NCBI GenBank assembly: GCA_018660835.1
Contig: JABJJN010000056.1
Span: 124,001-188,000, forward strand
Length of the DNA stretch: 64,000 nucleotides
Reading direction: 5' to 3'
DNA from: Gemmatimonadota bacterium
GTDB lineage: Bacteria > Latescibacterota > UBA2968 > UBA8231
Of this stretch, positions 1-64,000 are shown piece by piece. Numbering within the stretch: position 1 is the stretch's first letter; every line of letters begins with the position of its first letter. The notes beneath the pieces are model-generated. The model was not told the origin of the DNA. It was given only the letters and a program-made list of their open reading frames with translations, and did not search any database. A program made the translations under genes and the position numbers.

Positions 1-2
1 CG

Positions 3-134
3 CCAGAGGTGCAGAAAAAGATCGCCGATGGCGTGGACGAAGTGGACGAGGCACAGGTCGACATCACGTGGGAACCAACGTGGACGATCGATATGATGTC
101 GGAAGCGGCGAAACTGCAACTGGGGATGATGTAG
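3..134 (+). CDS. DUF59/MIP18-family (SufT/PaaD-like) Fe-S assembly protein, C-terminal fragment (5' end outside window)
   Basis: Frame 3 reads PEVQKKIADGVDEVDEAQVDITWEPTWTIDMMSEAAKLQLGMM*, with the 'eP.Wt.dmMS.eAk..Lgm' signature of DUF59 proteins; directly followed by an Rrf2 regulator. Confidence 0.75.
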   Translation, partial: PEVQKKIADGVDEVDEAQVDITWEPTWTIDMMSEAAKLQLGMM

Positions 135-135
135 C

Positions 136-633
136 GTGAAACTGAGCGCTCAGGAGGAATACGGCCTGCGCTGCCTGGTTCGGTTGGCCCATCGGACTCG
201 CGAACAGAGCACGACGATTCCCGAGATCGCCGAGACCGAGGGCGTATCCCCTCACAATGTGGCCAAGTATCTTGCCATCTTACGGCGCGCTGGTTTTGTC
301 GACAGCGAGCGTGGACAACACGGGGGCTACACCCTGGCTCGTCCAGCCGCCGAGATCAGTGTTGCAGAGGTCGTGGCGGCTTTAGGTGGCCCCCTCTACG
401 ATACATCCTTCTGTGACCACTTTAGCGGTACTGATGACTCGTGCCAGCATACAGCCGTCGACTGCTCCATCCGGGGCGTCTGGATGCGTGTGCAGGGCGC
501 CGTCGATGCGGTACTGCGCCAGACCACACTGCAAGACCTGCTTCAAGCAGCTCAGCAGCATGACCTGGCGCATACTCCAAAGGGCCAGCCTGTTACGACC
601 TCAACACCTCTATTACAGGTCGACGGAGCGTAG
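136..633 (+). CDS. Rrf2-family transcriptional regulator (IscR/SufR-like, Cys-containing)
   Basis: N-terminal wHTH MKLSAQEEYGLRCLVRLA...IPEIAETEGVSPHNVAKYLAILRRAGFVDSERGQHGGYTLARP; three-Cys cluster FCDHFSGTDDSCQHTAVDC. GTG start 1 nt after the previous stop. Confidence 0.9.
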   Translation: MKLSAQEEYGLRCLVRLAHRTREQSTTIPEIAETEGVSPHNVAKYLAILRRAGFVDSERGQHGGYTLARPAAEISVAEVVAALGGPLYDTSFCDHFSGTDDSCQHTAVDCSIRGVWMRVQGAVDAVLRQTTLQDLLQAAQQHDLAHTPKGQPVTTSTPLLQVDGA

Positions 634-639
634 CGCTCC

Positions 640-1602
640 CTAACGAGGCATGCTGGGCGCGCCATCGGCGCCATTCATCGCGCGCTGAATCCGATCGATC
701 GTCTCCATCACCGGCAGGCATGCTGAGCACGATGTGAGTGCCAGACGATTCTCACGTATTGCAGCGATGAATTCCGCATCCTGCAGATCGACACCAGAGG
801 GACCTTCGTCGACGGCAACCGCGTTGCCTTCATGATCGGTGAGTCCTCTCTTGTCTGAGACATAGGTCTCCTGCTCACCAACAAACCGATAGTGTCCGTA
901 GATTGGCCCGTGGTTGTTGAAGGATTGCGCCGCCGTCACCAGCGTGCCCTTCGCCGACTGCAGACTGATGGCGATATCCATGGGGATATTCAAGGTCGGG
1001 TGCAGTGGCCCCATCCGCCCCCAGGCATCCATCTTCGGATCCTCCAGGAGCCAATAGATCATATCGACCATATGGCACGCCTGGTGCCAGAGCAGATCAT
1101 CTACCCAGGTTCGCGGTCGACCAAAACGATTCTCATTGATCCGCCTGAAGAAGTATGTCTGCTGAACGATGTGGTGCAGATCAAGTTCACCTGCTTCGAT
1201 CAACGCCTTGATCTTGCGAAAGGGTGGATTGAAGCGCTGCGTATGGCAGACCATCGCCACCTTGCCAGAAGCCTTCTCGGCGGCAACCACACGCTGTGAG
1301 TCCACCAGATTCAGCCCCATGGGCAATTCGAGCAGCACGTGTTTACCCGACTCCAGGGCAGTGATCGTCTGCTCAGCGTGGACATGGTTCGGTGATGTCA
1401 GTACGACGGCTTCCACACCGGTCTGCGAAATCGCCTCTTCGTAGTCGAGGGTCCACTTCGGAATCTCCCACTCTTTGGCGAAGGCCTCCGTGTCGTCCTT
1501 CAGCCCCCCGGCGAGAGAGACGATCTCTATGCCGCCCAATGCTCGCAGCGCCTTGATGTGAGTCAGCCCTTGGGCTCCCTCCCCCACCAGACAGATTTTC
1601 AT
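640..1602 (-). CDS. Gfo/Idh/MocA-family oxidoreductase
   Basis: MKICLVGEGAQGLTHIKALRAL... Rossmann start, EALISQTGVEAVVLTSPNHVHAEQTITALESGKHVLLELPMG. ATGA overlap with the nadE stop. Confidence 0.85.
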   Translation of the reverse strand: MKICLVGEGAQGLTHIKALRALGGIEIVSLAGGLKDDTEAFAKEWEIPKWTLDYEEAISQTGVEAVVLTSPNHVHAEQTITALESGKHVLLELPMGLNLVDSQRVVAAEKASGKVAMVCHTQRFNPPFRKIKALIEAGELDLHHIVQQTYFFRRINENRFGRPRTWVDDLLWHQACHMVDMIYWLLEDPKMDAWGRMGPLHPTLNIPMDIAISLQSAKGTLVTAAQSFNNHGPIYGHYRFVGEQETYVSDKRGLTDHEGNAVAVDEGPSGVDLQDAEFIAAIRENRLALTSCSACLPVMETIDRIQRAMNGADGAPSMPR

Positions 1603-3614
1603 GACTTCCACTCCCCTCCAGCCACCGATGGCGGCCATGTTGTGAGTTGGCGTGCGCGGTCAACCAACTCGTCGTAGATGGTGGGCCGTGCGCCCACCCA
1701 TTGTGTCTCGCGTAGATCAAAACCGAAGGCTCGCTTAGACAGCACGATCAGTGGCGGCGCCTGGATACGCTTGAAGTAGCTGATACGTAGTTGGCGATCG
1801 AGCCAGTCCAGATCATCGAGCCAGGTGTCGACATCAGGAAAATATCCCGAAAAACTGGTATCATCGCGCCAGTCGAGGCGTTCGAAGAACACGCCCGTCA
1901 ACATCCATTCGATCAGATCCGCGGGATGCTGTCGGTACTCGATCAGTTGTCGTAGGACGGCATCGTGATAACCGTATTTGATTGGATCCCCGAGCCCCTG
2001 CGTCACATCTTGTGCAGCAGACAGCTCCGCACTCGGTACGGTCTCTCGATTCAGCAGATTCTCAGGAATCACCTGTTCATCGTAGAGGTGATTGAGATAC
2101 CTACCCAACTCGAAGACCTGCACCTTGTAGAGGTCGGCAATCGGCGCCACCGCACCAGAGAGATCGCCGTAGAGTGTCGTATAACCGAGAGCTAGCTCGG
2201 TCTTGTTGCCATTGTTCGTAAACAGCAGATCATGCTTGGCGGCGATCCCGGAAAGGATGTCGGAGAAACGAATCCGAGCCTGAATATTTTCGTCCACAAG
2301 GGATGAGTAGTTTCCCTCTGAACGTGCAAAACGCAGCGGCGAGATCAGATCGGCGACGGTACCATAGAGGTCTTCAATGGATACGCTCAAGTAGTCGATG
2401 TCGAGTGTCGCTGCCAACTGACGCGCATTCTGTTGAGTGATCGCGGCATTGTGACGTGTCGGCATGTTGACGGCAAAGACACGTTCATGGCCGAAGGCGC
2501 GCTCCAGCAAGCAAGCGACGACGGAGGAATCTACACCACCGCTGAGAGCGACCAGATACCGTCCTTGACCACCACGCAGTTCATCCAGATGCCGCAATCC
2601 AGCAACGATCGCACTCAGCACGGACTCGACCTGTGTCCCTCCCGTAGCAGGCCCCACGGTCACCGTGACGGGCACCGTCACGACAAGTGGCTCCTCTACC
2701 GCGAGCAGATCGGGGGCGGCGCCACCACCGACGCACAGCAGACTTTCTCGCCAGGGCGCCGCCTGGGCAGCCAAGGAACCATCCGCCTCGTAGGCAGTTG
2801 TGTCGCCATCGAAAACGACAATGTTTTTGCCGTTGTTCTGCGCCCCTACCTGATTCACATACAGGAAAGGGATGGGTGTTTCTTTCTGCGCGCGGCGGCT
2901 CAGGATCTGACGCACCGTCCGATGGCGCTTGTCGTTCTTTTGCCACGTCCACGGTGATGCCGAGAGATTGAAGACGGCGTCGACATTGCGTTGCGCAAAC
3001 AACTCGTACGTGTCGAGATACGTGGCGTTGGAGTAGTAGTCATCACACCACAGATCTTCACACAACTGCGCCCCGAAGCGAAAGGTTCCACCTGCAAAGG
3101 GAACTTCGAAGGGGACGATCCAGTCATCGACAGATTTGCCTGTGGCATCGGCGAGATGTCGCAGCGAATAGAAATGGCGGTCGTCGTCGAAGAAACGATA
3201 GTTCGGTTGCAGGGTCTTGGGATGGATGCCTTTGGGCAGCCCCGGTGGCAACAGCGGCCGATCGACGAAGTGACCGTCGTGGCAGACAACGACGGCATTG
3301 TATTTTCGCCGTCGTCCATCCTCACCAATGGCTTGCGCGTCGGTGGCAACATTGCCGAACAGGAGAGTGAGTCCAGTACTGGCGGCGCAAAGTAGAGCAG
3401 ATGCAGATTCCCACTCGCTGACATAAGCGTCGACCTCCCACAGATCGCCGATCAGATAGCCGCTGACACACATCTCCGAAAACACGACCACTTCGGCATG
3501 GGCCGCTCTGGCTGTTTCGATTAGGCGCAGCATGCGCTCGATGTTGGCTTGCGCGCATCCGGGAGATACCCGCATCTGCGCCAATGCCAACCGCGGCAGG
3601 TCGACTACGGCCAC
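1599..3614 (-). CDS. nadE: Glutamine-dependent NAD+ synthase (nitrilase domain + NAD synthase domain)
   Basis: Nitrilase-like N-terminus (FSEMCVSGY, AQLCEDLW), ATP pyrophosphatase SGGVDSSVVA, and NNGNKTELALGYTTLYGDLSGAVAPIADLYK. GTG start at 3614 chosen; the ORF extends to 3683. Confidence 0.93.
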   Translation of the reverse strand: MAVVDLPRLALAQMRVSPGCAQANIERMLRLIETARAAHAEVVVFSEMCVSGYLIGDLWEVDAYVSEWESASALLCAASTGLTLLFGNVATDAQAIGEDGRRRKYNAVVVCHDGHFVDRPLLPPGLPKGIHPKTLQPNYRFFDDDRHFYSLRHLADATGKSVDDWIVPFEVPFAGGTFRFGAQLCEDLWCDDYYSNATYLDTYELFAQRNVDAVFNLSASPWTWQKNDKRHRTVRQILSRRAQKETPIPFLYVNQVGAQNNGKNIVVFDGDTTAYEADGSLAAQAAPWRESLLCVGGGAAPDLLAVEEPLVVTVPVTVTVGPATGGTQVESVLSAIVAGLRHLDELRGGQGRYLVALSGGVDSSVVACLLERAFGHERVFAVNMPTRHNAAITQQNARQLAATLDIDYLSVSIEDLYGTVADLISPLRFARSEGNYSSLVDENIQARIRFSDILSGIAAKHDLLFTNNGNKTELALGYTTLYGDLSGAVAPIADLYKVQVFELGRYLNHLYDEQVIPENLLNRETVPSAELSAAQDVTQGLGDPIKYGYHDAVLRQLIEYRQHPADLIEWMLTGVFFERLDWRDDTSFSGYFPDVDTWLDDLDWLDRQLRISYFKRIQAPPLIVLSKRAFGFDLRETQWVGARPTIYDELVDRARQLTTWPPSVAGGEWKS

Positions 3615-3625
3615 GCTCGCAATCC

Positions 3626-4783
3626 TCAGCCCGCAGCAGTGCGCTCGCCGCGATCGGACGCACCACACGCCTGCCGGATACAATCAGCAAGAATGGGGAC
3701 ACCCTCATGAATCGCTTCAAGGGGAGGGTAACCGAAAGCGAGACGCAGGTTGGGCAAAGCGAGACCATCGATGTGGAATGCCGATCCGGCGGCATAACGC
3801 ACACGGGCTGCATCTGCCAGCTGGCGCAGACGCGAGTGATCGATGTCATGGGGAAGGTGCACCCAAATGAAGAGCCCCCCCACCGGATGCGACCAGGTGC
3901 AAATATCCTTGACGTTCTGCTCAAGGCCGGCGAAGACGGCGTCACGCTTCTGTTTGAGTGGCCCATTCATCTGTTCAACATGATCCCAGAGCCCATCACC
4001 AAAGAAGGATGCAAGAACCGAGGCGGTCAGCAGACTATTGCCGCCATCGTAGCGCCGATCCAAGACCTTCTGCAGCATGGGTTGGCGCGCATAGACGTAG
4101 CCGAGTCGTACACCGGGCCCAAGAATCTTCGACAAGGAACACAGATAGATATGGGGATGATCCGTGTCATCGAGAGCATACAGGGCCGGTTCTTTGGCAC
4201 CTTCAAAGTGAACATCGGCGTAGCAATTGTCTTCGACGATGGGTACCCCAAAACGATGCGCCACGTCCAGCAACTGCAGACGTCGTGATCTGGGCATCAC
4301 ACTGCCGGTAGGATTCTGATAGGTTGGCAACGTATAGATGAAGCGCGGCGTGGTACCTGCCCGCTGCAGATCTTTCAGTGTCTCCTCAAGATGGTCGATA
4401 CACATGCCTTGTTCGTCGACATGTACACCTGCCATGCGCACACCCAGGCGGCGATACGCACCGATCGTACCCGAATAAGTAAGCTCTTCGGTGATGATGA
4501 CATTCTCTTCACCGTCGACAAGAAAAGCCTCCGCCGTCAGGGTCACCCCCTGCATAGACCCATTTGTTAAGACCATGTGATCGGGATCGACCTGCACGCC
4601 TTCGCGCTCGGACTCGCGGCGCGCCAGCATTTCGCGCATTCCGAGATGCCCGAGATCTCCTGGATAGCGAGTGAAATCGACACCCACTTCGCGAATACCG
4701 GCGGCAGCGGCGGCAGCCAGTTTCTCGACGGGGAAGGTGTCAGGATTCGTACAGCCGCTGCCGAAGTCGTATTCTGGATTCAT
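3626..4783 (-). CDS. PLP-dependent aminotransferase, class I/II (2-aminoadipate/MocR-type fold I)
   Basis: YPGDLGHLGMREMLARR, NGSMQGVTLTAEAFLVDGE, IYTLPTYQNPTGSVM, YLCSLSKILGPGVRLGY (PLP Lys). Confidence 0.9.
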   Translation of the reverse strand: MNPEYDFGSGCTNPDTFPVEKLAAAAAAGIREVGVDFTRYPGDLGHLGMREMLARRESEREGVQVDPDHMVLTNGSMQGVTLTAEAFLVDGEENVIITEELTYSGTIGAYRRLGVRMAGVHVDEQGMCIDHLEETLKDLQRAGTTPRFIYTLPTYQNPTGSVMPRSRRLQLLDVAHRFGVPIVEDNCYADVHFEGAKEPALYALDDTDHPHIYLCSLSKILGPGVRLGYVYARQPMLQKVLDRRYDGGNSLLTASVLASFFGDGLWDHVEQMNGPLKQKRDAVFAGLEQNVKDICTWSHPVGGLFIWVHLPHDIDHSRLRQLADAARVRYAAGSAFHIDGLALPNLRLAFGYPPLEAIHEGVPILADCIRQACGASDRGERTAAG

Positions 4784-4789
4784 TAGCCG

Positions 4790-5995
4790 TCACCTACTCA
4801 AGCGATAGATATGTACTTCATAGGGGGTGAAATGATCTGTGAAGGATCCCTGCGTCAACTGTAGCGATCGATCCTCGTCGACGACCTCGACAAGGTCCCT
4901 CTCGTCCCCACCAACAAGCGAGAAAGTAGCACTTGCCGCCTCCTGCCGCATACTCACGGCAAAAACGTAGAGCTCACCATTGGCCTCGCGCACCATCACA
5001 TCCACCGGAATCTCGGATGGATCCGTCGCAACCGATACCTGCACTGATCCAGTTCCGGCATTGAGCACTGGTGCAAGTCGATGAATCTGCGCATTGATTC
5101 GTCCGACGCCCTGGCGCATGGCCTCGTCTTCCAGCAGCCGCGCCTCACGAAATACAGGATTCCACTCATGGGCGAAATAGACGATGCCCTGAGACCCGTG
5201 AATGATCGACATCCACACTTCGGAACGCACCTGATCCGGTGTAGGCCCACGATCGGCATTGATCCGTGTCGTTTCGATCACATTCCAGACGATCTTCCGG
5301 CCATCGGACCATACGCGCAACGAATCGACGCCCTTGGCCACATACCAGAGAAAACGCTCGCCATCCTCTTTTCTGATTCCTGATACAGGATAGACATCAA
5401 AGGAGACGATATCGGTACCTGCCACGTAGCCGGGATAGTCTTCCCGCGGTGCCGCCCGCCCCACCCAATCGTCATTGGCCACGCCCTGTCCGAGATTCAG
5501 CCATATGGGACGTGAAGGATCAACACGACTCAGACTGTCGTAGCCAGTCTGTATCACAGCTGGAGAAATGGCATCACCCCACCCCCCCTGACCATCGGCC
5601 TGGGCATTGTCTGGTTCATCTCCATGCATCCAGGCAACGATCGTGGAGTTATCGAGATTCTGCCGACCCACGCCATTCAGGGAGCAGATGGTCTGCATCC
5701 CCGCAGCCGTGAGGTCATCGAGCTGCTGCTGCGTAGGGCCTTGCCAGAGCCCGACATAGAGATTGATGCCGATCTCACGATAGGCGGCGGCATTCGCAGG
5801 ACTTTGCACCCAGACACCAATGGGGAAATACGCCGCCTCAGTGCTCGGACCATTGGGCCACGACTCATAGACGCTTGTGAACAAGGAATCTGCTGAAGGC
5901 GCTGCGGGCGAGGAATCGCCAGAACACGCAGTGTGCGTGGAGATCGACACGGCCATACAGGCAACGGCGTGGATGTACCAGCCAACGGATCTCAT
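4790..5995 (-). CDS. Secreted lipoprotein with a glycoside-hydrolase-like TIM-barrel domain
   Basis: Signal plus lipobox-like THTAC|SGD; FPIGVWVQSPANAAAYREIGINLYVGLWQGP, AWMHGDEPDNAQ, FDVYPV, GSQGIVYFAHEW. Confidence 0.65.
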   Translation of the reverse strand: MRSVGWYIHAVACMAVSISTHTACSGDSSPAAPSADSLFTSVYESWPNGPSTEAAYFPIGVWVQSPANAAAYREIGINLYVGLWQGPTQQQLDDLTAAGMQTICSLNGVGRQNLDNSTIVAWMHGDEPDNAQADGQGGWGDAISPAVIQTGYDSLSRVDPSRPIWLNLGQGVANDDWVGRAAPREDYPGYVAGTDIVSFDVYPVSGIRKEDGERFLWYVAKGVDSLRVWSDGRKIVWNVIETTRINADRGPTPDQVRSEVWMSIIHGSQGIVYFAHEWNPVFREARLLEDEAMRQGVGRINAQIHRLAPVLNAGTGSVQVSVATDPSEIPVDVMVREANGELYVFAVSMRQEAASATFSLVGGDERDLVEVVDEDRSLQLTQGSFTDHFTPYEVHIYRLSR

Positions 5996-6699
5996 CCTAC
6001 CTGCTCTTTTCTGGCTGTATACAAGCCGTGGGTCATCCCCTGTGGATCATAGTCGATCCCCGTCAGCCCCACCTCTACCAGGGCTTGCCGCGTGTCATCT
6101 CGCGTAAATAGACCCAACTCATGACGTTCCGTACGGTGTATGATTCCAGTTTTTGGTGATCCAACCAAGTAGTGGAAATCGATCGCCGCAAGACTGCCAA
6201 TTCGATGATGATGTGCAAGTCGGGTGATGTGCATTCCATCGCGCTCATTGTGCAGTTCCGCGACCGTGTCATTTGGCCATTGGCTGGGCTCCAGCCAGGG
6301 CTCGACGACGAGGACACCACCATTTATCAGGTGTTCTGAGCAACAACGCAGAACGGCGACGAGTTGTCCATAGGTCTGCGCGTAGCCGATCGAGCCGAGA
6401 CAAAGAATGACATCATACATACGATCGAGGCGAAAGTTGCACATATCGCTCTCGTGATAGGTACCACCGGGATTGCGCTTTCTGGCCAACTCCAGGAATC
6501 CAGGGTGTACATCGAGACCATCGACTTCGTAGAACTGGCAGAGGACCTCATCATGTGCGCCTGTACCACAAGCGACATCGAGGATGGAGTGATTGCCGGG
6601 ATTCATCCGCCACAAACGATCGCGCAAGTGGTGAGCCTCGCGTTGATAGTCTTTGTGGGCGAAGAGCAGATCGAATTGATCGGCGGACAATTCGTGCAA
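5992..6699 (-). CDS. Class I SAM-dependent methyltransferase
   Basis: SILDVACGTGAHDEVLCQFYEVDGLDVHPGFLELARKRNPGGTYHESDMCNFRLDRMYDVILCLGSIGY. Confidence 0.85.
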   Translation of the reverse strand: MHELSADQFDLLFAHKDYQREAHHLRDRLWRMNPGNHSILDVACGTGAHDEVLCQFYEVDGLDVHPGFLELARKRNPGGTYHESDMCNFRLDRMYDVILCLGSIGYAQTYGQLVAVLRCCSEHLINGGVLVVEPWLEPSQWPNDTVAELHNERDGMHITRLAHHHRIGSLAAIDFHYLVGSPKTGIIHRTERHELGLFTRDDTRQALVEVGLTGIDYDPQGMTHGLYTARKEQVG

Positions 6700-6724
6700 G
6701 GCAGTGTCCGTGGAGGCGAGAAAT

Positions 6725-6759
6725 GCGAAAGGCCCGGAAACATTTCCGGGCCTTCGCGC
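6725..6759. terminator. Stem-loop, possible terminator
   Basis: gcgaaAggcccggaaa-cat-ttccgggccttcgc: about 12-bp stem with a single A bulge; weak T-tract. Confidence 0.5.
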
Positions 6760-7005
6760 TAGTTCGTTTGTGTCCCTGTAGATTCCAACGGCGGGCCCGC
6801 CTCGATTCTAAACGACCGATTCGATCGTCTGTACGCCCGTCGTCCAAGCACTAGCTTGCAGTGCAAAGGACGCGTCCAATTAAGACCCATCCCAGCTAGG
6901 CGTCAAGAAATTTTCTGTGTCTGTTTTCCCTCTGTACGACGATCATCCGCCTCGAGATTTGCTAGTCCGCTTGCTAGTGGGTTGCAGCAGAACAACCTAG
7001 GAGAG

Positions 7006-8388
7006 TCAGGCGACGTGTGCGGCCGCTTCGCGTAGAACTTCCGACAGTGTCGGATGGGCATGCATTGTGCGGGCAAGATCCTCGGCACTTGCACACATCT
7101 CCAGTGCCAGCACGGCTTCGCCAATCAGGTGCGATGCTTGCGGGCCAAAGATGTGTACGCCGAGAAGACGGTCGCTCTGCGCGTCCGCAATGACCTTTAT
7201 GAAACCTTCGATACCATCCATCGCGTGGGCCCGGGCATTGGCTCGAAACAGCATCTTGCCAACTGTGATCTTCTGCCCTGAGGCAAGGGCATCTTCTTCA
7301 CTGAGGCCGACACTGGCCACTTCCGGATGGATATAGACGACACCGGGGACAGCGGCGTAGTTCACGCTGGGGCTCATGTCTGCCATCCGCTCGACGACAA
7401 CGATCGCTTCTGCCTCGGCCTTGTGTGCCAACATCGGGCCAGGAATCAGATCACCGATCGCGTAGATGCCTGCCACATTGGTTCGGTAGTCTTCGTCGAC
7501 AGACACGAACCCACGTTCGTCGCAGACAACACCCACGTCGTCGAGGCCCAGCCCCGCAGCAAATGGACGACGCCCGACAGCAACAAGGACGCGATCACAG
7601 ACCACCTGGCGCTCATCCCCACCATCTCGCGGTACCAGTGTCAGGTGGACGAAGCCTTCCTCGATGCTGGCAGCGGTAGCTCGCGTTGCCATATCGAAGG
7701 TGAAGCCTTGCCGTTTCAGTTGGCGTTGCACCTGTGTGCAGATCTCAGCATCCATACCGGGTAGCACATGATCGGTGAATTCGATGACCTGCACCTGAGC
7801 TCCGACACGCGCCCACACCGACCCGAGTTCGAGACCGATCGCACCTGCACCGATGACGGCGAGGCGCTCGGGCACCTGTTGCAGAGAGAGTGCTTCTGTG
7901 GAACTGAGGATATGCTCGCCGTCAAAAGGCAGGTCCGGCAGTTCGACAGGAATACTACCCGTCGCCAATAGCAGTCGCTGGCCCTGAAGAGTACGCAGAC
8001 CATCGGCGGTATCGACCTCAACCTGCGCAGCGGACATGATCCGGGCGGTGCCTTCGACGTAGTCGATCTTGCTGCTCTTGAAGAGCCCCTGGATGCCCTT
8101 TGTCATAGTACCGACAATGCGCTGCTTGCGTTGCATCATCGCCGCCAGATCGAGTCGTACCGAGTCGGTCACTATGCCATGATCATCCAGACCATTCTGT
8201 ATTTCATGGAAACGCTGGCTCGATTCCAACAGTGCCTTGCTGGGAATGCACCCTGCCTGTAAACAGGTGCCACCGACCCAACCTTTGTCGATGCATGCAA
8301 CACGCATGCCGAGTTGAGCAGCGCGTACAGCGGCGACGTAACCACCGGGGCCGGCACCAACAACAATCAGATCATACGTCTCGCTCAC
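7006..8388 (-). CDS. lpdA: Dihydrolipoyl dehydrogenase (E3)
   Basis: YDLIVVGAGPGGYVAAVRAAQLG, redox motif GGTCLQAGCIPSK, C-terminal HAHPTLSEVLREAA; downstream of sucAB. Confidence 0.95.
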   Translation of the reverse strand: MSETYDLIVVGAGPGGYVAAVRAAQLGMRVACIDKGWVGGTCLQAGCIPSKALLESSQRFHEIQNGLDDHGIVTDSVRLDLAAMMQRKQRIVGTMTKGIQGLFKSSKIDYVEGTARIMSAAQVEVDTADGLRTLQGQRLLLATGSIPVELPDLPFDGEHILSSTEALSLQQVPERLAVIGAGAIGLELGSVWARVGAQVQVIEFTDHVLPGMDAEICTQVQRQLKRQGFTFDMATRATAASIEEGFVHLTLVPRDGGDERQVVCDRVLVAVGRRPFAAGLGLDDVGVVCDERGFVSVDEDYRTNVAGIYAIGDLIPGPMLAHKAEAEAIVVVERMADMSPSVNYAAVPGVVYIHPEVASVGLSEEDALASGQKITVGKMLFRANARAHAMDGIEGFIKVIADAQSDRLLGVHIFGPQASHLIGEAVLALEMCASAEDLARTMHAHPTLSEVLREAAAHVA

Positions 8389-8394
8389 GCGGCC

Positions 8395-9771
8395 TCAGAT
8401 CTCGAGCATCAGTCGTGCGGGATCCTCGAGCAACTCCTTGAGGCGCACGAGGAATGTCACAGACTGTTGACCATCGACGAGGCGATGGTCATAGGTAAGC
8501 GCCGTATACATCATGGGGCGAATAGCGACGTCACCGTCGACGGCGATGGGGCGCTCCTTGATCGCGTGCATACCAAGGATTCCACTCTGTGGCGGCGTCA
8601 GAATAGGGGTAGACATCATGGAACCAAAAATGCCGCCATTCGTGATCGAAAAGGTGCCACCACTCAGCTCGTCGAGAGCCAGCTTGTTGTCTCTTGCTGC
8701 CAGCGCGAGACGTTTGATCTCGGCCTCGATCTGTGACATGGACAGATCCTGAATATTGCGAAGAATCGGAACCAGAAGCCCACGTTCAGTCGACACAGCG
8801 ATTCCCAGATTCACGAAGTCGTGATAGACAATGTCATCGTCGACGATGGACGCATTGAGGTTGGGAATCTCCTGCAGGGCAATCACGACGGCCCTGGAAA
8901 AGAAGGACATCAATCCAAGAGAGACGCCGTGCTTTTTCATGAAGGCTTCCTTGTGACGCTTACGGACAGCCATCACCTCGGACAGGTCGACCTCGTTGAA
9001 GGTTGTCAGCATGGCCGCCGTGCGCTGCGCCTCAACGAGGCGTGTAGCAACCCGCTTGCGCAGACGCGACATGGGCTCCGAGCGCGTCCCCGCGACATCG
9101 TTTGCCCCGGCTACCGGCGCCGCAGATGCAGGCGCCTGCTGTGCGACCGTCGCCGGTTCGGGTACCTGGGGTGCGGGCCCCGGTGACGCGGCTACTTGTA
9201 CGGGTGCAGGTGCCGACGCCGCAGATTGATTGTCGCGCGCGTCGTTTTCTCTCTCCTTGAGGAAGGCCAGGACATCTTGCTTGATCAGCCGTCCCCCACG
9301 GCCCGTGCCGGCAATCTGACGCGCATCAAGCCCATTTTCCTCGACGAGTCGGCGCACTGCCGGACTCAGACCATCCAGGTCCGTGGCTCCAGAGGCGGTC
9401 GATGCAGGCGGACTCACTGCGACCGGTGGAGACACGACAGCTGCCGGTTCGCTGGCAGGTGCCGCGACAGGTTCTGGCGGCGGGGCAGGAGCCGGTGTGG
9501 CCACCGGTGCCGGCTCGGCCGCAGCCGACGGCTTTCCGGACTCGTCGATCCGGGCAAGGAGTTCACCCACATTCAACGTGTCGTCAACCTGCTTCACCTG
9601 CTGCAGTGTGCCCGACGCAGGTGACGGGAGGTCGACATTCGCCTTGTCAGTCTCCAATACACAGATCGGCTCATCCTTCTCGACGAAATCACCCTCCCCC
9701 TTTAGCCATTCAAGGACGGTAACCTCACTGACGGACTCCCCCATCTCGGGAACATCGACGTCGATGACCAT
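8395..9771 (-). CDS. sucB: 2-oxoglutarate dehydrogenase E2, dihydrolipoamide succinyltransferase
   Basis: Lipoyl domain [15 protein letters not shown]3-binding [32 protein letters not shown], catalytic [27 protein letters not shown]. Confidence 0.95.
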
Positions 9772-9809
9772 CGGTCCTGCCTGTTCTGTCAGTAGTTGAG
9801 TTGGTGCAA

Positions 9810-12731
9810 TCAGCTGCCCGTGCCGCCCTGGCCTTCGGCCTGACGGCTGCGCTGTACATCTTCGAGGCGTAGTTCGCGGTTGTCGATATCAAGTGCCTGA
9901 TCGACGATCTCGGTCTGTTCGGATTGATGCTGCCGTGCATCACCAACGGCTGGGCTCGCAGCTTCGTCCCGACCAACGTATCTGAGATCAACGTCAGCTG
10001 GCAGCAACTCGTCGAGCAGGGGCTGAAGGAAATACCACGCCCCCATATTGAGAGCCTCTTCCTGCACCCAAAGAAATTCCTCTGCACGTGGATAACGGTC
10101 TATCGCCTGACGCAGATCGGCTTCTGGAAATGGATACAACTGCTCCACCCTCACCAGGGCAACCTCGCTCAGGCCGCGCTCATCCCGTGTCGCAAAGAGG
10201 TCATAGTAGATCTTGCCAGTACACAGAATCACGCGACGCACCTTCTCGGGATCGCTGATCGTTTCGTCGTCGATTACATCGTGAAAACTGCCATCCGCCA
10301 GCTCCTCAATCGGCGAAACACACAACTTGTGACGCAGGAGACTCTTCGGCGTCATCACGATCAATGGTTTGCGAAAATTGCGATGTATCTGGCGGCGCAA
10401 GACGTGGAATATCTGTGCCGGTGTCGTCGGATACACGACCTGCATATTCCCCTTGGCGCACAACTGCAGGAAGCGCTCGAGACGTGCACTTGAGTGCTCC
10501 GGCCCCATGCCCTCGTAGCCGTGGGGCAGCAGCATCACAAGACCACACATGCGGTGCCATTTTGCCTCGGCACTGGAGATGTATTGATCGATGACCAACT
10601 GCGCACCGTTGGCGAAGTCGCCAAACTGGGCCTCCCACATCACAAGCCGGCGAGGATCGGCGGAGGCAACCCCGTATTCATACCCCAGGACAGCGAGTTC
10701 GGAGAGCATGGTGTTGAGCACGACGAATTCGGCCTGGCCGTGACCCAGGTGGGCAAGGGGAGAATAACGTTCACCCGTCTTTACATCGTGCCAGACCGCG
10801 TGTCGGTGGGCGAAGGTCCCTCGCTGTGCATCCTGGCCCACAAGACGAACAGGAACATGCTCCTGCAAGAGACTGCCGAAGGCGAGCATCTCGGCGCACC
10901 CCCAGTCAACGGGCCGACTACCCTCCACCATCTCCTGCCGCTGCTTGTTGATTCGTTCTACCGTACGGTGCGGCGAGAACTCTTCAGGAAAGGTCGTAAA
11001 CACCTTGGCGATCCGTTTGAGTGCACTGTGCGGCACGTCCGTATCCGACGCCCAATCATTGCCGGCCCAACTCATCCCCTGCCAGACGCCTCCGAAGGTG
11101 TTGGTACGAGGCTTCACCTTCAGCCGTTTCGCCTTCTCCTGGCTGCGCTCAAGGGTCGCGTGCACATCGGCGCGCATCTCATCAAGCTCCTGTTCAGTGA
11201 TCACTCCATCGGCGATCAGCTGTTGCGAATAGAGCTCCGAAACCGTCGGGTGTGGCGCAATCTGCTGATACATCAGCGGCGAAGTGACCGTCGGATCATC
11301 CGCTTCATTGTGGCCGTGTCGTCGATAGCACTTCAGATCGATCAACACATCACGCTGGAACTCCTGTCGAAACTGGATGGCCAATCGAGCCGCGTGAATC
11401 ACCTGCTCTGGGTCGTCGGCATTGACATGGAAGACGGGCGCCTGGATCTGTCGAGCAATATCGGTGGGATAGGATGTAAAACGCGTTTCCTCGGGAGTGG
11501 CCGTATACCCGAGTTGATTGTCGATGATGATATGAATCGTGCCACCATTCCAGTAGCCTTCCAACTGTGACAGATTCAGCGTCTCTGCGACAGTGCCCTG
11601 ACCGGTGAAGGCCGCCTCACCATGAACCTGGATCGGCACGACGCGCGTACGCTCCCGGTCGTTGAGATTGTCTTGCTTGGCCAGCACGATCCCTTCGATG
11701 ATGGGATTGACCAACTCCAGGTGACTCGGATTCGGGCTCAGAGACAGATGCATGCGGCCACCGCCTCTTGTCACGAAATCGTACGAGTAACCCTGATGGT
11801 ATTTCACATCCCCCTCATCCTCGGCGCCCGCGCCACGCGTGGCGCCCTCGAATTCGGACAAGATCACTTCGTACGGCTTGTGCATCAGATGGGCGAGCAC
11901 ATTCAAGCGGCCACGATGGGCCATGCCTACGACCATCTCCTCGACGCCAAGGGCACTTCCACTCTCCACGAGAGCATCCATCAGTGGTAATAAGGTATCG
12001 CCACCCTCGACAGAGAATCTCTTCTGGCCGATGTATCGAGTGTGTAGAAACTGCTCAAACGCCTGCGTCTCGATCAGAAGAAACAGCAGTCGCTTGCGTT
12101 CTTCGGCTGAGAAGGTGAGTCGTCCAAGATTTGGCTCGACTCTCTCTTCGAGCCAGTTCTCCTGATCCTTGTCGGCCGTGGACATCGTGTCGAGCCCTAG
12201 CGTGCCGCAGTAGGTCTCCTGCAACTTATCCAGCAAATCACGCAGGGACCCGTCCGTTTTGTAACGGAATGTGCCGAAGCCCACGCCCTTGTCGAGATCA
12301 TCCTCAGACAGACCGAATTCAGACAGTTCAAGCAGAGGATGAGAGTCACGATTGTTGCCGAGAGGATCCAGCTTGGCGATAAAGTGGCCGCGATGTCGGT
12401 AGGCACGGACCACGGCGACGACGCCCTTGTCTGTGCGTTCACGCTTGCGGCGCTCAGGCCCCGGCGGCGAGTCGGGCGTGGTGACGGCAGGTGATGCGGA
12501 TGTGGACGAGGTTGGAACGGCAACATCGCGAACCCCTGTTGCAGGTGCCACCACCACCTCAGAACCATCAACCGAGTCGGCCCGCTCTTCTTCGCTGAGT
12601 TGGAAGCCGTAGTCGAAACCACGGAAGAAGACCACCCATTCCGGATCGACGGAAGATGGATCGGCGCAGTATTGCTCGTAGAGCGCCTCTACATATTCTC
12701 GATTTGCGCTGGAGAAATCGATGGGACGCAT
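9810..12731 (-). CDS. sucA: 2-oxoglutarate dehydrogenase E1 component
   Basis: [46 protein letters not shown]; full-length about 973 aa. Confidence 0.96.
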
Positions 12732-12859
12732 GGCGCCACCCGGGTTGGTCTTTGACAGCTGACGCCGTCAGGAAGAGGTTGGGAAGATCAGGATCGCGTA
12801 AAAAATGCCCAGCCCTGCCGCTCAGACATGGCGGACTTTGCGCTTGGCAAAACACTCCT

Positions 12860-12949
12860 AACTTCAATTGAGCATAGAACATACACGCCCATTTGAAGTT
12901 GGTAAAGGACATTTGGGATCCCTTTCATGCCAGTAGCTTGAAGGGATCC
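12860..12949. promoter_or_regulatory. Divergent sucA/purL intergenic region with two inverted repeats
   Basis: AACTTCAA (12860-12867)/TTGAAGTT (12893-12900), and GGATCCCTT (12916-12924)/AAGGGATCC (12941-12949, perfect 9 bp). Confidence 0.4.
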
Positions 12950-13029
12950 GCCGGCACCGCTACGTTCTGTGTCCAAGATCAACCCATGTGCGTTTGCAGC
13001 ACTCACCCCTCCCCGTGGGCGAGCCCTGG

Positions 13030-16000
13030 ATGTCCCTGCTGAGTTTCGCTGGTCCCGATGCACTGTCGACCTTCCGTCTTGAGGCCCTGCGCGCCCGTTG
13101 CCGTGAGGCGGTCGGAGAGGTAGACGCTCTCGAAGCGCGTTTTGTCTATTTGGTCCACGTAAAGGATACATCCAGCGACGAGACCCAGTTGGTCTCTCGC
13201 CTCGCCTCTATCCTCGATGCGAATCCCCTGGCTGGCGGTCTCACGTCGAATGCCACGCGCCTGCTGATCACGCCGCGCCCCGGCACGACATCTCCCTGGT
13301 CGACGAAGGCGACGGACATCCTCCGAAACTGCGGTCTGAGTGAGGTCGAGCGGGTCGAACGGGCAACCGTCTACAGTTTCGCCTCAACCAACAACGCTGA
13401 GCTGAATTCTACGGCCCTGCAGCCACTTCATCCTCTTTTGCATGATCGCATGACGCAGGCCGTCATCGGTGATCCGGATGTGCTGTTTGAGCAGGTCAAG
13501 CCGAGGAGACTGCAAACCATTGCCGTCGGCGCCCAGGGCCGGTTGGCACTCGAGACGGCGAATCGTGAAATGGGATTGGCCCTGGCAGAAGACGAAATCG
13601 ACTATCTGTTTGAGGCCTACGCGCGGCAATTGCAGCGTGACCCCACGGATGTGGAATTGGTCATGTTCGCCAACGTCAATTCCGAGCACTGTCGCCACAA
13701 GATCTTCAATGCCAACTGGATCATCGACGGCGAGGCCCTCGAGCACTCCCTGTTCTCGATGATCCGGCACACACATGCCGTGCATCCGCAGCACACGATT
13801 ACCGCCTATTCCGACAACTCGGGCGTCATCGAAGGACATGCGGCATCCGTCTTCCGCCCCGATGGTGACCACTTCACCTATCGCTTTACAGATCGATCGA
13901 CACACATCATCTGCAAGGTGGAAACCCACAATCACCCCACAGCGATCTCCCCATTCCCAGGTGCTTCGACGGGCGTGGGCGGTGAGATTCGTGATGAGGG
14001 CGCAACGGGACGTGGTTCACATTCGCAGGCGGGCCTGTGTGCCTTCTATGTATCACACTTGCGTCTACCCGAATCGCCGCAGCCATGGGAGACGGTGATC
14101 GCCGACCACCCGTCTCGTCTTGCAACGCCCCTCGACATCATGATGGAGGCGCCCCTTGGGGGGGCAGGATTCGGCAACGAGTTTGGTCGTCCCAATCTGC
14201 TGGGCGTATTTCGCACCTTCGAGCAAGTCGTAGATGGACGCCATCGGGGCTACCACAAACCGATCATGGTTGCCGGTGGAGCGGGACTCATCGACGCAGA
14301 GCAGGTGGAGAAATTATCTCCACGGGCAGGCGACGTAGTGATTCAGATTGGCGGCCCAGCCATGTTGATCGGTCTTGGTGGCGGCTATGCGTCCTCCATG
14401 GATACGGGAAGCAATCTGGCGGAGCTGGATTTCGCCTCGGTGCAGCGAGAGAATCCCGAGATGCAGCGTCGCTGCCAGGAACTGATCAGTCGTTGTGTGG
14501 AGATGGGTACAAACAACCCAATTCGCTCCATTCATGATGTCGGCGCCGGAGGGCTGTCGAATGCGTGCCCGGAGCTCGTCGAAGATGCAGGTGCCCTGTT
14601 CGACCTGCGGGCGATCCACAATGACGAACCGGGCATGAGCCCGATGGAGATCTGGAGTTGCGAGGCCCAGGAACGCTATGTCCTGGTTGTGAGCGCCGAT
14701 GATCTGGCGAAATTCGAAGAGTTGGCAAACCGGGAACGCTGCCTTTTCGCGGTGGTCGGGACCGTGACCGATGATGGCCGCATGAGCCTGCGAGACTCGT
14801 TGCTCGATGGCGTCGAGCCCGTCGAGGCTTTGCCCCTCGAGGTGATCCTCGGCAAGCCACCGAAGATGCTGCGAGACGTACAGACTCCAGCCCCGATCTC
14901 CCGGCAAACTGACCGCAGCGACATCGAACTGACGGATGCGATCGATCGCGTCCTGCGGTTTCCGACGGTTGCGGACAAGAGTTTCCTCATCACGATCGCG
15001 GATCGCACAGTCACAGGGAATGTCGCACGAGATCAGATGGTAGGCCCCTGGCAGGTTCCTGTGGCGGACTGTGCCGTGATGACTACGGGCTTCCGTGCCA
15101 CGACGGGATCGGCCATATCGATGGGTGAGCGCGCACCGCTTGCGGTCACAGACGGCCCTGTCAGTGGTCGGCTGGCGATCGCAGAGGCGCTGACCAATCT
15201 GGCCGGTGTGCCAATAGGTGACATCGAGCGCATCAAACTCTCAGCCAACTGGATGTGTGCCTGCGACGACGACGTCGAGGATATCGCCCTCTTTCGCGCC
15301 GTCGAGGCAGTCGGACTCGAATTCTGTCCGGAACTGGGCGTAGCAATTCCTGTGGGCAAGGACTCTCTGTTCATGCGGACCGTCTGGCAGGATGATGCAG
15401 GTCAGGACCATACCGTCACGGCGCCCATGAGTCTCGTGGTGTCTGCTTTTACGGCCGTGGAAGATGTGCGCCGCGTCGTGACCCCAGAGCTGAAACAAGA
15501 GTCGCAGACGCAATTGCTCCTCATCGATCTGGGAAAGGGCCGCAATCGCCTGGGTGGCTCCAGCCTTGACCAGGTCTTTGACCGTCACGGCAGCGACATT
15601 CCCGATGTCGATGCGACGACACTACGTCGACTCTTTGAACTGACACAGAAGTTGCTGCAGGAAGATCTGATGCTGGCCTGCCATGACCGTTCCGATGGAG
15701 GTCTGTTGACCACGGTCGCCGAGATGGCCTTCGCCGGTCGCCGGGGTGTCGCGATCACCTTGAGCAGCGAGGATCCACTTGCTGAGCTGTTTGCCGAGGA
15801 GGTCGGTGTTCTTCTGCAGGTAAGATCAGCCGACGCTGAAAGGATTGATGCCTTGATCACTGCGTCAGGGCTGACCGATCACTGTCGACGAGTCGGCGAA
15901 GTGAACGACACGGATCAACTGGCCATAAAAGGTGTCGATGGGCGGATGCTGTATCAGGAAGAGCTGGGTGAGCTGCATAGTACGTGGTCAGAGCTCACCT

Positions 16001-16920
16001 GGCGCATGCAGGCTCGCCGTGACGAACCCACCTCGGCGAATGAAGAATACGAGACGATCCGAGACCGCACAGACCCAGGTCTGCAGCCAACCGTCCCCTT
16101 TGAATTTGGCGCCCCACCAGCTGTCGTCGACAGGAGACCGAAGGTTGCCATCCTGCGTGAGCAAGGGGTCAATGGCCAGGTGGAAATGGCGGCAGCCTTT
16201 CATGAAGCCGGCTGTGATGCTGTTGATGTGACCATGACCGATCTCATGCAGGGACGAACGAATCTGTCGGCTTTCGCCGGCCTCGCCGCCTGTGGTGGAT
16301 TCAGCTATGGGGATGTGCTGGGTGCGGGAGCGGGTTGGGCGCGATCCGTCTTACACCACGAGTCACTGCGCGACATGTTTGCCGCCTTCTTCGAGCGCAC
16401 CGACACCTTCTCCCTCGGCGTGTGCAATGGCTGCCAGATGCTGTCCTTGTTGGACGAACTGATTCCGGGGGCCGATGCGTGGCCCCACTTCGTGCGCAAT
16501 CGTTCTGAACAATTTGAGGCACGATTGTCGACGGTTCAGGTGGAGGAGACGAACTCCGTCTTGCTCCGTGGCATGACTGGAGCTCGCCTGCCGGTTCCTG
16601 TCGCCCACGGAGAAGGGCGCGCACAATTCGTCTCCCCCGCGCATGCACCGCAGTTGGCGGCAGCCGGTCAGGTCGCCCTGCGTTTTGTCGACCACCGTGG
16701 TCAGGTCGCAGCGCTGCACCCGGCAAATCCGAATGGATCACCCGAAGGAATTACTGCCGTGACCAGTCTCGACGGCAGGGTCACTCTCATGATGCCCCAT
16801 CCCGAGCGTGTATTCCGCAATCTGCAATTCTCATGGGCCCCGAATTCATGGCGCAAGAAACAGTTCAGTCCATGGATGCGAATGTTCGAAAATGGACGTG
16901 ACTATGCCCTGCAGAGTTGA
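13030..16920 (+). CDS. purL: Phosphoribosylformylglycinamidine synthase (large, fused PurL with glutaminase domain)
   Basis: MFANVNSEHCRHKIFNA, KVETHNHPTAISPFPGASTGVGGEIRDEGATGRGS, C-terminal GATase SLGVCNGCQMLS and MMPHPERVFR. ORF extends to 12988; ATG at 13030 preferred. Confidence 0.96.
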   Translation: MSLLSFAGPDALSTFRLEALRARCREAVGEVDALEARFVYLVHVKDTSSDETQLVSRLASILDANPLAGGLTSNATRLLITPRPGTTSPWSTKATDILRNCGLSEVERVERATVYSFASTNNAELNSTALQPLHPLLHDRMTQAVIGDPDVLFEQVKPRRLQTIAVGAQGRLALETANREMGLALAEDEIDYLFEAYARQLQRDPTDVELVMFANVNSEHCRHKIFNANWIIDGEALEHSLFSMIRHTHAVHPQHTITAYSDNSGVIEGHAASVFRPDGDHFTYRFTDRSTHIICKVETHNHPTAISPFPGASTGVGGEIRDEGATGRGSHSQAGLCAFYVSHLRLPESPQPWETVIADHPSRLATPLDIMMEAPLGGAGFGNEFGRPNLLGVFRTFEQVVDGRHRGYHKPIMVAGGAGLIDAEQVEKLSPRAGDVVIQIGGPAMLIGLGGGYASSMDTGSNLAELDFASVQRENPEMQRRCQELISRCVEMGTNNPIRSIHDVGAGGLSNACPELVEDAGALFDLRAIHNDEPGMSPMEIWSCEAQERYVLVVSADDLAKFEELANRERCLFAVVGTVTDDGRMSLRDSLLDGVEPVEALPLEVILGKPPKMLRDVQTPAPISRQTDRSDIELTDAIDRVLRFPTVADKSFLITIADRTVTGNVARDQMVGPWQVPVADCAVMTTGFRATTGSAISMGERAPLAVTDGPVSGRLAIAEALTNLAGVPIGDIERIKLSANWMCACDDDVEDIALFRAVEAVGLEFCPELGVAIPVGKDSLFMRTVWQDDAGQDHTVTAPMSLVVSAFTAVEDVRRVVTPELKQESQTQLLLIDLGKGRNRLGGSSLDQVFDRHGSDIPDVDATTLRRLFELTQKLLQEDLMLACHDRSDGGLLTTVAEMAFAGRRGVAITLSSEDPLAELFAEEVGVLLQVRSADAERIDALITASGLTDHCRRVGEVNDTDQLAIKGVDGRMLYQEELGELHSTWSELTWRMQARRDEPTSANEEYETIRDRTDPGLQPTVPFEFGAPPAVVDRRPKVAILREQGVNGQVEMAAAFHEAGCDAVDVTMTDLMQGRTNLSAFAGLAACGGFSYGDVLGAGAGWARSVLHHESLRDMFAAFFERTDTFSLGVCNGCQMLSLLDELIPGADAWPHFVRNRSEQFEARLSTVQVEETNSVLLRGMTGARLPVPVAHGEGRAQFVSPAHAPQLAAAGQVALRFVDHRGQVAALHPANPNGSPEGITAVTSLDGRVTLMMPHPERVFRNLQFSWAPNSWRKKQFSPWMRMFENGRDYALQS

Positions 16921-16968
16921 TGCAACCCTGCCACACCCGTTGACGCAGACCTTTAGAAAGAGCAAACG

Positions 16969-17955
16969 ATGACAGACCCCATTCGCTGGGGAATTCTTGG
17001 TACCGGTAATATTGCCAAGCAGTTCGCCCGCGGTCTCACAAGCGTCGGCGATGCACAGCTGATCGCCGTTGGTTCACGTGCAGTGGAGACAGCTGATGCC
17101 TTTGGCGACGAATTCGATATTGCCCATCGACATGCCTCCTACGAGGCGCTAGTCGCTGATGCTGAGGTAGATGCGATTTACGTCTCGACACCGCATCCAT
17201 TCCACAAAGACAATAGCATCCTCTGCCTGCAGAGCGGTAAGGCCGTTCTGTGCGAGAAGCCCTTCACGGTCAATGCCGGTGAGGCGGCAACCGTCGTCGA
17301 TGTCGCACGGGCACAGAAGTGCTTCCTGATGGAGGCCATGTGGACTCGCTTCGTGCCTGCTGTCGTGCGCCTGCGACAGTTACTCGCCGATGGCGCCATC
17401 GGCGAGGTGCGCATGATTCAGGCCGATTTTGGCTTCCGCGCCGGCGTGGACCCCGAAGGACGCCTGTTTAACCTCGCCCTGGGTGGAGGTGCCTTGTTGG
17501 ATGTAGGGATCTACTCCCTGTCCTTTGCCTCCATGATTCTGGGCTCCGCTCCATCTCAGGTCGTGTCCACGGCTGACATCGGGGCAACGGGCGTTGATGA
17601 ACAGTCGGCTTTCCTGCTGCGCTACGCAGGCGGTGAGATCGCCGTGCTGAGCTGCGCCGTGCGCACGAGCACCCCGATCGAGGTGCAGATCTTCGGAACC
17701 GAGGGTAGCATCAGCGTCGGCTCCCCCTTCTTCAAGTCAGAGTCACTGACGATCAAACGCGGCGGCGAGGAGACTCGCGAAGAATTTCCTCTCGACGGCA
17801 ATGGCTACAACTACGAAGCCATCGAGGTTGGCAGATGCCTTCGCGAGGGGCGCATCGAAAGTGATGTCATGCCTCTCGATGAAACACTTGCCTTGATGAA
17901 GCTTCTGGACACGATCCGTGAGCCATGGGGGCTCAAATATCCGAGCGACGGCTGA
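16969..17955 (+). CDS. Gfo/Idh/MocA-family oxidoreductase (dihydrodiol-dehydrogenase-like)
   Basis: IRWGILGTGNIAKQFARGL, VDAIYVSTPHPFHKDNSILCLQSGKAVLCEKPFTVNAGEA. Confidence 0.92.
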   Translation: MTDPIRWGILGTGNIAKQFARGLTSVGDAQLIAVGSRAVETADAFGDEFDIAHRHASYEALVADAEVDAIYVSTPHPFHKDNSILCLQSGKAVLCEKPFTVNAGEAATVVDVARAQKCFLMEAMWTRFVPAVVRLRQLLADGAIGEVRMIQADFGFRAGVDPEGRLFNLALGGGALLDVGIYSLSFASMILGSAPSQVVSTADIGATGVDEQSAFLLRYAGGEIAVLSCAVRTSTPIEVQIFGTEGSISVGSPFFKSESLTIKRGGEETREEFPLDGNGYNYEAIEVGRCLREGRIESDVMPLDETLALMKLLDTIREPWGLKYPSDG

Positions 17956-17986
17956 GATACAACAAGAACATCAGAAAAGAGACGAA

Positions 17987-18958
17987 ATGGAATACGGACA
18001 ACCAGAGTGGAGTAGCAAACGGGTCTCTCGCATTCTGCATGGCACGATCATGCTCAATGAGCGTGAGATGGAAAAGGGATTTGAATTACTTGATGCCGTG
18101 TGGGCCTCCGGTATCCAATCCTTCGATACAGCTGCCCTATATGGCGGCGGGACCTGTGAACGCGTCCTGGGACGTTGGATGGAGGAACGCGGCGTAAGAG
18201 AGGAAGCCTTCGTCATAGGGAAAAGTTGCCATCACTCCGGTGATCGCAAGCGTGTAACCCCCTTCGACATTGCCGCAGATCTGGCCGACTCCCTCGCACG
18301 CCAGCGAGCGGGATACCACGATCTTCACCTTTTGCATCGCGATGATCCGGATGTTGATGTGGCTGTTATTGTCGATGCACTGAACGAGCAACTCGATGCG
18401 GGTCGTCTTCGCGCCTTCGGCGGCTCGAACTGGTCCGCTGAACGGATCGAACAAGCGAACGAATACGCTGACAAGAAGGGTCTCGTCGGCTTCGTCGCGT
18501 CCAGCCCGAATTACAGTCTTGCCGACGAAAAGGAAGTCCCCTGGGAGGGGTGTCTAAGCATCTCTGGCCCTGGTAAGGCGAGCGAGCGCGCCTGGTATGC
18601 CGCGCAGAAAATGCCCCTCTTCACGTGGTCCAGTATTGCCCGTGGCTTCTTCTCGGGACAACTCACCCGTGACAATGCCGAATCTATCCGCGGCCAGATG
18701 GATGGCTCCTCTGTGACCTCGTACTGGCACGAGGACAACTGGCAACGACTCGACCGCGTACATGAGCTGGCTGGCGAGAAGGGAGCAAGCGTCGCACAGA
18801 TTGCGCTGGCTTGGGTTCTGCAGGATCCAGAACTCGACGTCTACGCGTTGGTCGGTGCCCGCACCCCAGCCGAAGCCGAGAACAATACGGCCGTCTTCGA
18901 CATCGACTTGTCTGCCGAAGAACGGGACTGGCTGGATCTTCGCCGCGACGAACGCTGA
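17987..18958 (+). CDS. Aldo/keto reductase
   Basis: FDTAALYGGGTCERVLGRWMEER, VIGKSCHH, DLHLLHRDDPDVDV, FGGSNWSAERIEQA, AQIALAWVLQDP. Confidence 0.9.
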   Translation: MEYGQPEWSSKRVSRILHGTIMLNEREMEKGFELLDAVWASGIQSFDTAALYGGGTCERVLGRWMEERGVREEAFVIGKSCHHSGDRKRVTPFDIAADLADSLARQRAGYHDLHLLHRDDPDVDVAVIVDALNEQLDAGRLRAFGGSNWSAERIEQANEYADKKGLVGFVASSPNYSLADEKEVPWEGCLSISGPGKASERAWYAAQKMPLFTWSSIARGFFSGQLTRDNAESIRGQMDGSSVTSYWHEDNWQRLDRVHELAGEKGASVAQIALAWVLQDPELDVYALVGARTPAEAENNTAVFDIDLSAEERDWLDLRRDER

Positions 18959-18990
18959 ACCAGACAGTCAGTGTCGAACAGATCAACAAG

Positions 18991-19028
18991 AGAGGGCGCA
19001 CTCGATATTCGAGGGCGCCCTCTTTCTG
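18991..19028 (+). terminator. Rho-independent terminator
   Basis: agagggcgc-a-ctcga-tat-tcgag-g-gcgccctct followed by TTTCTGTT; lies between the aldo/keto reductase and the convergent SGNH hydrolase. Confidence 0.8.
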
Positions 19029-19056
19029 TTAGCCGTTGACCTTCCCGCGCAGGCGC

Positions 19057-19704
19057 TCAGGTGAGCTCGTCGAAGAGCGCCTGCGCCATGAGCGTGTGTC
19101 CCGTGTGGTTGGGATGCACTGGTTCCGGGCAGAAAGTGTCTGCGTCACGGAATTGCAGATGCCGCTGGAACATGTCGTGCAGTTGCACCAGTTGGGTATC
19201 GTATTTCTCACTCATCGCGCTGACAGTGGCGATATACGTTGGCAGGAGATCGAGGACACTGCCACGCAGAGTCGTCGATGACGAGCGCTCGGTGGAGATA
19301 TAGAAGGGGGTCAGCAGGATGATCGGGATTTCCCCGAGCTCTTCTCGCGTCATCGTCAGAATCTCATTGTAGAGCTCTTCAAATCGCTCTGGTGACACAC
19401 CATCGGCCCCACCACGCAGATGCGTGTGCAGATCATTGATCCCAATCTTGATCGACAGGCGATCAGGGCGATGAAACAGAACATCATCGCGCCAGCGCTC
19501 CCGCAGGTCTGATACTTTGTTGCCACCAATGCCCTTGTTTAGCCAGCGGATACTCAACTCCGGGTGGCGTCCCGTCGCCAACTCGGTGAAGGCACGAACG
19601 TAACCGGCACCGAGAGGTGCCTCGGCACCTCGACGACCACAGTCGGTAATGCTGTCGCCGATGAAGAGAAAGGTCGTGTCATTCTTGAACCAGTTACTCA
19701 TCAT
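19057..19704 (-). CDS. SGNH/GDSL-type hydrolase
   Basis: FLFIGDSITDCGRR (block I), GIGGNKV (block II), KIGINDLH (block III), PVHPNHTGHTLMAQAL (block V). Upstream ORF to 19782; ATG at 19704/19701 preferred. Confidence 0.9.
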   Translation of the reverse strand: MMSNWFKNDTTFLFIGDSITDCGRRGAEAPLGAGYVRAFTELATGRHPELSIRWLNKGIGGNKVSDLRERWRDDVLFHRPDRLSIKIGINDLHTHLRGGADGVSPERFEELYNEILTMTREELGEIPIILLTPFYISTERSSSTTLRGSVLDLLPTYIATVSAMSEKYDTQLVQLHDMFQRHLQFRDADTFCPEPVHPNHTGHTLMAQALFDELT

Positions 19705-19747
19705 GATCTCCAGAAAGTGTTGGGTTGCTGACGTCCAGCGCCAGAAG

Positions 19748-21115
19748 TCAGTCGACACCGCCGTATCTACATACGACATCAAACAGGACCCGCGTGGCGA
19801 ACAGCAACTCGCTCACCGGGGTTCTCTCGTCGTGTCCGTGAATGAGGTTCTCCTCTTCCAGGCCGGGTGATTGCCTGTATGGCATGAAGCCGTAGACCTG
19901 AGTCTGAGGTCGTCGGGGTACGATGTGCTTGGCATCAGTGCCTCCCGTCGACAAGGAGGGAATCACAGGCACACCGGGATCGACACTCGCCATCACCTCT
20001 TCGATGCAGCGAAACATGGGTGCATCGGCAGAGGCTTCCAGGGGCGGGCTGTATTGGTCGACGTCGACCTCAACACGGTCGCCGATGAGCACGCGCAATT
20101 CCTGCAGGAAGGACTCCTGCGTCTGGCCTGGAGCAAGGCGACCATCAATCCACGCAGTCGCCTCGGAGGGGATCACGTTGATTTTGCTTCCTGCTTCCAG
20201 GCGCGTCACGGAAACGCTGTTGCGTAGTAGTGATCGCAGAGACAATCTCGTCTTGTCGTCGATCGGCAATCGGGACAGCGCCGCATCACTGCTGTCGACG
20301 TCGAGCACGGCAAGCAGATCCGCTGCCAGCAGGGAATCCTGCCCCTCTCCCAGTCGGCTCAGAAACAGGCGCAACCCAGCCGATGGATGCAGCGGAAGAT
20401 CTTCGACGGCGAGAGGGGCCAGGGCCGCACACAGCAGGGTGACCGCATTGTCAGCATGGGGCACCGAGCCGTGACCAGGACTACCGCGCATCGTCAGACG
20501 CAAGCGGCAGATCCCCTTCTGCCCTACCTGGCACGTATAGAAGCGCTTGCCCTCGAAACTCAGGTCGTGCCCACCGCCCTCGGTGAGGATAACGGGGGCA
20601 TCGATCTGTTCGGGGTGATGATCCAGGAGCCAACCGGGCCCGTGATCGCCCTTACCGGCTTCCTCGTCGGCGGTAGCCGCATAGAGAATATCACGATCGA
20701 GGGGGACCTTGTGTCGCTTGAGCAGTAGCAGCACGATCAGTTCAGCTGCGACCATGTTCTTCATATCCAACGCACCTCGTCCCCACACACAGCCCTCGTG
20801 AAGGGCACCACTGAATGGTGGTTGCGTCCACATGTGAGGCTCCACGGCGACGACGTCTGTGTGCCCGAGCAGGAGCAGAGGCGCCTCGTTGCCTCCGGTC
20901 AGACGTGTCGTCACATTGCCACGACCGGGGGCCGACTCGGTCAATGTGGGACGTAGACCGTCCTTCTCCAGATATGTGGCGATAAAACGGGCCGCCAGTG
21001 TTTCATTGCCAGGAGGATTGGTGGTGTCGATCCGGATGAGATCCTGGAGCAAGGCGGTCACTTCAGTACTCACCTTATCCCAGTCGATGTCGAAGCGTTC
21101 AGATGGTCGTATCAT
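19748..21115 (-). CDS. M20/M25/M40-family metallopeptidase (ArgE/DapE-like)
   Basis: LLLLGHTDVVAVEP, WGRGALDMKNMVAAEL, ATADEEAGKGDHGPGWLL, GGTDAKHIVPR. Confidence 0.9.
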   Translation of the reverse strand: MIRPSERFDIDWDKVSTEVTALLQDLIRIDTTNPPGNETLAARFIATYLEKDGLRPTLTESAPGRGNVTTRLTGGNEAPLLLLGHTDVVAVEPHMWTQPPFSGALHEGCVWGRGALDMKNMVAAELIVLLLLKRHKVPLDRDILYAATADEEAGKGDHGPGWLLDHHPEQIDAPVILTEGGGHDLSFEGKRFYTCQVGQKGICRLRLTMRGSPGHGSVPHADNAVTLLCAALAPLAVEDLPLHPSAGLRLFLSRLGEGQDSLLAADLLAVLDVDSSDAALSRLPIDDKTRLSLRSLLRNSVSVTRLEAGSKINVIPSEATAWIDGRLAPGQTQESFLQELRVLIGDRVEVDVDQYSPPLEASADAPMFRCIEEVMASVDPGVPVIPSLSTGGTDAKHIVPRRPQTQVYGFMPYRQSPGLEEENLIHGHDERTPVSELLFATRVLFDVVCRYGGVD

Positions 21116-21167
21116 ACGCGTATCCTATGGACTCGACGTGTCCCAGGACAACCAGTATGCTTGGTCC

Positions 21168-22031
21168 ATGATCGATTTTCTTCCATTCTCGAGACGCTTC
21201 CTGCTGTCGTGGGCCGTCATTTTCGTCGCCTGCAATGGCACAGACCCTGCCGATGTGAATGGCACGGAAACCCCCGCTGCCGATGATCAGACGGGCACGC
21301 CGGCAGGGATCAGTCGACATACCTACCGAATCGTCAACGTCTTCCCCCATGATCCTGATGCCTGGACGCAGGGCCTGGTCTTCGACAACGGTGTTCTTCT
21401 CGAAGGAACCGGCGGTGGCATACGACTCAGGTCACACCCTGACTTGCCCCCTGCCAGTCTGCGCGAAGTTGAGTTGACGACTGGACGTGTCCTGCGCCAG
21501 GTGGCGCTTGAGACAGAATATTTTGGCGAAGGAATCACACTTCTGCAGGATCGAGTATTTCAGCTGACCTGGCTATCCGGTGTGGGGTTCACATACAATC
21601 GCGAAAATCTCACGTCTCTTGGCACATTCAGCTATGCCTCCGAGGGCTGGGGCCTTACCCATGATGGTGAACGATTGATCAGGAGTGATGGAACCTCGAC
21701 GATCACCTTTCACGACCCAAAAGACTTCGCCGAAGTGGGTCAGATCGAGGTCGCAACTGAGACCCAGTTGATTCGCAATCTCAATGAACTCGAATTTGTC
21801 GAGGGTCAGATCTGGGCGAATGTCTGGCAGACGGATGTGATCGCACGCATCGATCCAGCGACGGGATCCGTCGTTGGCTGGATCGATCTGACAGGACTGT
21901 TGACGTCGCGGGAACGCGCCGCCGCTGGGGTCGCAAATGGTATCGCCTACGATCCGGAAACAGAACGCATCTTCGTGACGGGCAAGCTCTGGCCCTGGAT
22001 GTTTGAAATTGCCCTTGTCGTGGCCGAATGA
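21168..22031 (+). CDS. Glutaminyl-peptide cyclotransferase (glutamine cyclotransferase family), lipoprotein
   Basis: Signal peptide with lipobox-like FVAC|NG; VFPHDPDAWTQGLVFDNGVLLEGTGG, EYFGEGITLLQDRVFQLTW, EGWGLTHDGERLIRSDGT, LNELEFVEGQIWANVWQTDVIARIDP. ORF track starts at 20859; ATG at 21168 is the natural start. Confidence 0.88.
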   Translation: MIDFLPFSRRFLLSWAVIFVACNGTDPADVNGTETPAADDQTGTPAGISRHTYRIVNVFPHDPDAWTQGLVFDNGVLLEGTGGGIRLRSHPDLPPASLREVELTTGRVLRQVALETEYFGEGITLLQDRVFQLTWLSGVGFTYNRENLTSLGTFSYASEGWGLTHDGERLIRSDGTSTITFHDPKDFAEVGQIEVATETQLIRNLNELEFVEGQIWANVWQTDVIARIDPATGSVVGWIDLTGLLTSRERAAAGVANGIAYDPETERIFVTGKLWPWMFEIALVVAE

Positions 22032-23452
22032 GTCGTCGACCCAACATTCTGTTTGTACAGTCCGACCAACAGCGACCGGATTGGCTGGAAATGAATCCTG
22101 CCATCCCTGTTCGCTCACCGCATCTGCGCGCCCTGGGTGAGCGCGGCCGTCGGTTTACGCATGCAATCTGTCCTTCACCTCTGTGTGCCCCTTCGCGCGC
22201 ATGTCTCGCATCAGGACTCGAGTACGACCGCTGCAGGGTCTGGGGCAACGAGACCTACTTCCCCGAAGGCGTACAGACCTATCACCAACGCCTGCGTGAT
22301 GAGGCTGGCTATCATGTCATGGCCGCAGGTAAACACCACGTGGGAAACAATCAGTCCGGCAACCCGCCCAGACTGCATCGTGGTATCGATGGCCGTGAAG
22401 GTATCGAGGAATGGGGCTTCAGTGATGCCATCTTCAATGCCGGGTTGAATCAGGCAACGATCCTGATGCGTCGAAATGGCGGAATTCCGCAGGACACGTA
22501 TATGACGTATCTGCAGGAGTTGGGGCTGGCCCAGATCCACCTCGATGACTACACGCGACGCAATCAGGAAGGCGTGTGGACGGCGACCTTTCCCACGTCA
22601 CTACCTGATGAGGCGTATTTCGATTCGTGGATCACGCGGAATGCGAAGACCCTGATCGATCGGGCCCCGGCAGACCAGCCGTGGTATCTGGAAGTCAATC
22701 TGCAGAATCCACATCATCCGTGGGATGTCACCGAGTCGATGCATGACGCCTATCGAAATCCACCTGTAGATTTCCCCCCGCCGGAACACTGTACCCTGGA
22801 CATCTCACCCCAGACACACCAGGAAATACGCAGAAACTGGGCTGCGACGGTGGAACATCTCGACGACTGCCTTGGCCAATTGCTGACACATCTGGCGCAG
22901 CGGGGGTGTCTCGATGATACGATCGTCGTGTACTCGAGTGATCACGGTGAGATGCTTGGGGACTATAACCAATTCCAGAAGGTTTCCCCCTTGCAGGCAT
23001 CTGCAGGTGTGCCACTGGTCATCGCTGGGCCAGGAGTCACCCACCGCGGCGTGGATGGTGCGCCGATGACGATCCTGGATCTGGCATCCACTTTCATCGA
23101 ATGGTCCGGTCTTACACCGTCTGCAGACATGGACAGTTTGTCCCTCGCCTCCTACTTGCGTGGCGAGACACAGACCCATCGGCCTTTCGTCTTTTCCGGC
23201 CTCAGTGCTTGGCGCATGGTGACGGATGGCCAATTCAAACTGATCCGTGGCTACGACCCGGTAAAACGTAGCGGTGGCGATACCTTTGAGCCCACCACAA
23301 TACCAGCGGCCGAGGTTCGACGCCTGCAAGGCGAACGCCCGGAGTTGCTCTTCGACCTAACGCACAATGAGTGCGAGGACACATCAGCTCAGAACCCCGA
23401 GGCCCTGCGGCGTCTGCAGCAGGCCCTGGATGACCACCTCGCAGTCCAGTGA
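22028..23452 (+). CDS. Sulfatase (formylglycine-dependent, type I)
   Basis: MSRRPNILFVQSDQQRPDWL; active-site CPSPLCAPSRACLASG (CxPSR); YSSDHGEMLGDYNQFQK. ATGA overlap with the previous gene. Confidence 0.92.
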   Translation: MSRRPNILFVQSDQQRPDWLEMNPAIPVRSPHLRALGERGRRFTHAICPSPLCAPSRACLASGLEYDRCRVWGNETYFPEGVQTYHQRLRDEAGYHVMAAGKHHVGNNQSGNPPRLHRGIDGREGIEEWGFSDAIFNAGLNQATILMRRNGGIPQDTYMTYLQELGLAQIHLDDYTRRNQEGVWTATFPTSLPDEAYFDSWITRNAKTLIDRAPADQPWYLEVNLQNPHHPWDVTESMHDAYRNPPVDFPPPEHCTLDISPQTHQEIRRNWAATVEHLDDCLGQLLTHLAQRGCLDDTIVVYSSDHGEMLGDYNQFQKVSPLQASAGVPLVIAGPGVTHRGVDGAPMTILDLASTFIEWSGLTPSADMDSLSLASYLRGETQTHRPFVFSGLSAWRMVTDGQFKLIRGYDPVKRSGGDTFEPTTIPAAEVRRLQGERPELLFDLTHNECEDTSAQNPEALRRLQQALDDHLAVQ

Positions 23453-23493
23453 GATACAGCGCCAGTGAGCCGCGCTGGGCCGACTCTGGCGCC

Positions 23494-24540
23494 CTAACCC
23501 GCTGGATCTACAGACACTTCGTAGCGTTTGACGGCGTCCTCATCAAGCTCGACACCCAGTCCTGGGCCATCGGGGACTCTCGCGTAGCCATCCTGCAACA
23601 GCGGTTCGGTCAGCAAGCTGTGTTCATGCACCAGGTTGCCGATCATGTCACTCGCAAGGGTGCAGTTCGGCACAGCTGCTGAGGCGTGGATGCGATAGGC
23701 GTCGTACAGCCCGAGATCGACATTCGACGCCTGCCACACAGGCAATTCCCCCGCTTCGGCAATCTGCGCCATGTTCAGGAAGGACCAGTCTGATGGCGCG
23801 ATGTTGATGCCGTCGACGGCTTGTGTACCAACCGCTTCGATGACTTGCCGTGGTCTCTGTAAGTGCATGACGATGAACACACTTGTCTGTTCGCGCAGTC
23901 GCCGATAGGCATCAAAGTCTCTGGGAAAAGGATCCTCGAAGACGATGTTCAAGTCCTCCACTCGTCGCGCCAGTTCCAGCGTTTGCTCGAGTGTGTAGAA
24001 GCGCTCCTTCGGATCCATGACAATGCGGATACCGGGAGCCGCTTCAGTCATCGCACGGAATCGATCTTCCAGCGGATCTTCGAGTTTGCCTTTGGTCTTG
24101 ATTCCGTGGAAACCCAGCGCTGCGGCCTGCCCTGCAGCAGCGGCGGAAACCTCGACCGTCGTCGCGTGCATCCAATAGTCGACGAGAATTCTGTCCTGAA
24201 TCTTGCCACCAAAGAGACGATAGAGGGGCACTTCGTGGACTTTGGCGATCAGATCAAGAAGAGCCATCGCCCAACCACCTCCCTGGAGGGATCTGGGCTC
24301 AAAGTCGAGGGGATCCCGGCCGACCCAATCTGGCCGCTCGTCCGCCCTGTCACCGTAGTAGGGTGTGCTCATCCCCAGGCCGACGAGTCCGGCATCGGTC
24401 TGCAGGCGCAGAATATCGTGCCGACGCCGATCGAGATTCTCCGGATAGTTCGGGCGATAATGCCACTCATCGTCAGCGGAGAGAATGTTCGGCACGAATG
24501 GCACACACACGACGGTGCGTTCAAATCCTGTAATCCTCAT
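23494..24540 (-). CDS. Enolase-superfamily enzyme (mandelate racemase/muconate lactonizing or glucarate dehydratase-like)
   Basis: GFHGIKTKGKLEDPLEDRFRAMTEAAPGIRIVMDPKERF, NIVFEDPFPRDFDAYRRL, DGINIAPSDWSFLNMAQIAEAGELPVWQASNVDLGLYDAYRIHASAA. Confidence 0.85.
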   Translation of the reverse strand: MRITGFERTVVCVPFVPNILSADDEWHYRPNYPENLDRRRHDILRLQTDAGLVGLGMSTPYYGDRADERPDWVGRDPLDFEPRSLQGGGWAMALLDLIAKVHEVPLYRLFGGKIQDRILVDYWMHATTVEVSAAAAGQAAALGFHGIKTKGKLEDPLEDRFRAMTEAAPGIRIVMDPKERFYTLEQTLELARRVEDLNIVFEDPFPRDFDAYRRLREQTSVFIVMHLQRPRQVIEAVGTQAVDGINIAPSDWSFLNMAQIAEAGELPVWQASNVDLGLYDAYRIHASAAVPNCTLASDMIGNLVHEHSLLTEPLLQDGYARVPDGPGLGVELDEDAVKRYEVSVDPAG

Positions 24541-24664
24541 CGTTTCCCTTCCATTGGATACGTACCACCTGATCTCGGCCCTGCATGCCGCTTGCCTGCC
24601 ACTGGGGACGTCTCCATGTTAGGGCGCAACGCAGGCACTGGCCCGATACTGGAGAAGCCGAAGC

Positions 24665-26389
24665 ATGGATAGTATTCTGATCGTCGTCGTTTCATTCGTC
24701 GGCTATATGATCGCCTATTACACATATGGTAAATATCTGAGCCAGAAGGTATTCGGTCTCGACGCGGAACGTCTCGTTCCGTCCCGCGAATTGACGGATG
24801 GCGTCGACTACGTGCCAACGAAAAAGCAGGTCATCTTCGGACACCACTTCACCTCGATTGCCGGTACCGGCCCCATCGTGGGTCCCGCCATTGGCATCAT
24901 CTGGGGATGGGTGCCGGCACTATTGTGGGTGTTCCTCGGATCCGTCTTCATGGGTGCCGTCCATGACCTGGGCGCTCTGGTGATCTCGTTGCGACACAAG
25001 GGCCACACGATGGCTGAGATCACGGGCAAGGTGATGAATCGACGCCTGAAGATCATGTTCTTCATCATCGTTTTTCTCGCCGTCCTCATCGTGATCGCCA
25101 TTTTCGGTCTCGTCATCGCCATCATTTTCGATATGTATCCGCAGGCCGTGTTGCCCGTCTGGATGCAGATTCCGATTGCTATCGTCATGGGTCGCTTGAT
25201 CAAGTCTGGCAAAATGAATCTGACGCTGATCACAGCCCTTGCTGTGACCGCCATGTATGGGACCATCGTCTTGGGCAATGCAGTACCTCTGCCGATGCCA
25301 GAAATCGCGGGCATACCGGCGACGGGCGTCTGGACGGTTCTGTTGCTCATCTACGCCTACATAGCGTCGACCCTGAGTGTGACAACATTGTTGCAGCCAC
25401 GGGACTACATCAACGCCTGGCAATTGATGATCGCCATGGCCCTCGTTGTGCTTGGCGTCTTCGTCGCCGCGCCGACGATGGTTGCCCCCGCTTTCAATAT
25501 GGCCCCGGAGGGTGCGCCACCATGGATGCCCTTCCTCTTTATCACCATCGCTTGTGGTGCGATCTCGGGCTTCCACTGCCTCGTGTCGAGCGGCACGTCT
25601 TCAAAACAGGTCGAGAGTGAGCCCGATGCACGCTTCGTCGGCTATGGGTCGATGCTGACAGAAGGATTCCTAGCGACCATGGTCTTGATCGCTTGCGGCG
25701 CCGGTCTCTCCCTCGCCTACACGACACCAGATGGCCAGACACTGACAGGGTCCGCCGCTTTCGCGACGCATTACGGTTCGTGGATGGCGTCGAGCGGGAT
25801 TGGCTCAAAGGTGACGGCCTTTGTGGTAGGTGCCGCCAACATGATCTCGTCCCTTGGTGTGCCAAAGGATTTTGCCATCGTCCTGATGGGTGTTTTTGTG
25901 GCGTCTTTCGCTGGCACAACGCTGGATACATCCACTCGTATTCAACGTTACGTGATCAGCGAATTGGCGACGGATCTGAAGATCGAAGTATTTACGAAAC
26001 GACACGCAGCGACCTTGCTCGCTGTCGTGACAGCTGCTGCCCTGGCATTCTACAATGGAGCAGGTGGCAAGGGCGCATTGCTACTGTGGCCACTGTTTGG
26101 CAGCATGAACCAATTGCTCGCCGGTCTGGCCCTCGTCGTGATCAGCTACTGGCTGCGTCAGCAGGGGAAGAACTTCCTTGTATCGCTGATTCCGGCGCTG
26201 ATCATCATGGTTTTCACTTCATGGGCCCTGGTCCACACGCTTGGCAGCCTCTATGGCAGTGGCAACATTCCGAGTTTTGTGATCGGCTGCGTCGCTCTGA
26301 TGCTGCAGATCTGGCTCTCGGTTGAAGGCCTCACCATGCTGGCGAAGGAGCCAGGTGGCAGCCACGCCGAACCAGCAGTCGGTGGCTGA
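24665..26389 (+). CDS. cstA: CstA-family carbon starvation / peptide or pyruvate transporter
   Basis: MIAYYTYGKYLSQKVFGLD, PTKKQVIFGHHFTSIAGTGPIVGPAIGIIWGWVPALLWV, GFHCLVSSGTSSKQ, SFAGTTLDTSTRIQRYVI; multiple TM segments. Confidence 0.93.
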   Translation: MDSILIVVVSFVGYMIAYYTYGKYLSQKVFGLDAERLVPSRELTDGVDYVPTKKQVIFGHHFTSIAGTGPIVGPAIGIIWGWVPALLWVFLGSVFMGAVHDLGALVISLRHKGHTMAEITGKVMNRRLKIMFFIIVFLAVLIVIAIFGLVIAIIFDMYPQAVLPVWMQIPIAIVMGRLIKSGKMNLTLITALAVTAMYGTIVLGNAVPLPMPEIAGIPATGVWTVLLLIYAYIASTLSVTTLLQPRDYINAWQLMIAMALVVLGVFVAAPTMVAPAFNMAPEGAPPWMPFLFITIACGAISGFHCLVSSGTSSKQVESEPDARFVGYGSMLTEGFLATMVLIACGAGLSLAYTTPDGQTLTGSAAFATHYGSWMASSGIGSKVTAFVVGAANMISSLGVPKDFAIVLMGVFVASFAGTTLDTSTRIQRYVISELATDLKIEVFTKRHAATLLAVVTAAALAFYNGAGGKGALLLWPLFGSMNQLLAGLALVVISYWLRQQGKNFLVSLIPALIIMVFTSWALVHTLGSLYGSGNIPSFVIGCVALMLQIWLSVEGLTMLAKEPGGSHAEPAVGG

Positions 26390-26400
26390 GCCTGGCTGAA

Positions 26401-27363
26401 CTACTGCGGCGGATCAACCCGCCGCAGTACGATGGTTGTCGCCTTCGGACTATTGCGTAGGGCGTAGTGAACTGCATTGATGAACAGTCGCATCTGTGGC
26501 TCATTCCCATTACTCTGTGCCAGCAAGTGGACGTAGCCACGGTCGGAGAAGAGTGCCACGAGTCGGCTCTCGATGAATAACCCATCCAGCGAATGCTGAG
26601 GATGAATCCTTGCGGCATTGGGCTGCAGATTCAGCCCCGGTGGTGGACCATTGAACTCGTAGGGTGCGTGATAGATGGGATGGTGGTCTGCGATCCGTCG
26701 CAGTTGTGCGCGACGCCCAAGGGCCTGGCGGAACATATGCCGTAGTGCAGCTTCTGCCTGACTGAACTCCAGGTTGCCTTCGGCACTATCCACGAAGAGG
26801 AAGCCACCGGTTTTCAGGTGACGGCCAAGTGCTTCGGCCTCTGCCTTGGTTAGTTCGAAGGCCCGTTCAGATGTAATGAAGACAAAGGGGCTGCGTTCGA
26901 AATCAGGGGAACCAATATACAGATGGCGATCGACAAAAGCAGAGATCGCCGTGGCGCGTTTGAGGGCATCCGCCAGATTCGGCATCGCCTTGGCGACGGA
27001 CGGAAACTGTGGTCTCAACGTCGTTGACCAGGTCATCGCCAGGCGTAGAAATCCGAGAGGCTGCTCGTCTCCCGTATTCTGTAACAGACCACCACGCATC
27101 TGTCCTAGTTCACGAGCGGCCTGTCGCATCACCTGCTGCAGCCAGGCATTCTCCACTGCTGCCTGGACATCGAGGGTGTCGCCCGCCACCAGCAGGTCAC
27201 TCACGCGCCGAATACTGGCGCAGGCGGCCTGCGCCGTGCACGCAGCTTCATCATCGCCATGGGGTGCAATCGTGTAGATCGTCGCCATGCTGGCCGAGCT
27301 TAGACCCAAAACGAAGCCCAGGGGGACAATACCAAAGAAGATGAGGAACTTCAGCATGCACAC
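26401..27363 (-). CDS. DUF4159 domain-containing secreted protein
   Basis: Signal-like N-terminus; LGRHLKTGGFLFVDSAEGN, RRIADHHPIYHAPYEFNGPPPG, FIESRLVALFSDRGYVH, NAVHYALRNS. Confidence 0.75.
   Translation of the reverse strand: MCMLKFLIFFGIVPLGFVLGLSSASMATIYTIAPHGDDEAACTAQAACASIRRVSDLLVAGDTLDVQAAVENAWLQQVMRQAARELGQMRGGLLQNTGDEQPLGFLRLAMTWSTTLRPQFPSVAKAMPNLADALKRATAISAFVDRHLYIGSPDFERSPFVFITSERAFELTKAEAEALGRHLKTGGFLFVDSAEGNLEFSQAEAALRHMFRQALGRRAQLRRIADHHPIYHAPYEFNGPPPGLNLQPNAARIHPQHSLDGLFIESRLVALFSDRGYVHLLAQSNGNEPQMRLFINAVHYALRNSPKATTIVLRRVDPPQ
26402..26429. terminator. Perfect 11-bp stem-loop at convergent 3' ends, embedded in the 3' coding end of the minus-strand gene
   Basis: TACTGCGGCGG-atcaac-CCGCCGCAGTA between the CstA stop (26389) and the DUF4159 gene 3' end (26401). 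Confidence 0.55.
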
Positions 27364-27394
27364 GACTCCTTGTGGTATTGGCCAACACCTTCGC

Positions 27395-27413
27395 AGGACC
27401 GACCAACGGTCCT
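27395..27413. repeat. Short inverted repeat in divergent intergenic region
   Basis: AGGACCG-accaa-CGGTCCT upstream of the M28 peptidase gene. Confidence 0.35.
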
Positions 27414-27435
27414 ACCCTTTGGCGGATAAACTATA

Positions 27436-29505
27436 TTGAACCATCAGCCCATGAATATGACCAACCTGCAAAAATTCCTGGTACACCGATTGGTACTGCT
27501 GTCGATGGCGTGGATCCTCGTTGCCACGCCGGGCAGAGCAGATCTGATCGGCGTCACCTGGGATTCAGTCGAGGCTCTGTACCTGCTGTCTCAAAGGCCA
27601 CAGCTACAATTGCGCTCCATCCACGGACACGTCGCCCTGTTTGAAACCCTCGACGAAGCCGCCATCAGTGGTTTGTCCCCACTGTTCCGCGACATCGCCG
27701 CTGCTGACGAGGGCTACTATCTCGTCGATCATCTGCACGCCCATGCACCGCCGGCAGGAACACATCTGGTCTATGCGGACGAAGACCGTTGGGCGCTGGT
27801 TCGCATCCCAGGGGATGAGTTGGCTACTGCCCTTGCGGGCGATCACTTTCTCTACCCATTGCCAGCAATCTTCGATCTACAACTGCCCCGTTACGGCAGT
27901 GCTGCACGTCCACTCGATCGAGCGCCCTCGCCAGTCGTCACCGAATTGCTTACAACGGTGGATCCAGAGCGGCTTCGTGAGCATGTAGAAATACTGAGTT
28001 TCCGCGACCCCTCTCTCGGAGCGGTCGCGGGGAATGTGCGTACACGCCACGCACGTCGGTCCGAAACATTTGAAAGCACGGTGTATTTACAGCAGCAGTT
28101 GCAGATGACACTCGACGGAGGCAGTGTCTGGCTGGACAGTTTTCGCATAGCTCCACAGGACTCGCTGATGTACAATGTCGTCGGCGAGCTTCCCGGCACC
28201 GACCCGAATGCTGGATACTATGTCGTGTGTGCTCACTACGACGCGGTGGGTTCACGGAGCCGAGCCAGTCAGATGGCGGCAATTGGTGAAACGGACCTTG
28301 GCTGGCGCTGGGACGAGCATCCGGCCCCTGGCGCCGATGACAATGGCTCAGGCGTCGCCTTGATACTTGAGTCGGCGCGGGCACTGGCCCAGGCGCCACG
28401 CCCTCCCTGGACGATCAGATTCATCGCCTGGTCAGGCGAAGAGCTTGGTTTGCGGGGCAGCCGGCACTATGCCGAGCAAGCCCGCCAGAGGGACGACCAC
28501 ATTCTTGGTGTGCTCAACTTCGACATGATCGGCTTTAATGACTTGAGTGATCGTCTTGAGTTGGTCACAAATCCTGCGTCGCAATGGCTCGTCGACCATT
28601 TGCACAGCACCAATGACCGCTACGAAATCGGCCTGCAAGTCGATGTCCTCGCCGACCCATTTGCCGGACTCAGCGATCATGCTCCCTTTTGGGCACGGGG
28701 CTACGACGCAATTCTCGGAATTGAGAATTACCTGCCGACAGACAGCAGCCACGTCGCGGTGAGGCGTGGCGACTACCGCGTCAATTCGCAGTATCACTCG
28801 GTCGTCGACCTTCCCGACAGCATCAACTGGGAACTTGTGGCCCGCGTGACCCGTCTGACGGTTGCCGCCCTGGCTCAGTTTGGCCAGGAAGAGGGCCTGC
28901 CGAATCTCGTCGTGTTCACCGGCGACGCCCAAGGCGCGGGGGAGGACCTGAGGATCCACGTGACCAATCTGGGCGTAGCGGATGTGACCGAACCCTTCGG
29001 ACTACGTGTATCACAGTGTGCCACCGATTCTACGACCTGTACCATCGTCTACGAAGAATTGGTTCCAGCACCGTTGCGGGCGGGGAGCGTGGCGCGCATA
29101 GATATACCATGGCGTCGCTACGGAGATACAGTCGTGCTCCTGGAGGTTGATCCTGCTGATGATATTGCCGAAGAGGGTCCCGAAACAGACAACAGGGTCT
29201 TTCAACAACTGCGTCTGGTCCCAACGACGGGTGTCGTCGTATTTCCCAATCCTCTCCATGTCGAGACGGCCACCGACATTCGATTCAGTGGCGTCCCCTT
29301 GTTCAGTCGCGTGAAGATCGTGTCCTTGAACGGCGAAGTGATTTGGGAGGGGCGCGAAGAAAGTCAGGGTGATCTGGCAAATGAGATTCGCTGGGATGCT
29401 ACCAATACCAATGGATTTGTTGTCGCCTCTGGTGTCTACATCTATACCGTGAGCAGCTTCGAAGGAGAGATGATTGAACGTGGTAAGATCGCCGTCGTGC
29501 GCTGA
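27436..29505 (+). CDS. Secreted M28-family (Zn) aminopeptidase with C-terminal FlgD/T9SS-like sorting domain
   Basis: Signal peptide; YYVVCAHYDAVGS, APGADDNGSGVALILESARAL, IAWSGEELGLRGSRHYA, LGVLNFDMIGFND; C-terminus VVFPNPLHVETATDIRFSGVPLFSRVKIVSLNGEVIWE...VASGVYIYTV. Confidence 0.9.
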   Translation: MNHQPMNMTNLQKFLVHRLVLLSMAWILVATPGRADLIGVTWDSVEALYLLSQRPQLQLRSIHGHVALFETLDEAAISGLSPLFRDIAAADEGYYLVDHLHAHAPPAGTHLVYADEDRWALVRIPGDELATALAGDHFLYPLPAIFDLQLPRYGSAARPLDRAPSPVVTELLTTVDPERLREHVEILSFRDPSLGAVAGNVRTRHARRSETFESTVYLQQQLQMTLDGGSVWLDSFRIAPQDSLMYNVVGELPGTDPNAGYYVVCAHYDAVGSRSRASQMAAIGETDLGWRWDEHPAPGADDNGSGVALILESARALAQAPRPPWTIRFIAWSGEELGLRGSRHYAEQARQRDDHILGVLNFDMIGFNDLSDRLELVTNPASQWLVDHLHSTNDRYEIGLQVDVLADPFAGLSDHAPFWARGYDAILGIENYLPTDSSHVAVRRGDYRVNSQYHSVVDLPDSINWELVARVTRLTVAALAQFGQEEGLPNLVVFTGDAQGAGEDLRIHVTNLGVADVTEPFGLRVSQCATDSTTCTIVYEELVPAPLRAGSVARIDIPWRRYGDTVVLLEVDPADDIAEEGPETDNRVFQQLRLVPTTGVVVFPNPLHVETATDIRFSGVPLFSRVKIVSLNGEVIWEGREESQGDLANEIRWDATNTNGFVVASGVYIYTVSSFEGEMIERGKIAVVR

Positions 29506-31291
29506 ATCTGTTTCCGTTGTAGCCGTTGCCACGGCCCTGCTGCTGTGCCTTGGGGCCGAGGGTGCATCTGCCGGGGTCAAGATCGCCGACGCCCATGCGA
29601 CAGGTGTCCTGGACGCCCATATGACTGCCGCCTATCAGCTGCTCGAACGGCGTGATCCTGATGCTCTCCCTGCAGCCTATCAGGAGACGCCTGAGCCCCT
29701 CTTCTGCGCGACCCATCTGGCCGTGGCTGCCAATGAATTGCTGCAGACCGCTCCACAGGCTGCTGGGAAGATTCTGCTGGAGGCCTTACAGCGCCCCCGC
29801 CTGGCATTCTCTGTCGTGTCGCCGGCGGGACATTTCCGCCTGCACTACGACATCGAGGGGCGCGAAGCGGTCGATCCAGTTGATGATGATGGCAATGGGA
29901 TTCCGGATTACGTCGACTACACAGCGGCCATCGCCGACAGCATGTGGGCGTTGGAGATCGTGGATATGGGGTACCGCGAACCACCGATTGACGCCGGTGC
30001 CGGGGGCGGTGACGAAATCGATATCTACATCCTCGATCTGGGACGCAGCCAGAATTATGGCATTACATATCCCACGTCCAGTGGTGCGACGGGGCCGAGT
30101 TTCTTCGAAATCGACAACGACTTCGCCGACCCAATCTATGGCTCCACTTTCGCCTGTCCGGGAAACCCGGGTACGCGCGAACTGGATGCTCTGCGCGTCA
30201 CAATCGCCCACGAATTCTTCCATGTGATCCAGTTCGGCTACTACCAGGGCAGCGACGGCAGATGGTGGCAGGAGGCATCGGCGACGTGGATGGAGGACGT
30301 CGCGTATCCCAGCCTCGATGACTATCTCCAGTATGTGTGCACCTTCCTGCTGGTGCCGCGCCGTTCTCTCGATTCAGGGATTCCTTCTGCCGGTGACTTA
30401 CATGCCTATGGCGCCTCCGTCTTCGGCCATTTTCTCGCACAGCGCTACAACCGCGATGTGGTACGCTTCATCTGGGAGGAAAATGGTCAGCGCCTGAGCA
30501 ATTCGCTGGAGAATTTCCATCGAGCCATCCTGACGGTTGACGACGAGGGTCTGGATGGCGCTCATGCGGATATGGGCGTGTGGGCATACTTCACAGGCGA
30601 GCGATTCCGACCCGGATTCTTCGAAGAAGGCGAGAAATACCCCGAGAATTTCATCCTGCCTCTTCCCGTCATCGCCGGCGCAACCGTTGCCGACAGTGGT
30701 CGCATCGATCACCTGGCTACGACGTATGTCCGTCTCGATCCTCGTCTGCTGCCCGGTGGCGTGACGATCGACACCGAGTTGGCACGGGGTCGATGGCGAC
30801 GGCAACTGCTGCTGATTGGAGATGACGGCGTGGAGGTGAGGGATGTGGGAGATGTGGGCACCATCGTCGTGCCCGGATGGAATGCCTATGAGGACATTGT
30901 GCTCGTCATCAGCAATGTTGACTTCATCGGTCTCGGACTCGAATACAAAGTGAGTGTGCATTACGATCCCGATATGACCGACGCACCTGCCCCGAGTGCA
31001 TTGGCGCTGCTGCCGACCTACCCAAATCCTTTCCGACCCACTCAAGATGATGACACAACCATCACCTTCGAACTGAATCGGAACAGTCAGATCACAAGTT
31101 TGTCGATTTATACAGCGGACGGTGCCATCGTGCGGCGCTTCGATCTGGGGGCGCGATCAGCACGGCGTTATGCGGTACGTTGGGATGGGGCCAATGAAGA
31201 AGGGGTGTTGGTCGGTTCGGGGCTCTACCACTACGTCCTGGAGGCCGCCGGGCAGCACCGGCGCGCGACACTGGCACTTATCCGAGATTAA
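29474..31291 (+). CDS. Secreted zincin-type metalloprotease (MXAN_6640-like) with C-terminal FlgD/T9SS-like sorting domain
   Basis: Signal peptide; DDDGNGIPDYVDYTA; zincin motif IAHEFFHVIQFGYY...WWQEASATWMED; C-terminus TYPNPFRPTQDDDTTITFELNRNSQITSLSIYTADG...GSGLYHYVLEA. TTG start overlapping the preceding gene by about 32 nt. Confidence 0.8.
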   Translation: MNVVRSPSCAESVSVVAVATALLLCLGAEGASAGVKIADAHATGVLDAHMTAAYQLLERRDPDALPAAYQETPEPLFCATHLAVAANELLQTAPQAAGKILLEALQRPRLAFSVVSPAGHFRLHYDIEGREAVDPVDDDGNGIPDYVDYTAAIADSMWALEIVDMGYREPPIDAGAGGGDEIDIYILDLGRSQNYGITYPTSSGATGPSFFEIDNDFADPIYGSTFACPGNPGTRELDALRVTIAHEFFHVIQFGYYQGSDGRWWQEASATWMEDVAYPSLDDYLQYVCTFLLVPRRSLDSGIPSAGDLHAYGASVFGHFLAQRYNRDVVRFIWEENGQRLSNSLENFHRAILTVDDEGLDGAHADMGVWAYFTGERFRPGFFEEGEKYPENFILPLPVIAGATVADSGRIDHLATTYVRLDPRLLPGGVTIDTELARGRWRRQLLLIGDDGVEVRDVGDVGTIVVPGWNAYEDIVLVISNVDFIGLGLEYKVSVHYDPDMTDAPAPSALALLPTYPNPFRPTQDDDTTITFELNRNSQITSLSIYTADGAIVRRFDLGARSARRYAVRWDGANEEGVLVGSGLYHYVLEAAGQHRRATLALIRD

Positions 31292-31608
31292 TCGTCGTCG
31301 CCGTCGAGGTGCTTCTGCCGGCGCTCTTCCAACTCTTCTTCTTCTTCTCGCAGTTCGACTAGCCGATCCTCCATCACCGACAGCTGATGCGTGAACTCAC
31401 GGATGTCGCTGGAGGTCGTGCGTTCCTGCAGTGACGCTTCCTCAACCTTGAGTTCCGCGACCCCTCGACGACGACCAATATCCTCTCGCTCCGACATCAT
31501 CGAGATGATATGACGCTGGCGTTTCTTCTGCATCATTGCCGTTTGCCATTTTGCACCGGCGGCGGCAATGACCAGAACGAGACAGGTCATCAGCAGGATA
31601 TTTTCCAT
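31288..31608 (-). CDS. Small N-terminally membrane-anchored coiled-coil protein
   Basis: MENILLMTCLVLVIAAAGAKW (TM), then charged heptad-rich helix ending MEDRLVELREEEEELEERRQKHLDGDDD. Confidence 0.6.
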   Translation of the reverse strand: MENILLMTCLVLVIAAAGAKWQTAMMQKKRQRHIISMMSEREDIGRRRGVAELKVEEASLQERTTSSDIREFTHQLSVMEDRLVELREEEEELEERRQKHLDGDDD

Positions 31609-31609
31609 A

Positions 31610-31918
31610 TCACAGGTCCAACGGCGAGCCACCAATGTGGCGACGTGAATAGCGCTCTTCCAATTCTTCCAGTTCCTGCTTCTTCATGGTCACCTCGTCC
31701 TTCATCGCCTCCTTCTCCCTCAACAGATCAGGCAGGCGATGACGAATCGCCTCGCCCTCTTCTTCAAGCTTGATGAGGGCGTCGGAGTTCCGCGTAATCG
31801 AGCGCTCGACTGCGTCGAGCTCCGTCTGGATCTCGGCGAGTCGTTTCTGATGGGCACGAATCGTCTCAATGATCATACCAACCAGGCCAATAGCGATGAT
31901 CGCATACGCCCAACTCAT
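31610..31918 (-). CDS. Small N-terminally membrane-anchored coiled-coil protein
   Basis: MSWAYAIIAIGLVGMIIETI (TM), then EIQTELDAVERSITRNSDALIKLEEEGEAIRHRLPDLLREKEAMKDEVTMKKQELEELEERY; paired with the previous gene. Confidence 0.65.
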   Translation of the reverse strand: MSWAYAIIAIGLVGMIIETIRAHQKRLAEIQTELDAVERSITRNSDALIKLEEEGEAIRHRLPDLLREKEAMKDEVTMKKQELEELEERYSRRHIGGSPLDL

Positions 31919-32086
31919 CGTGCTCTACCTCGCCGTTTACACTTGTGATGGAAGAATCAAGACGGCTCTTGCACCAATGTAAGGTCAAGCGGATCAATCG
32001 TCAGCAGCTTTGACTTGCCCTTTTGAGGGAGCCATAGGTATACTTCTGGTCCAGTGCCCATTTGAGCATTCGGCCGGAGACCTGAA

Positions 32087-35000
32087 GTGATTCAGCGCGT
32101 ACTACCCCCTGATGACGATGAACTGCTCGACTTTCCTCCTTCCATCGAACGATTGCCTGAACAGGTGTCGGCGAAGGATCTGGAGGACGCCGAGATCGCC
32201 AGCCAGGTGGCCAATCCCCCGGTCTCCGCCAGCGTGGCCGCAAGCCAGACCAGCGTGGCCGCAAGTCAGACCAGCGTGGCCGCAAGCCAGACCAGCGTGG
32301 CCGCAAGCCAAACCAGCGACAACGCCAGCCAGGTAACTGACTTCCGGCAATATCTGCAGCGCACCCTCTTGCAGGATACCGTCGTCCACGAGCAAACGAT
32401 CCCACCATGCCCTGAGCGACTCGCCCACAGCACAAGCCACCTGGGCCCCGATGTCGAACGCGTCCTGGCAGCATCAGGCATTACAAGTCTGTGGAGCCAT
32501 CAGGAGGAAGGGATTCGACTTCTGCGCGAGGGGCAGGACATCGTCGTGGCAACGCCGACCGCCTCTGGCAAGACGCTCGTCTACAATACGGCGGTCCTCG
32601 CGGACCTGCTGCAGAATCCGGCGGGCTGCGCGATCTACATCTTTCCTCTCAAGGCCCTCGAGCAAGATCAGCTGGAAGAGTTGCGCACGGTGCTGGGAAA
32701 TCTCTCCTGTGGCCTGACGGCCGAGATTTATGATGGCGACACGAAGCCTCACATACGCGAGAAGATCCGCAAACAGCTGCCCAACATTCTCATTACGACA
32801 CCAGACATGTTGCACGCTGGCATCCTCGCCTTCCATGAGGCGTGGGAGGAGCTACTGCGAAATTTGCGCTGGATCGTCGTGGACGAGTTGCACACATACA
32901 ATGGCATTTTTGGCTCCCACGTTTTGCACCTGTTCCGCCGCCTCAATCGACTGTGCAGCAGCTACCAATCCTCCCCTCGCTATGTCAGTTGCTCAGCGAC
33001 GATTGGCAATCCCACACAGCTGGCTGAACGCCTCTTCGGTCGTCCTTTCACAGCCGTCACCGAGTCGGGGGCACCCACCGCCCCACGTCATTTCCTGTTC
33101 GTTGATCCCGTTGAAAGCCCAAATACCGTCGCTGCCCGCCTGCTGCAAGCAGGTGTCCTACGCCAGCTTCGTACCATCGTCTTCACCCGCGCCCGCGTCA
33201 TCACCGAACTCGTCTACCGCTGGGCAACGCAACATCGACAGGATCTGGCACGACGAATCAGCTCCTATCGTGCCGGGTATCTGCCTGAGGAACGTCGGCA
33301 AATCGAATCGGCCCTCACCGGCGGAGATCTGTTGGGTGTCGTCACTACCTCCGCCCTGGAGCTGGGGATCGACATTGGTGGACTCGATGTCTGCGTTCTC
33401 GTCGGTTACCCAGGATCCATCGTCAATACCTGGCAGCGAGCCGGCCGCGTCGGGCGCCAGGGCCGCGAGTCTCTCGTCATCCTGTTGGCCAGCAAGGATG
33501 CCCTCGACCAGTACTTCATGAAATACCCGGAGCAGTTCTTTGGTCGCCAGAGCGAGGACGCCGTCGCCGATCCCGGCAATCGCTATATCCTGAAGAATCA
33601 CCTGCCCTGCGCCGCCAGGGAATTGCCCCTCACTGCCGACGAACCTGAATACGACGGCATTCCCGGATACCAGGAGGCCCTCGCCGAACTCACGGCGAGT
33701 GGCGAGTTGCTGCAGAGTGTCGATGGCGATGCCTGGTTTGCAGCACGTAAGCAACCACATCGCCTGCTCAACATGCGTGCGATTGGCGAAAGCTGGTCCA
33801 TCGTTGCCGGCGCCAGTGGCCGCCCTGACCCAATCCCCGACACGCCAACGGCAGCCATCGATGCAGCCCCACACGCATCCTGCACGCACACTGCAACAGA
33901 TCACAGCACGATCCCCGACCAGGATCTGTTTCAGGCAACCAATCCACTGCCGACCATTCCCAAGGTGCCAGAGGTTCCCAAGGTATCAGATGCACCTTTT
34001 CGGGAGACATCTGACGCCAGGGCACCCGGCGGCGCGCCAGCCCCGCCAGACTCAGTCTCACGTGACTCTGGCAAGAGCGGCTCTGGCAAAGGTGGCCGAC
34101 GGCGCTACACCATCGGCACCGTCTCCGGTGGCCAGTTGTACAGCGAGTGTTATGAAGGAGCCATCTACCTGCATCGCGGTCGTCAGTATCTGATCGGCGA
34201 AAGGCATAGTCCAAGAAGACAGATCGATGCGACCGTCGTCGATGTCCCCTACTACACACGCCCCAAGCAGGAGAAGGAGACGGAGATCATTGAGGAGCTG
34301 GCGTCCAAGCCAATGCATGGCTATCTCGCCAAGCTCGGTCGTTTGAAGGTCAGCTCGCAGGTCATCGCGTACGAAAAGATTCGCGTCGGCGATCAGGTCA
34401 TCATCAGCCGCCACCCCCTTGAGAGCCCTGTACAGACTTTCGAAACCATCGGCTTCTGGTTGGAGATGGATGCCCCCTTCAAAAAGCACCTCAAGCGCCG
34501 GGGGCATCACCACATGGGTTCCCTGCATGCAACGGAACACGCCACAAAATCGCTGTTTCCCTTGTTGGCCTTGAGTAAGGGCACCGATGTGGGTGGTATC
34601 TGTTATCCCATGCACCCGCAACTGCGCAAGGGGGCCATCTTCATCTACGATCAGTATCCCGGTGGCATCGGTCTCGCTGAAAAGGGCTTCGACATGCTCG
34701 ACCGGCTACTGGAATTGACGTTGGAGATGGTGTCTGGCTGCGATTGCGAGGAAGGCTGCCCTTCCTGCATCCACTTTCCAACCTGTGGTGCAGGCAATCA
34801 TCCCCTCGACAAGGCAGGATGCGTCCACCTGCTCGAGCTACTCAGTGGACGTGCGGAACTCGATGCCGAGGCTCTCGACGTCCCCGAAATCGAAGATGAG
34901 CCTCCCCTGTTCGCAGACTGGGAACTGGCTGACGAGACGCCAGCAGCTGATCCGCAAGAAGAGGAGCACGTTGTCGTTTTCGATCTGGAAACGCAATTGA

Positions 35001-35518
35001 GCGCCGCTGAGGTGGGCGGTTGGAACAAGACATATCTGATGCGTGTCTCATGCGGCGTCGTCTGGGATAGTCGCACAGACGAATTCACCAGTTATTTCGA
35101 ACAGGATGTGCCAAAACTGATTGAGCATCTGCAGGCAGCTGATCTGATTGTTGGCTTCAACTGCATCGGCTTTGACTACTCAGTACTTCGCGGCTATTCC
35201 AGCTATGACTTTCGCAAGCTGGAGACCCTCGACATGCTGCGAGAGATCAAAGAACAACTCCACTATCGAGTGAGTCTCAACAGCCTTGCGCAGTCGACCC
35301 TCGATGAGGGCAAGAGTGCCGATGGTCTGCAGGCATTGCGCTGGTGGAAACAGGGGCGTCTCGACCTGATCGAAAAATACTGTCGCGATGACGTGCGCAT
35401 CACGCGCGACATCTGGCGCTTCGGACGAGAGAAGGGCTACCTGGTCTTCGATCGCAAGAACGAGGGTCGCATGCGCGTACCGATCGATTTTAACGAAAAA
35501 ATCGTCGCCCTCGACTAG
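32087..35518 (+). CDS. DEAD/DEAH-box helicase with DUF1998 (YprA/MrfA type) fused to C-terminal DEDDy RNase H-like exonuclease (YprB/MrfB type)
   Basis: Helicase: IVVATPTASGKTLVYNTAVL, ITTPDMLHAGIL, VVDELHTYNGIFGSHV, SCSATIGNP, VVTTSALELGIDIGGLDVCVLVGYPGSIVNTWQRAGRVGRQG; Cys cluster CDCEEGCPSCIHFPTCGAGNHPLDKAGC; exonuclease VVVFDLETQ...VGFNCIGFDYSVL...EKYCRDDVRITRDI. Confidence 0.92.
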   Translation: MIQRVLPPDDDELLDFPPSIERLPEQVSAKDLEDAEIASQVANPPVSASVAASQTSVAASQTSVAASQTSVAASQTSDNASQVTDFRQYLQRTLLQDTVVHEQTIPPCPERLAHSTSHLGPDVERVLAASGITSLWSHQEEGIRLLREGQDIVVATPTASGKTLVYNTAVLADLLQNPAGCAIYIFPLKALEQDQLEELRTVLGNLSCGLTAEIYDGDTKPHIREKIRKQLPNILITTPDMLHAGILAFHEAWEELLRNLRWIVVDELHTYNGIFGSHVLHLFRRLNRLCSSYQSSPRYVSCSATIGNPTQLAERLFGRPFTAVTESGAPTAPRHFLFVDPVESPNTVAARLLQAGVLRQLRTIVFTRARVITELVYRWATQHRQDLARRISSYRAGYLPEERRQIESALTGGDLLGVVTTSALELGIDIGGLDVCVLVGYPGSIVNTWQRAGRVGRQGRESLVILLASKDALDQYFMKYPEQFFGRQSEDAVADPGNRYILKNHLPCAARELPLTADEPEYDGIPGYQEALAELTASGELLQSVDGDAWFAARKQPHRLLNMRAIGESWSIVAGASGRPDPIPDTPTAAIDAAPHASCTHTATDHSTIPDQDLFQATNPLPTIPKVPEVPKVSDAPFRETSDARAPGGAPAPPDSVSRDSGKSGSGKGGRRRYTIGTVSGGQLYSECYEGAIYLHRGRQYLIGERHSPRRQIDATVVDVPYYTRPKQEKETEIIEELASKPMHGYLAKLGRLKVSSQVIAYEKIRVGDQVIISRHPLESPVQTFETIGFWLEMDAPFKKHLKRRGHHHMGSLHATEHATKSLFPLLALSKGTDVGGICYPMHPQLRKGAIFIYDQYPGGIGLAEKGFDMLDRLLELTLEMVSGCDCEEGCPSCIHFPTCGAGNHPLDKAGCVHLLELLSGRAELDAEALDVPEIEDEPPLFADWELADETPAADPQEEEHVVVFDLETQLSAAEVGGWNKTYLMRVSCGVVWDSRTDEFTSYFEQDVPKLIEHLQAADLIVGFNCIGFDYSVLRGYSSYDFRKLETLDMLREIKEQLHYRVSLNSLAQSTLDEGKSADGLQALRWWKQGRLDLIEKYCRDDVRITRDIWRFGREKGYLVFDRKNEGRMRVPIDFNEKIVALD
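32231..32314 (+). repeat. 4 x 21-bp in-frame tandem repeat (encodes SVAASQT)
   Basis: agcgtggccgcaagccagacc repeated four times with one SNP each in copies 2 and 4, near the N-terminus of the helicase ORF. Confidence 0.95.
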
Positions 35519-35552
35519 CCTCGTGCCCTTTCGAGTCTGTCCGCACTACCCG

Positions 35553-36431
35553 TCACGTCGAGCTGACATGGCGCGGATCCAGTGCGTCACGAAGTCCATC
35601 GCCCAGCAGTGAACACCCTAACATGGTCAGGGCAATGGCGAGGGTAGGAAAAAGCGCCAGGTGCCAGTACACGCGCACGTAGGCATTGCTCACGCCGACC
35701 ATCTTCCCCCAACTGGCCATCGGGTCGTTGATACCAAGGCCAAGGAAGCTCAGCCCTGCTTCGGCAAAAATCGTCGCTGGAATACCAAAACTGACGGCGA
35801 TGACGATCGGCGTCAGTGCATTTGGCAGTACGTGCCGCAGCGCAATACGCCAGGCAGGCACTCCGAGGGCGCGCGCGCAGAGCACAAAATCCCACTCACG
35901 CAGCGTGAGGAACTGTGCTCTCGTGAGGCGCGCGATGAGGATCCAGCCTGTGACGCTCAAGGCCAGTACAACGGAGTGCAGCCCGCCGCCAAGCACTGAG
36001 ATGAGCAAAATGGCAAAGAGCAAGCTAGGGAAAGCGGTCATCACATCGATGAGGCGAGAAACGACGAAGCCCGTGCGCCCACCCACATAGCCGGCAAGCG
36101 CTCCCAGGGGGACGCCAATCGCCACGGCCACTCCCTGAACCAGAAGACTGACCAGAAGCGACGTGCGCGCCCCAAAGATCAGTCGACTCAGATAATCACG
36201 ACCCACTTCATCGGTGCCCAGTAAGTGCTCAGGATGCTGCAGCGGCAGCAGCAAGACGCGATCGAAACGGGCGTAGTCATAAGGATGAGGCGCCAGCCAA
36301 TGGGCGAACATGGCGACAAAGCTGATGAGGGCCACCAACATCAGGCCGAAGACTGCGAGCCGATTGCGTAGCAGTCGCTGCGTCGCTTGCCAGGCAAATC
36401 CATGGGAGAGGGTGTTCGCAGCGGCACTCAC
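35553..36431 (-). CDS. Peptide/oligosaccharide ABC transporter permease (OppC/DppC type)
   Basis: LLGTDEVGRDYLSRLIFGARTSLLVSLLVQGVAVAIGVPLGALAGYVGG; EAA loop RALGVPAWRIALRHVLPNALTPI; LSFLGLGINDPMASWGKMV. GTG at 36431 gives a GTGA overlap with the OppB stop. Confidence 0.92.
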   Translation of the reverse strand: MSAAANTLSHGFAWQATQRLLRNRLAVFGLMLVALISFVAMFAHWLAPHPYDYARFDRVLLLPLQHPEHLLGTDEVGRDYLSRLIFGARTSLLVSLLVQGVAVAIGVPLGALAGYVGGRTGFVVSRLIDVMTAFPSLLFAILLISVLGGGLHSVVLALSVTGWILIARLTRAQFLTLREWDFVLCARALGVPAWRIALRHVLPNALTPIVIAVSFGIPATIFAEAGLSFLGLGINDPMASWGKMVGVSNAYVRVYWHLALFPTLAIALTMLGCSLLGDGLRDALDPRHVSST

Positions 36432-37393
36432 CCACGACTCCGCCGGCTGAACTGAATTCGCGGGTCCAGCACTGTGTAGGCAACGTCTGTCAGCATATAG
36501 GTCACCCCCCATAGCAGTGCGATGAGCAGGAAGGTTGCCATGATCATGGGGTAGTCTCTGTTGAGCGCGCTGGTAACGAAATACTTCCCCAAGCCATTGA
36601 TACGAAACATGGTCTCGATGAAGATCGAGCCAGTGATCAGATTCGGAATCTCCGTACCGAGGGCAGTCACCATGGGAATCTGCGCATTGGGCAGGACGTG
36701 GCGACGCATCAGGGCCACCTCACTCAGCCCTTTGGCTCTGGCGGTACGGATAAAGTCCTCGCCCGCGACGTCAACAATACTGGCTCGTGTATAGCGGGCG
36801 ATGATGGCCATGGGGGCCAGGGCATAGGCAACGACGGGCAGAATCCAGTCTGTGCAGAAATACCTGCCGAACAGACAGGCACCGGACGTGCCCCAGCCTC
36901 CCAGAGGAAGCCAGGACCGGGCCACAGCAAAACAGAGGATGAGCCACATGCCGATCACAAAGTTCGGTACCGTGACACCGAGGGTTGCGCAGAAGGTCAC
37001 CAGGTGATCGATCCAGGAATTCTGATGATACGCCGCGTAGAGTCCGGCACAGATGCCGATGCTGAAAGCGACGACGATCGTCAGCAAGCCGACCTGTAAC
37101 GTCACGAGCCACGTACGACCGATCAGAGCCGCGACCGTCGTCTGCGGCTGCTGATATGGAATACCGAAATCAAAACGCAAGGCGTGACTCATGTAGTTGA
37201 GATACTGCTGCCACACAGGCTCATCGAGACCATACTTGGCCTCAAGATTGGCACGCGTCGCTGCCGTCAACTGGCCTTGCTGCGTATCAAAGGGTCCACC
37301 TGGAACCGAATGCATCAGCCAGAAGACCAGGATGGACACACCGAGCAGCACAAAGGCGAGGGAGAGCAGGCGGCGACAGAGGAAGAGCAGCAA
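36428..37393 (-). CDS. Peptide/oligosaccharide ABC transporter permease (OppB/DppB type)
   Basis: FWLMHSVPGGPFD, LEAKYGLDEPVWQQYLNYM, DFIRTARAKGLSEVALMRRHVLPNAQIPMVTALG, GSIFIETMFRINGLGKYFVTSALNRDYPMIMA. Confidence 0.93.
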   Translation of the reverse strand: MLLFLCRRLLSLAFVLLGVSILVFWLMHSVPGGPFDTQQGQLTAATRANLEAKYGLDEPVWQQYLNYMSHALRFDFGIPYQQPQTTVAALIGRTWLVTLQVGLLTIVVAFSIGICAGLYAAYHQNSWIDHLVTFCATLGVTVPNFVIGMWLILCFAVARSWLPLGGWGTSGACLFGRYFCTDWILPVVAYALAPMAIIARYTRASIVDVAGEDFIRTARAKGLSEVALMRRHVLPNAQIPMVTALGTEIPNLITGSIFIETMFRINGLGKYFVTSALNRDYPMIMATFLLIALLWGVTYMLTDVAYTVLDPRIQFSRRSRG

Positions 37394-37399
37394 TGATCC

Positions 37400-39088
37400 C
37401 TACTGACGGTCGCCGATGTACATATCGCCCCAGAGACTGTCATCACCCCATCGCCGGCCGGCAATTCCTTTTGCATCCGGTTGGCGAAAACTATCACCGA
37501 GCAGATGTGGCTTCATGAGATCTCCCGCCCATCGATGGGCGATGAAGACACCACCCACCTGATCCACGAGAATTCGTTCCGCCTGTCGAAACATGCGGTC
37601 CCGCACTTCAGGTTGCCCCATCATGGCTCCGGCGCTGGTCACCAGATGATCGAAGGTCGAATCGCTCCATGAATGGCGTCCCCCGGACATCCACACACCG
37701 AGTAGATTCGCCGCATCAAGAAAGTCCATGCCATAGGACACTGCCCCCATCTGTAGTCGCGTCGGACGTGCATTCAGCGCGTCCATAAAGACACGGCCAT
37801 CCTTGTTCGACACCTGAATCCGGACACCGAGGCATTGGGCGATCGATGCGGCACTCGCCTGATACACTGCAGCCGTTGCCGGTGGTTCACCGCGCATCCA
37901 CATCTCCAGCGCTGGGAAGCCGTCACCGTCCGGATAGCCCGCAGCCGCCAGATACTGGCGGGCACGATCACAGTCGAAACGCTGAAGGTCAGCGAGGGCA
38001 CCCGTCGTATCTGCTGAGGGAAATCCGGGCATCAGCATCGAATGGGCGGCAACAGCCTTCATCTTGCCATAGATACCTGCAACGATTGCCTCCCGGTCGA
38101 CGGCATGGGCGAAGGCACGGCGCACGGCAAGCTTGTCGAAGGGTGGCGAGAAGGTGTCAAAGAGGATGTAGTCTGTACGAAAATCACCGTAATGGCGCAG
38201 ATAGTTTGCCTGCAGCGTCGGCTCTGCCTCAATCGTTGCAAAGTCCGCCGGCGTGAGTTGTTCGTGACCGACCAGATCGATCTCTCCTCGCTGAAAAGCG
38301 AGAAAGTAGGTAGCGGGTGACATGTAGATGCCCTCGATCCGCTGCAGTAGAGGGGGTCGGTACCCTGTGTAATCGGGATTGGCAGAGAGAACGATTCGAT
38401 ATCCCGGATCAAATTCAGTCAGGACAAAAGGGCCGGAAGAAACCGACGTCGCCGGATCGTTGTTGTAGTAGGGACCAAACTCTTCCAGTGCCCGTTTCTG
38501 CAAGGTATAGCCGAATTTCATAGCTGACGGCATCGCCGGGAAGGGGCCCTCTGTGACCAACTGCAAGGTCAGCGCGTCGACGGCGGTGACGCCAAGTGAG
38601 TCTGGCGGCATCTCACCGGCGACGATGCGATCCCAGTTGCGCAGTCCCCCTTTGCCGATGAAAGAATAGAACCACGCAAAATCCCAAGCGTGTTCCGGGC
38701 TGGCGCACAGGCGGAAGGTCGCTACGTAGTCATGGGCAGTGAGTGGCGTACCGTCCGACCACATCTGACCCGGCCGCAGGCGAAAGGTCCAGGTCACGCC
38801 AACGTCGGCGACGGACCAACTTTCAGCCGCTGCCGGTTCGGGACGATAGAGAGAATCGAGATCAACAAGCGTGTCAGAGAACAGATCCTGCACACACCCG
38901 TAGCGTTGATAGACACTCACCGCGTGATCGAAGGTGACCTCATTGCGCGTGTTGTCACATGGAACGCGAAGAACCTGCCGGGCATAGGGCGCCGCATCCG
39001 CAGATAGGTGTCGCCCCCCCACGGTCGTTTCCGCAAGGGCGGGCGCGAGGACTAAGAGGATCAGGCAGGCAACTTGGCGGTTCGGCAT
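37400..39088 (-). CDS. ABC transporter substrate-binding protein, family 5 (OppA/DppA)
   Basis: Signal peptide; WTFRLRPGQMWSDGTPLTAHDYVATFR, SSGPFVLTEFDPGYRIVLSANPDY, AVRRAFAHAVDREAIV. Confidence 0.92.
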   Translation of the reverse strand: MPNRQVACLILLVLAPALAETTVGGRHLSADAAPYARQVLRVPCDNTRNEVTFDHAVSVYQRYGCVQDLFSDTLVDLDSLYRPEPAAAESWSVADVGVTWTFRLRPGQMWSDGTPLTAHDYVATFRLCASPEHAWDFAWFYSFIGKGGLRNWDRIVAGEMPPDSLGVTAVDALTLQLVTEGPFPAMPSAMKFGYTLQKRALEEFGPYYNNDPATSVSSGPFVLTEFDPGYRIVLSANPDYTGYRPPLLQRIEGIYMSPATYFLAFQRGEIDLVGHEQLTPADFATIEAEPTLQANYLRHYGDFRTDYILFDTFSPPFDKLAVRRAFAHAVDREAIVAGIYGKMKAVAAHSMLMPGFPSADTTGALADLQRFDCDRARQYLAAAGYPDGDGFPALEMWMRGEPPATAAVYQASAASIAQCLGVRIQVSNKDGRVFMDALNARPTRLQMGAVSYGMDFLDAANLLGVWMSGGRHSWSDSTFDHLVTSAGAMMGQPEVRDRMFRQAERILVDQVGGVFIAHRWAGDLMKPHLLGDSFRQPDAKGIAGRRWGDDSLWGDMYIGDRQ

Positions 39089-39182
39089 TCAGTAACCAGA
39101 CGAAGGGCGGTGGCTCAGATCACTCTCGGGCACTATCGTGGAAGATCCACATGTGGACAGAAACTGCCTTCGGGAGAGACTG

Positions 39183-39917
39183 ATGATCGACAATTACGAC
39201 ACGATTCGACAGCAGATCGACAGCAAGGGTTATTGTGTCGTACCCAACGTCATCGATCCAGCCACGGTTGATCGGGCAAGCAATGCCTTGCACGACCTGT
39301 TGGCGGCAGAGCGAACCGAGGCAACGAATCAGGCACGCACACAACGAGTCGGTCGCCTTCTCGTCAAGCATCCCGTGTTCACCGAATTGCTTTGCCACCC
39401 CTTTGTCGTCAATGCCTGGAAGCGCTGGCTGGGAGAGGACATCATCTGTTCGTCGTGGTCGGGGAATACAGTCTTTCCTGGCCATGAGTCGATCAGCTGG
39501 CACGTCGACTATCCATACTGGTCAAAACAGGCTCCATGGCCAATCGATCTCCAGGCGGGGCAGACGGTCTGGTTGCTCGACGACTTCACCGACGCCAATG
39601 GTGCGACGGGCGTTGTCCCCGGTTCACACACCAAAGGCCACCCACCCGACGGATCCCCCAATCAATGGCGCGATGAGGGTCTGCCCCTGACTGGGACCAA
39701 AGGGTCTGTCGTGCTCGCGCACGGCGCCTGGTGGCATACGGCCCGGCCAAACCGGACAGACGCCTCGCGATCCTGCCTCTTGGGTATGTACATCATGCCC
39801 TGGTTCCTGCCACAGGAGAACATGGGGACCCAATTGGACGAGTTGGAGAATCCCTCAGAGTTGGTAACGCAATTGCTGGGTGGAAATCAGCATCACCCAA
39901 ACACGGTTGGAGGATGA
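39183..39917 (+). CDS. Phytanoyl-CoA dioxygenase (PhyH)-family protein
   Basis: MIDNYDTIRQQIDSKGYCVVPNVID; Fe ligands ISWHVDYPYW...HTARPNRTDASRSCL; ATGVVPGSH. Confidence 0.88.
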   Translation: MIDNYDTIRQQIDSKGYCVVPNVIDPATVDRASNALHDLLAAERTEATNQARTQRVGRLLVKHPVFTELLCHPFVVNAWKRWLGEDIICSSWSGNTVFPGHESISWHVDYPYWSKQAPWPIDLQAGQTVWLLDDFTDANGATGVVPGSHTKGHPPDGSPNQWRDEGLPLTGTKGSVVLAHGAWWHTARPNRTDASRSCLLGMYIMPWFLPQENMGTQLDELENPSELVTQLLGGNQHHPNTVGG

Positions 39918-39948
39918 AGAGAGCAGGCGCTGGCTGAAGTGTTCCACG

Positions 39949-40992
39949 TTACAACTCCCTCGTTCGGGCGCTCGCGACACACCAATTCCCCGATTGATCA
40001 CATGCTGCGTAGTACATTCTGACTCCACCATCATCGAGTCGGATCAGACTCATGTCTTCCGCATGGACCGCGTCGATACCCGCTTGCCCGTAGCCACGCC
40101 CTTCGATCACACACCCTTGTCGCACCCAGGTCAGGCCATCAGTGGAGGTCGCAGTGAAGATGCGGGAGCGGTAGCCAGCCATATCGCTGGCAATCGAAGC
40201 GGTGGCAAAATCTTCGCCGCCATCGTCGATGACGTCGGGGTCATTGCTTGGATGCGGTGGTCGCTGCATCCCAGGGGGCAGATCCTGCCAGGCAGAATAC
40301 AGCATGACCCATGGTTCGGCCGCACTCCTGGGAACGACCACATCGGCGGAGGTTATGCCGATGTCCTCCTGCTGCGAGTATCCATCCTCTAATCGGTAGC
40401 CTGGTTCACGTTCAAAGCAGAGCCCGTCCGACGTCACGGCACTGATGACACTCTGCGACAGGCGTTTGCCTTGCGCCGGTCCGGCCTGATCGAAACGCGA
40501 TTCGAAGCAGTAGAGTCGCCCCCGACCATCAGGTAGTGAAACAAAGCTGGGGCCACCCACTCCACCTGCTGCAGCGAAGCGGATTCCTGCCTCTGTCTCC
40601 CAGTGCAGAAGATCGTGGGAGATGGCACTGCCGATCACGGTTGGCGTCTGTGCCTGCCCCCTCGACTCGAAATACATTCGCCAGCTTCCTGCCGCTGTCG
40701 TAGTGAGGGTCGGCGCAAGGAGCCGGAGACTCCCGTGGTCAACGTCTGGATCTGGCGCAACGCGGATGCCGTCATCTGGGCTGAAGTTCAGTCCATCCTC
40801 GCTGAAAGCGCTCAGGATAACTCCCTGGCACGCAGCAAAGGGTTTTCCCCGCCCGATGCCTGTATAGAAGAGACGGAAGCCACCAGAGGGATCCTCGATC
40901 ACACCAGGCGCCTGCACCTTCGCGTGATCCAGATCTCGGGATCCGGCGATACGTGGCCCCGGTTCCTTCACCCATCGATAGAAACGGCTCAC
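39949..40992 (-). CDS. GH43/GH32-like five-bladed beta-propeller glycosidase-fold protein
   Basis: Repeated blades: GGFRLFYTGIGRGKP, GSWRMYFESRGQ, WVMLYSAWQDLP, GVRMYYAACDQSG. Confidence 0.7.
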   Translation of the reverse strand: MSRFYRWVKEPGPRIAGSRDLDHAKVQAPGVIEDPSGGFRLFYTGIGRGKPFAACQGVILSAFSEDGLNFSPDDGIRVAPDPDVDHGSLRLLAPTLTTTAAGSWRMYFESRGQAQTPTVIGSAISHDLLHWETEAGIRFAAAGGVGGPSFVSLPDGRGRLYCFESRFDQAGPAQGKRLSQSVISAVTSDGLCFEREPGYRLEDGYSQQEDIGITSADVVVPRSAAEPWVMLYSAWQDLPPGMQRPPHPSNDPDVIDDGGEDFATASIASDMAGYRSRIFTATSTDGLTWVRQGCVIEGRGYGQAGIDAVHAEDMSLIRLDDGGVRMYYAACDQSGNWCVASARTREL

Positions 40993-41001
40993 AGCCCTGC
41001 C

Positions 41002-41913
41002 TCAGCTGGCGGCAGCATTGCCAAGGATCTGATCGATGCGATGAATCTCCTCAGCCGTCAGATCGATGTCGGCAGCCGGCAGGTAGTCAGCTACCTGCGC
41101 TGGACTCTTGGCCCCGGCCAGCACGCAGGTGACGGCCGGTTGGCGCAGGCACCAGGCGATGGCCAACTGCACGAGCGTGCATGCACGTTGGTCAGCGATT
41201 TCCCCCAACTTCTGCGCCACGCTGACATACGTCGCGAACGCCTCCCCTTGGAACCGCGGAAACCCACTGCGTTCGTCGTCGGTGGCAAATACATGATCCG
41301 CCCGATATTTCCCCGTGAGAAGGCCCTTCGCCAGTGGACTGTGCGCGAGATTACCAATACCGCGCTGCTCACAATAAGGCAGGTCGTGAGATTCAATGCC
41401 TCGATCGATCATGTTGTACTGAGGCTGACTCGAATGAAAGGGTGCCACACTGTATGCGGCATCCATCTGCGTCGCATTGAAGTTCGACACACCGATGTAA
41501 CGCGTCTTGCCCTGCTGCTGCAGTTGTGACATGGCTTCCATCGTCGCCTCGATGGGATAATCTGCACCACGCCAACTGTGGACTTGATACAGATCAACGT
41601 AATCGACATCGAGTGCCTTGAGACTTGCATCCATCGCCGCACGGATCCCGGCAGCCGAGTAGTCACCACTGACTTTGGTCGCCAGGAAACACCGATCCCG
41701 GTAGCCCTCTTCCAGCGCCTTGCCCAGAGTGGACTCGCTCGATCGATAGGCCTGCGCCGTATCGAGGAGGGTCACGCCCGCATCAATCGCCGATCGTACC
41801 GTGTCGATCGCTATCTTCTCATCGACGGGGCCCATGCCACCCCCGATGGGCCACGCCCCGAGGCCGATGACAGATACGTCGGGGCCATCTTTGCCAAGCT
41901 GCCTTGTTCTCAT
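41002..41913 (-). CDS. Aldo/keto reductase
   Basis: VSVIGLGAWPIGGGMG, LLDTAQAYRSSESTLGKAL, LATKVS, VDLYQVHSW, YIGVSNFNATQM, GIGNLAHSPLAKGLLTGKY. Confidence 0.92.
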   Translation of the reverse strand: MRTRQLGKDGPDVSVIGLGAWPIGGGMGPVDEKIAIDTVRSAIDAGVTLLDTAQAYRSSESTLGKALEEGYRDRCFLATKVSGDYSAAGIRAAMDASLKALDVDYVDLYQVHSWRGADYPIEATMEAMSQLQQQGKTRYIGVSNFNATQMDAAYSVAPFHSSQPQYNMIDRGIESHDLPYCEQRGIGNLAHSPLAKGLLTGKYRADHVFATDDERSGFPRFQGEAFATYVSVAQKLGEIADQRACTLVQLAIAWCLRQPAVTCVLAGAKSPAQVADYLPAADIDLTAEEIHRIDQILGNAAAS

Positions 41914-41919
41914 ATCAGT

Positions 41920-42558
41920 CTATTGCGTTTTGACGTCGACTTGTTGAACCATGAGAAATTGCCCAGGTAACAGCAGAGCAGTAACGGCGACGGGCTGAAA
42001 ATGTGAGCCTCTGCCGAGGAAGGCCTGCCGTCCCGGTTCTGTCTGTAGATAGTGATAGATCTTGCCATCCTCAGCTTCGAGGTGGTGCAGATGCCCCAGC
42101 GTGCACGAGTGGGGCAGATCAGCCACTGCCAGCCCACACTGGCACTTGTTTACCCCCGCCAACTGCACCTGACGGCCCGGGTCAGTACGATACTTCGCAA
42201 AGTCGATCAGTGGAACCGTCGTCAGCAGATCCAACTGATCTACATGCAGGAGGGCACCGCGCTCAAGCAACTTGCCTCGCACTCTGACGACGGACCCCGA
42301 CTCGGTCTTGCGCAGGTGCTCTGCATTCTCCGGCGTCTCCAGGAAAGCGAAGACTCCCTCTTCGGTAACGAGAGCCAGATTCGCCGGGGAAGCTGTATCG
42401 GCGACGACGCCTTCCGCGGCGGCAAAGAATGTGGGGACATCGACGACCACACCTCGGGCGTCAAAATCCTGACTTTCATTTGATCCCGCCATGGCTGGAC
42501 TTGCTATGAAACTGAAGGTCAGCACGAGAAGTAGAATCATGGTTCTGTAAACCGACAT
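41920..42558 (-). CDS. Secreted protein of unknown function with C-terminal Cys/His cluster
   Basis: Signal peptide MSVYRTMILLLVLTFSFIASPAMAGS; OB-like SGSVVRVRGKLLERGALLHVDQLD; NKCQCGLAVADLPHSCTLGHLHHL. ORF extends to 42606. Confidence 0.6.
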   Translation of the reverse strand: MSVYRTMILLLVLTFSFIASPAMAGSNESQDFDARGVVVDVPTFFAAAEGVVADTASPANLALVTEEGVFAFLETPENAEHLRKTESGSVVRVRGKLLERGALLHVDQLDLLTTVPLIDFAKYRTDPGRQVQLAGVNKCQCGLAVADLPHSCTLGHLHHLEAEDGKIYHYLQTEPGRQAFLGRGSHFQPVAVTALLLPGQFLMVQQVDVKTQ

Positions 42559-42606
42559 GTTGCCTCTTTTCTTGCAGATCAATGGATCACGGGACTCGTC
42601 GATCAA

Positions 42607-42880
42607 TGCTCAAGTCGTGACTGTTATGCACACAGATGTCATATAAAAACCTATTGTTGGTAGATTGTATGGATCCGCTATTGTAGAATCTTAGTAGAAT
42701 CTTGTTGGAAAACTTGTAAGCTATGTGACTCGATATCTCATGGACGAGTCTGTTCAGTCCAATAGTTCTCCGTAGTATAAACTACCCTGTGCCCTTGCCA
42801 TATAGACGGGCAGTAGGTGATAATGCAGTAGATTGTTCTCATGTATTCAGCATCAATGACGAAAGCAGGCATACAGATAC
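42607..42880. promoter_or_regulatory. AT-rich divergent promoter region upstream of topA, with 11-bp tandem repeat
   Basis: Markedly AT-richer than flanks; gtagaatctta/gtagaatcttg tandem repeat at 42683-42704. Confidence 0.45.
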
Positions 42881-45652
42881 ATGGCTAAGAAGGCCAATGG
42901 CAGCTACGCGCTGGTGATCGTGGAGTCACCAGCCAAGGCTCGTACGATTGAAGGGTACCTTGGAGACGGCTTCGTCGTAGAGTCCTCCGTAGGACACATT
43001 CGCGATCTTCCATCCAGCGCTCGAGAGATCCCATCCGCCGTCAGCAGTGAGCCCTGGGCACGGTTGGGTGTGAACGTTGATGAGGACTTTGCGCCGTTGT
43101 ATGTCATCCCGGCCAGCAAACAGCCGCAGGTCACGAAGTTGCGGAAATTGCTGAAAAATGCGGATGCCCTCTTTCTCGCCTGCGACGAAGATCGTGAGGG
43201 AGAAGCCATTGCCTGGCATCTGACGGAGGTACTCAAGCCAAAAGTCCCCGTCCGCCGCATGGTCTTTGACGAGATTACTCGCCCTGCCATTGAAGCAGCC
43301 ATCGAATCGACGCGTGACATCGACCAGCGACTTGTCAGTGCCCAGGAGTCGCGACGAATTCTAGACCGACTTTATGGTTACGAGATCTCACCCGTCTTGT
43401 GGCGCAAGGTCAAGCCAAAACTCTCAGCAGGTCGCGTGCAGTCGGTTGCGACGCGCCTCGTCGTCGAGCGCGAACGCATTCGTATGCGCTTCCATCAATC
43501 TGAGTACTGGGACCTCGAAGCCGAATTCAAGACCGACGAGGGCAAGCTCACGGCGGGTCTGATCGAGTTAGGAGATCTTCCAGTCGCCACAGGCAGACAC
43601 TTTGTCGAGACGACGGGTGAGCTCGAAGACCCGAGCGCCGTCGCTCATCTGCAGGCGGAGGATGCGACACAGCTGACTGCGACTCTACGCGAGCAAACGT
43701 TCACTGTTTCTCAAGTGACGGAGAAGCCCTTCACGAACAAGCCCTACGCACCCTTCATCACCTCGACGATGCAGCAGGAGGCGGGGCGCAAGCTGCGCTT
43801 CACCGCGCAGCGCACGATGCGACTGGCGCAGAGTCTCTATGAAAATGGCTTCATCACCTATATGCGTACGGATTCGACCACCCTGTCTTCGCAGGCGCTG
43901 AATGCCGCCCGGTCACAGGTGGCCGAGTTGTATGGTCAACAGTACCTGCCAGATGAGCCAAGGGTTTACCGCAGCCGCTCCAAGAACGCCCAGGAGGCAC
44001 ATGAAGCGGTCCGCCCCGCAGGCGAGGCATTCCGCACGCCGAAACAGGTGAGCAGTCAACTCGATGCCGATCAGCTGAAACTCTATGACCTGATCTGGAA
44101 GCGCACGGTCGCATCGCAGATGAAGGATGCCCATGGCATGCGCACCAATGTGCGCATCAGCGCACCCACACCAGATCGTGGCAATGCCGTGTTCTCCACC
44201 TCTGGGAAGGTCATCACCTTCCCCGGATTTCTCCGCGCCTACGTGGAGGGCAGTGACGATCCGGCGGCAGCACTCGATGACCAGGAGAAGGTGCTGCCTC
44301 CTGTGAAACAGGACCAGGTCGTGGCTACAGAGAAGATCGAGCCGCAACAGCATTTCACGCAGCCCAAGGGCCGCTATACAGAAGCGAGCCTCATTCGTGA
44401 GATGGAAGAACGCGGTATTGGCCGACCATCCACATACGCCTCCATCATCCAGACAATTCAGGACCGCGGGTATGTACGAGTGAAGGGTTCGGCCCTCGTG
44501 CCGACATTTACCGCCTTTGCCGTCGTGAATCTGTTGGAAAAGCACCTACCCGATCTGGTGGATTACGGCTTCACGGCGCGAATGGAAGACGGTCTCGACA
44601 CGATTTCACGAGGCGAGACGGATGCGGTTCCATGGCTGCACGATTTCTACTTCGGTGAGCAAAACAGCACTGGAGGAGATCGGCTGGCAGAGGTAGGGCT
44701 CAAGGATCTGATTGGATCCCATGCAGATGAGATCGATCCGCGAAGTATTTCGGCGATTCCCCTGGGCAAGACACCTGCCGGTGAGGACATCGTCTGCCGT
44801 GTCGGTCGTTATGGCCCATACATACAGATTGGCGAACAGGATCTGCGTGCGACAGTACCAGACGAAATCGCGCCCGATGAGTTAACGGTTGAACGCGCCG
44901 TGCAACTCCTGCATGATGCGGAACAGGGCGACAAGGAATTGGGCATCGATCCACAAACGGACAAACCCGTTTACATGAAGACCGGTCGCTTTGGACCCTA
45001 CGTCCAACTGGGAGATCCAGAGTTGACGCCGAAGGGCAACGTCAAAGCGGGTGGCAAACCAAAGATGGCGAGTCTGTGGCCGACGATGTCCATCGAGTCG
45101 GTCACGATTGAAGAAGCGCTCATGCTCCTGAGTTTCCCACGTGAAGTGGGTGAACATCCTGAGACAAACGAAGTCATCACAGCCCAGGATGGACGCTACG
45201 GTCCCTATATCAAAATGGGCACTGAGAGTCGATCTCTGCCCGATCACGACAAACTCGCGACGGTGACGATCGAGGAGGCTGTGGAACTGCTCAAACAGCC
45301 AAGTTCCCGTGGGCGCAGCCGCTCGGGAGGGACAACCCTTGCCGAACTCGGCAACCACCCCACGTCCGAACTACCGATTAGCGTCAAGAGCGGTCGCTAT
45401 GGGAACTACGTGACGGATGGCGAGGTGAATGCCACGATTCCCAAAGAGAAAGAGCCCGAGGACATCACGCTCGACCAGGCGGTAGAGCTTATCGCCATTC
45501 GCGAACAAAAAATGCGAGACCAGGGCAAGGACCCACGGGCCAAGAAAACGCCGAAGAAGAAGGCCGCGAAGAAAAAGGCCGCCAAAAAGAAGCCTGCAAA
45601 AAAGAAGGCCGCCAAGAAAAAGGCAGCAAAGAAAAAAGCGGCCACTGAGTAG
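42881..45652 (+). CDS. topA: DNA topoisomerase I
   Basis: YALVIVESPAKARTIEGYLG, DEDREGEAIAWHL, GFITYMRTDSTTLS (active Tyr), several GRYGPYI-type C-terminal repeats, Lys/Ala-rich tail. Confidence 0.96.
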   Translation: MAKKANGSYALVIVESPAKARTIEGYLGDGFVVESSVGHIRDLPSSAREIPSAVSSEPWARLGVNVDEDFAPLYVIPASKQPQVTKLRKLLKNADALFLACDEDREGEAIAWHLTEVLKPKVPVRRMVFDEITRPAIEAAIESTRDIDQRLVSAQESRRILDRLYGYEISPVLWRKVKPKLSAGRVQSVATRLVVERERIRMRFHQSEYWDLEAEFKTDEGKLTAGLIELGDLPVATGRHFVETTGELEDPSAVAHLQAEDATQLTATLREQTFTVSQVTEKPFTNKPYAPFITSTMQQEAGRKLRFTAQRTMRLAQSLYENGFITYMRTDSTTLSSQALNAARSQVAELYGQQYLPDEPRVYRSRSKNAQEAHEAVRPAGEAFRTPKQVSSQLDADQLKLYDLIWKRTVASQMKDAHGMRTNVRISAPTPDRGNAVFSTSGKVITFPGFLRAYVEGSDDPAAALDDQEKVLPPVKQDQVVATEKIEPQQHFTQPKGRYTEASLIREMEERGIGRPSTYASIIQTIQDRGYVRVKGSALVPTFTAFAVVNLLEKHLPDLVDYGFTARMEDGLDTISRGETDAVPWLHDFYFGEQNSTGGDRLAEVGLKDLIGSHADEIDPRSISAIPLGKTPAGEDIVCRVGRYGPYIQIGEQDLRATVPDEIAPDELTVERAVQLLHDAEQGDKELGIDPQTDKPVYMKTGRFGPYVQLGDPELTPKGNVKAGGKPKMASLWPTMSIESVTIEEALMLLSFPREVGEHPETNEVITAQDGRYGPYIKMGTESRSLPDHDKLATVTIEEAVELLKQPSSRGRSRSGGTTLAELGNHPTSELPISVKSGRYGNYVTDGEVNATIPKEKEPEDITLDQAVELIAIREQKMRDQGKDPRAKKTPKKKAAKKKAAKKKPAKKKAAKKKAAKKKAATE

Positions 45653-45675
45653 CACTCCTTGAGATCGGCCGACTC

Positions 45676-46530
45676 GTGAGCCAGGATTCCTTTCGCCTTC
45701 AGTATATCGTCGGTTCCTCCCTCTATGGAACTTTGCCGCTCGTCGAGATCCTACCACAGGTCAGCGGCTCCCATAGCGATGTCATCGACATTTGGCCTCG
45801 TGTTCACGGCGATCAGCGTGAACAGATCGAGGCGATGGGTTATGACGCTTTTTCCGAACTGCTGCAGAAACATGGCGTACGGATGGGTGCATGCACCCGC
45901 TTCGACCTCGGTCCCTTTGAATTGCAGCAGGAAATGGCTTTTGCTCAGGAGTTTGGAGCCACTCTTCTCGTTTGTGGCAGCAAGGGCCCAAAGGGTCTCA
46001 CAGGCGAGGCACTGAAGGCGGCAGTCGCCGAATTCGCCCGCGCCCTGCAACCCCATATCGATGCTGCCGCAGAGCACGGCATCACTATTGGCATCGAGAA
46101 CCACGGCAATGCGCTCATCGAGAGCCCCGATTCGATGAAGTGGTTGGTAGAGTTCACCAATTCGCCGCATCTGGGTATTGCGCTGGCTCCCTATCATCTA
46201 CCGGATGACGCACCAACCGTTGCACAGCTAATTGAAGATCTCGGGCAGCATCTGGCTTTGTTCTATGCCTGGCAGCATGGCATGGGATGCCATGACAAAT
46301 TGCCGAAGGAGCAGGAGTTGCTGCAGTTGCCCGGCCGCGGATCACTCGACTTCGCAGTTCTGCTGCAAGCCCTGCGTCACATCGACTTTCGCGGTTGGAC
46401 AGAGATCTTCATGCATCCCGTACCGCGAGGAATCCCCATTCTTCCGACGGCGAGCGAAGTGACGGCCGAGTTGGAGCGTGCGCGACTCTTTCTGGATGAT
46501 TTGGTCGCAGGCGACTCACTGACCCCATGA
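45676..46530 (+). CDS. Sugar phosphate isomerase/epimerase (xylose isomerase-like TIM barrel)
   Basis: QYIVGSSLYGTLPLVEILPQVSGSHSDVIDIWP, GITIGIENHGNALIESPDSMKWLVEFTNSPHLGIALAPYHL, LPGRGSLDFAVLLQALRHIDFRGWTEIFMHP. Confidence 0.85.
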   Translation: MSQDSFRLQYIVGSSLYGTLPLVEILPQVSGSHSDVIDIWPRVHGDQREQIEAMGYDAFSELLQKHGVRMGACTRFDLGPFELQQEMAFAQEFGATLLVCGSKGPKGLTGEALKAAVAEFARALQPHIDAAAEHGITIGIENHGNALIESPDSMKWLVEFTNSPHLGIALAPYHLPDDAPTVAQLIEDLGQHLALFYAWQHGMGCHDKLPKEQELLQLPGRGSLDFAVLLQALRHIDFRGWTEIFMHPVPRGIPILPTASEVTAELERARLFLDDLVAGDSLTP

Positions 46531-49145
46531 GATCGACAGGTCCCCACGCTGCCACCCTGAATCTTCAGGAGAGCGCCGGTATCACGCGGTCACACTGGCC
46601 TATGACGCAGGGGGTCCCCCTCGCACAAGGTAGCGTGCAGAATGTCGAAGCTCTGCGCCTGTCGACTGCATCCGGTGATCTTCTTGCCGCCCAGCTTCGC
46701 CCCCTCGCACTTTGGCCAGATGGTTCGGTGAAGTGGGTCCTGGCTGACTGGCAAACCGACATGCAAGCACGGCAAACATCCGTGCTGACTCTTGGGACCG
46801 CAGACACGGCCCCTCCAGTAGATGATCCCAGTGCAGCCATTCCTGACGCAGTAGCGGCTGATACGATAGAGCCTGATGCCATAGAGACTGATACGATAGA
46901 GATCGACGAGACGGATGCGGCCGTCACCGTCTGCACGGGCAAGCTGCGCTTTGAGATTCGTCGCGATCGCGTCAGCCTTTTTGAGCAGATGCAACTGGGG
47001 CAACGTGTACAGGGATCCTTCGTGCCGACAGAAACCATCGGCATGAAGGGTGTTGAAATCTGGGCGAAGATCTGTGAGGGCGAGTCCTTTGGCGGCACAC
47101 GTCGGCAGATCTATGGTCCGGGAGGAAAGTGCGTCGCCCAGTTGGCACCCGATGCCTGGTCGGTGGCTGTAGAGGAGATGGGAGCCCTGCGGTCGGTTAT
47201 TACGTGCCGAGGAGCACTGGAGTTGGATGCGCCCATGCATCACTACGGCGGATATCGTCCGCTGCACTTTGTCCTGCGCATCCATGTGTATGCAGGCCAG
47301 CCCTTCATTCGCTGTCTCTACACGACGGTGATGACCCTCAATGCTCGAGAGACCCAGATTGAGGAGTTGGGCCTGCGCTGGCGCCTCGCCGCAACCTCGA
47401 CGCTGTATTGCACGTCGGCAGACGCGCCCGCCACAAGGATGCCACTTTCACCGGGCCAGTTGCTGAAGCTGGCACACACCGACGACGAACACTTTGCCGT
47501 GACACGCGAAACGTCAGAGTCGAATCAGCAAGTCCGCGAGGGAGACCACACGCAGGGCTGGCTCCTGGCGGAGACCGAAAAGGGCGGTGTCGGCGTGGCC
47601 ATGCGACACATGGCAAGACAAGGGCCTGCTGCACTTCGCGTCTCTTGTGACGACGGCATCGAAGTACTTCCCTACCACCATCCTGAAGGCAATCGCCTGC
47701 AACTGGCCAGATACTCCGAGGATGTCGCCTGGCATGAAGGCGAAGGGATTTACGCGGATGGTACGGGGACGGCGAAGACGACAGAACTGTTTGTCACACT
47801 CTTCGCGTCGGGACAGGAGCAAGCGGCCCGCCAGACCCTGAGTGGCTTGCTACACCAACCCCATGTCCACGTTGCCCCACAGCAGATGGCGGCCTGTCAG
47901 GTGACCGGTGGTTTCGAACCTGCGGGTGAGCATTTCCCTGAAGCAGATCGCTTGCTCGAGGGGGTCGTAGACTGGCTGAGCCGGCAGATTCAGCTGGGCC
48001 ATTGGTATGGATTCTTTAATTATGGCGACTGTCTCATCGCCTGGGAAGAGGCAGCGCAAACGTGGCGCTACCATGGTCGTTGGGGCTGGTGCAATAGCGA
48101 ATGGGATCCGCGCCACGGTGTGTGGATTCAGTATCTGCGCACGGGCAATGCTGATCTTTTTGAGTTGGGTGAGGCCATGACACGACATTCCGTCGACGTC
48201 GACACGTGCCACTGGCACGCCTTCCGGCCCTATTTCGTCGGTGGTTGCTATCGCCACAGCGTCGATCACTTCAGCGATGAACCCTGCGCCTCGCACACCT
48301 TCCTCGACAATTGGATCGACCACTACTACCAGACGGGTGATCTACGCACGTTGGAGGTCCTGCGCGAAGCGGGTGACTTTTTCCTGCGCTACCGCTGGAC
48401 GGAGGATGCCAAATACAGCTTCAGCCTGCGCAGCATTTCCAATACGCTTCGCGGCCTGCTCTACGTGTATGAAGCGACAGGCGAACAGCGCTACATGCAG
48501 CGGGCACAAGAGGTCTACGAGGCGATCGCCCGTGGCCAGAACGACGATGGCAGCTGGCATAAGAGATTTCAGATTTCGACACCGGATCGACTCCCAGCAC
48601 AACTACCCTTCGGCATGGCCTCGGAGGGTACCACTTTCGCGGTGGAAGGCGGCGCGCCAGCCTTCACCGACGAAGAGCACCTCGCCCTAGCCGGTGGCAA
48701 GGGGCCCATCCGTCGCGTCGTGCCCATTGGCGATCAGAAGGGGTATCAGACGCACTATCTGCTCATCGGTATTGAATTATTTCATCGCCTGACGGGGCGT
48801 CAGGATGTGGCCGATGTGTACCGCCGCGGTGTGGATTGGTTCTGTGGCGGTGATCCTGGCAATGGATCCGACTTCGCCCGAGAGCAACATTATGGCGGCA
48901 TCCTGTGTCGCCATCTGGCCTACACGTGGCGACTGACCGGAGACATTCGCTATCTCGAGATCGGCCAGGATGTGCTGGCTACCGTCGCGCAAATGCAGGA
49001 TCAGAGTGACGACCCCATGCGCCGCGGTTCGCTGGCGATGAGTCCCATGTATGTGAGTCTCGTGTTCTTCGGAGTACCCTATCTACTTGCAGCCCTGCGC
49101 GAAGCGGGACTACCCGAATCAAGAGATGCGGGAGGCCAGCAGTGA
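46527..49145 (+). CDS. PcRGLX/YetA-like (exo-rhamnogalacturonan lyase family, PL26-like) protein
   Basis: N-terminal RIFT-like QGVPLAQGSVQNVEALRLSTASGDLLAAQLRPLALWPDGSVKWVLADW; (alpha/alpha)6-type C-terminal half (YEATGEQRYMQRAQEVYEAIARGQNDDGSWHKRF). ATGA overlap upstream. Confidence 0.7.
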   Translation: MRSTGPHAATLNLQESAGITRSHWPMTQGVPLAQGSVQNVEALRLSTASGDLLAAQLRPLALWPDGSVKWVLADWQTDMQARQTSVLTLGTADTAPPVDDPSAAIPDAVAADTIEPDAIETDTIEIDETDAAVTVCTGKLRFEIRRDRVSLFEQMQLGQRVQGSFVPTETIGMKGVEIWAKICEGESFGGTRRQIYGPGGKCVAQLAPDAWSVAVEEMGALRSVITCRGALELDAPMHHYGGYRPLHFVLRIHVYAGQPFIRCLYTTVMTLNARETQIEELGLRWRLAATSTLYCTSADAPATRMPLSPGQLLKLAHTDDEHFAVTRETSESNQQVREGDHTQGWLLAETEKGGVGVAMRHMARQGPAALRVSCDDGIEVLPYHHPEGNRLQLARYSEDVAWHEGEGIYADGTGTAKTTELFVTLFASGQEQAARQTLSGLLHQPHVHVAPQQMAACQVTGGFEPAGEHFPEADRLLEGVVDWLSRQIQLGHWYGFFNYGDCLIAWEEAAQTWRYHGRWGWCNSEWDPRHGVWIQYLRTGNADLFELGEAMTRHSVDVDTCHWHAFRPYFVGGCYRHSVDHFSDEPCASHTFLDNWIDHYYQTGDLRTLEVLREAGDFFLRYRWTEDAKYSFSLRSISNTLRGLLYVYEATGEQRYMQRAQEVYEAIARGQNDDGSWHKRFQISTPDRLPAQLPFGMASEGTTFAVEGGAPAFTDEEHLALAGGKGPIRRVVPIGDQKGYQTHYLLIGIELFHRLTGRQDVADVYRRGVDWFCGGDPGNGSDFAREQHYGGILCRHLAYTWRLTGDIRYLEIGQDVLATVAQMQDQSDDPMRRGSLAMSPMYVSLVFFGVPYLLAALREAGLPESRDAGGQQ
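46860..46904 (+). repeat. 3 x 15-bp imperfect tandem repeat encoding acidic D(T/A)(I)E(P/T/I)
   Basis: gatacgatagagcct / gatgccatagagact / gatacgatagagatc within the PL26-like gene. Confidence 0.85.
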
Positions 49146-51349
49146 CGGGCAAGTTGATCGAATACGCGAACCCTGAGCAGGGATCTGATTCGGAGCACGA
49201 CTTCTCCAGGGGCAACACGTCACCTTGGATCGCTGCCCCTTTTGGCATGACCCATTGGGCACCGCAGACAGAGGAAGGATCGCGCTTCTACAAGTCGACG
49301 GCTCGGCAACTGCAGGGCATCCGGGCAACGCACCAGCCGAGCCCCTGGATCGGTGACTACGGCCACTTTCTCATCATGCCGCAGACCGGCACAAGGGCAC
49401 TCGGCGCAGGCAGCCAGTCCTCCGTTTTCCGTCGTAGTGATACCACCATCCAACCACATCTGTTTGAGACCTTCCTCGGACGTTATCAGACCCGACTTGC
49501 CATGACGGCAACTGAACGGTGCGCCTGTTTCCAGTTCGAATTTCCTTTGGACACCGAGCGACGTCTATTGATCCAGGGAATCGATGGAGCCTCGTGGTTT
49601 CGTGTAGATGGCCAATGTATCGAGGGCTTTACTCGTGGAAACAGTGGCGGCGTCCCCGACGGCTTCGCCTGCTACATGTACGGCGAGATCGATACACCTA
49701 TCGAGTCATCTTGCCTGTACACAGATGGTGAGCTGTTTAGCGGCGATGGTGAGGCGGATCGTGTCGGCGTCGCCATCGATCTGAAGGTCGGTGGCCGAGC
49801 AACGCTGCGCCTGGCAACATCCTTCATCAGTGTCGCCCAGGCGCGGCGCAATCTCGAACACGAAGTGGCGGGGCAGTCCTTCGAGACACTACGCGATGCC
49901 AATGAAGCGATATGGGAGGAGCGCCTCGGTCGGATCGAGATTGAGGGGGCGAGCGAAGAGCAGAAGCAGACGTTCTATTCATGCCTGTATCGCACGCAGT
50001 TGTTCCCGCGGATCTGGCACGAACTCGATCAAAGTGGCAATCCGATTCACTACAGCCCCTACGACGGTGAGATTCATCAGGGCGTCCTGTATGCGGACAA
50101 TGGTTTCTGGGACACGCATCGCACAGTGTATCCCCTCCTATCGATCCTGGATCCACAGCGACTCAGCGAAATGGTCGAAGGATGGACGAATGCGGCCAAG
50201 GAGGGCGGCTGGTTTCCGAAGTGGTCGAGCCCGGGCTATCGCGCCTGTATGATCGGCACGCACCTGGATGCAGTCGTAGCTGATGCATTTGTGAAGGGAT
50301 GTCGCGACTTTGATGTAGATGCCGCCTATGCTGCCATGGTTAAGGACGCCACCCAGGTGGGCAATGCGGAGGGTTCCTTTGGGCGTGCCGGCATCGAGGC
50401 CTTCGATTCACTGGGTTATGTTCCGACCGATGAATTTGAACACGCCGCCTCAAGAACCATGGATCATGCCTACACTGACTTCTGTGTGGCCCAGGTCGCC
50501 AGTGGGCTTGGCAAGAACCAGGAGGCGCAGCGCTTCTACGCTCGCGCCTTGAACTACCAGAACACCTTTGATTCTGCAACAGGTTTCGCACGTGGACGCA
50601 GACGTGACGGTTCCTTCGATGCACAATTCCAGGAGTTTGAGTGGGGGGGTGCCTACATCGAGGGTTCTGCGTGGCAGTGCACCTGGGCCGTGCCACACGA
50701 TCCGGAGGGGTTGGCACAGGTGATGGGAGGCCGCCAGGCGATGATCGCGAAACTTGATCAGATGCTTGATCTGCCACCAACCTTCAGCGTTGGCAACTAT
50801 GGGCGCGAAATCCATGAAATGACGGAGATGGCGGCGATTGATTTTGGTCAATACGCCCATTCGAACCAACCCGTCCATCACGTATTGTATCTCTACTCAG
50901 CCATGGGTCGCCCAGCGAAGACGCAAGACGCGGTGCGTCGTGTTCTGGATGAATTGTATGTACCGGGTCCCGGCGAAGGCTTCGCGGGCGATGAGGATAA
51001 TGGCGAAATGTCCGCGTGGTATGTCTTCAGTGCCTTGGGCTTCTACCCATTGTGTCCGGGCCATCCAACCTATGTGCTGGGCGCACCATTGTTCGGCAAG
51101 GCAACGGTGAGACCTGGAACCGGGTCAGGCGGTGGCGCCGGTGAGACATTTGTCATCGAGGCGGAGGGCAATGGCCCCGATGCTCCTTACACGCAGCAGA
51201 TTCAACTCAATGGCGTGCCCTCGTCGAAGCTCTACCTGCATCATGACCAGATTATGCAGGGCGGCCGGCTACACTTCATGATGGGTGATGAAGCAGCAGA
51301 GGGGAAATACGAGCGCGCCGACCTCCCCTTTTCATTGTCCACTAGCTGA
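49142..51349 (+). CDS. GH92-family glycoside hydrolase (alpha-mannosidase-type)
   Basis: GNTSPWIAAPFGMTHWAPQTE, YADNGFWDTHRTVYPLLSILDPQRLSEMVEGWTNAAKEGGWFPKWSSPGYRACMIGTHLDAVVADAFVKG, AGDEDNGEMSAWYVFSALGFYPLCPG. GTGA overlap upstream. Confidence 0.94.
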   Translation: MTGKLIEYANPEQGSDSEHDFSRGNTSPWIAAPFGMTHWAPQTEEGSRFYKSTARQLQGIRATHQPSPWIGDYGHFLIMPQTGTRALGAGSQSSVFRRSDTTIQPHLFETFLGRYQTRLAMTATERCACFQFEFPLDTERRLLIQGIDGASWFRVDGQCIEGFTRGNSGGVPDGFACYMYGEIDTPIESSCLYTDGELFSGDGEADRVGVAIDLKVGGRATLRLATSFISVAQARRNLEHEVAGQSFETLRDANEAIWEERLGRIEIEGASEEQKQTFYSCLYRTQLFPRIWHELDQSGNPIHYSPYDGEIHQGVLYADNGFWDTHRTVYPLLSILDPQRLSEMVEGWTNAAKEGGWFPKWSSPGYRACMIGTHLDAVVADAFVKGCRDFDVDAAYAAMVKDATQVGNAEGSFGRAGIEAFDSLGYVPTDEFEHAASRTMDHAYTDFCVAQVASGLGKNQEAQRFYARALNYQNTFDSATGFARGRRRDGSFDAQFQEFEWGGAYIEGSAWQCTWAVPHDPEGLAQVMGGRQAMIAKLDQMLDLPPTFSVGNYGREIHEMTEMAAIDFGQYAHSNQPVHHVLYLYSAMGRPAKTQDAVRRVLDELYVPGPGEGFAGDEDNGEMSAWYVFSALGFYPLCPGHPTYVLGAPLFGKATVRPGTGSGGGAGETFVIEAEGNGPDAPYTQQIQLNGVPSSKLYLHHDQIMQGGRLHFMMGDEAAEGKYERADLPFSLSTS

Positions 51350-51350
51350 T

Positions 51351-52160
51351 CTAAGCGCCCCACATCCGCGACCCATCGAATTCCATGTGTTCACCCCGGG
51401 TCCAGGTCGGTGTCGACGCGTAGAGATTGTCCACACCCGGCGTGGCATCACCGCGGCAGAGAATGCTGGCATGACTGTCGTTGGTTACATGCGTCGTGGT
51501 GGGGATATAGCGCAGTGTGAGACCTACACGCCAACGATCTGACGCATTCGCATTCGAGCCATGGATAATCGTCGGATTGTGAATCGACACATCCCCCGCG
51601 TGCAACTGCAGATCGACGGCGTCAACCTCATCGATCTCATCCGGGTGAATCCCCACACCAAGGACGAACTTTTCCGGATCGAGTTCGACCATCTCACTGC
51701 GCTTGCGCAAGCGCACATTCTGCGTCCCCGGCAACACCCGCATACAACCATTGTCGATGACGGAGTCAGTGCCGGCGACCCACAGTGTCGCCACCTCCAT
51801 CGGTTCCAAAGGCCAGTAGGACCCATCCTGATGCCACTGCACAGCCTGTCCCTTGTGAGGTCCCTTGGCGATGTAGTGGGCGGCGAACAAGGCCACATGG
51901 GGACCGAGAAATGTCTCGGCCACATCAACAAGTCGCTCATCACGAACCAATCGATGCATGAATGGGTCGTCGACCAGTAGAGAATGCCCCAAACGCTCGG
52001 GTCTGATGTCAGGGTGACGCTCCAGTAGCCAATGCACATGATTCACCATCTCCGCAGCCAAGCCGGTGTCGATGGCACCGCGGGCGATGCAGTAGCCCTG
52101 TTCATCGTATTCTTCGCGTAGACTCATAGTCTTTGGCTCATGGTCTGGGGGCACGGTCAT
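51351..52160 (-). CDS. Phytanoyl-CoA dioxygenase (PhyH)-family protein
   Basis: YDEQGYCIARGAID; VQWHQDGSYWPLEP; NGCMRVLPGTQ; HAGDVSIHNPTIIHGSNANASDRWRVGLTLRYIP. Confidence 0.92.
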   Translation of the reverse strand: MTVPPDHEPKTMSLREEYDEQGYCIARGAIDTGLAAEMVNHVHWLLERHPDIRPERLGHSLLVDDPFMHRLVRDERLVDVAETFLGPHVALFAAHYIAKGPHKGQAVQWHQDGSYWPLEPMEVATLWVAGTDSVIDNGCMRVLPGTQNVRLRKRSEMVELDPEKFVLGVGIHPDEIDEVDAVDLQLHAGDVSIHNPTIIHGSNANASDRWRVGLTLRYIPTTTHVTNDSHASILCRGDATPGVDNLYASTPTWTRGEHMEFDGSRMWGA

Positions 52161-53095
52161 TGGCTGTCTCTCTCGTTCCAGACACCCAGCTCAAAGGGAC
52201 GCGGATCAACGGCTGACATGAGGTCGGTCCGCTCGTGCACGCGCCGATTCCAGTTCTGGCGACCGTGGAATAGCAGATGCTGGTTCGCAGGGATCTGCGC
52301 CCTAAACTCATCGGTCAATACCCCGTCTCCCCAGTACGGCAGTTGTGCCGGTCCGTAGCCGGTAATAATGATCACACGCTCACGTTCACTCGTCAGACGC
52401 CCTGTCGCATGAATCAGTGGTTCCACGAACAGCAGCGTCGAACCTGCGGGGGCGACAACCTGGTGTATGAGTGACCGATCCTGGTAGGCACACTCTATGA
52501 GCTGCTCCGGTGGCAGATCCATCTTGTGGCTACCGGCGATGACGACGGTACCGCCATCGTCTGGCCTCAATTCGGTCAGATTCGTAAGGGTTTTCACGAA
52601 GTTGCAGTGATAGAGTCCGTGGCGTGTGTAGCTGCCATAAGGCACATCAATGCCACGATGAAAGGAATAACGAAAGGCCTCGGCGTCCTGCGTGTCCCAA
52701 TCTGGCGAGCGTGTGTTGATGTGAGCATTGGACTCCACCATGCGCACTTCACCACCGATCAGTTCCGCTGCCAGCCCGATCATTCTCGGGTGCGTGATGT
52801 AGGCTGCAAAGGAAGGGTCCGCCTGCTCAATATCCCGCATGAAGTCGTGATGGGATGGCTTCGTACCAGCCAGACCTGCGCCTCGGACTTTGAGGGAGAG
52901 ATCTTCACTCTTGGAAGACGGCCTGCCCGCGGCGATCAGGTCTCGCTTCAGTTCCTGCAGAGCGTCAATGAGAATACCGCACTCATCTGACGTCAGCGTC
53001 TCCGGTATGACGACATAACCATAGATATCGAGATGCAGGCGCTGCGCCGACGTCAGGGCGGGAAAGGGGACGTCCATCTTCTCTTCATCAGGCAT
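52157..53095 (-). CDS. Phytanoyl-CoA dioxygenase (PhyH)-family protein
   Basis: LDIYGYVVIPETLTSDECGILIDAL; YSFHRGIDVPYG; GGTVVIAGSHKMDLP; STLLFVEPLIHATGRLTSERERVIIITGY. Confidence 0.8.
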   Translation of the reverse strand: MPDEEKMDVPFPALTSAQRLHLDIYGYVVIPETLTSDECGILIDALQELKRDLIAAGRPSSKSEDLSLKVRGAGLAGTKPSHHDFMRDIEQADPSFAAYITHPRMIGLAAELIGGEVRMVESNAHINTRSPDWDTQDAEAFRYSFHRGIDVPYGSYTRHGLYHCNFVKTLTNLTELRPDDGGTVVIAGSHKMDLPPEQLIECAYQDRSLIHQVVAPAGSTLLFVEPLIHATGRLTSERERVIIITGYGPAQLPYWGDGVLTDEFRAQIPANQHLLFHGRQNWNRRVHERTDLMSAVDPRPFELGVWNERDSQ

Positions 53096-53202
53096 TGGTG
53101 GTGAAGCTCTCTTTGATTCGGGTCAGGTGGTACACGCTGAAATTACTGGAATTCTCGTATGGTGGCATCACGTCTCTGCCGGTGAATCGCACGGGCATCG
53201 TT

Positions 53203-53952
53203 CTACACTTCTCTTGTGTCCTGCGTGGAAGCCGAAGCCCAGGCACCTATCCGGGCCTTGACCACTGCCAGGGCGGCAATGACTGCCGTCTCGGTTCGCA
53301 GTACCCGAGCCCCCATGCCTGCCAACTTGTAACCGGCAGCAGTCAGCTGGTCACGCTCAGTTGACGTCCACCCTCGCTCCGAACCAACGGCAAGGGTCAC
53401 AGTAGTCGTCGAATCTGGCAATGCATTGCTGAGCTCGGTTGTCCCCTCGTAGTTGTCGAGAGCAATACGTACGTCGCCCCCCGCGCTGACAAGAGCGTCG
53501 GACAATTCCATTCCTACTTCTACCGGTGGGATCCGGGTCGCGAAAGCTTGTTCGACTCCAGTGTGGACCTGGCGCTGATACTCTGATGTGGTCCACAGAC
53601 TGCTGTCGGCGTAGGTCGGTTCGCCGCGCTCGGTGCGTGGGAAGAGCATGCGTGACACACCCAGCGTCGCGGCCTCGCGCAAGACGCGACGGCAACTTTG
53701 AGGTCGACAGAGACCGACGATCAGCGTCACAGGTTCGACGGCGGGCAGGAGGGTGCTCCAGGTGAAACTCAGGACCATCACTTCATCATCCACTGCTTCT
53801 ACCAAGGCCTTGCCGACAGGACCATCGATGAGCCCTACATCAAAGCGGTCTCCAGGACAACGCTGCAGCACGTCAAGAATGTGACGGGCGCGAGGATCCT
53901 GCCGTGACAGGGGTTTTGATGTCTCGTCGTCGTGAAACAGGATGATATTCAT
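53203..53952 (-). CDS. RsmE-like 16S rRNA (uracil1498-N3) methyltransferase, divergent SPOUT protein
   Basis: MNIILF..., ARHILDVLQRCPGDRFDVGLIDG, VLREAATLGVSRMLFPRTERGE, AVGSERGWTSTERDQLTAAGYKLAGMGARVLRTETAVIAAL. Confidence 0.8.
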   Translation of the reverse strand: MNIILFHDDETSKPLSRQDPRARHILDVLQRCPGDRFDVGLIDGPVGKALVEAVDDEVMVLSFTWSTLLPAVEPVTLIVGLCRPQSCRRVLREAATLGVSRMLFPRTERGEPTYADSSLWTTSEYQRQVHTGVEQAFATRIPPVEVGMELSDALVSAGGDVRIALDNYEGTTELSNALPDSTTTVTLAVGSERGWTSTERDQLTAAGYKLAGMGARVLRTETAVIAALAVVKARIGAWASASTQDTREV

Positions 53953-54138
53953 TGGTTCGTCAGATTTCTGCTCGGGGCATTTCTGACGCAGCAGGCTGCG
54001 TCGCCAGCCAGTGAGGCTAGGCCCATCATCGAATTGAGGCAACCTGGAGCGAGGCACGTCTCATCACCTATCTTTTGGCGGCCATTCTCTCGTGCGTATC
54101 GACCATCCTTGCAGACGATTCAAGAAGATGACAAGTAG

Positions 54139-54951
54139 ATGACGATCTCCGACGCCGACTTGCAGCATTATCATGATCAAGGCTACCTCATCCGGCGCCA
54201 GGTTTTCACGGCGGCTCGTATGACATCACTGCGTGATGCAATGGAACGTCTGATGGATCGCGCCCTTGCGGGAGAGGTGGAAATAGGCTGGATCGATCGG
54301 GAACAACGCCTCTTGCAGCGCACAGGCCAGCTATTTGCACCAGAGAAATACGACGCAGCGTACGCTGCGTGGCTCAACGACGACCTCGATACGCATCTGC
54401 GGGCCTTGCTCGACGCGGCACCACGGCACAGTCTGTTTGGCATGCTCGCCAGTGGCGGGGGGCAGCCATACCAGCAAGCCTGGCATCGTGACCTTGGTAG
54501 ACCGGGCGACGACGACGAAGAGACATTCTATCACCGTCACCACGGCAAGTATGTCCAGTTCAATGCCCCCCTGCTGCCGGGCGACCGTTTCCTCCATATC
54601 GTGCCCGCGAGCCATCTGCGTGCTTCGACGGTCCAGGAAATTGAAGCTGCCGCCGCGGGTGAAGAAGCGGATATGCCGGACGCGCTTGTTGTTGAACTTG
54701 AACCTGGTGACATCGTCTACTACGATGCCAATCTGTGGCACCGTGGATGGAATCCTGCAGGGGTGAATCGCTGGTCAATGCACTGTGCATTCTGGCGCGC
54801 CGATTGCCCTGTCATGACGCACGAGATCAATCAGCGGGACGCACTGCTGAGCGTGGGACACCTCGATCGCATGCCGCCGATTGCCCGCGAATATGTGCAA
54901 CGATATCTGGACAATATTCCGGCCGAACCTCTCAGACTGCAGGACCTGTGA
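54139..54951 (+). CDS. Phytanoyl-CoA dioxygenase (PhyH)-family protein
   Basis: YHDQGYLIRRQVFTAARM; QQAWHRDLGRPGDDDEE; LHIVPASHLRAS; ELEPGDIVYYDANLWHRGWNPAGVNRWSMH. Confidence 0.9.
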   Translation: MTISDADLQHYHDQGYLIRRQVFTAARMTSLRDAMERLMDRALAGEVEIGWIDREQRLLQRTGQLFAPEKYDAAYAAWLNDDLDTHLRALLDAAPRHSLFGMLASGGGQPYQQAWHRDLGRPGDDDEETFYHRHHGKYVQFNAPLLPGDRFLHIVPASHLRASTVQEIEAAAAGEEADMPDALVVELEPGDIVYYDANLWHRGWNPAGVNRWSMHCAFWRADCPVMTHEINQRDALLSVGHLDRMPPIAREYVQRYLDNIPAEPLRLQDL

Positions 54952-55000
54952 GACAACAACATCCGGTAGCCCGATCACACAGAAATGACTTCGAGGGTAT

Positions 55001-55915
55001 ATGACCGTTGCGCTAGATCCGACACCCCTAGATCTCAAGGACCAGAGCTATGCCGTGGTTCGTGGGCTTTTCGACGCGGCCGACATTCAACGCCTGAATG
55101 AGATTTGCGAACGAGTACTTGCCCAATGGCGCCAAGCACCGCGCAGTGATAACCCCCCTGTGGGCCCGCAGGCCAACTATATGCGGCATCTGAATGATCC
55201 TGGATACCACGTGGGCTACCCGCAGGATCTGAGTTTTCTGCTCAACGCCATCGGATCTCCACAGGTTCTTGAGTCCGTAAGCGCAGCCCTTGGCGAGGAA
55301 TTCCTGCTCGCCCTGATCAGCCTCTACTTCAATCCAACAGGAGAGAGCCAGGACGGCTTCTGGCACAAAGACAAGATTGGCGATGAAGCAGGAGTTGCGA
55401 AGATCCAGGAGACGGGTGCAGGACTGCAGATGCAGATCGCCCTGGTGCCTACGGACGATCTGCAGTTGGTGCCGGGGTCGCATCTGCGCGACTACACAGA
55501 AGAAGAACATGCGATCTGCGTCGCCGACGACGGGATCCACAATCGCTCTAACGACATGCCCGGTGCTGTGCGTCTCGCCCTCGAGCCCGGTGATGCCGTA
55601 TTGTTCACGCAAGTGTGCATTCATCGCGGTCGCTATCACAGAGACACACCACGACGAACGTTGATGCTCTCCGTGAAGAAGCGAGCCGCTGCGGAGTTCA
55701 CACTGCGCCAGCGCGGCCTCGATCAGTACAGTGATCAGCCCTGGTTCCTGCTGCCGACCTACCTCGATGGCGTGACGCCTGAGGCGCGAGCCTTCTTCGA
55801 GGAATTTGCCAATTTCTATGGTGCACGCTGGAAAGCACGTCTGGCAGAAGTGATGAAATACTCAAGTCTGTTGGACAACCTGACCAAATCAGGAGCCAAC
55901 CCGTTCGGTGCATGA
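55001..55915 (+). CDS. Phytanoyl-CoA dioxygenase (PhyH)-family protein
   Basis: DGFWHKDKIGDEA; LQLVPGSHLRDYTEEEHAI; LEPGDAVLFTQVCIHRGRYHRDTPRRTLM. Confidence 0.87.
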   Translation: MTVALDPTPLDLKDQSYAVVRGLFDAADIQRLNEICERVLAQWRQAPRSDNPPVGPQANYMRHLNDPGYHVGYPQDLSFLLNAIGSPQVLESVSAALGEEFLLALISLYFNPTGESQDGFWHKDKIGDEAGVAKIQETGAGLQMQIALVPTDDLQLVPGSHLRDYTEEEHAICVADDGIHNRSNDMPGAVRLALEPGDAVLFTQVCIHRGRYHRDTPRRTLMLSVKKRAAAEFTLRQRGLDQYSDQPWFLLPTYLDGVTPEARAFFEEFANFYGARWKARLAEVMKYSSLLDNLTKSGANPFGA

Positions 55916-55933
55916 ACGGTGAGAGAACGAACG

Positions 55934-56695
55934 ATGCTGAACGCAGATCAGGTGGCGCAGTTTTCGCAGGACGGTTTCCTCATTGTACGAGGTCTACTTG
56001 ACGCATCGCGCGTGGAGGCGATCAAGCAACGTGCTGAATCGATCGCACGCGGTGAGGAATCGCACGTGCCGCCATCACGCCTGCAGTTGGAGCCCGTAGT
56101 AGCCAGTGGCGAACAGAGTGCGGATGAAGGCGCGAATTCGCTACGCAAGATGAGTCATGTAGCCTTCGTGGACGACGTATTTCGCGACCATGCCACGACG
56201 CCCGCCATTCTGGATTGCGTTGAGGCACTGCTTGGCCCGGACCTTAAGCTCTATCAGGACCAGCTGTTCATGAAACCACCACGGATCGGTTCGCGCCAAG
56301 CCTACCACCAGGATCAACCACTTGGGTTCCACGTCGAACCTGCAGATCGCATGGTCACCTGCTGGGCCGCCCTCGATGCGGCGACGATCGAGAATGGTTG
56401 CCTGTGGATGCTACCGGGAACACACAAACACGGCTGGATCGACAAAGAGAAGTGGCAGGAAGTGGAGGAGCAGGCCGTCGCCGACGACTTGAGCACGGAA
56501 CGTCCCGTCGAATTGAGTCCTGGGGACTGCAGCTTCCATCATGGCCACATCTTACACAGCAGCCGCCCGAATCTCACCGACAAGAGACGCTGGGGTTATG
56601 CTACCCACTATGTGAGCGCTCACTGTCGTTATGTTGGCGACGATGACAATGACGCCCTGTTGGTTCGCGGACGTTCGATTCCAGGCTGCGTTTGA
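55934..56695 (+). CDS. Phytanoyl-CoA dioxygenase (PhyH)-family protein
   Basis: QDGFLIVRGLLDASRVEAI; QAYHQDQPLGFHVEPADRMVTCWAALDAATIENGCLWMLPGTHKHG; LSPGDCSFHHGHILHSSRPNLTDKRRWGYATHYV. ORF extends to GTG 55919. Confidence 0.93.
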   Translation: MLNADQVAQFSQDGFLIVRGLLDASRVEAIKQRAESIARGEESHVPPSRLQLEPVVASGEQSADEGANSLRKMSHVAFVDDVFRDHATTPAILDCVEALLGPDLKLYQDQLFMKPPRIGSRQAYHQDQPLGFHVEPADRMVTCWAALDAATIENGCLWMLPGTHKHGWIDKEKWQEVEEQAVADDLSTERPVELSPGDCSFHHGHILHSSRPNLTDKRRWGYATHYVSAHCRYVGDDDNDALLVRGRSIPGCV

Positions 56696-56730
56696 GCCTC
56701 CCTCTGCCAGCACCTCGCGCAAGGACCGCT

Positions 56731-57570
56731 ATGCCAGTGATGACGCCCCTGCGTCGTATCCTGCTCATGTTCTTGTTGTGCATGGGAACTGCCCTGGCAG
56801 ACGATACGGCACGCTCAGAGGCGCTCATCCATGGCGATAACGAACGCCTTCAGCAATTGCTTGCACTCGAGTGGGATGTCGCCATGCACGACGCCGGCAC
56901 GAAGGACTGGCAGGATCGGTGGTTCCTCGATGGCACGCGGGCAGCAGTCACAAATACACCGGACGGCATGATTCTCACGGCAGGCCCCATCCCGCGCGAT
57001 CATGCTTCGCACTGTGTTCTGTGGACGAAGGATTCCTTTGCCGGTGATGTGAAGATCGAATTTGACTACTGGCGGTTGGATACGATTCAGCGCTGGGTAA
57101 ACATTCTCTACATCCAGGCAACCGGCACGGGGGTCGCACCCTACGACAAGGACATCGACGCTTGGTCCCAACAGCGTGAGATCCCCTATATGAAGTCCTA
57201 CTTCAACCACATGAATTTGCTGCATATCAGCTTCGCCGCCTTCGATCCTGACAGCGCACACGACGACTATGTCAGAATGAGACGCTACCCGACATCGGCT
57301 GACCGTTCGTTCAGCGAGCTCGCCGTCCGACCGGACTACTTTGACACGGGATTATTCAGACCCGGGGTGAAGCACCATTTCACCGTGATCAAACGTCACA
57401 GCGAAGTCCACATGCGGATTTCAGATGGCGAGAAGACAATGACCTTTTCCTGGGACACGTCCCGGTTCGACCCGATCGTCGAAGGTCGAATCGGCTTCCG
57501 TCATATGTTCACTCGTAGTGCGCGCTATGCGGACATCTCCATATCGACCTTGAGTCGTCGTCGACCTTGA
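56731..57570 (+). CDS. DUF1961-family (YesU-like) secreted protein
   Basis: Signal MTPLRRILLMFLLCMGTALA; FDYWRLDTIQRWVNILYIQATGTGVAPYDKDIDAW, MNLLHISFAAFD, DYVRMRRYP, VEGRIGFRHMFTRSARYADISIS. Confidence 0.75.
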   Translation: MPVMTPLRRILLMFLLCMGTALADDTARSEALIHGDNERLQQLLALEWDVAMHDAGTKDWQDRWFLDGTRAAVTNTPDGMILTAGPIPRDHASHCVLWTKDSFAGDVKIEFDYWRLDTIQRWVNILYIQATGTGVAPYDKDIDAWSQQREIPYMKSYFNHMNLLHISFAAFDPDSAHDDYVRMRRYPTSADRSFSELAVRPDYFDTGLFRPGVKHHFTVIKRHSEVHMRISDGEKTMTFSWDTSRFDPIVEGRIGFRHMFTRSARYADISISTLSRRRP

Positions 57571-57635
57571 GGAATCTCGAATCGCCGTAACATGAATCTG
57601 CGCGGGCCCAGGCGCGCCGAGTCGCTCCCAGATAC

Positions 57636-58418
57636 TCAAAAGTCGTCGCCGTGCACGCTGCCTGGGCGCGAGTAGTCTGCGGGTTCTTCGCGTAGATCGT
57701 AGCCGAGTTTCTCCAGCCATACCTGCCCTTTGTAGCCAAGCAGCTTTTCAGCCTTGCTTAGATCCCACCGTCTCTGCGAACTCTCTCCCACAAGCGTAAC
57801 GACCTCACATCCGGACACCGGTGCAGTCACGGAGAGGGAGAAGGCCTCGACCAGATCCGAAAAGGCCATCCACTGCGGCAGGATGGAACCTCCGGCAGTA
57901 GCGGGATCGTCGACATCAATGGGAGCCGGAATACGCAGGCAGAGGACTTCCATGTGGTGCAGTCGGGCATAGGTTCGAGCGATCTGCTCGCCGACGTACT
58001 TCGTCAGCCCATACGTCTCCACCGGTTTTCCTGGAGCGTCTGCAGGAACCCACTCAGGCGCTGGATACCCCCAGACCACGGTCAGACTACTCGTGTAAAC
58101 GACACGCCTTACGCCGGCCCTCGCTGCTGCCTCAAAGACATTGTACGTGCCCTTCGCATTGATGTCCCAGCGCTCGTCATTGAAGCGATCGTCCTCATAG
58201 TCGCCCTCGTGTCCCGTTGCGATGGCCAGATGAATGATCGCATCCATGCCCTCGGCAGCGGCTTCCACCTGATCCAACTGGGTTACATCCACCTGTCGCC
58301 AGCGATCGTCACCGTCGACGGCGGAACGGGATGTAAGGATAAGCTCGTGCTCAGACTCCAGACGGGGTACCAGTCGCCGGCCGATCGTCCCCCGCGCCCC
58401 GGTAATGAGGATTTTCAT
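57636..58418 (-). CDS. NAD(P)-dependent epimerase/dehydratase (extended SDR)
   Basis: MKILITGARGTIGRRLVPRL, AIIHLAIATGHEGDYEDDRFNDERWDINAKGTYNVFEAAARAGVRRVVYTSSLTVVWG, YGLTKYVGEQIARTYA. Confidence 0.92.
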   Translation of the reverse strand: MKILITGARGTIGRRLVPRLESEHELILTSRSAVDGDDRWRQVDVTQLDQVEAAAEGMDAIIHLAIATGHEGDYEDDRFNDERWDINAKGTYNVFEAAARAGVRRVVYTSSLTVVWGYPAPEWVPADAPGKPVETYGLTKYVGEQIARTYARLHHMEVLCLRIPAPIDVDDPATAGGSILPQWMAFSDLVEAFSLSVTAPVSGCEVVTLVGESSQRRWDLSKAEKLLGYKGQVWLEKLGYDLREEPADYSRPGSVHGDDF

Positions 58419-58428
58419 AGCTCTCCCA

Positions 58429-59193
58429 CTAGTAGCCGACACTGCGCAGATAGGCACGGTTGATCTTCATACTCTCCACCGAATCTCGGGTTCCACCGGA
58501 CACGGCAACCACCCAGCCGTCGAAACCTACCTCCTCCAGGGTTCGCAGGAACAAACCATAATCACACATGGGTCCATCGCCGAGGTCTCCCGCCGTGTTC
58601 TGGCGCGTCAGATCGTCGTGCAGGTGAGCGTAGGCGATCTGCCCAGCATGGTCGCGTGCTGCCTGCGCCGGTTCGAATCCCCAAAGCACGACGTGAGCCA
58701 TATCCAGGCAGAGACCGCACAGTTGGAGTCTGTTCAGGAAACGTTTCCACTCCTGCTCGCTGTCGACGAAATGATTTACGTGTGGATGCCAGGCGACACG
58801 CACACCGATTCGATCACCATGCGCGGCGAGATCTTCATAGATCGCTGCGACCTGATCGAGGTCGGCGTCGGTGCTGGGTGAAGTGGGACCGTGAGCAGGT
58901 CCCTTGGTCATGAACAGACCGACACCGCAGTCAGCGGCAAATTCAATACGACGCTTGCAACGCTCCTGCGCCGCTGCGGCGTCGCCTCCGACGCTGACAT
59001 TGGGCCCGGACACGGCAGCGATCTCGACTCCGGCGTCCGCACACACACGTAACAGACGGGTCGGTGTCCCCAGATCGTCGAGGGACTCGCGCGTCTCCCA
59101 ACCTTCCCAGCCATTCTCGGCAAGTTTGCCCAGATTGTGTTCGAGATTCTGCCCCTTCCAGGGCAAACTGCTATAGGCGAGGTGTAGCGTCAT
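58429..59193 (-). CDS. Sugar phosphate isomerase/epimerase (TIM barrel)
   Basis: GWEGWETRESLDDLGTPTRLLRVCADAGVEIAAVSGPNVSV, VRVAWHPHVNHFVDSEQEWKRFLNRLQLCGLCLDMAHVVLWGFEPAQAARDHAGQIAYAHLHDD. Confidence 0.85.
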   Translation of the reverse strand: MTLHLAYSSLPWKGQNLEHNLGKLAENGWEGWETRESLDDLGTPTRLLRVCADAGVEIAAVSGPNVSVGGDAAAAQERCKRRIEFAADCGVGLFMTKGPAHGPTSPSTDADLDQVAAIYEDLAAHGDRIGVRVAWHPHVNHFVDSEQEWKRFLNRLQLCGLCLDMAHVVLWGFEPAQAARDHAGQIAYAHLHDDLTRQNTAGDLGDGPMCDYGLFLRTLEEVGFDGWVVAVSGGTRDSVESMKINRAYLRSVGY

Positions 59194-59250
59194 GTGTTGG
59201 GACCAATTGAAGAGACAGGTTGAAGGAATCGAGGCGACAGCCGTCTTGCG

Positions 59251-60744
59251 CTACAAGTAATCGACGCTCTTCGGAGACGACGAATTCGGGCCATGCAACC
59301 GCCTGATCTCCGGCGTCGGCCAGCGCATTTCGTATTGCTTGGTTCGTGTGCGCTTGTAGCCTGCGTTGTAGTAGTTGCTCGTGACCATCCACTCCAACAT
59401 CCTCAGCAGCAGCTGATTCTTCGCCTCTGCAAAGGCCGCGTCATCCCAGCGATTCCACAATTCGTCAGCGTCTACCTGCAGATCGTAGAACTCCCCTTCC
59501 TCTTGGCCGGGATAGTAGACAAGCTTGTGCGTCGCTGTGCGCATCATGATCTGGTAGTTGTCCTCGCATACAACGAATTCACGAGGCACGATCTCTTGTG
59601 TGTCCAGATAGGGGAGAAGCGATCGCCCCTCCAGATACGTGGGCGTCTCAATGCCCGCTGCCTGCAAAATGGTGGGGCCAAGATCCATCAGAGAAACGAG
59701 ATCATCTGACGTGTCGGGTTGTTCCACAGAATTGGGATGCCGAATGATCAGAGGGATATGAGTGATGGAGTCATACATCAGCCATTTGTAGGCCAGACCG
59801 TGATCGCCAAGCATCTCTCCGTGATCTGAGCAGAAAATAATCAGACTGTTGTCCAACCATCCCTTCTGCTCCAGCGCCGTCATCACATTGCCGACCATTT
59901 CATCTACCGTCGTGATCTTCGCGTAGTAATGTCGGCGCATCATATCGATATCATCGTCCGTCGCGCCACGCAGATCGATTTTGGCTTCGCCACGGGCCTC
60001 GGCGAAGGCTTCAAGGTGAGCCTGATGCTGTGGAGGTTTTTCGGCGAGTTCACCCTCTCTGACAGCACGCTTCGGCAACTCGACGCCATCGTATAGATCC
60101 AGATGTCGCTGCAGCGGATCCCAGGGCTCATGTGGACCCGTGAGTCCGACCTGTAGAAAGACGGGTTTGCTGCCTTTGTGATCTCGAATCCACGAAACCG
60201 CTGAATCTCCGATGAATACGTCGCTGTGGTATCTCTCCTCCAAGTGCCAGGGAACACCCTGATACTTCGTCATCCAGTCGGGGTCGGTGTCCTGGCGATG
60301 ATTCGGACGTGTCTGCCCATTCAGACTCAAGAATCGTCCCCAGTCATCATCGGCGTTGCCGCCATCGTGGGTCGTGTTCGTCGGATTCTCAACGATCACC
60401 CGTTCGTGGAAACCGCCAGGGATATCACGTGGCATGAAATGCATCTTGCCGATGTTGGCACAGAAGTAGCCGCCATCTGCCAGGTCCTGTATCCAATTGC
60501 GATGGTTGCCCCAGTGGTCGAAACTGTAGACCCCCGTCGTGTGCGGATACATACCCGTAAAGATCGCCGCGCGCGATGCAACACAGGTAGCCCCGGGGCA
60601 GTATGCCTGTCGGAAGGAGGTCCCTTCCCGGGCGAGGCGATCCATGTTCGGTGTAATCATGTGATCATTGCCCCAGGCACCAATGGTGTCGGCTCGCTGC
60701 TGATCTGTCATGATCAAGATGATGTGTGGCTGGACTTGGGACAT
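59251..60744 (-). CDS. Sulfatase (formylglycine-dependent, type I)
   Basis: PHIILIMTDQQRADTIGAWG; CPGATCVASRAAIFTGMYPHTTGVYSF (CxASR); GLTGPHEPWDP; FCSDHGEMLGDHGLAYKW. Confidence 0.94.
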   Translation of the reverse strand: MSQVQPHIILIMTDQQRADTIGAWGNDHMITPNMDRLAREGTSFRQAYCPGATCVASRAAIFTGMYPHTTGVYSFDHWGNHRNWIQDLADGGYFCANIGKMHFMPRDIPGGFHERVIVENPTNTTHDGGNADDDWGRFLSLNGQTRPNHRQDTDPDWMTKYQGVPWHLEERYHSDVFIGDSAVSWIRDHKGSKPVFLQVGLTGPHEPWDPLQRHLDLYDGVELPKRAVREGELAEKPPQHQAHLEAFAEARGEAKIDLRGATDDDIDMMRRHYYAKITTVDEMVGNVMTALEQKGWLDNSLIIFCSDHGEMLGDHGLAYKWLMYDSITHIPLIIRHPNSVEQPDTSDDLVSLMDLGPTILQAAGIETPTYLEGRSLLPYLDTQEIVPREFVVCEDNYQIMMRTATHKLVYYPGQEEGEFYDLQVDADELWNRWDDAAFAEAKNQLLLRMLEWMVTSNYYNAGYKRTRTKQYEMRWPTPEIRRLHGPNSSSPKSVDYL

Positions 60745-62733
60745 CTATTGCACCTCGTTGAGTTGCGTGCGTACCAGATGTGCGGCCTCATTGATGGCAT
60801 CAAAGAAGTTGCGAACCTCGACACAATCCCCCGCCATGAGCACATCGCATTCCAGGTTGGATTCTTCAATATGCCGGGCAAGTTCCTGACGCGGGGTGTA
60901 GCCATGGCTGACAATCAGATGGTCCATCTCGTGGATCTCCGGCGCCCCGTCACCGTCCACGAGGGTCACCGTCTTGTCATCCACACGTTTGAGTTGCCGG
61001 TCGGCGACGACGCGCACACCGGCATCGCGGGTTCCTTTGATGAGTAAGGCCAGATTGGTGCCGTGTTCTTCCAGATTGGCGACATCTTCGTCGGCTCGCC
61101 GCGAAACCATGGTGACCTGGCGTCCCTGTTCAGCGGCGTGCCACGCCATTTCATAACCCACGAGTCCTGCTCCCAACACCATGACACGCTCGCCGATGTC
61201 GAGATCGTTCCAGTCGACGAGGGCATCGATAGCCGTCAGGACACGGTCACCGTCTATGCCCGGCACCTCGGGAAGTACCGCTTCTGATCCCGTCGCCAGG
61301 ATCACCGTATCGGGCCGTTCAGCCTCGAGCACACTCAGGGAGACATCGACACCAAGTCGAATGTCCAGTGCTGCCTTCTCCGCTTCGATCCGGTAGTATG
61401 TCAGCAGTCGTTTGATATCCCACTTGAAGCTGGGAATCGATGCCGAGATCATCTCACCGCCAATGACGTCTCGTCTTTCGAAGACGACCACCTCGTGCCC
61501 CATTTGCCGGGCCCGCAAGGCCGCCTCGAGACCGGCAGGCCCCGCACCGATGACGACAACCTTCCTTGGAGCAGATGTGCGTTCGAAAGAGACTGTCTGC
61601 TCCCTCCCGACCACGGGATTGGTCGTACACTGAATCCCGCCGCGATCCATCACGACGAAGGAATGACAGAAATTGCAGCGGATGCAGGGGACGATATTCT
61701 CACCCAACCGCGCCTTGCGCGCCCAGTGCCCATCTGCGATCAAGGGACGCCCCAAAGCGACCATGTCCGCCTGACCCTGGGCAATGATCTGCTCTGCATC
61801 CTTCGGGTCCGTGATGCCTCCCGTGGCGATCACCGGGATGCGCGCACCATTCGCCTTCACCTCGGAGGCCAGATCGACGAGGGTATTCGGTTTGACATAC
61901 ATGGGCGGCACAGAAGGATGTGTGCATTCCACGAAACCTTTCACCCGCATCAGCGTCGATGACGTCGTCGCCACATGTAGGTAGGCAACGCCTTGTGCCT
62001 CCATGAATTCAGCGACGCGCAAATGGAGATTGTCAGGCTCCCCTTCGTCATAGCGATCGTTGACACCGCCGTGCAAATGCTCGTGAGCGCTGAACTTGAG
62101 ACCGATTGGAAAATCATCACCACAGAGCTGTCGAATCCCGCGCACAACGTCAGCACCAAACTTCATGCGCCGTTCAAAATCGCCACCATAGGCGTCATCG
62201 CGACGGTTGGTGTGCGGAGAAATGAATTGGCCCGCCAGATAGGAGTGAGCACAGTGATATTCGACACCGTCGAATCCCGCCTTCTGTGCACGCTGCGCGC
62301 CAAGCACGAAACACTCGACCAAACGCTCAATGTCTTCGACGCTCATCTCACGTGGCACTTGCTCATAGAGTTCGCTGTCCACGGCAGACGGCGCGAAGGG
62401 CTCGACATAGGATTTCCCGCCCAGGGCAGCGATTTGCAGAAAGATGGGCGTGCCCACCTCGTGGACAGCATCGGCCATACGAGAGAGGCCGGGAATAAAT
62501 CGATCGTCCCAGACGGAGGTCGTGATGACACGTTTCTCCGGCCACACCGAGGTGAACTCGGTGATCAGCAGACCCGTTTCGCCATGGGCACGATCCAGCA
62601 GAAAGTCGATGTAGCGCTCGGTCACCTCCCCATTCGGCCCGTGTAAGCCGACATCGACGGGGGCCAGAACGACGCGATTCTTCACCTCGATAGAACCAAC
62701 GTGGATGGGAGAAAACAGGTGTGAAGTCGTCAT
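60745..62733 (-). CDS. NADH:flavin oxidoreductase, Old Yellow Enzyme / 2,4-dienoyl-CoA reductase type with 4Fe-4S and FAD/NAD domains
   Basis: LFSPIHVGSIEVKNRVVLAPVDVGL, GFDGVEYHCAHSYLAGQFISPHTNRRDDAYGGDFERRMKF, Fe-S CIRCNFCHSFVVMDRGGIQCTTNP, KVVVIGAGPAGLEAALRARQMGHEVVVFE. Confidence 0.93.
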   Translation of the reverse strand: MTTSHLFSPIHVGSIEVKNRVVLAPVDVGLHGPNGEVTERYIDFLLDRAHGETGLLITEFTSVWPEKRVITTSVWDDRFIPGLSRMADAVHEVGTPIFLQIAALGGKSYVEPFAPSAVDSELYEQVPREMSVEDIERLVECFVLGAQRAQKAGFDGVEYHCAHSYLAGQFISPHTNRRDDAYGGDFERRMKFGADVVRGIRQLCGDDFPIGLKFSAHEHLHGGVNDRYDEGEPDNLHLRVAEFMEAQGVAYLHVATTSSTLMRVKGFVECTHPSVPPMYVKPNTLVDLASEVKANGARIPVIATGGITDPKDAEQIIAQGQADMVALGRPLIADGHWARKARLGENIVPCIRCNFCHSFVVMDRGGIQCTTNPVVGREQTVSFERTSAPRKVVVIGAGPAGLEAALRARQMGHEVVVFERRDVIGGEMISASIPSFKWDIKRLLTYYRIEAEKAALDIRLGVDVSLSVLEAERPDTVILATGSEAVLPEVPGIDGDRVLTAIDALVDWNDLDIGERVMVLGAGLVGYEMAWHAAEQGRQVTMVSRRADEDVANLEEHGTNLALLIKGTRDAGVRVVADRQLKRVDDKTVTLVDGDGAPEIHEMDHLIVSHGYTPRQELARHIEESNLECDVLMAGDCVEVRNFFDAINEAAHLVRTQLNEVQ

Positions 62734-63605
62734 CGTCCCTCTGCGTTGAGATCGTTAAGGGCAGCCAGAATCGAGGCGCCGCTGACCCGATCGTGAACCC
62801 GGTCCAGCCATCGCGCCCTGATCACACCATCAGGTCCAATGAGGTAGGTACTGGTCACACTGTAGTGGGATACGACATTGAGCTCATCGTCGTTGCCCAG
62901 GGGAAAACCGAGATGGCGCCGGCGTGCGAACTTCTCGGTCCCTTCCACGGATCCCTCACAGTGCAGGGCCAACATCTCGGCGCCTGCGGCGCGGAAGTCA
63001 TCAACATAGTCTCGCAGCTGCACGAGCTGCCGGCTACACGGTCCTCACCAATGGGCTCTTGAGAACACGAGAATGAGCGCTCTTTGATCGCGCACATAAC
63101 CGGAAAGGCTGTGCTCGACGCCATCTGTGTCGGCAATGTGAAAATCGGGCGCCTTCTGGCCCACCTGCGGCAACAGATCCACGGCTTTGTCGCTGATGCC
63201 AGCCGTGTCAGCCGGTGCAGACGCCGCAAGAAAGGCACCAACAGCCTGGAGTCTCGAAGCATTGTCAGGCACCATTCGACCATAGGCGAAGGCAGCGGTG
63301 AGATCTCTGAATTCCCTCGACAGGGGTTCATGGTCCTCGGCAGGGAAGTCCACCAACCCCTCTTGCCATTGTGCCTTCGTGAAAGACGCTGGTTGGTGGC
63401 ACGACAGGCAGCTGGATTGAAAAATGAATCTGCCCGTGATCTGTTGCCATGTCCTGCCCAGTTCCTCATCCACTTGCCACGCCGCGGCGCCGACGAAGGT
63501 CCGCTCGATTTCGGCGGGTGTTCGTGACTGGGCCGGCGTGACACTGATGGCAACCATCAGCAAGACCTGCGGCAGGCCAATGCGACGAAGATTTGATGTG
63601 CTCAT
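62730..63605 (-). CDS. Putative selenoprotein: secreted CxxCH (cytochrome c-like) domain + redoxin/peroxiredoxin-like domain, in-frame TGA (63047-63045) read as Sec in W-U-G-P-C
   Basis: Track ORFs 63045-63644 and 62730-63023 are in the same frame, separated by one TGA: ...VGQKAPDFHIADTDGVEHSLSGYVRDQRALILVFSRAHW-[TGA]-GPCSRQLVQLRDYVDDFRAAGAEMLALHCEG...TYLIGPDGVIRARWL. N-terminal signal and SSCLSCHQ. ATGA overlap with the downstream OYE gene. Confidence 0.72.
63014..63030 (-). promoter_or_regulatory. Candidate bacterial SECIS stem-loop
   Basis: mRNA after UGA: GGACCGUGUAGCCG-GCAGCU-CGUGC-AGCUGC; perfect 6-bp stem, 5-nt loop with GU, loop starting at nt 21 after UGA. Confidence 0.55.
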
Positions 63606-63693
63606 GCGGAAGGGATCTCTGACTTGATTGTGACCGTGTGGCAAAGTGCAAGCGCAATAATAGTCAATCGGACCTTGGCCACCGAAACACGAA

Positions 63694-63727
63694 GAGCTCC
63701 GGCACCCCCCAAGGGGTACCGGAGCTC
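63694..63727 (-). terminator. Rho-independent-like terminator for the minus-strand gene entering from the right edge
   Basis: GAGCTCCGGcACCCC-ccaag-GGGTaCCGGAGCTC; minus strand continues TTCGTGTTTC. Confidence 0.6.
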
Positions 63728-63757
63728 GATCAGTCAGAGACTTCCCGCTACGTGAAC

Positions 63758-64000
63758 TTACTCCCCGTCGCCGACGGCCTCTTCGTCAACGACGACGCGC
63801 AATTCGATCCTCTTCTCTATCGCCGCACCAGCTTCGCTACCTGTCTCATCATCACCACCGACATGCACATGCACTGATTCGGTGTCGATGCCATTGTCGG
63901 CAAGCTGCTGCTGCACACGTGCCTTGATCTGATCTGCCGTGAGTCCGTCGAGATCGCCCAGGTCGAGTCGGGGCATCGATCCATGCATCTCGTGGATGAG
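63758..64000 (-). CDS. Protein of unknown function, C-terminal part (5' end outside window)
   Basis: Open frame to the window edge: LIHEMHGSMPRLDLGDLDGLTADQIKARVQQQLADNGIDTESVHVHVGGDDETGSEAGAAIEKRIELRVVVDEEAVGDGE*; followed by a terminator. Confidence 0.5.
   Translation of the reverse strand, partial: LIHEMHGSMPRLDLGDLDGLTADQIKARVQQQLADNGIDTESVHVHVGGDDETGSEAGAAIEKRIELRVVVDEEAVGDGE

Follow-up and report, generated by a model that had tools for sequence, protein, structure and literature searches.

The closest described relatives of the gene analysed here are the Prx-like thiol:disulfide oxidoreductase selenoproteins, which belong to PF00578, appear as 'Prx-like 1' in the main text of the Global Ocean Sampling survey (PMC2398784) and are also entered in the 2026 catalogue of prokaryotic selenoproteins (PMC13188914). 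These proteins have an AhpC/TSA fold, selenocysteine (Sec) as the first residue of a UxxC active site, the signature R...U-x-x-C-x-x-Q-L, and depend on the bacterial Sec system. According to the main text of the same survey, two other families, Prx-like 2 and 3, occur in fusions with unknown domains that carry a conserved Cys or CxxC. Two further groups serve for comparison, namely the ResA/TlpA proteins, which are exported redoxins with a WxGPC-type motif, and the PrxQ/BCP peroxiredoxins, which include Sec forms and in which the Sec or Cys ends the motif TPGC/U.

In the present study, we followed up one locus in a window of 64,000 nucleotides, by which we mean the whole stretch of DNA that was analysed, from a 7.09-Mb draft genome. 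We put the probability that an in-frame UGA of this locus is decoded as Sec at about 95%. The whole statement, that the locus encodes one exported selenoprotein redoxin, leaving heme out of account, is also very likely. The features are as follows.

62730..63605, minus strand: predicted selenoprotein gene, with a signal-peptide-like start, a CxxCH domain and an AhpC/TSA-type redoxin; 291 codons and a stop
63528..63605, minus strand: putative signal peptide, residues 1-26, with an N-terminal RR, a hydrophobic stretch and AQS (from sequence and hydropathy)
63396..63410, minus strand: CxxCH motif C66-L-S-C69-H70, putative heme c attachment site
63273..63275, minus strand: Met111, putative axial heme ligand, located 41 residues past the His of CxxCH and ahead of a predicted helix
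63045..63047, minus strand: in-frame TGA, assigned to Sec187, with which the UxxC active site begins
63036..63038, minus strand: Cys190, second (resolving) residue of UxxC
63014..63030, minus strand: SECIS-compatible hairpin of 6 bp with the 5-nt loop CGUGC, the loop lying 20 nt past the TGA
60745..62733, minus strand: old-yellow-enzyme-type FMN/FAD oxidoreductase (Oxidored_FMN and Pyr_redox_2), overlapping the selenoprotein gene by ATGA
63758..64000, minus strand: anti-sigma-like protein of 348 aa, encoded upstream, with one apparent membrane segment; the stretch given covers its C-terminal part

The initial annotation had joined two mechanically called reading frames of the minus strand (63045-63644 and 62730-63023) into one gene split solely by the TGA at 63045-63047, and this was borne out when the frames were checked. 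The best start is the ATG at 63605, which lies downstream of the TTG (63644) used in the mechanical call. From the ATG (63603-63605) the frame runs through 291 codons to 62733 and ends in a terminal TGA (62730-62732), with codon 187 as the sole in-frame stop between them. The position of this codon had been claimed to be that of a thioredoxin-fold redox Cys, and we found the same: its context is FSRAHW-U-GPC, the first position of the redoxin W-x-G-P-C motif. By position alone, the chance that one stop among 291 codons hits the redox residue is about 1 in 300. The Pfam AhpC-TSA profile (PF00578) matches without a break over the TGA, with an E value of 8.6e-21 and 74.6 bits against a gathering score of 26; the match covers residues 161-277 in the TTG-numbered translation P0001, where the TGA is residue 200 and the search tools take U as C. 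The 104 codons 3' of the TGA score +0.239 bits per codon in frame, while off-frame pieces of the neighbouring genes reach at most -0.173, and their codon bias is within the range of the neighbouring genes and exceeds all other frames tested. The model of the redoxin domain has a confident fold (pLDDT above 90) and matches the structures of AhpE, ResA and BCP.

The selenoprotein reading is further supported by the genome itself, in which a search for selA, selB, selD and tRNA-Sec found the complete set: SelA (548 bits), SelB, SelD (358 bits) and a tRNA-Sec with anticodon UCA. The contamination of the draft is estimated at 8%, so the contigs that carry the machinery could in principle belong to another organism. 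Genome-wide reassignment of TGA was considered and rejected, as the gene itself ends in a TGA that overlaps the next start and the UGA-reading tRNA found is the tRNA-Sec. The same genome contains at least four further PF00578 genes, each with one TGA at the redox position. Their motifs are TPGU (PrxQ-like, L054), SASWUGFC, ASWUGC and FTUPPF (deiodinase-like), which fit, by motif, kinds catalogued in PMC13188914. As a separate observation, the SelD of this genome (L010, G000:C4:28285-29205) is a selenoprotein too, with one in-frame TGA near its N-terminus.

The redoxin half is, with high probability, a divergent member of the known Prx-like UxxC kind (PF00578). The protein carries the signature R...U-x-x-C-x-x-Q-L as Sec Prx-like redoxins do, although it is about 35% identical to them at best. 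The R and QL of this signature are present in 66 of 70 TGA homologs and in none of 35 Cys homologs (ResA/TlpA-like); QL was part of the scan pattern that yielded many of the 70, and about 25 rows are independent, 23 of them with QL. ResA/TlpA proteins are its best NCBIfam and PDB sequence matches, but the protein replaces the first Cys by Sec, has no WATWC context, scores 56.9 bits against the NCBIfam ResA cut-off of 170 and falls outside the ResA/TlpA WCxxC clade in the tree. From PrxQ/BCP proteins, which share its superfamily and have a Sec form elsewhere in the genome (L054), it differs by its UxxC motif and its place outside their starred clade. In the tree it forms a long branch outside the group of ResA/TlpA and PrxQ; most of the rows nearest to it are Sec Prx-like proteins, with no starred set and the exact place unsure. 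As the redoxin half is of a kind already catalogued, the novelty is confined to the CxxCH fusion at the N-terminus. The initial annotation had seen here an architecture without a named selenoprotein family; this stands for the fusion, the redoxin half being of the known kind. The CxxCH domain is missing from the entry for the Prx-like family in PMC13188914. Like the fusion selenoproteins of PMC2398784, the protein joins a Sec redoxin to a Cys-containing domain, but according to the main text of that survey those fusions differ in both the Prx-like family and the partner domain. What is new is the CxxCH-redoxin fusion together with its genomic block.

In the mechanism we propose, the SelA/SelB/SelD/tRNA-Sec system would read UGA codon 187 as selenocysteine, and Sec187 of the AhpC/TSA-type redoxin would supply the selenol that attacks a peroxide or disulfide, a chemistry and a substrate that we infer. 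Cys190 would then resolve the intermediate as a selenenylsulfide, as expected for a UxxC site. The N-terminal CxxCH domain would probably be a small domain, either cytochrome-c-like or a thiol domain, that donates electrons to the redoxin or accepts them from it.

The character of this front domain is the point on which another reading survives best. Residues 1-26 are probably a signal peptide, and the protein appears to be exported, to judge from its sequence. The layout of helix, CxxCH, about 40 residues, Met and last helix is like that of a small class I cytochrome c, and the genome contains cytochrome c assembly genes, which make heme possible only. No cytochrome c family of Pfam was above its cut-off for the N-terminal domain (best 12.7 bits versus 27), hence heme is unproven. 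The N-terminal part had no match in a sequence search of the PDB, and the structure model of this part is helical and of low confidence. No relative of the domain was detectable in the 386 genomes searched; the matches obtained were at chance level, and CxxCH occurred in none of the five examined. One candidate relative (L045) was examined and dismissed. On the sequence features, we regard heme c binding by the CxxCH domain as a tentative assignment, somewhat short of an even chance. The chances are about even that the Sec reading holds and that CxxCH is instead a thiol or metal-binding redox motif relaying electrons to the selenol. The sub-threshold cytochrome matches and the low-confidence model favour such a motif, as do the fusions given in PMC2398784, which join marine Sec Prx-like proteins to unknown domains in which Cys or CxxC is conserved; the class I cytochrome c layout, the apparent export and the cytochrome c assembly genes speak against it. 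The fullest version, a c-type-heme selenoprotein in which heme c and Sec oxidoreductase domains lie in one exported chain and respiratory-chain electrons would pass to the selenol, possibly under its own ECF sigma/anti-sigma pair, seems unlikely on present evidence. If CxxCH does bind heme, the protein would link a cytochrome directly and covalently to a selenol active site, and the pairing of cytochrome and selenol is not given for the Prx-like family in PMC13188914.

Upstream of the anti-sigma-like gene, beyond the window end at 64000, lies an ECF-type sigma-70 gene on the same strand (sigma and anti-sigma-like genes: L083:1259-2876), and this pair may regulate the selenoprotein. Past the oxidoreductase, in the same direction, follow a sulfatase, a xylose-isomerase-like TIM-barrel gene and an epimerase gene. 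In a genome of the same genus (G001, L185), the oxidoreductase (82%) adjoins a fumarase-type gene (93%) with roughly 200 bp between the frames, and the block of sigma, anti-sigma-like and selenoprotein genes is absent between these same flanking genes. The block was therefore gained here or lost there.

The absence of the selenoprotein gene from the same-genus genome, and the fact that TGC or TGT becomes TGA by one base change, would also suit a nonsense mutation, in which an ordinary CxxC redoxin is now a decaying pseudogene. We consider this very improbable: exactly one stop occurs in 291 codons, at the residue expected for Sec, codon bias and fold homology persist in the downstream half, the genome decodes Sec, and in relatives that share the signature this codon is TGA as well. 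Many redoxins of the same class and beyond (e.g. FYRGFFUGLC, FYRAHWUPHC and FHRSASWUGFC) have a TGA at the aligned position, which argues against a mutation specific to this strain. An alternation of TGA with TGC/TGT at this codon had been proposed as a check. Both forms were seen, TGA in the Sec Prx-like relatives and TGC/TGT in ResA/TlpA-like ones, but among distant relatives only. No full-length ortholog of P0001 was found in genome contigs, viral contigs, genomes of the class and its relatives or 386 genomes across the domain, and in a plasmid search the redoxin part alone was matched.

In the SASWUGFC sister family, a scan of one genome per species (about 85,000 species) retrieved 49 relatives spread over some ten phyla, and in all 49 the aligned codon is TGA; a few of these loci coincide with loci already in the homolog set. 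The scan was unbiased towards TGA, since one pattern required a Cys codon and the other skipped the position. Zero Cys forms among these 49 loci of the SA[D/S]WU[P/G]FC type (L114-L162) suggests that this family strongly prefers Sec.

One wrong base, from sequencing or assembly, would suffice to turn a TGC/TGT codon into TGA; we give such an error very little credence, because TGA is the usual codon at this position of the family, as is seen from the relatives with TGA and from the further TGA redoxins in the genome. Two separate genes, one stopping at the TGA and one restarting at the GTG at 63023, are what the mechanical ORF list gives, but this has next to no probability, as the second frame would contain neither the active site nor the N-terminal half of the redoxin fold and the profile match depends on both halves, so that the earlier rejection of the GTG frame as a sensible gene is upheld. 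The preferred reading remains decoding of codon 187 as Sec.

A bacterial SECIS prediction after the TGA had been proposed, and the hairpin at 63014-63030 does fit published criteria; this result is not discriminating, because 22% of random positions in the window fit them as well and the folding energy is no better than that of shuffles. The hairpin neither supports nor opposes the selenoprotein claim. An Rfam search near the gene gave chance-level matches only.

Standard gene calling cuts the gene at the TGA, so that this enzyme and the rich Sec redoxin set of this uncultured lineage would be missed or misannotated. Further TGA redoxins were observed during the searches. A class-specific UxxS redoxin family (FFRGTWURRSRRQL; L065, L077 and L080) has Sec but lacks the resolving Cys normally found at +3. 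A distant genome (G102) has at least three TGA redoxins, two of which (L106 and L107) are arranged in tandem and have additional repeat-like domains at their N-termini. In the host genome, the SASWUGFC- and ASWUGC-type TGA redoxin genes (L055 and L060, G000:C4:268224-270053) adjoin on the same strand and possibly form a selenoprotein operon.
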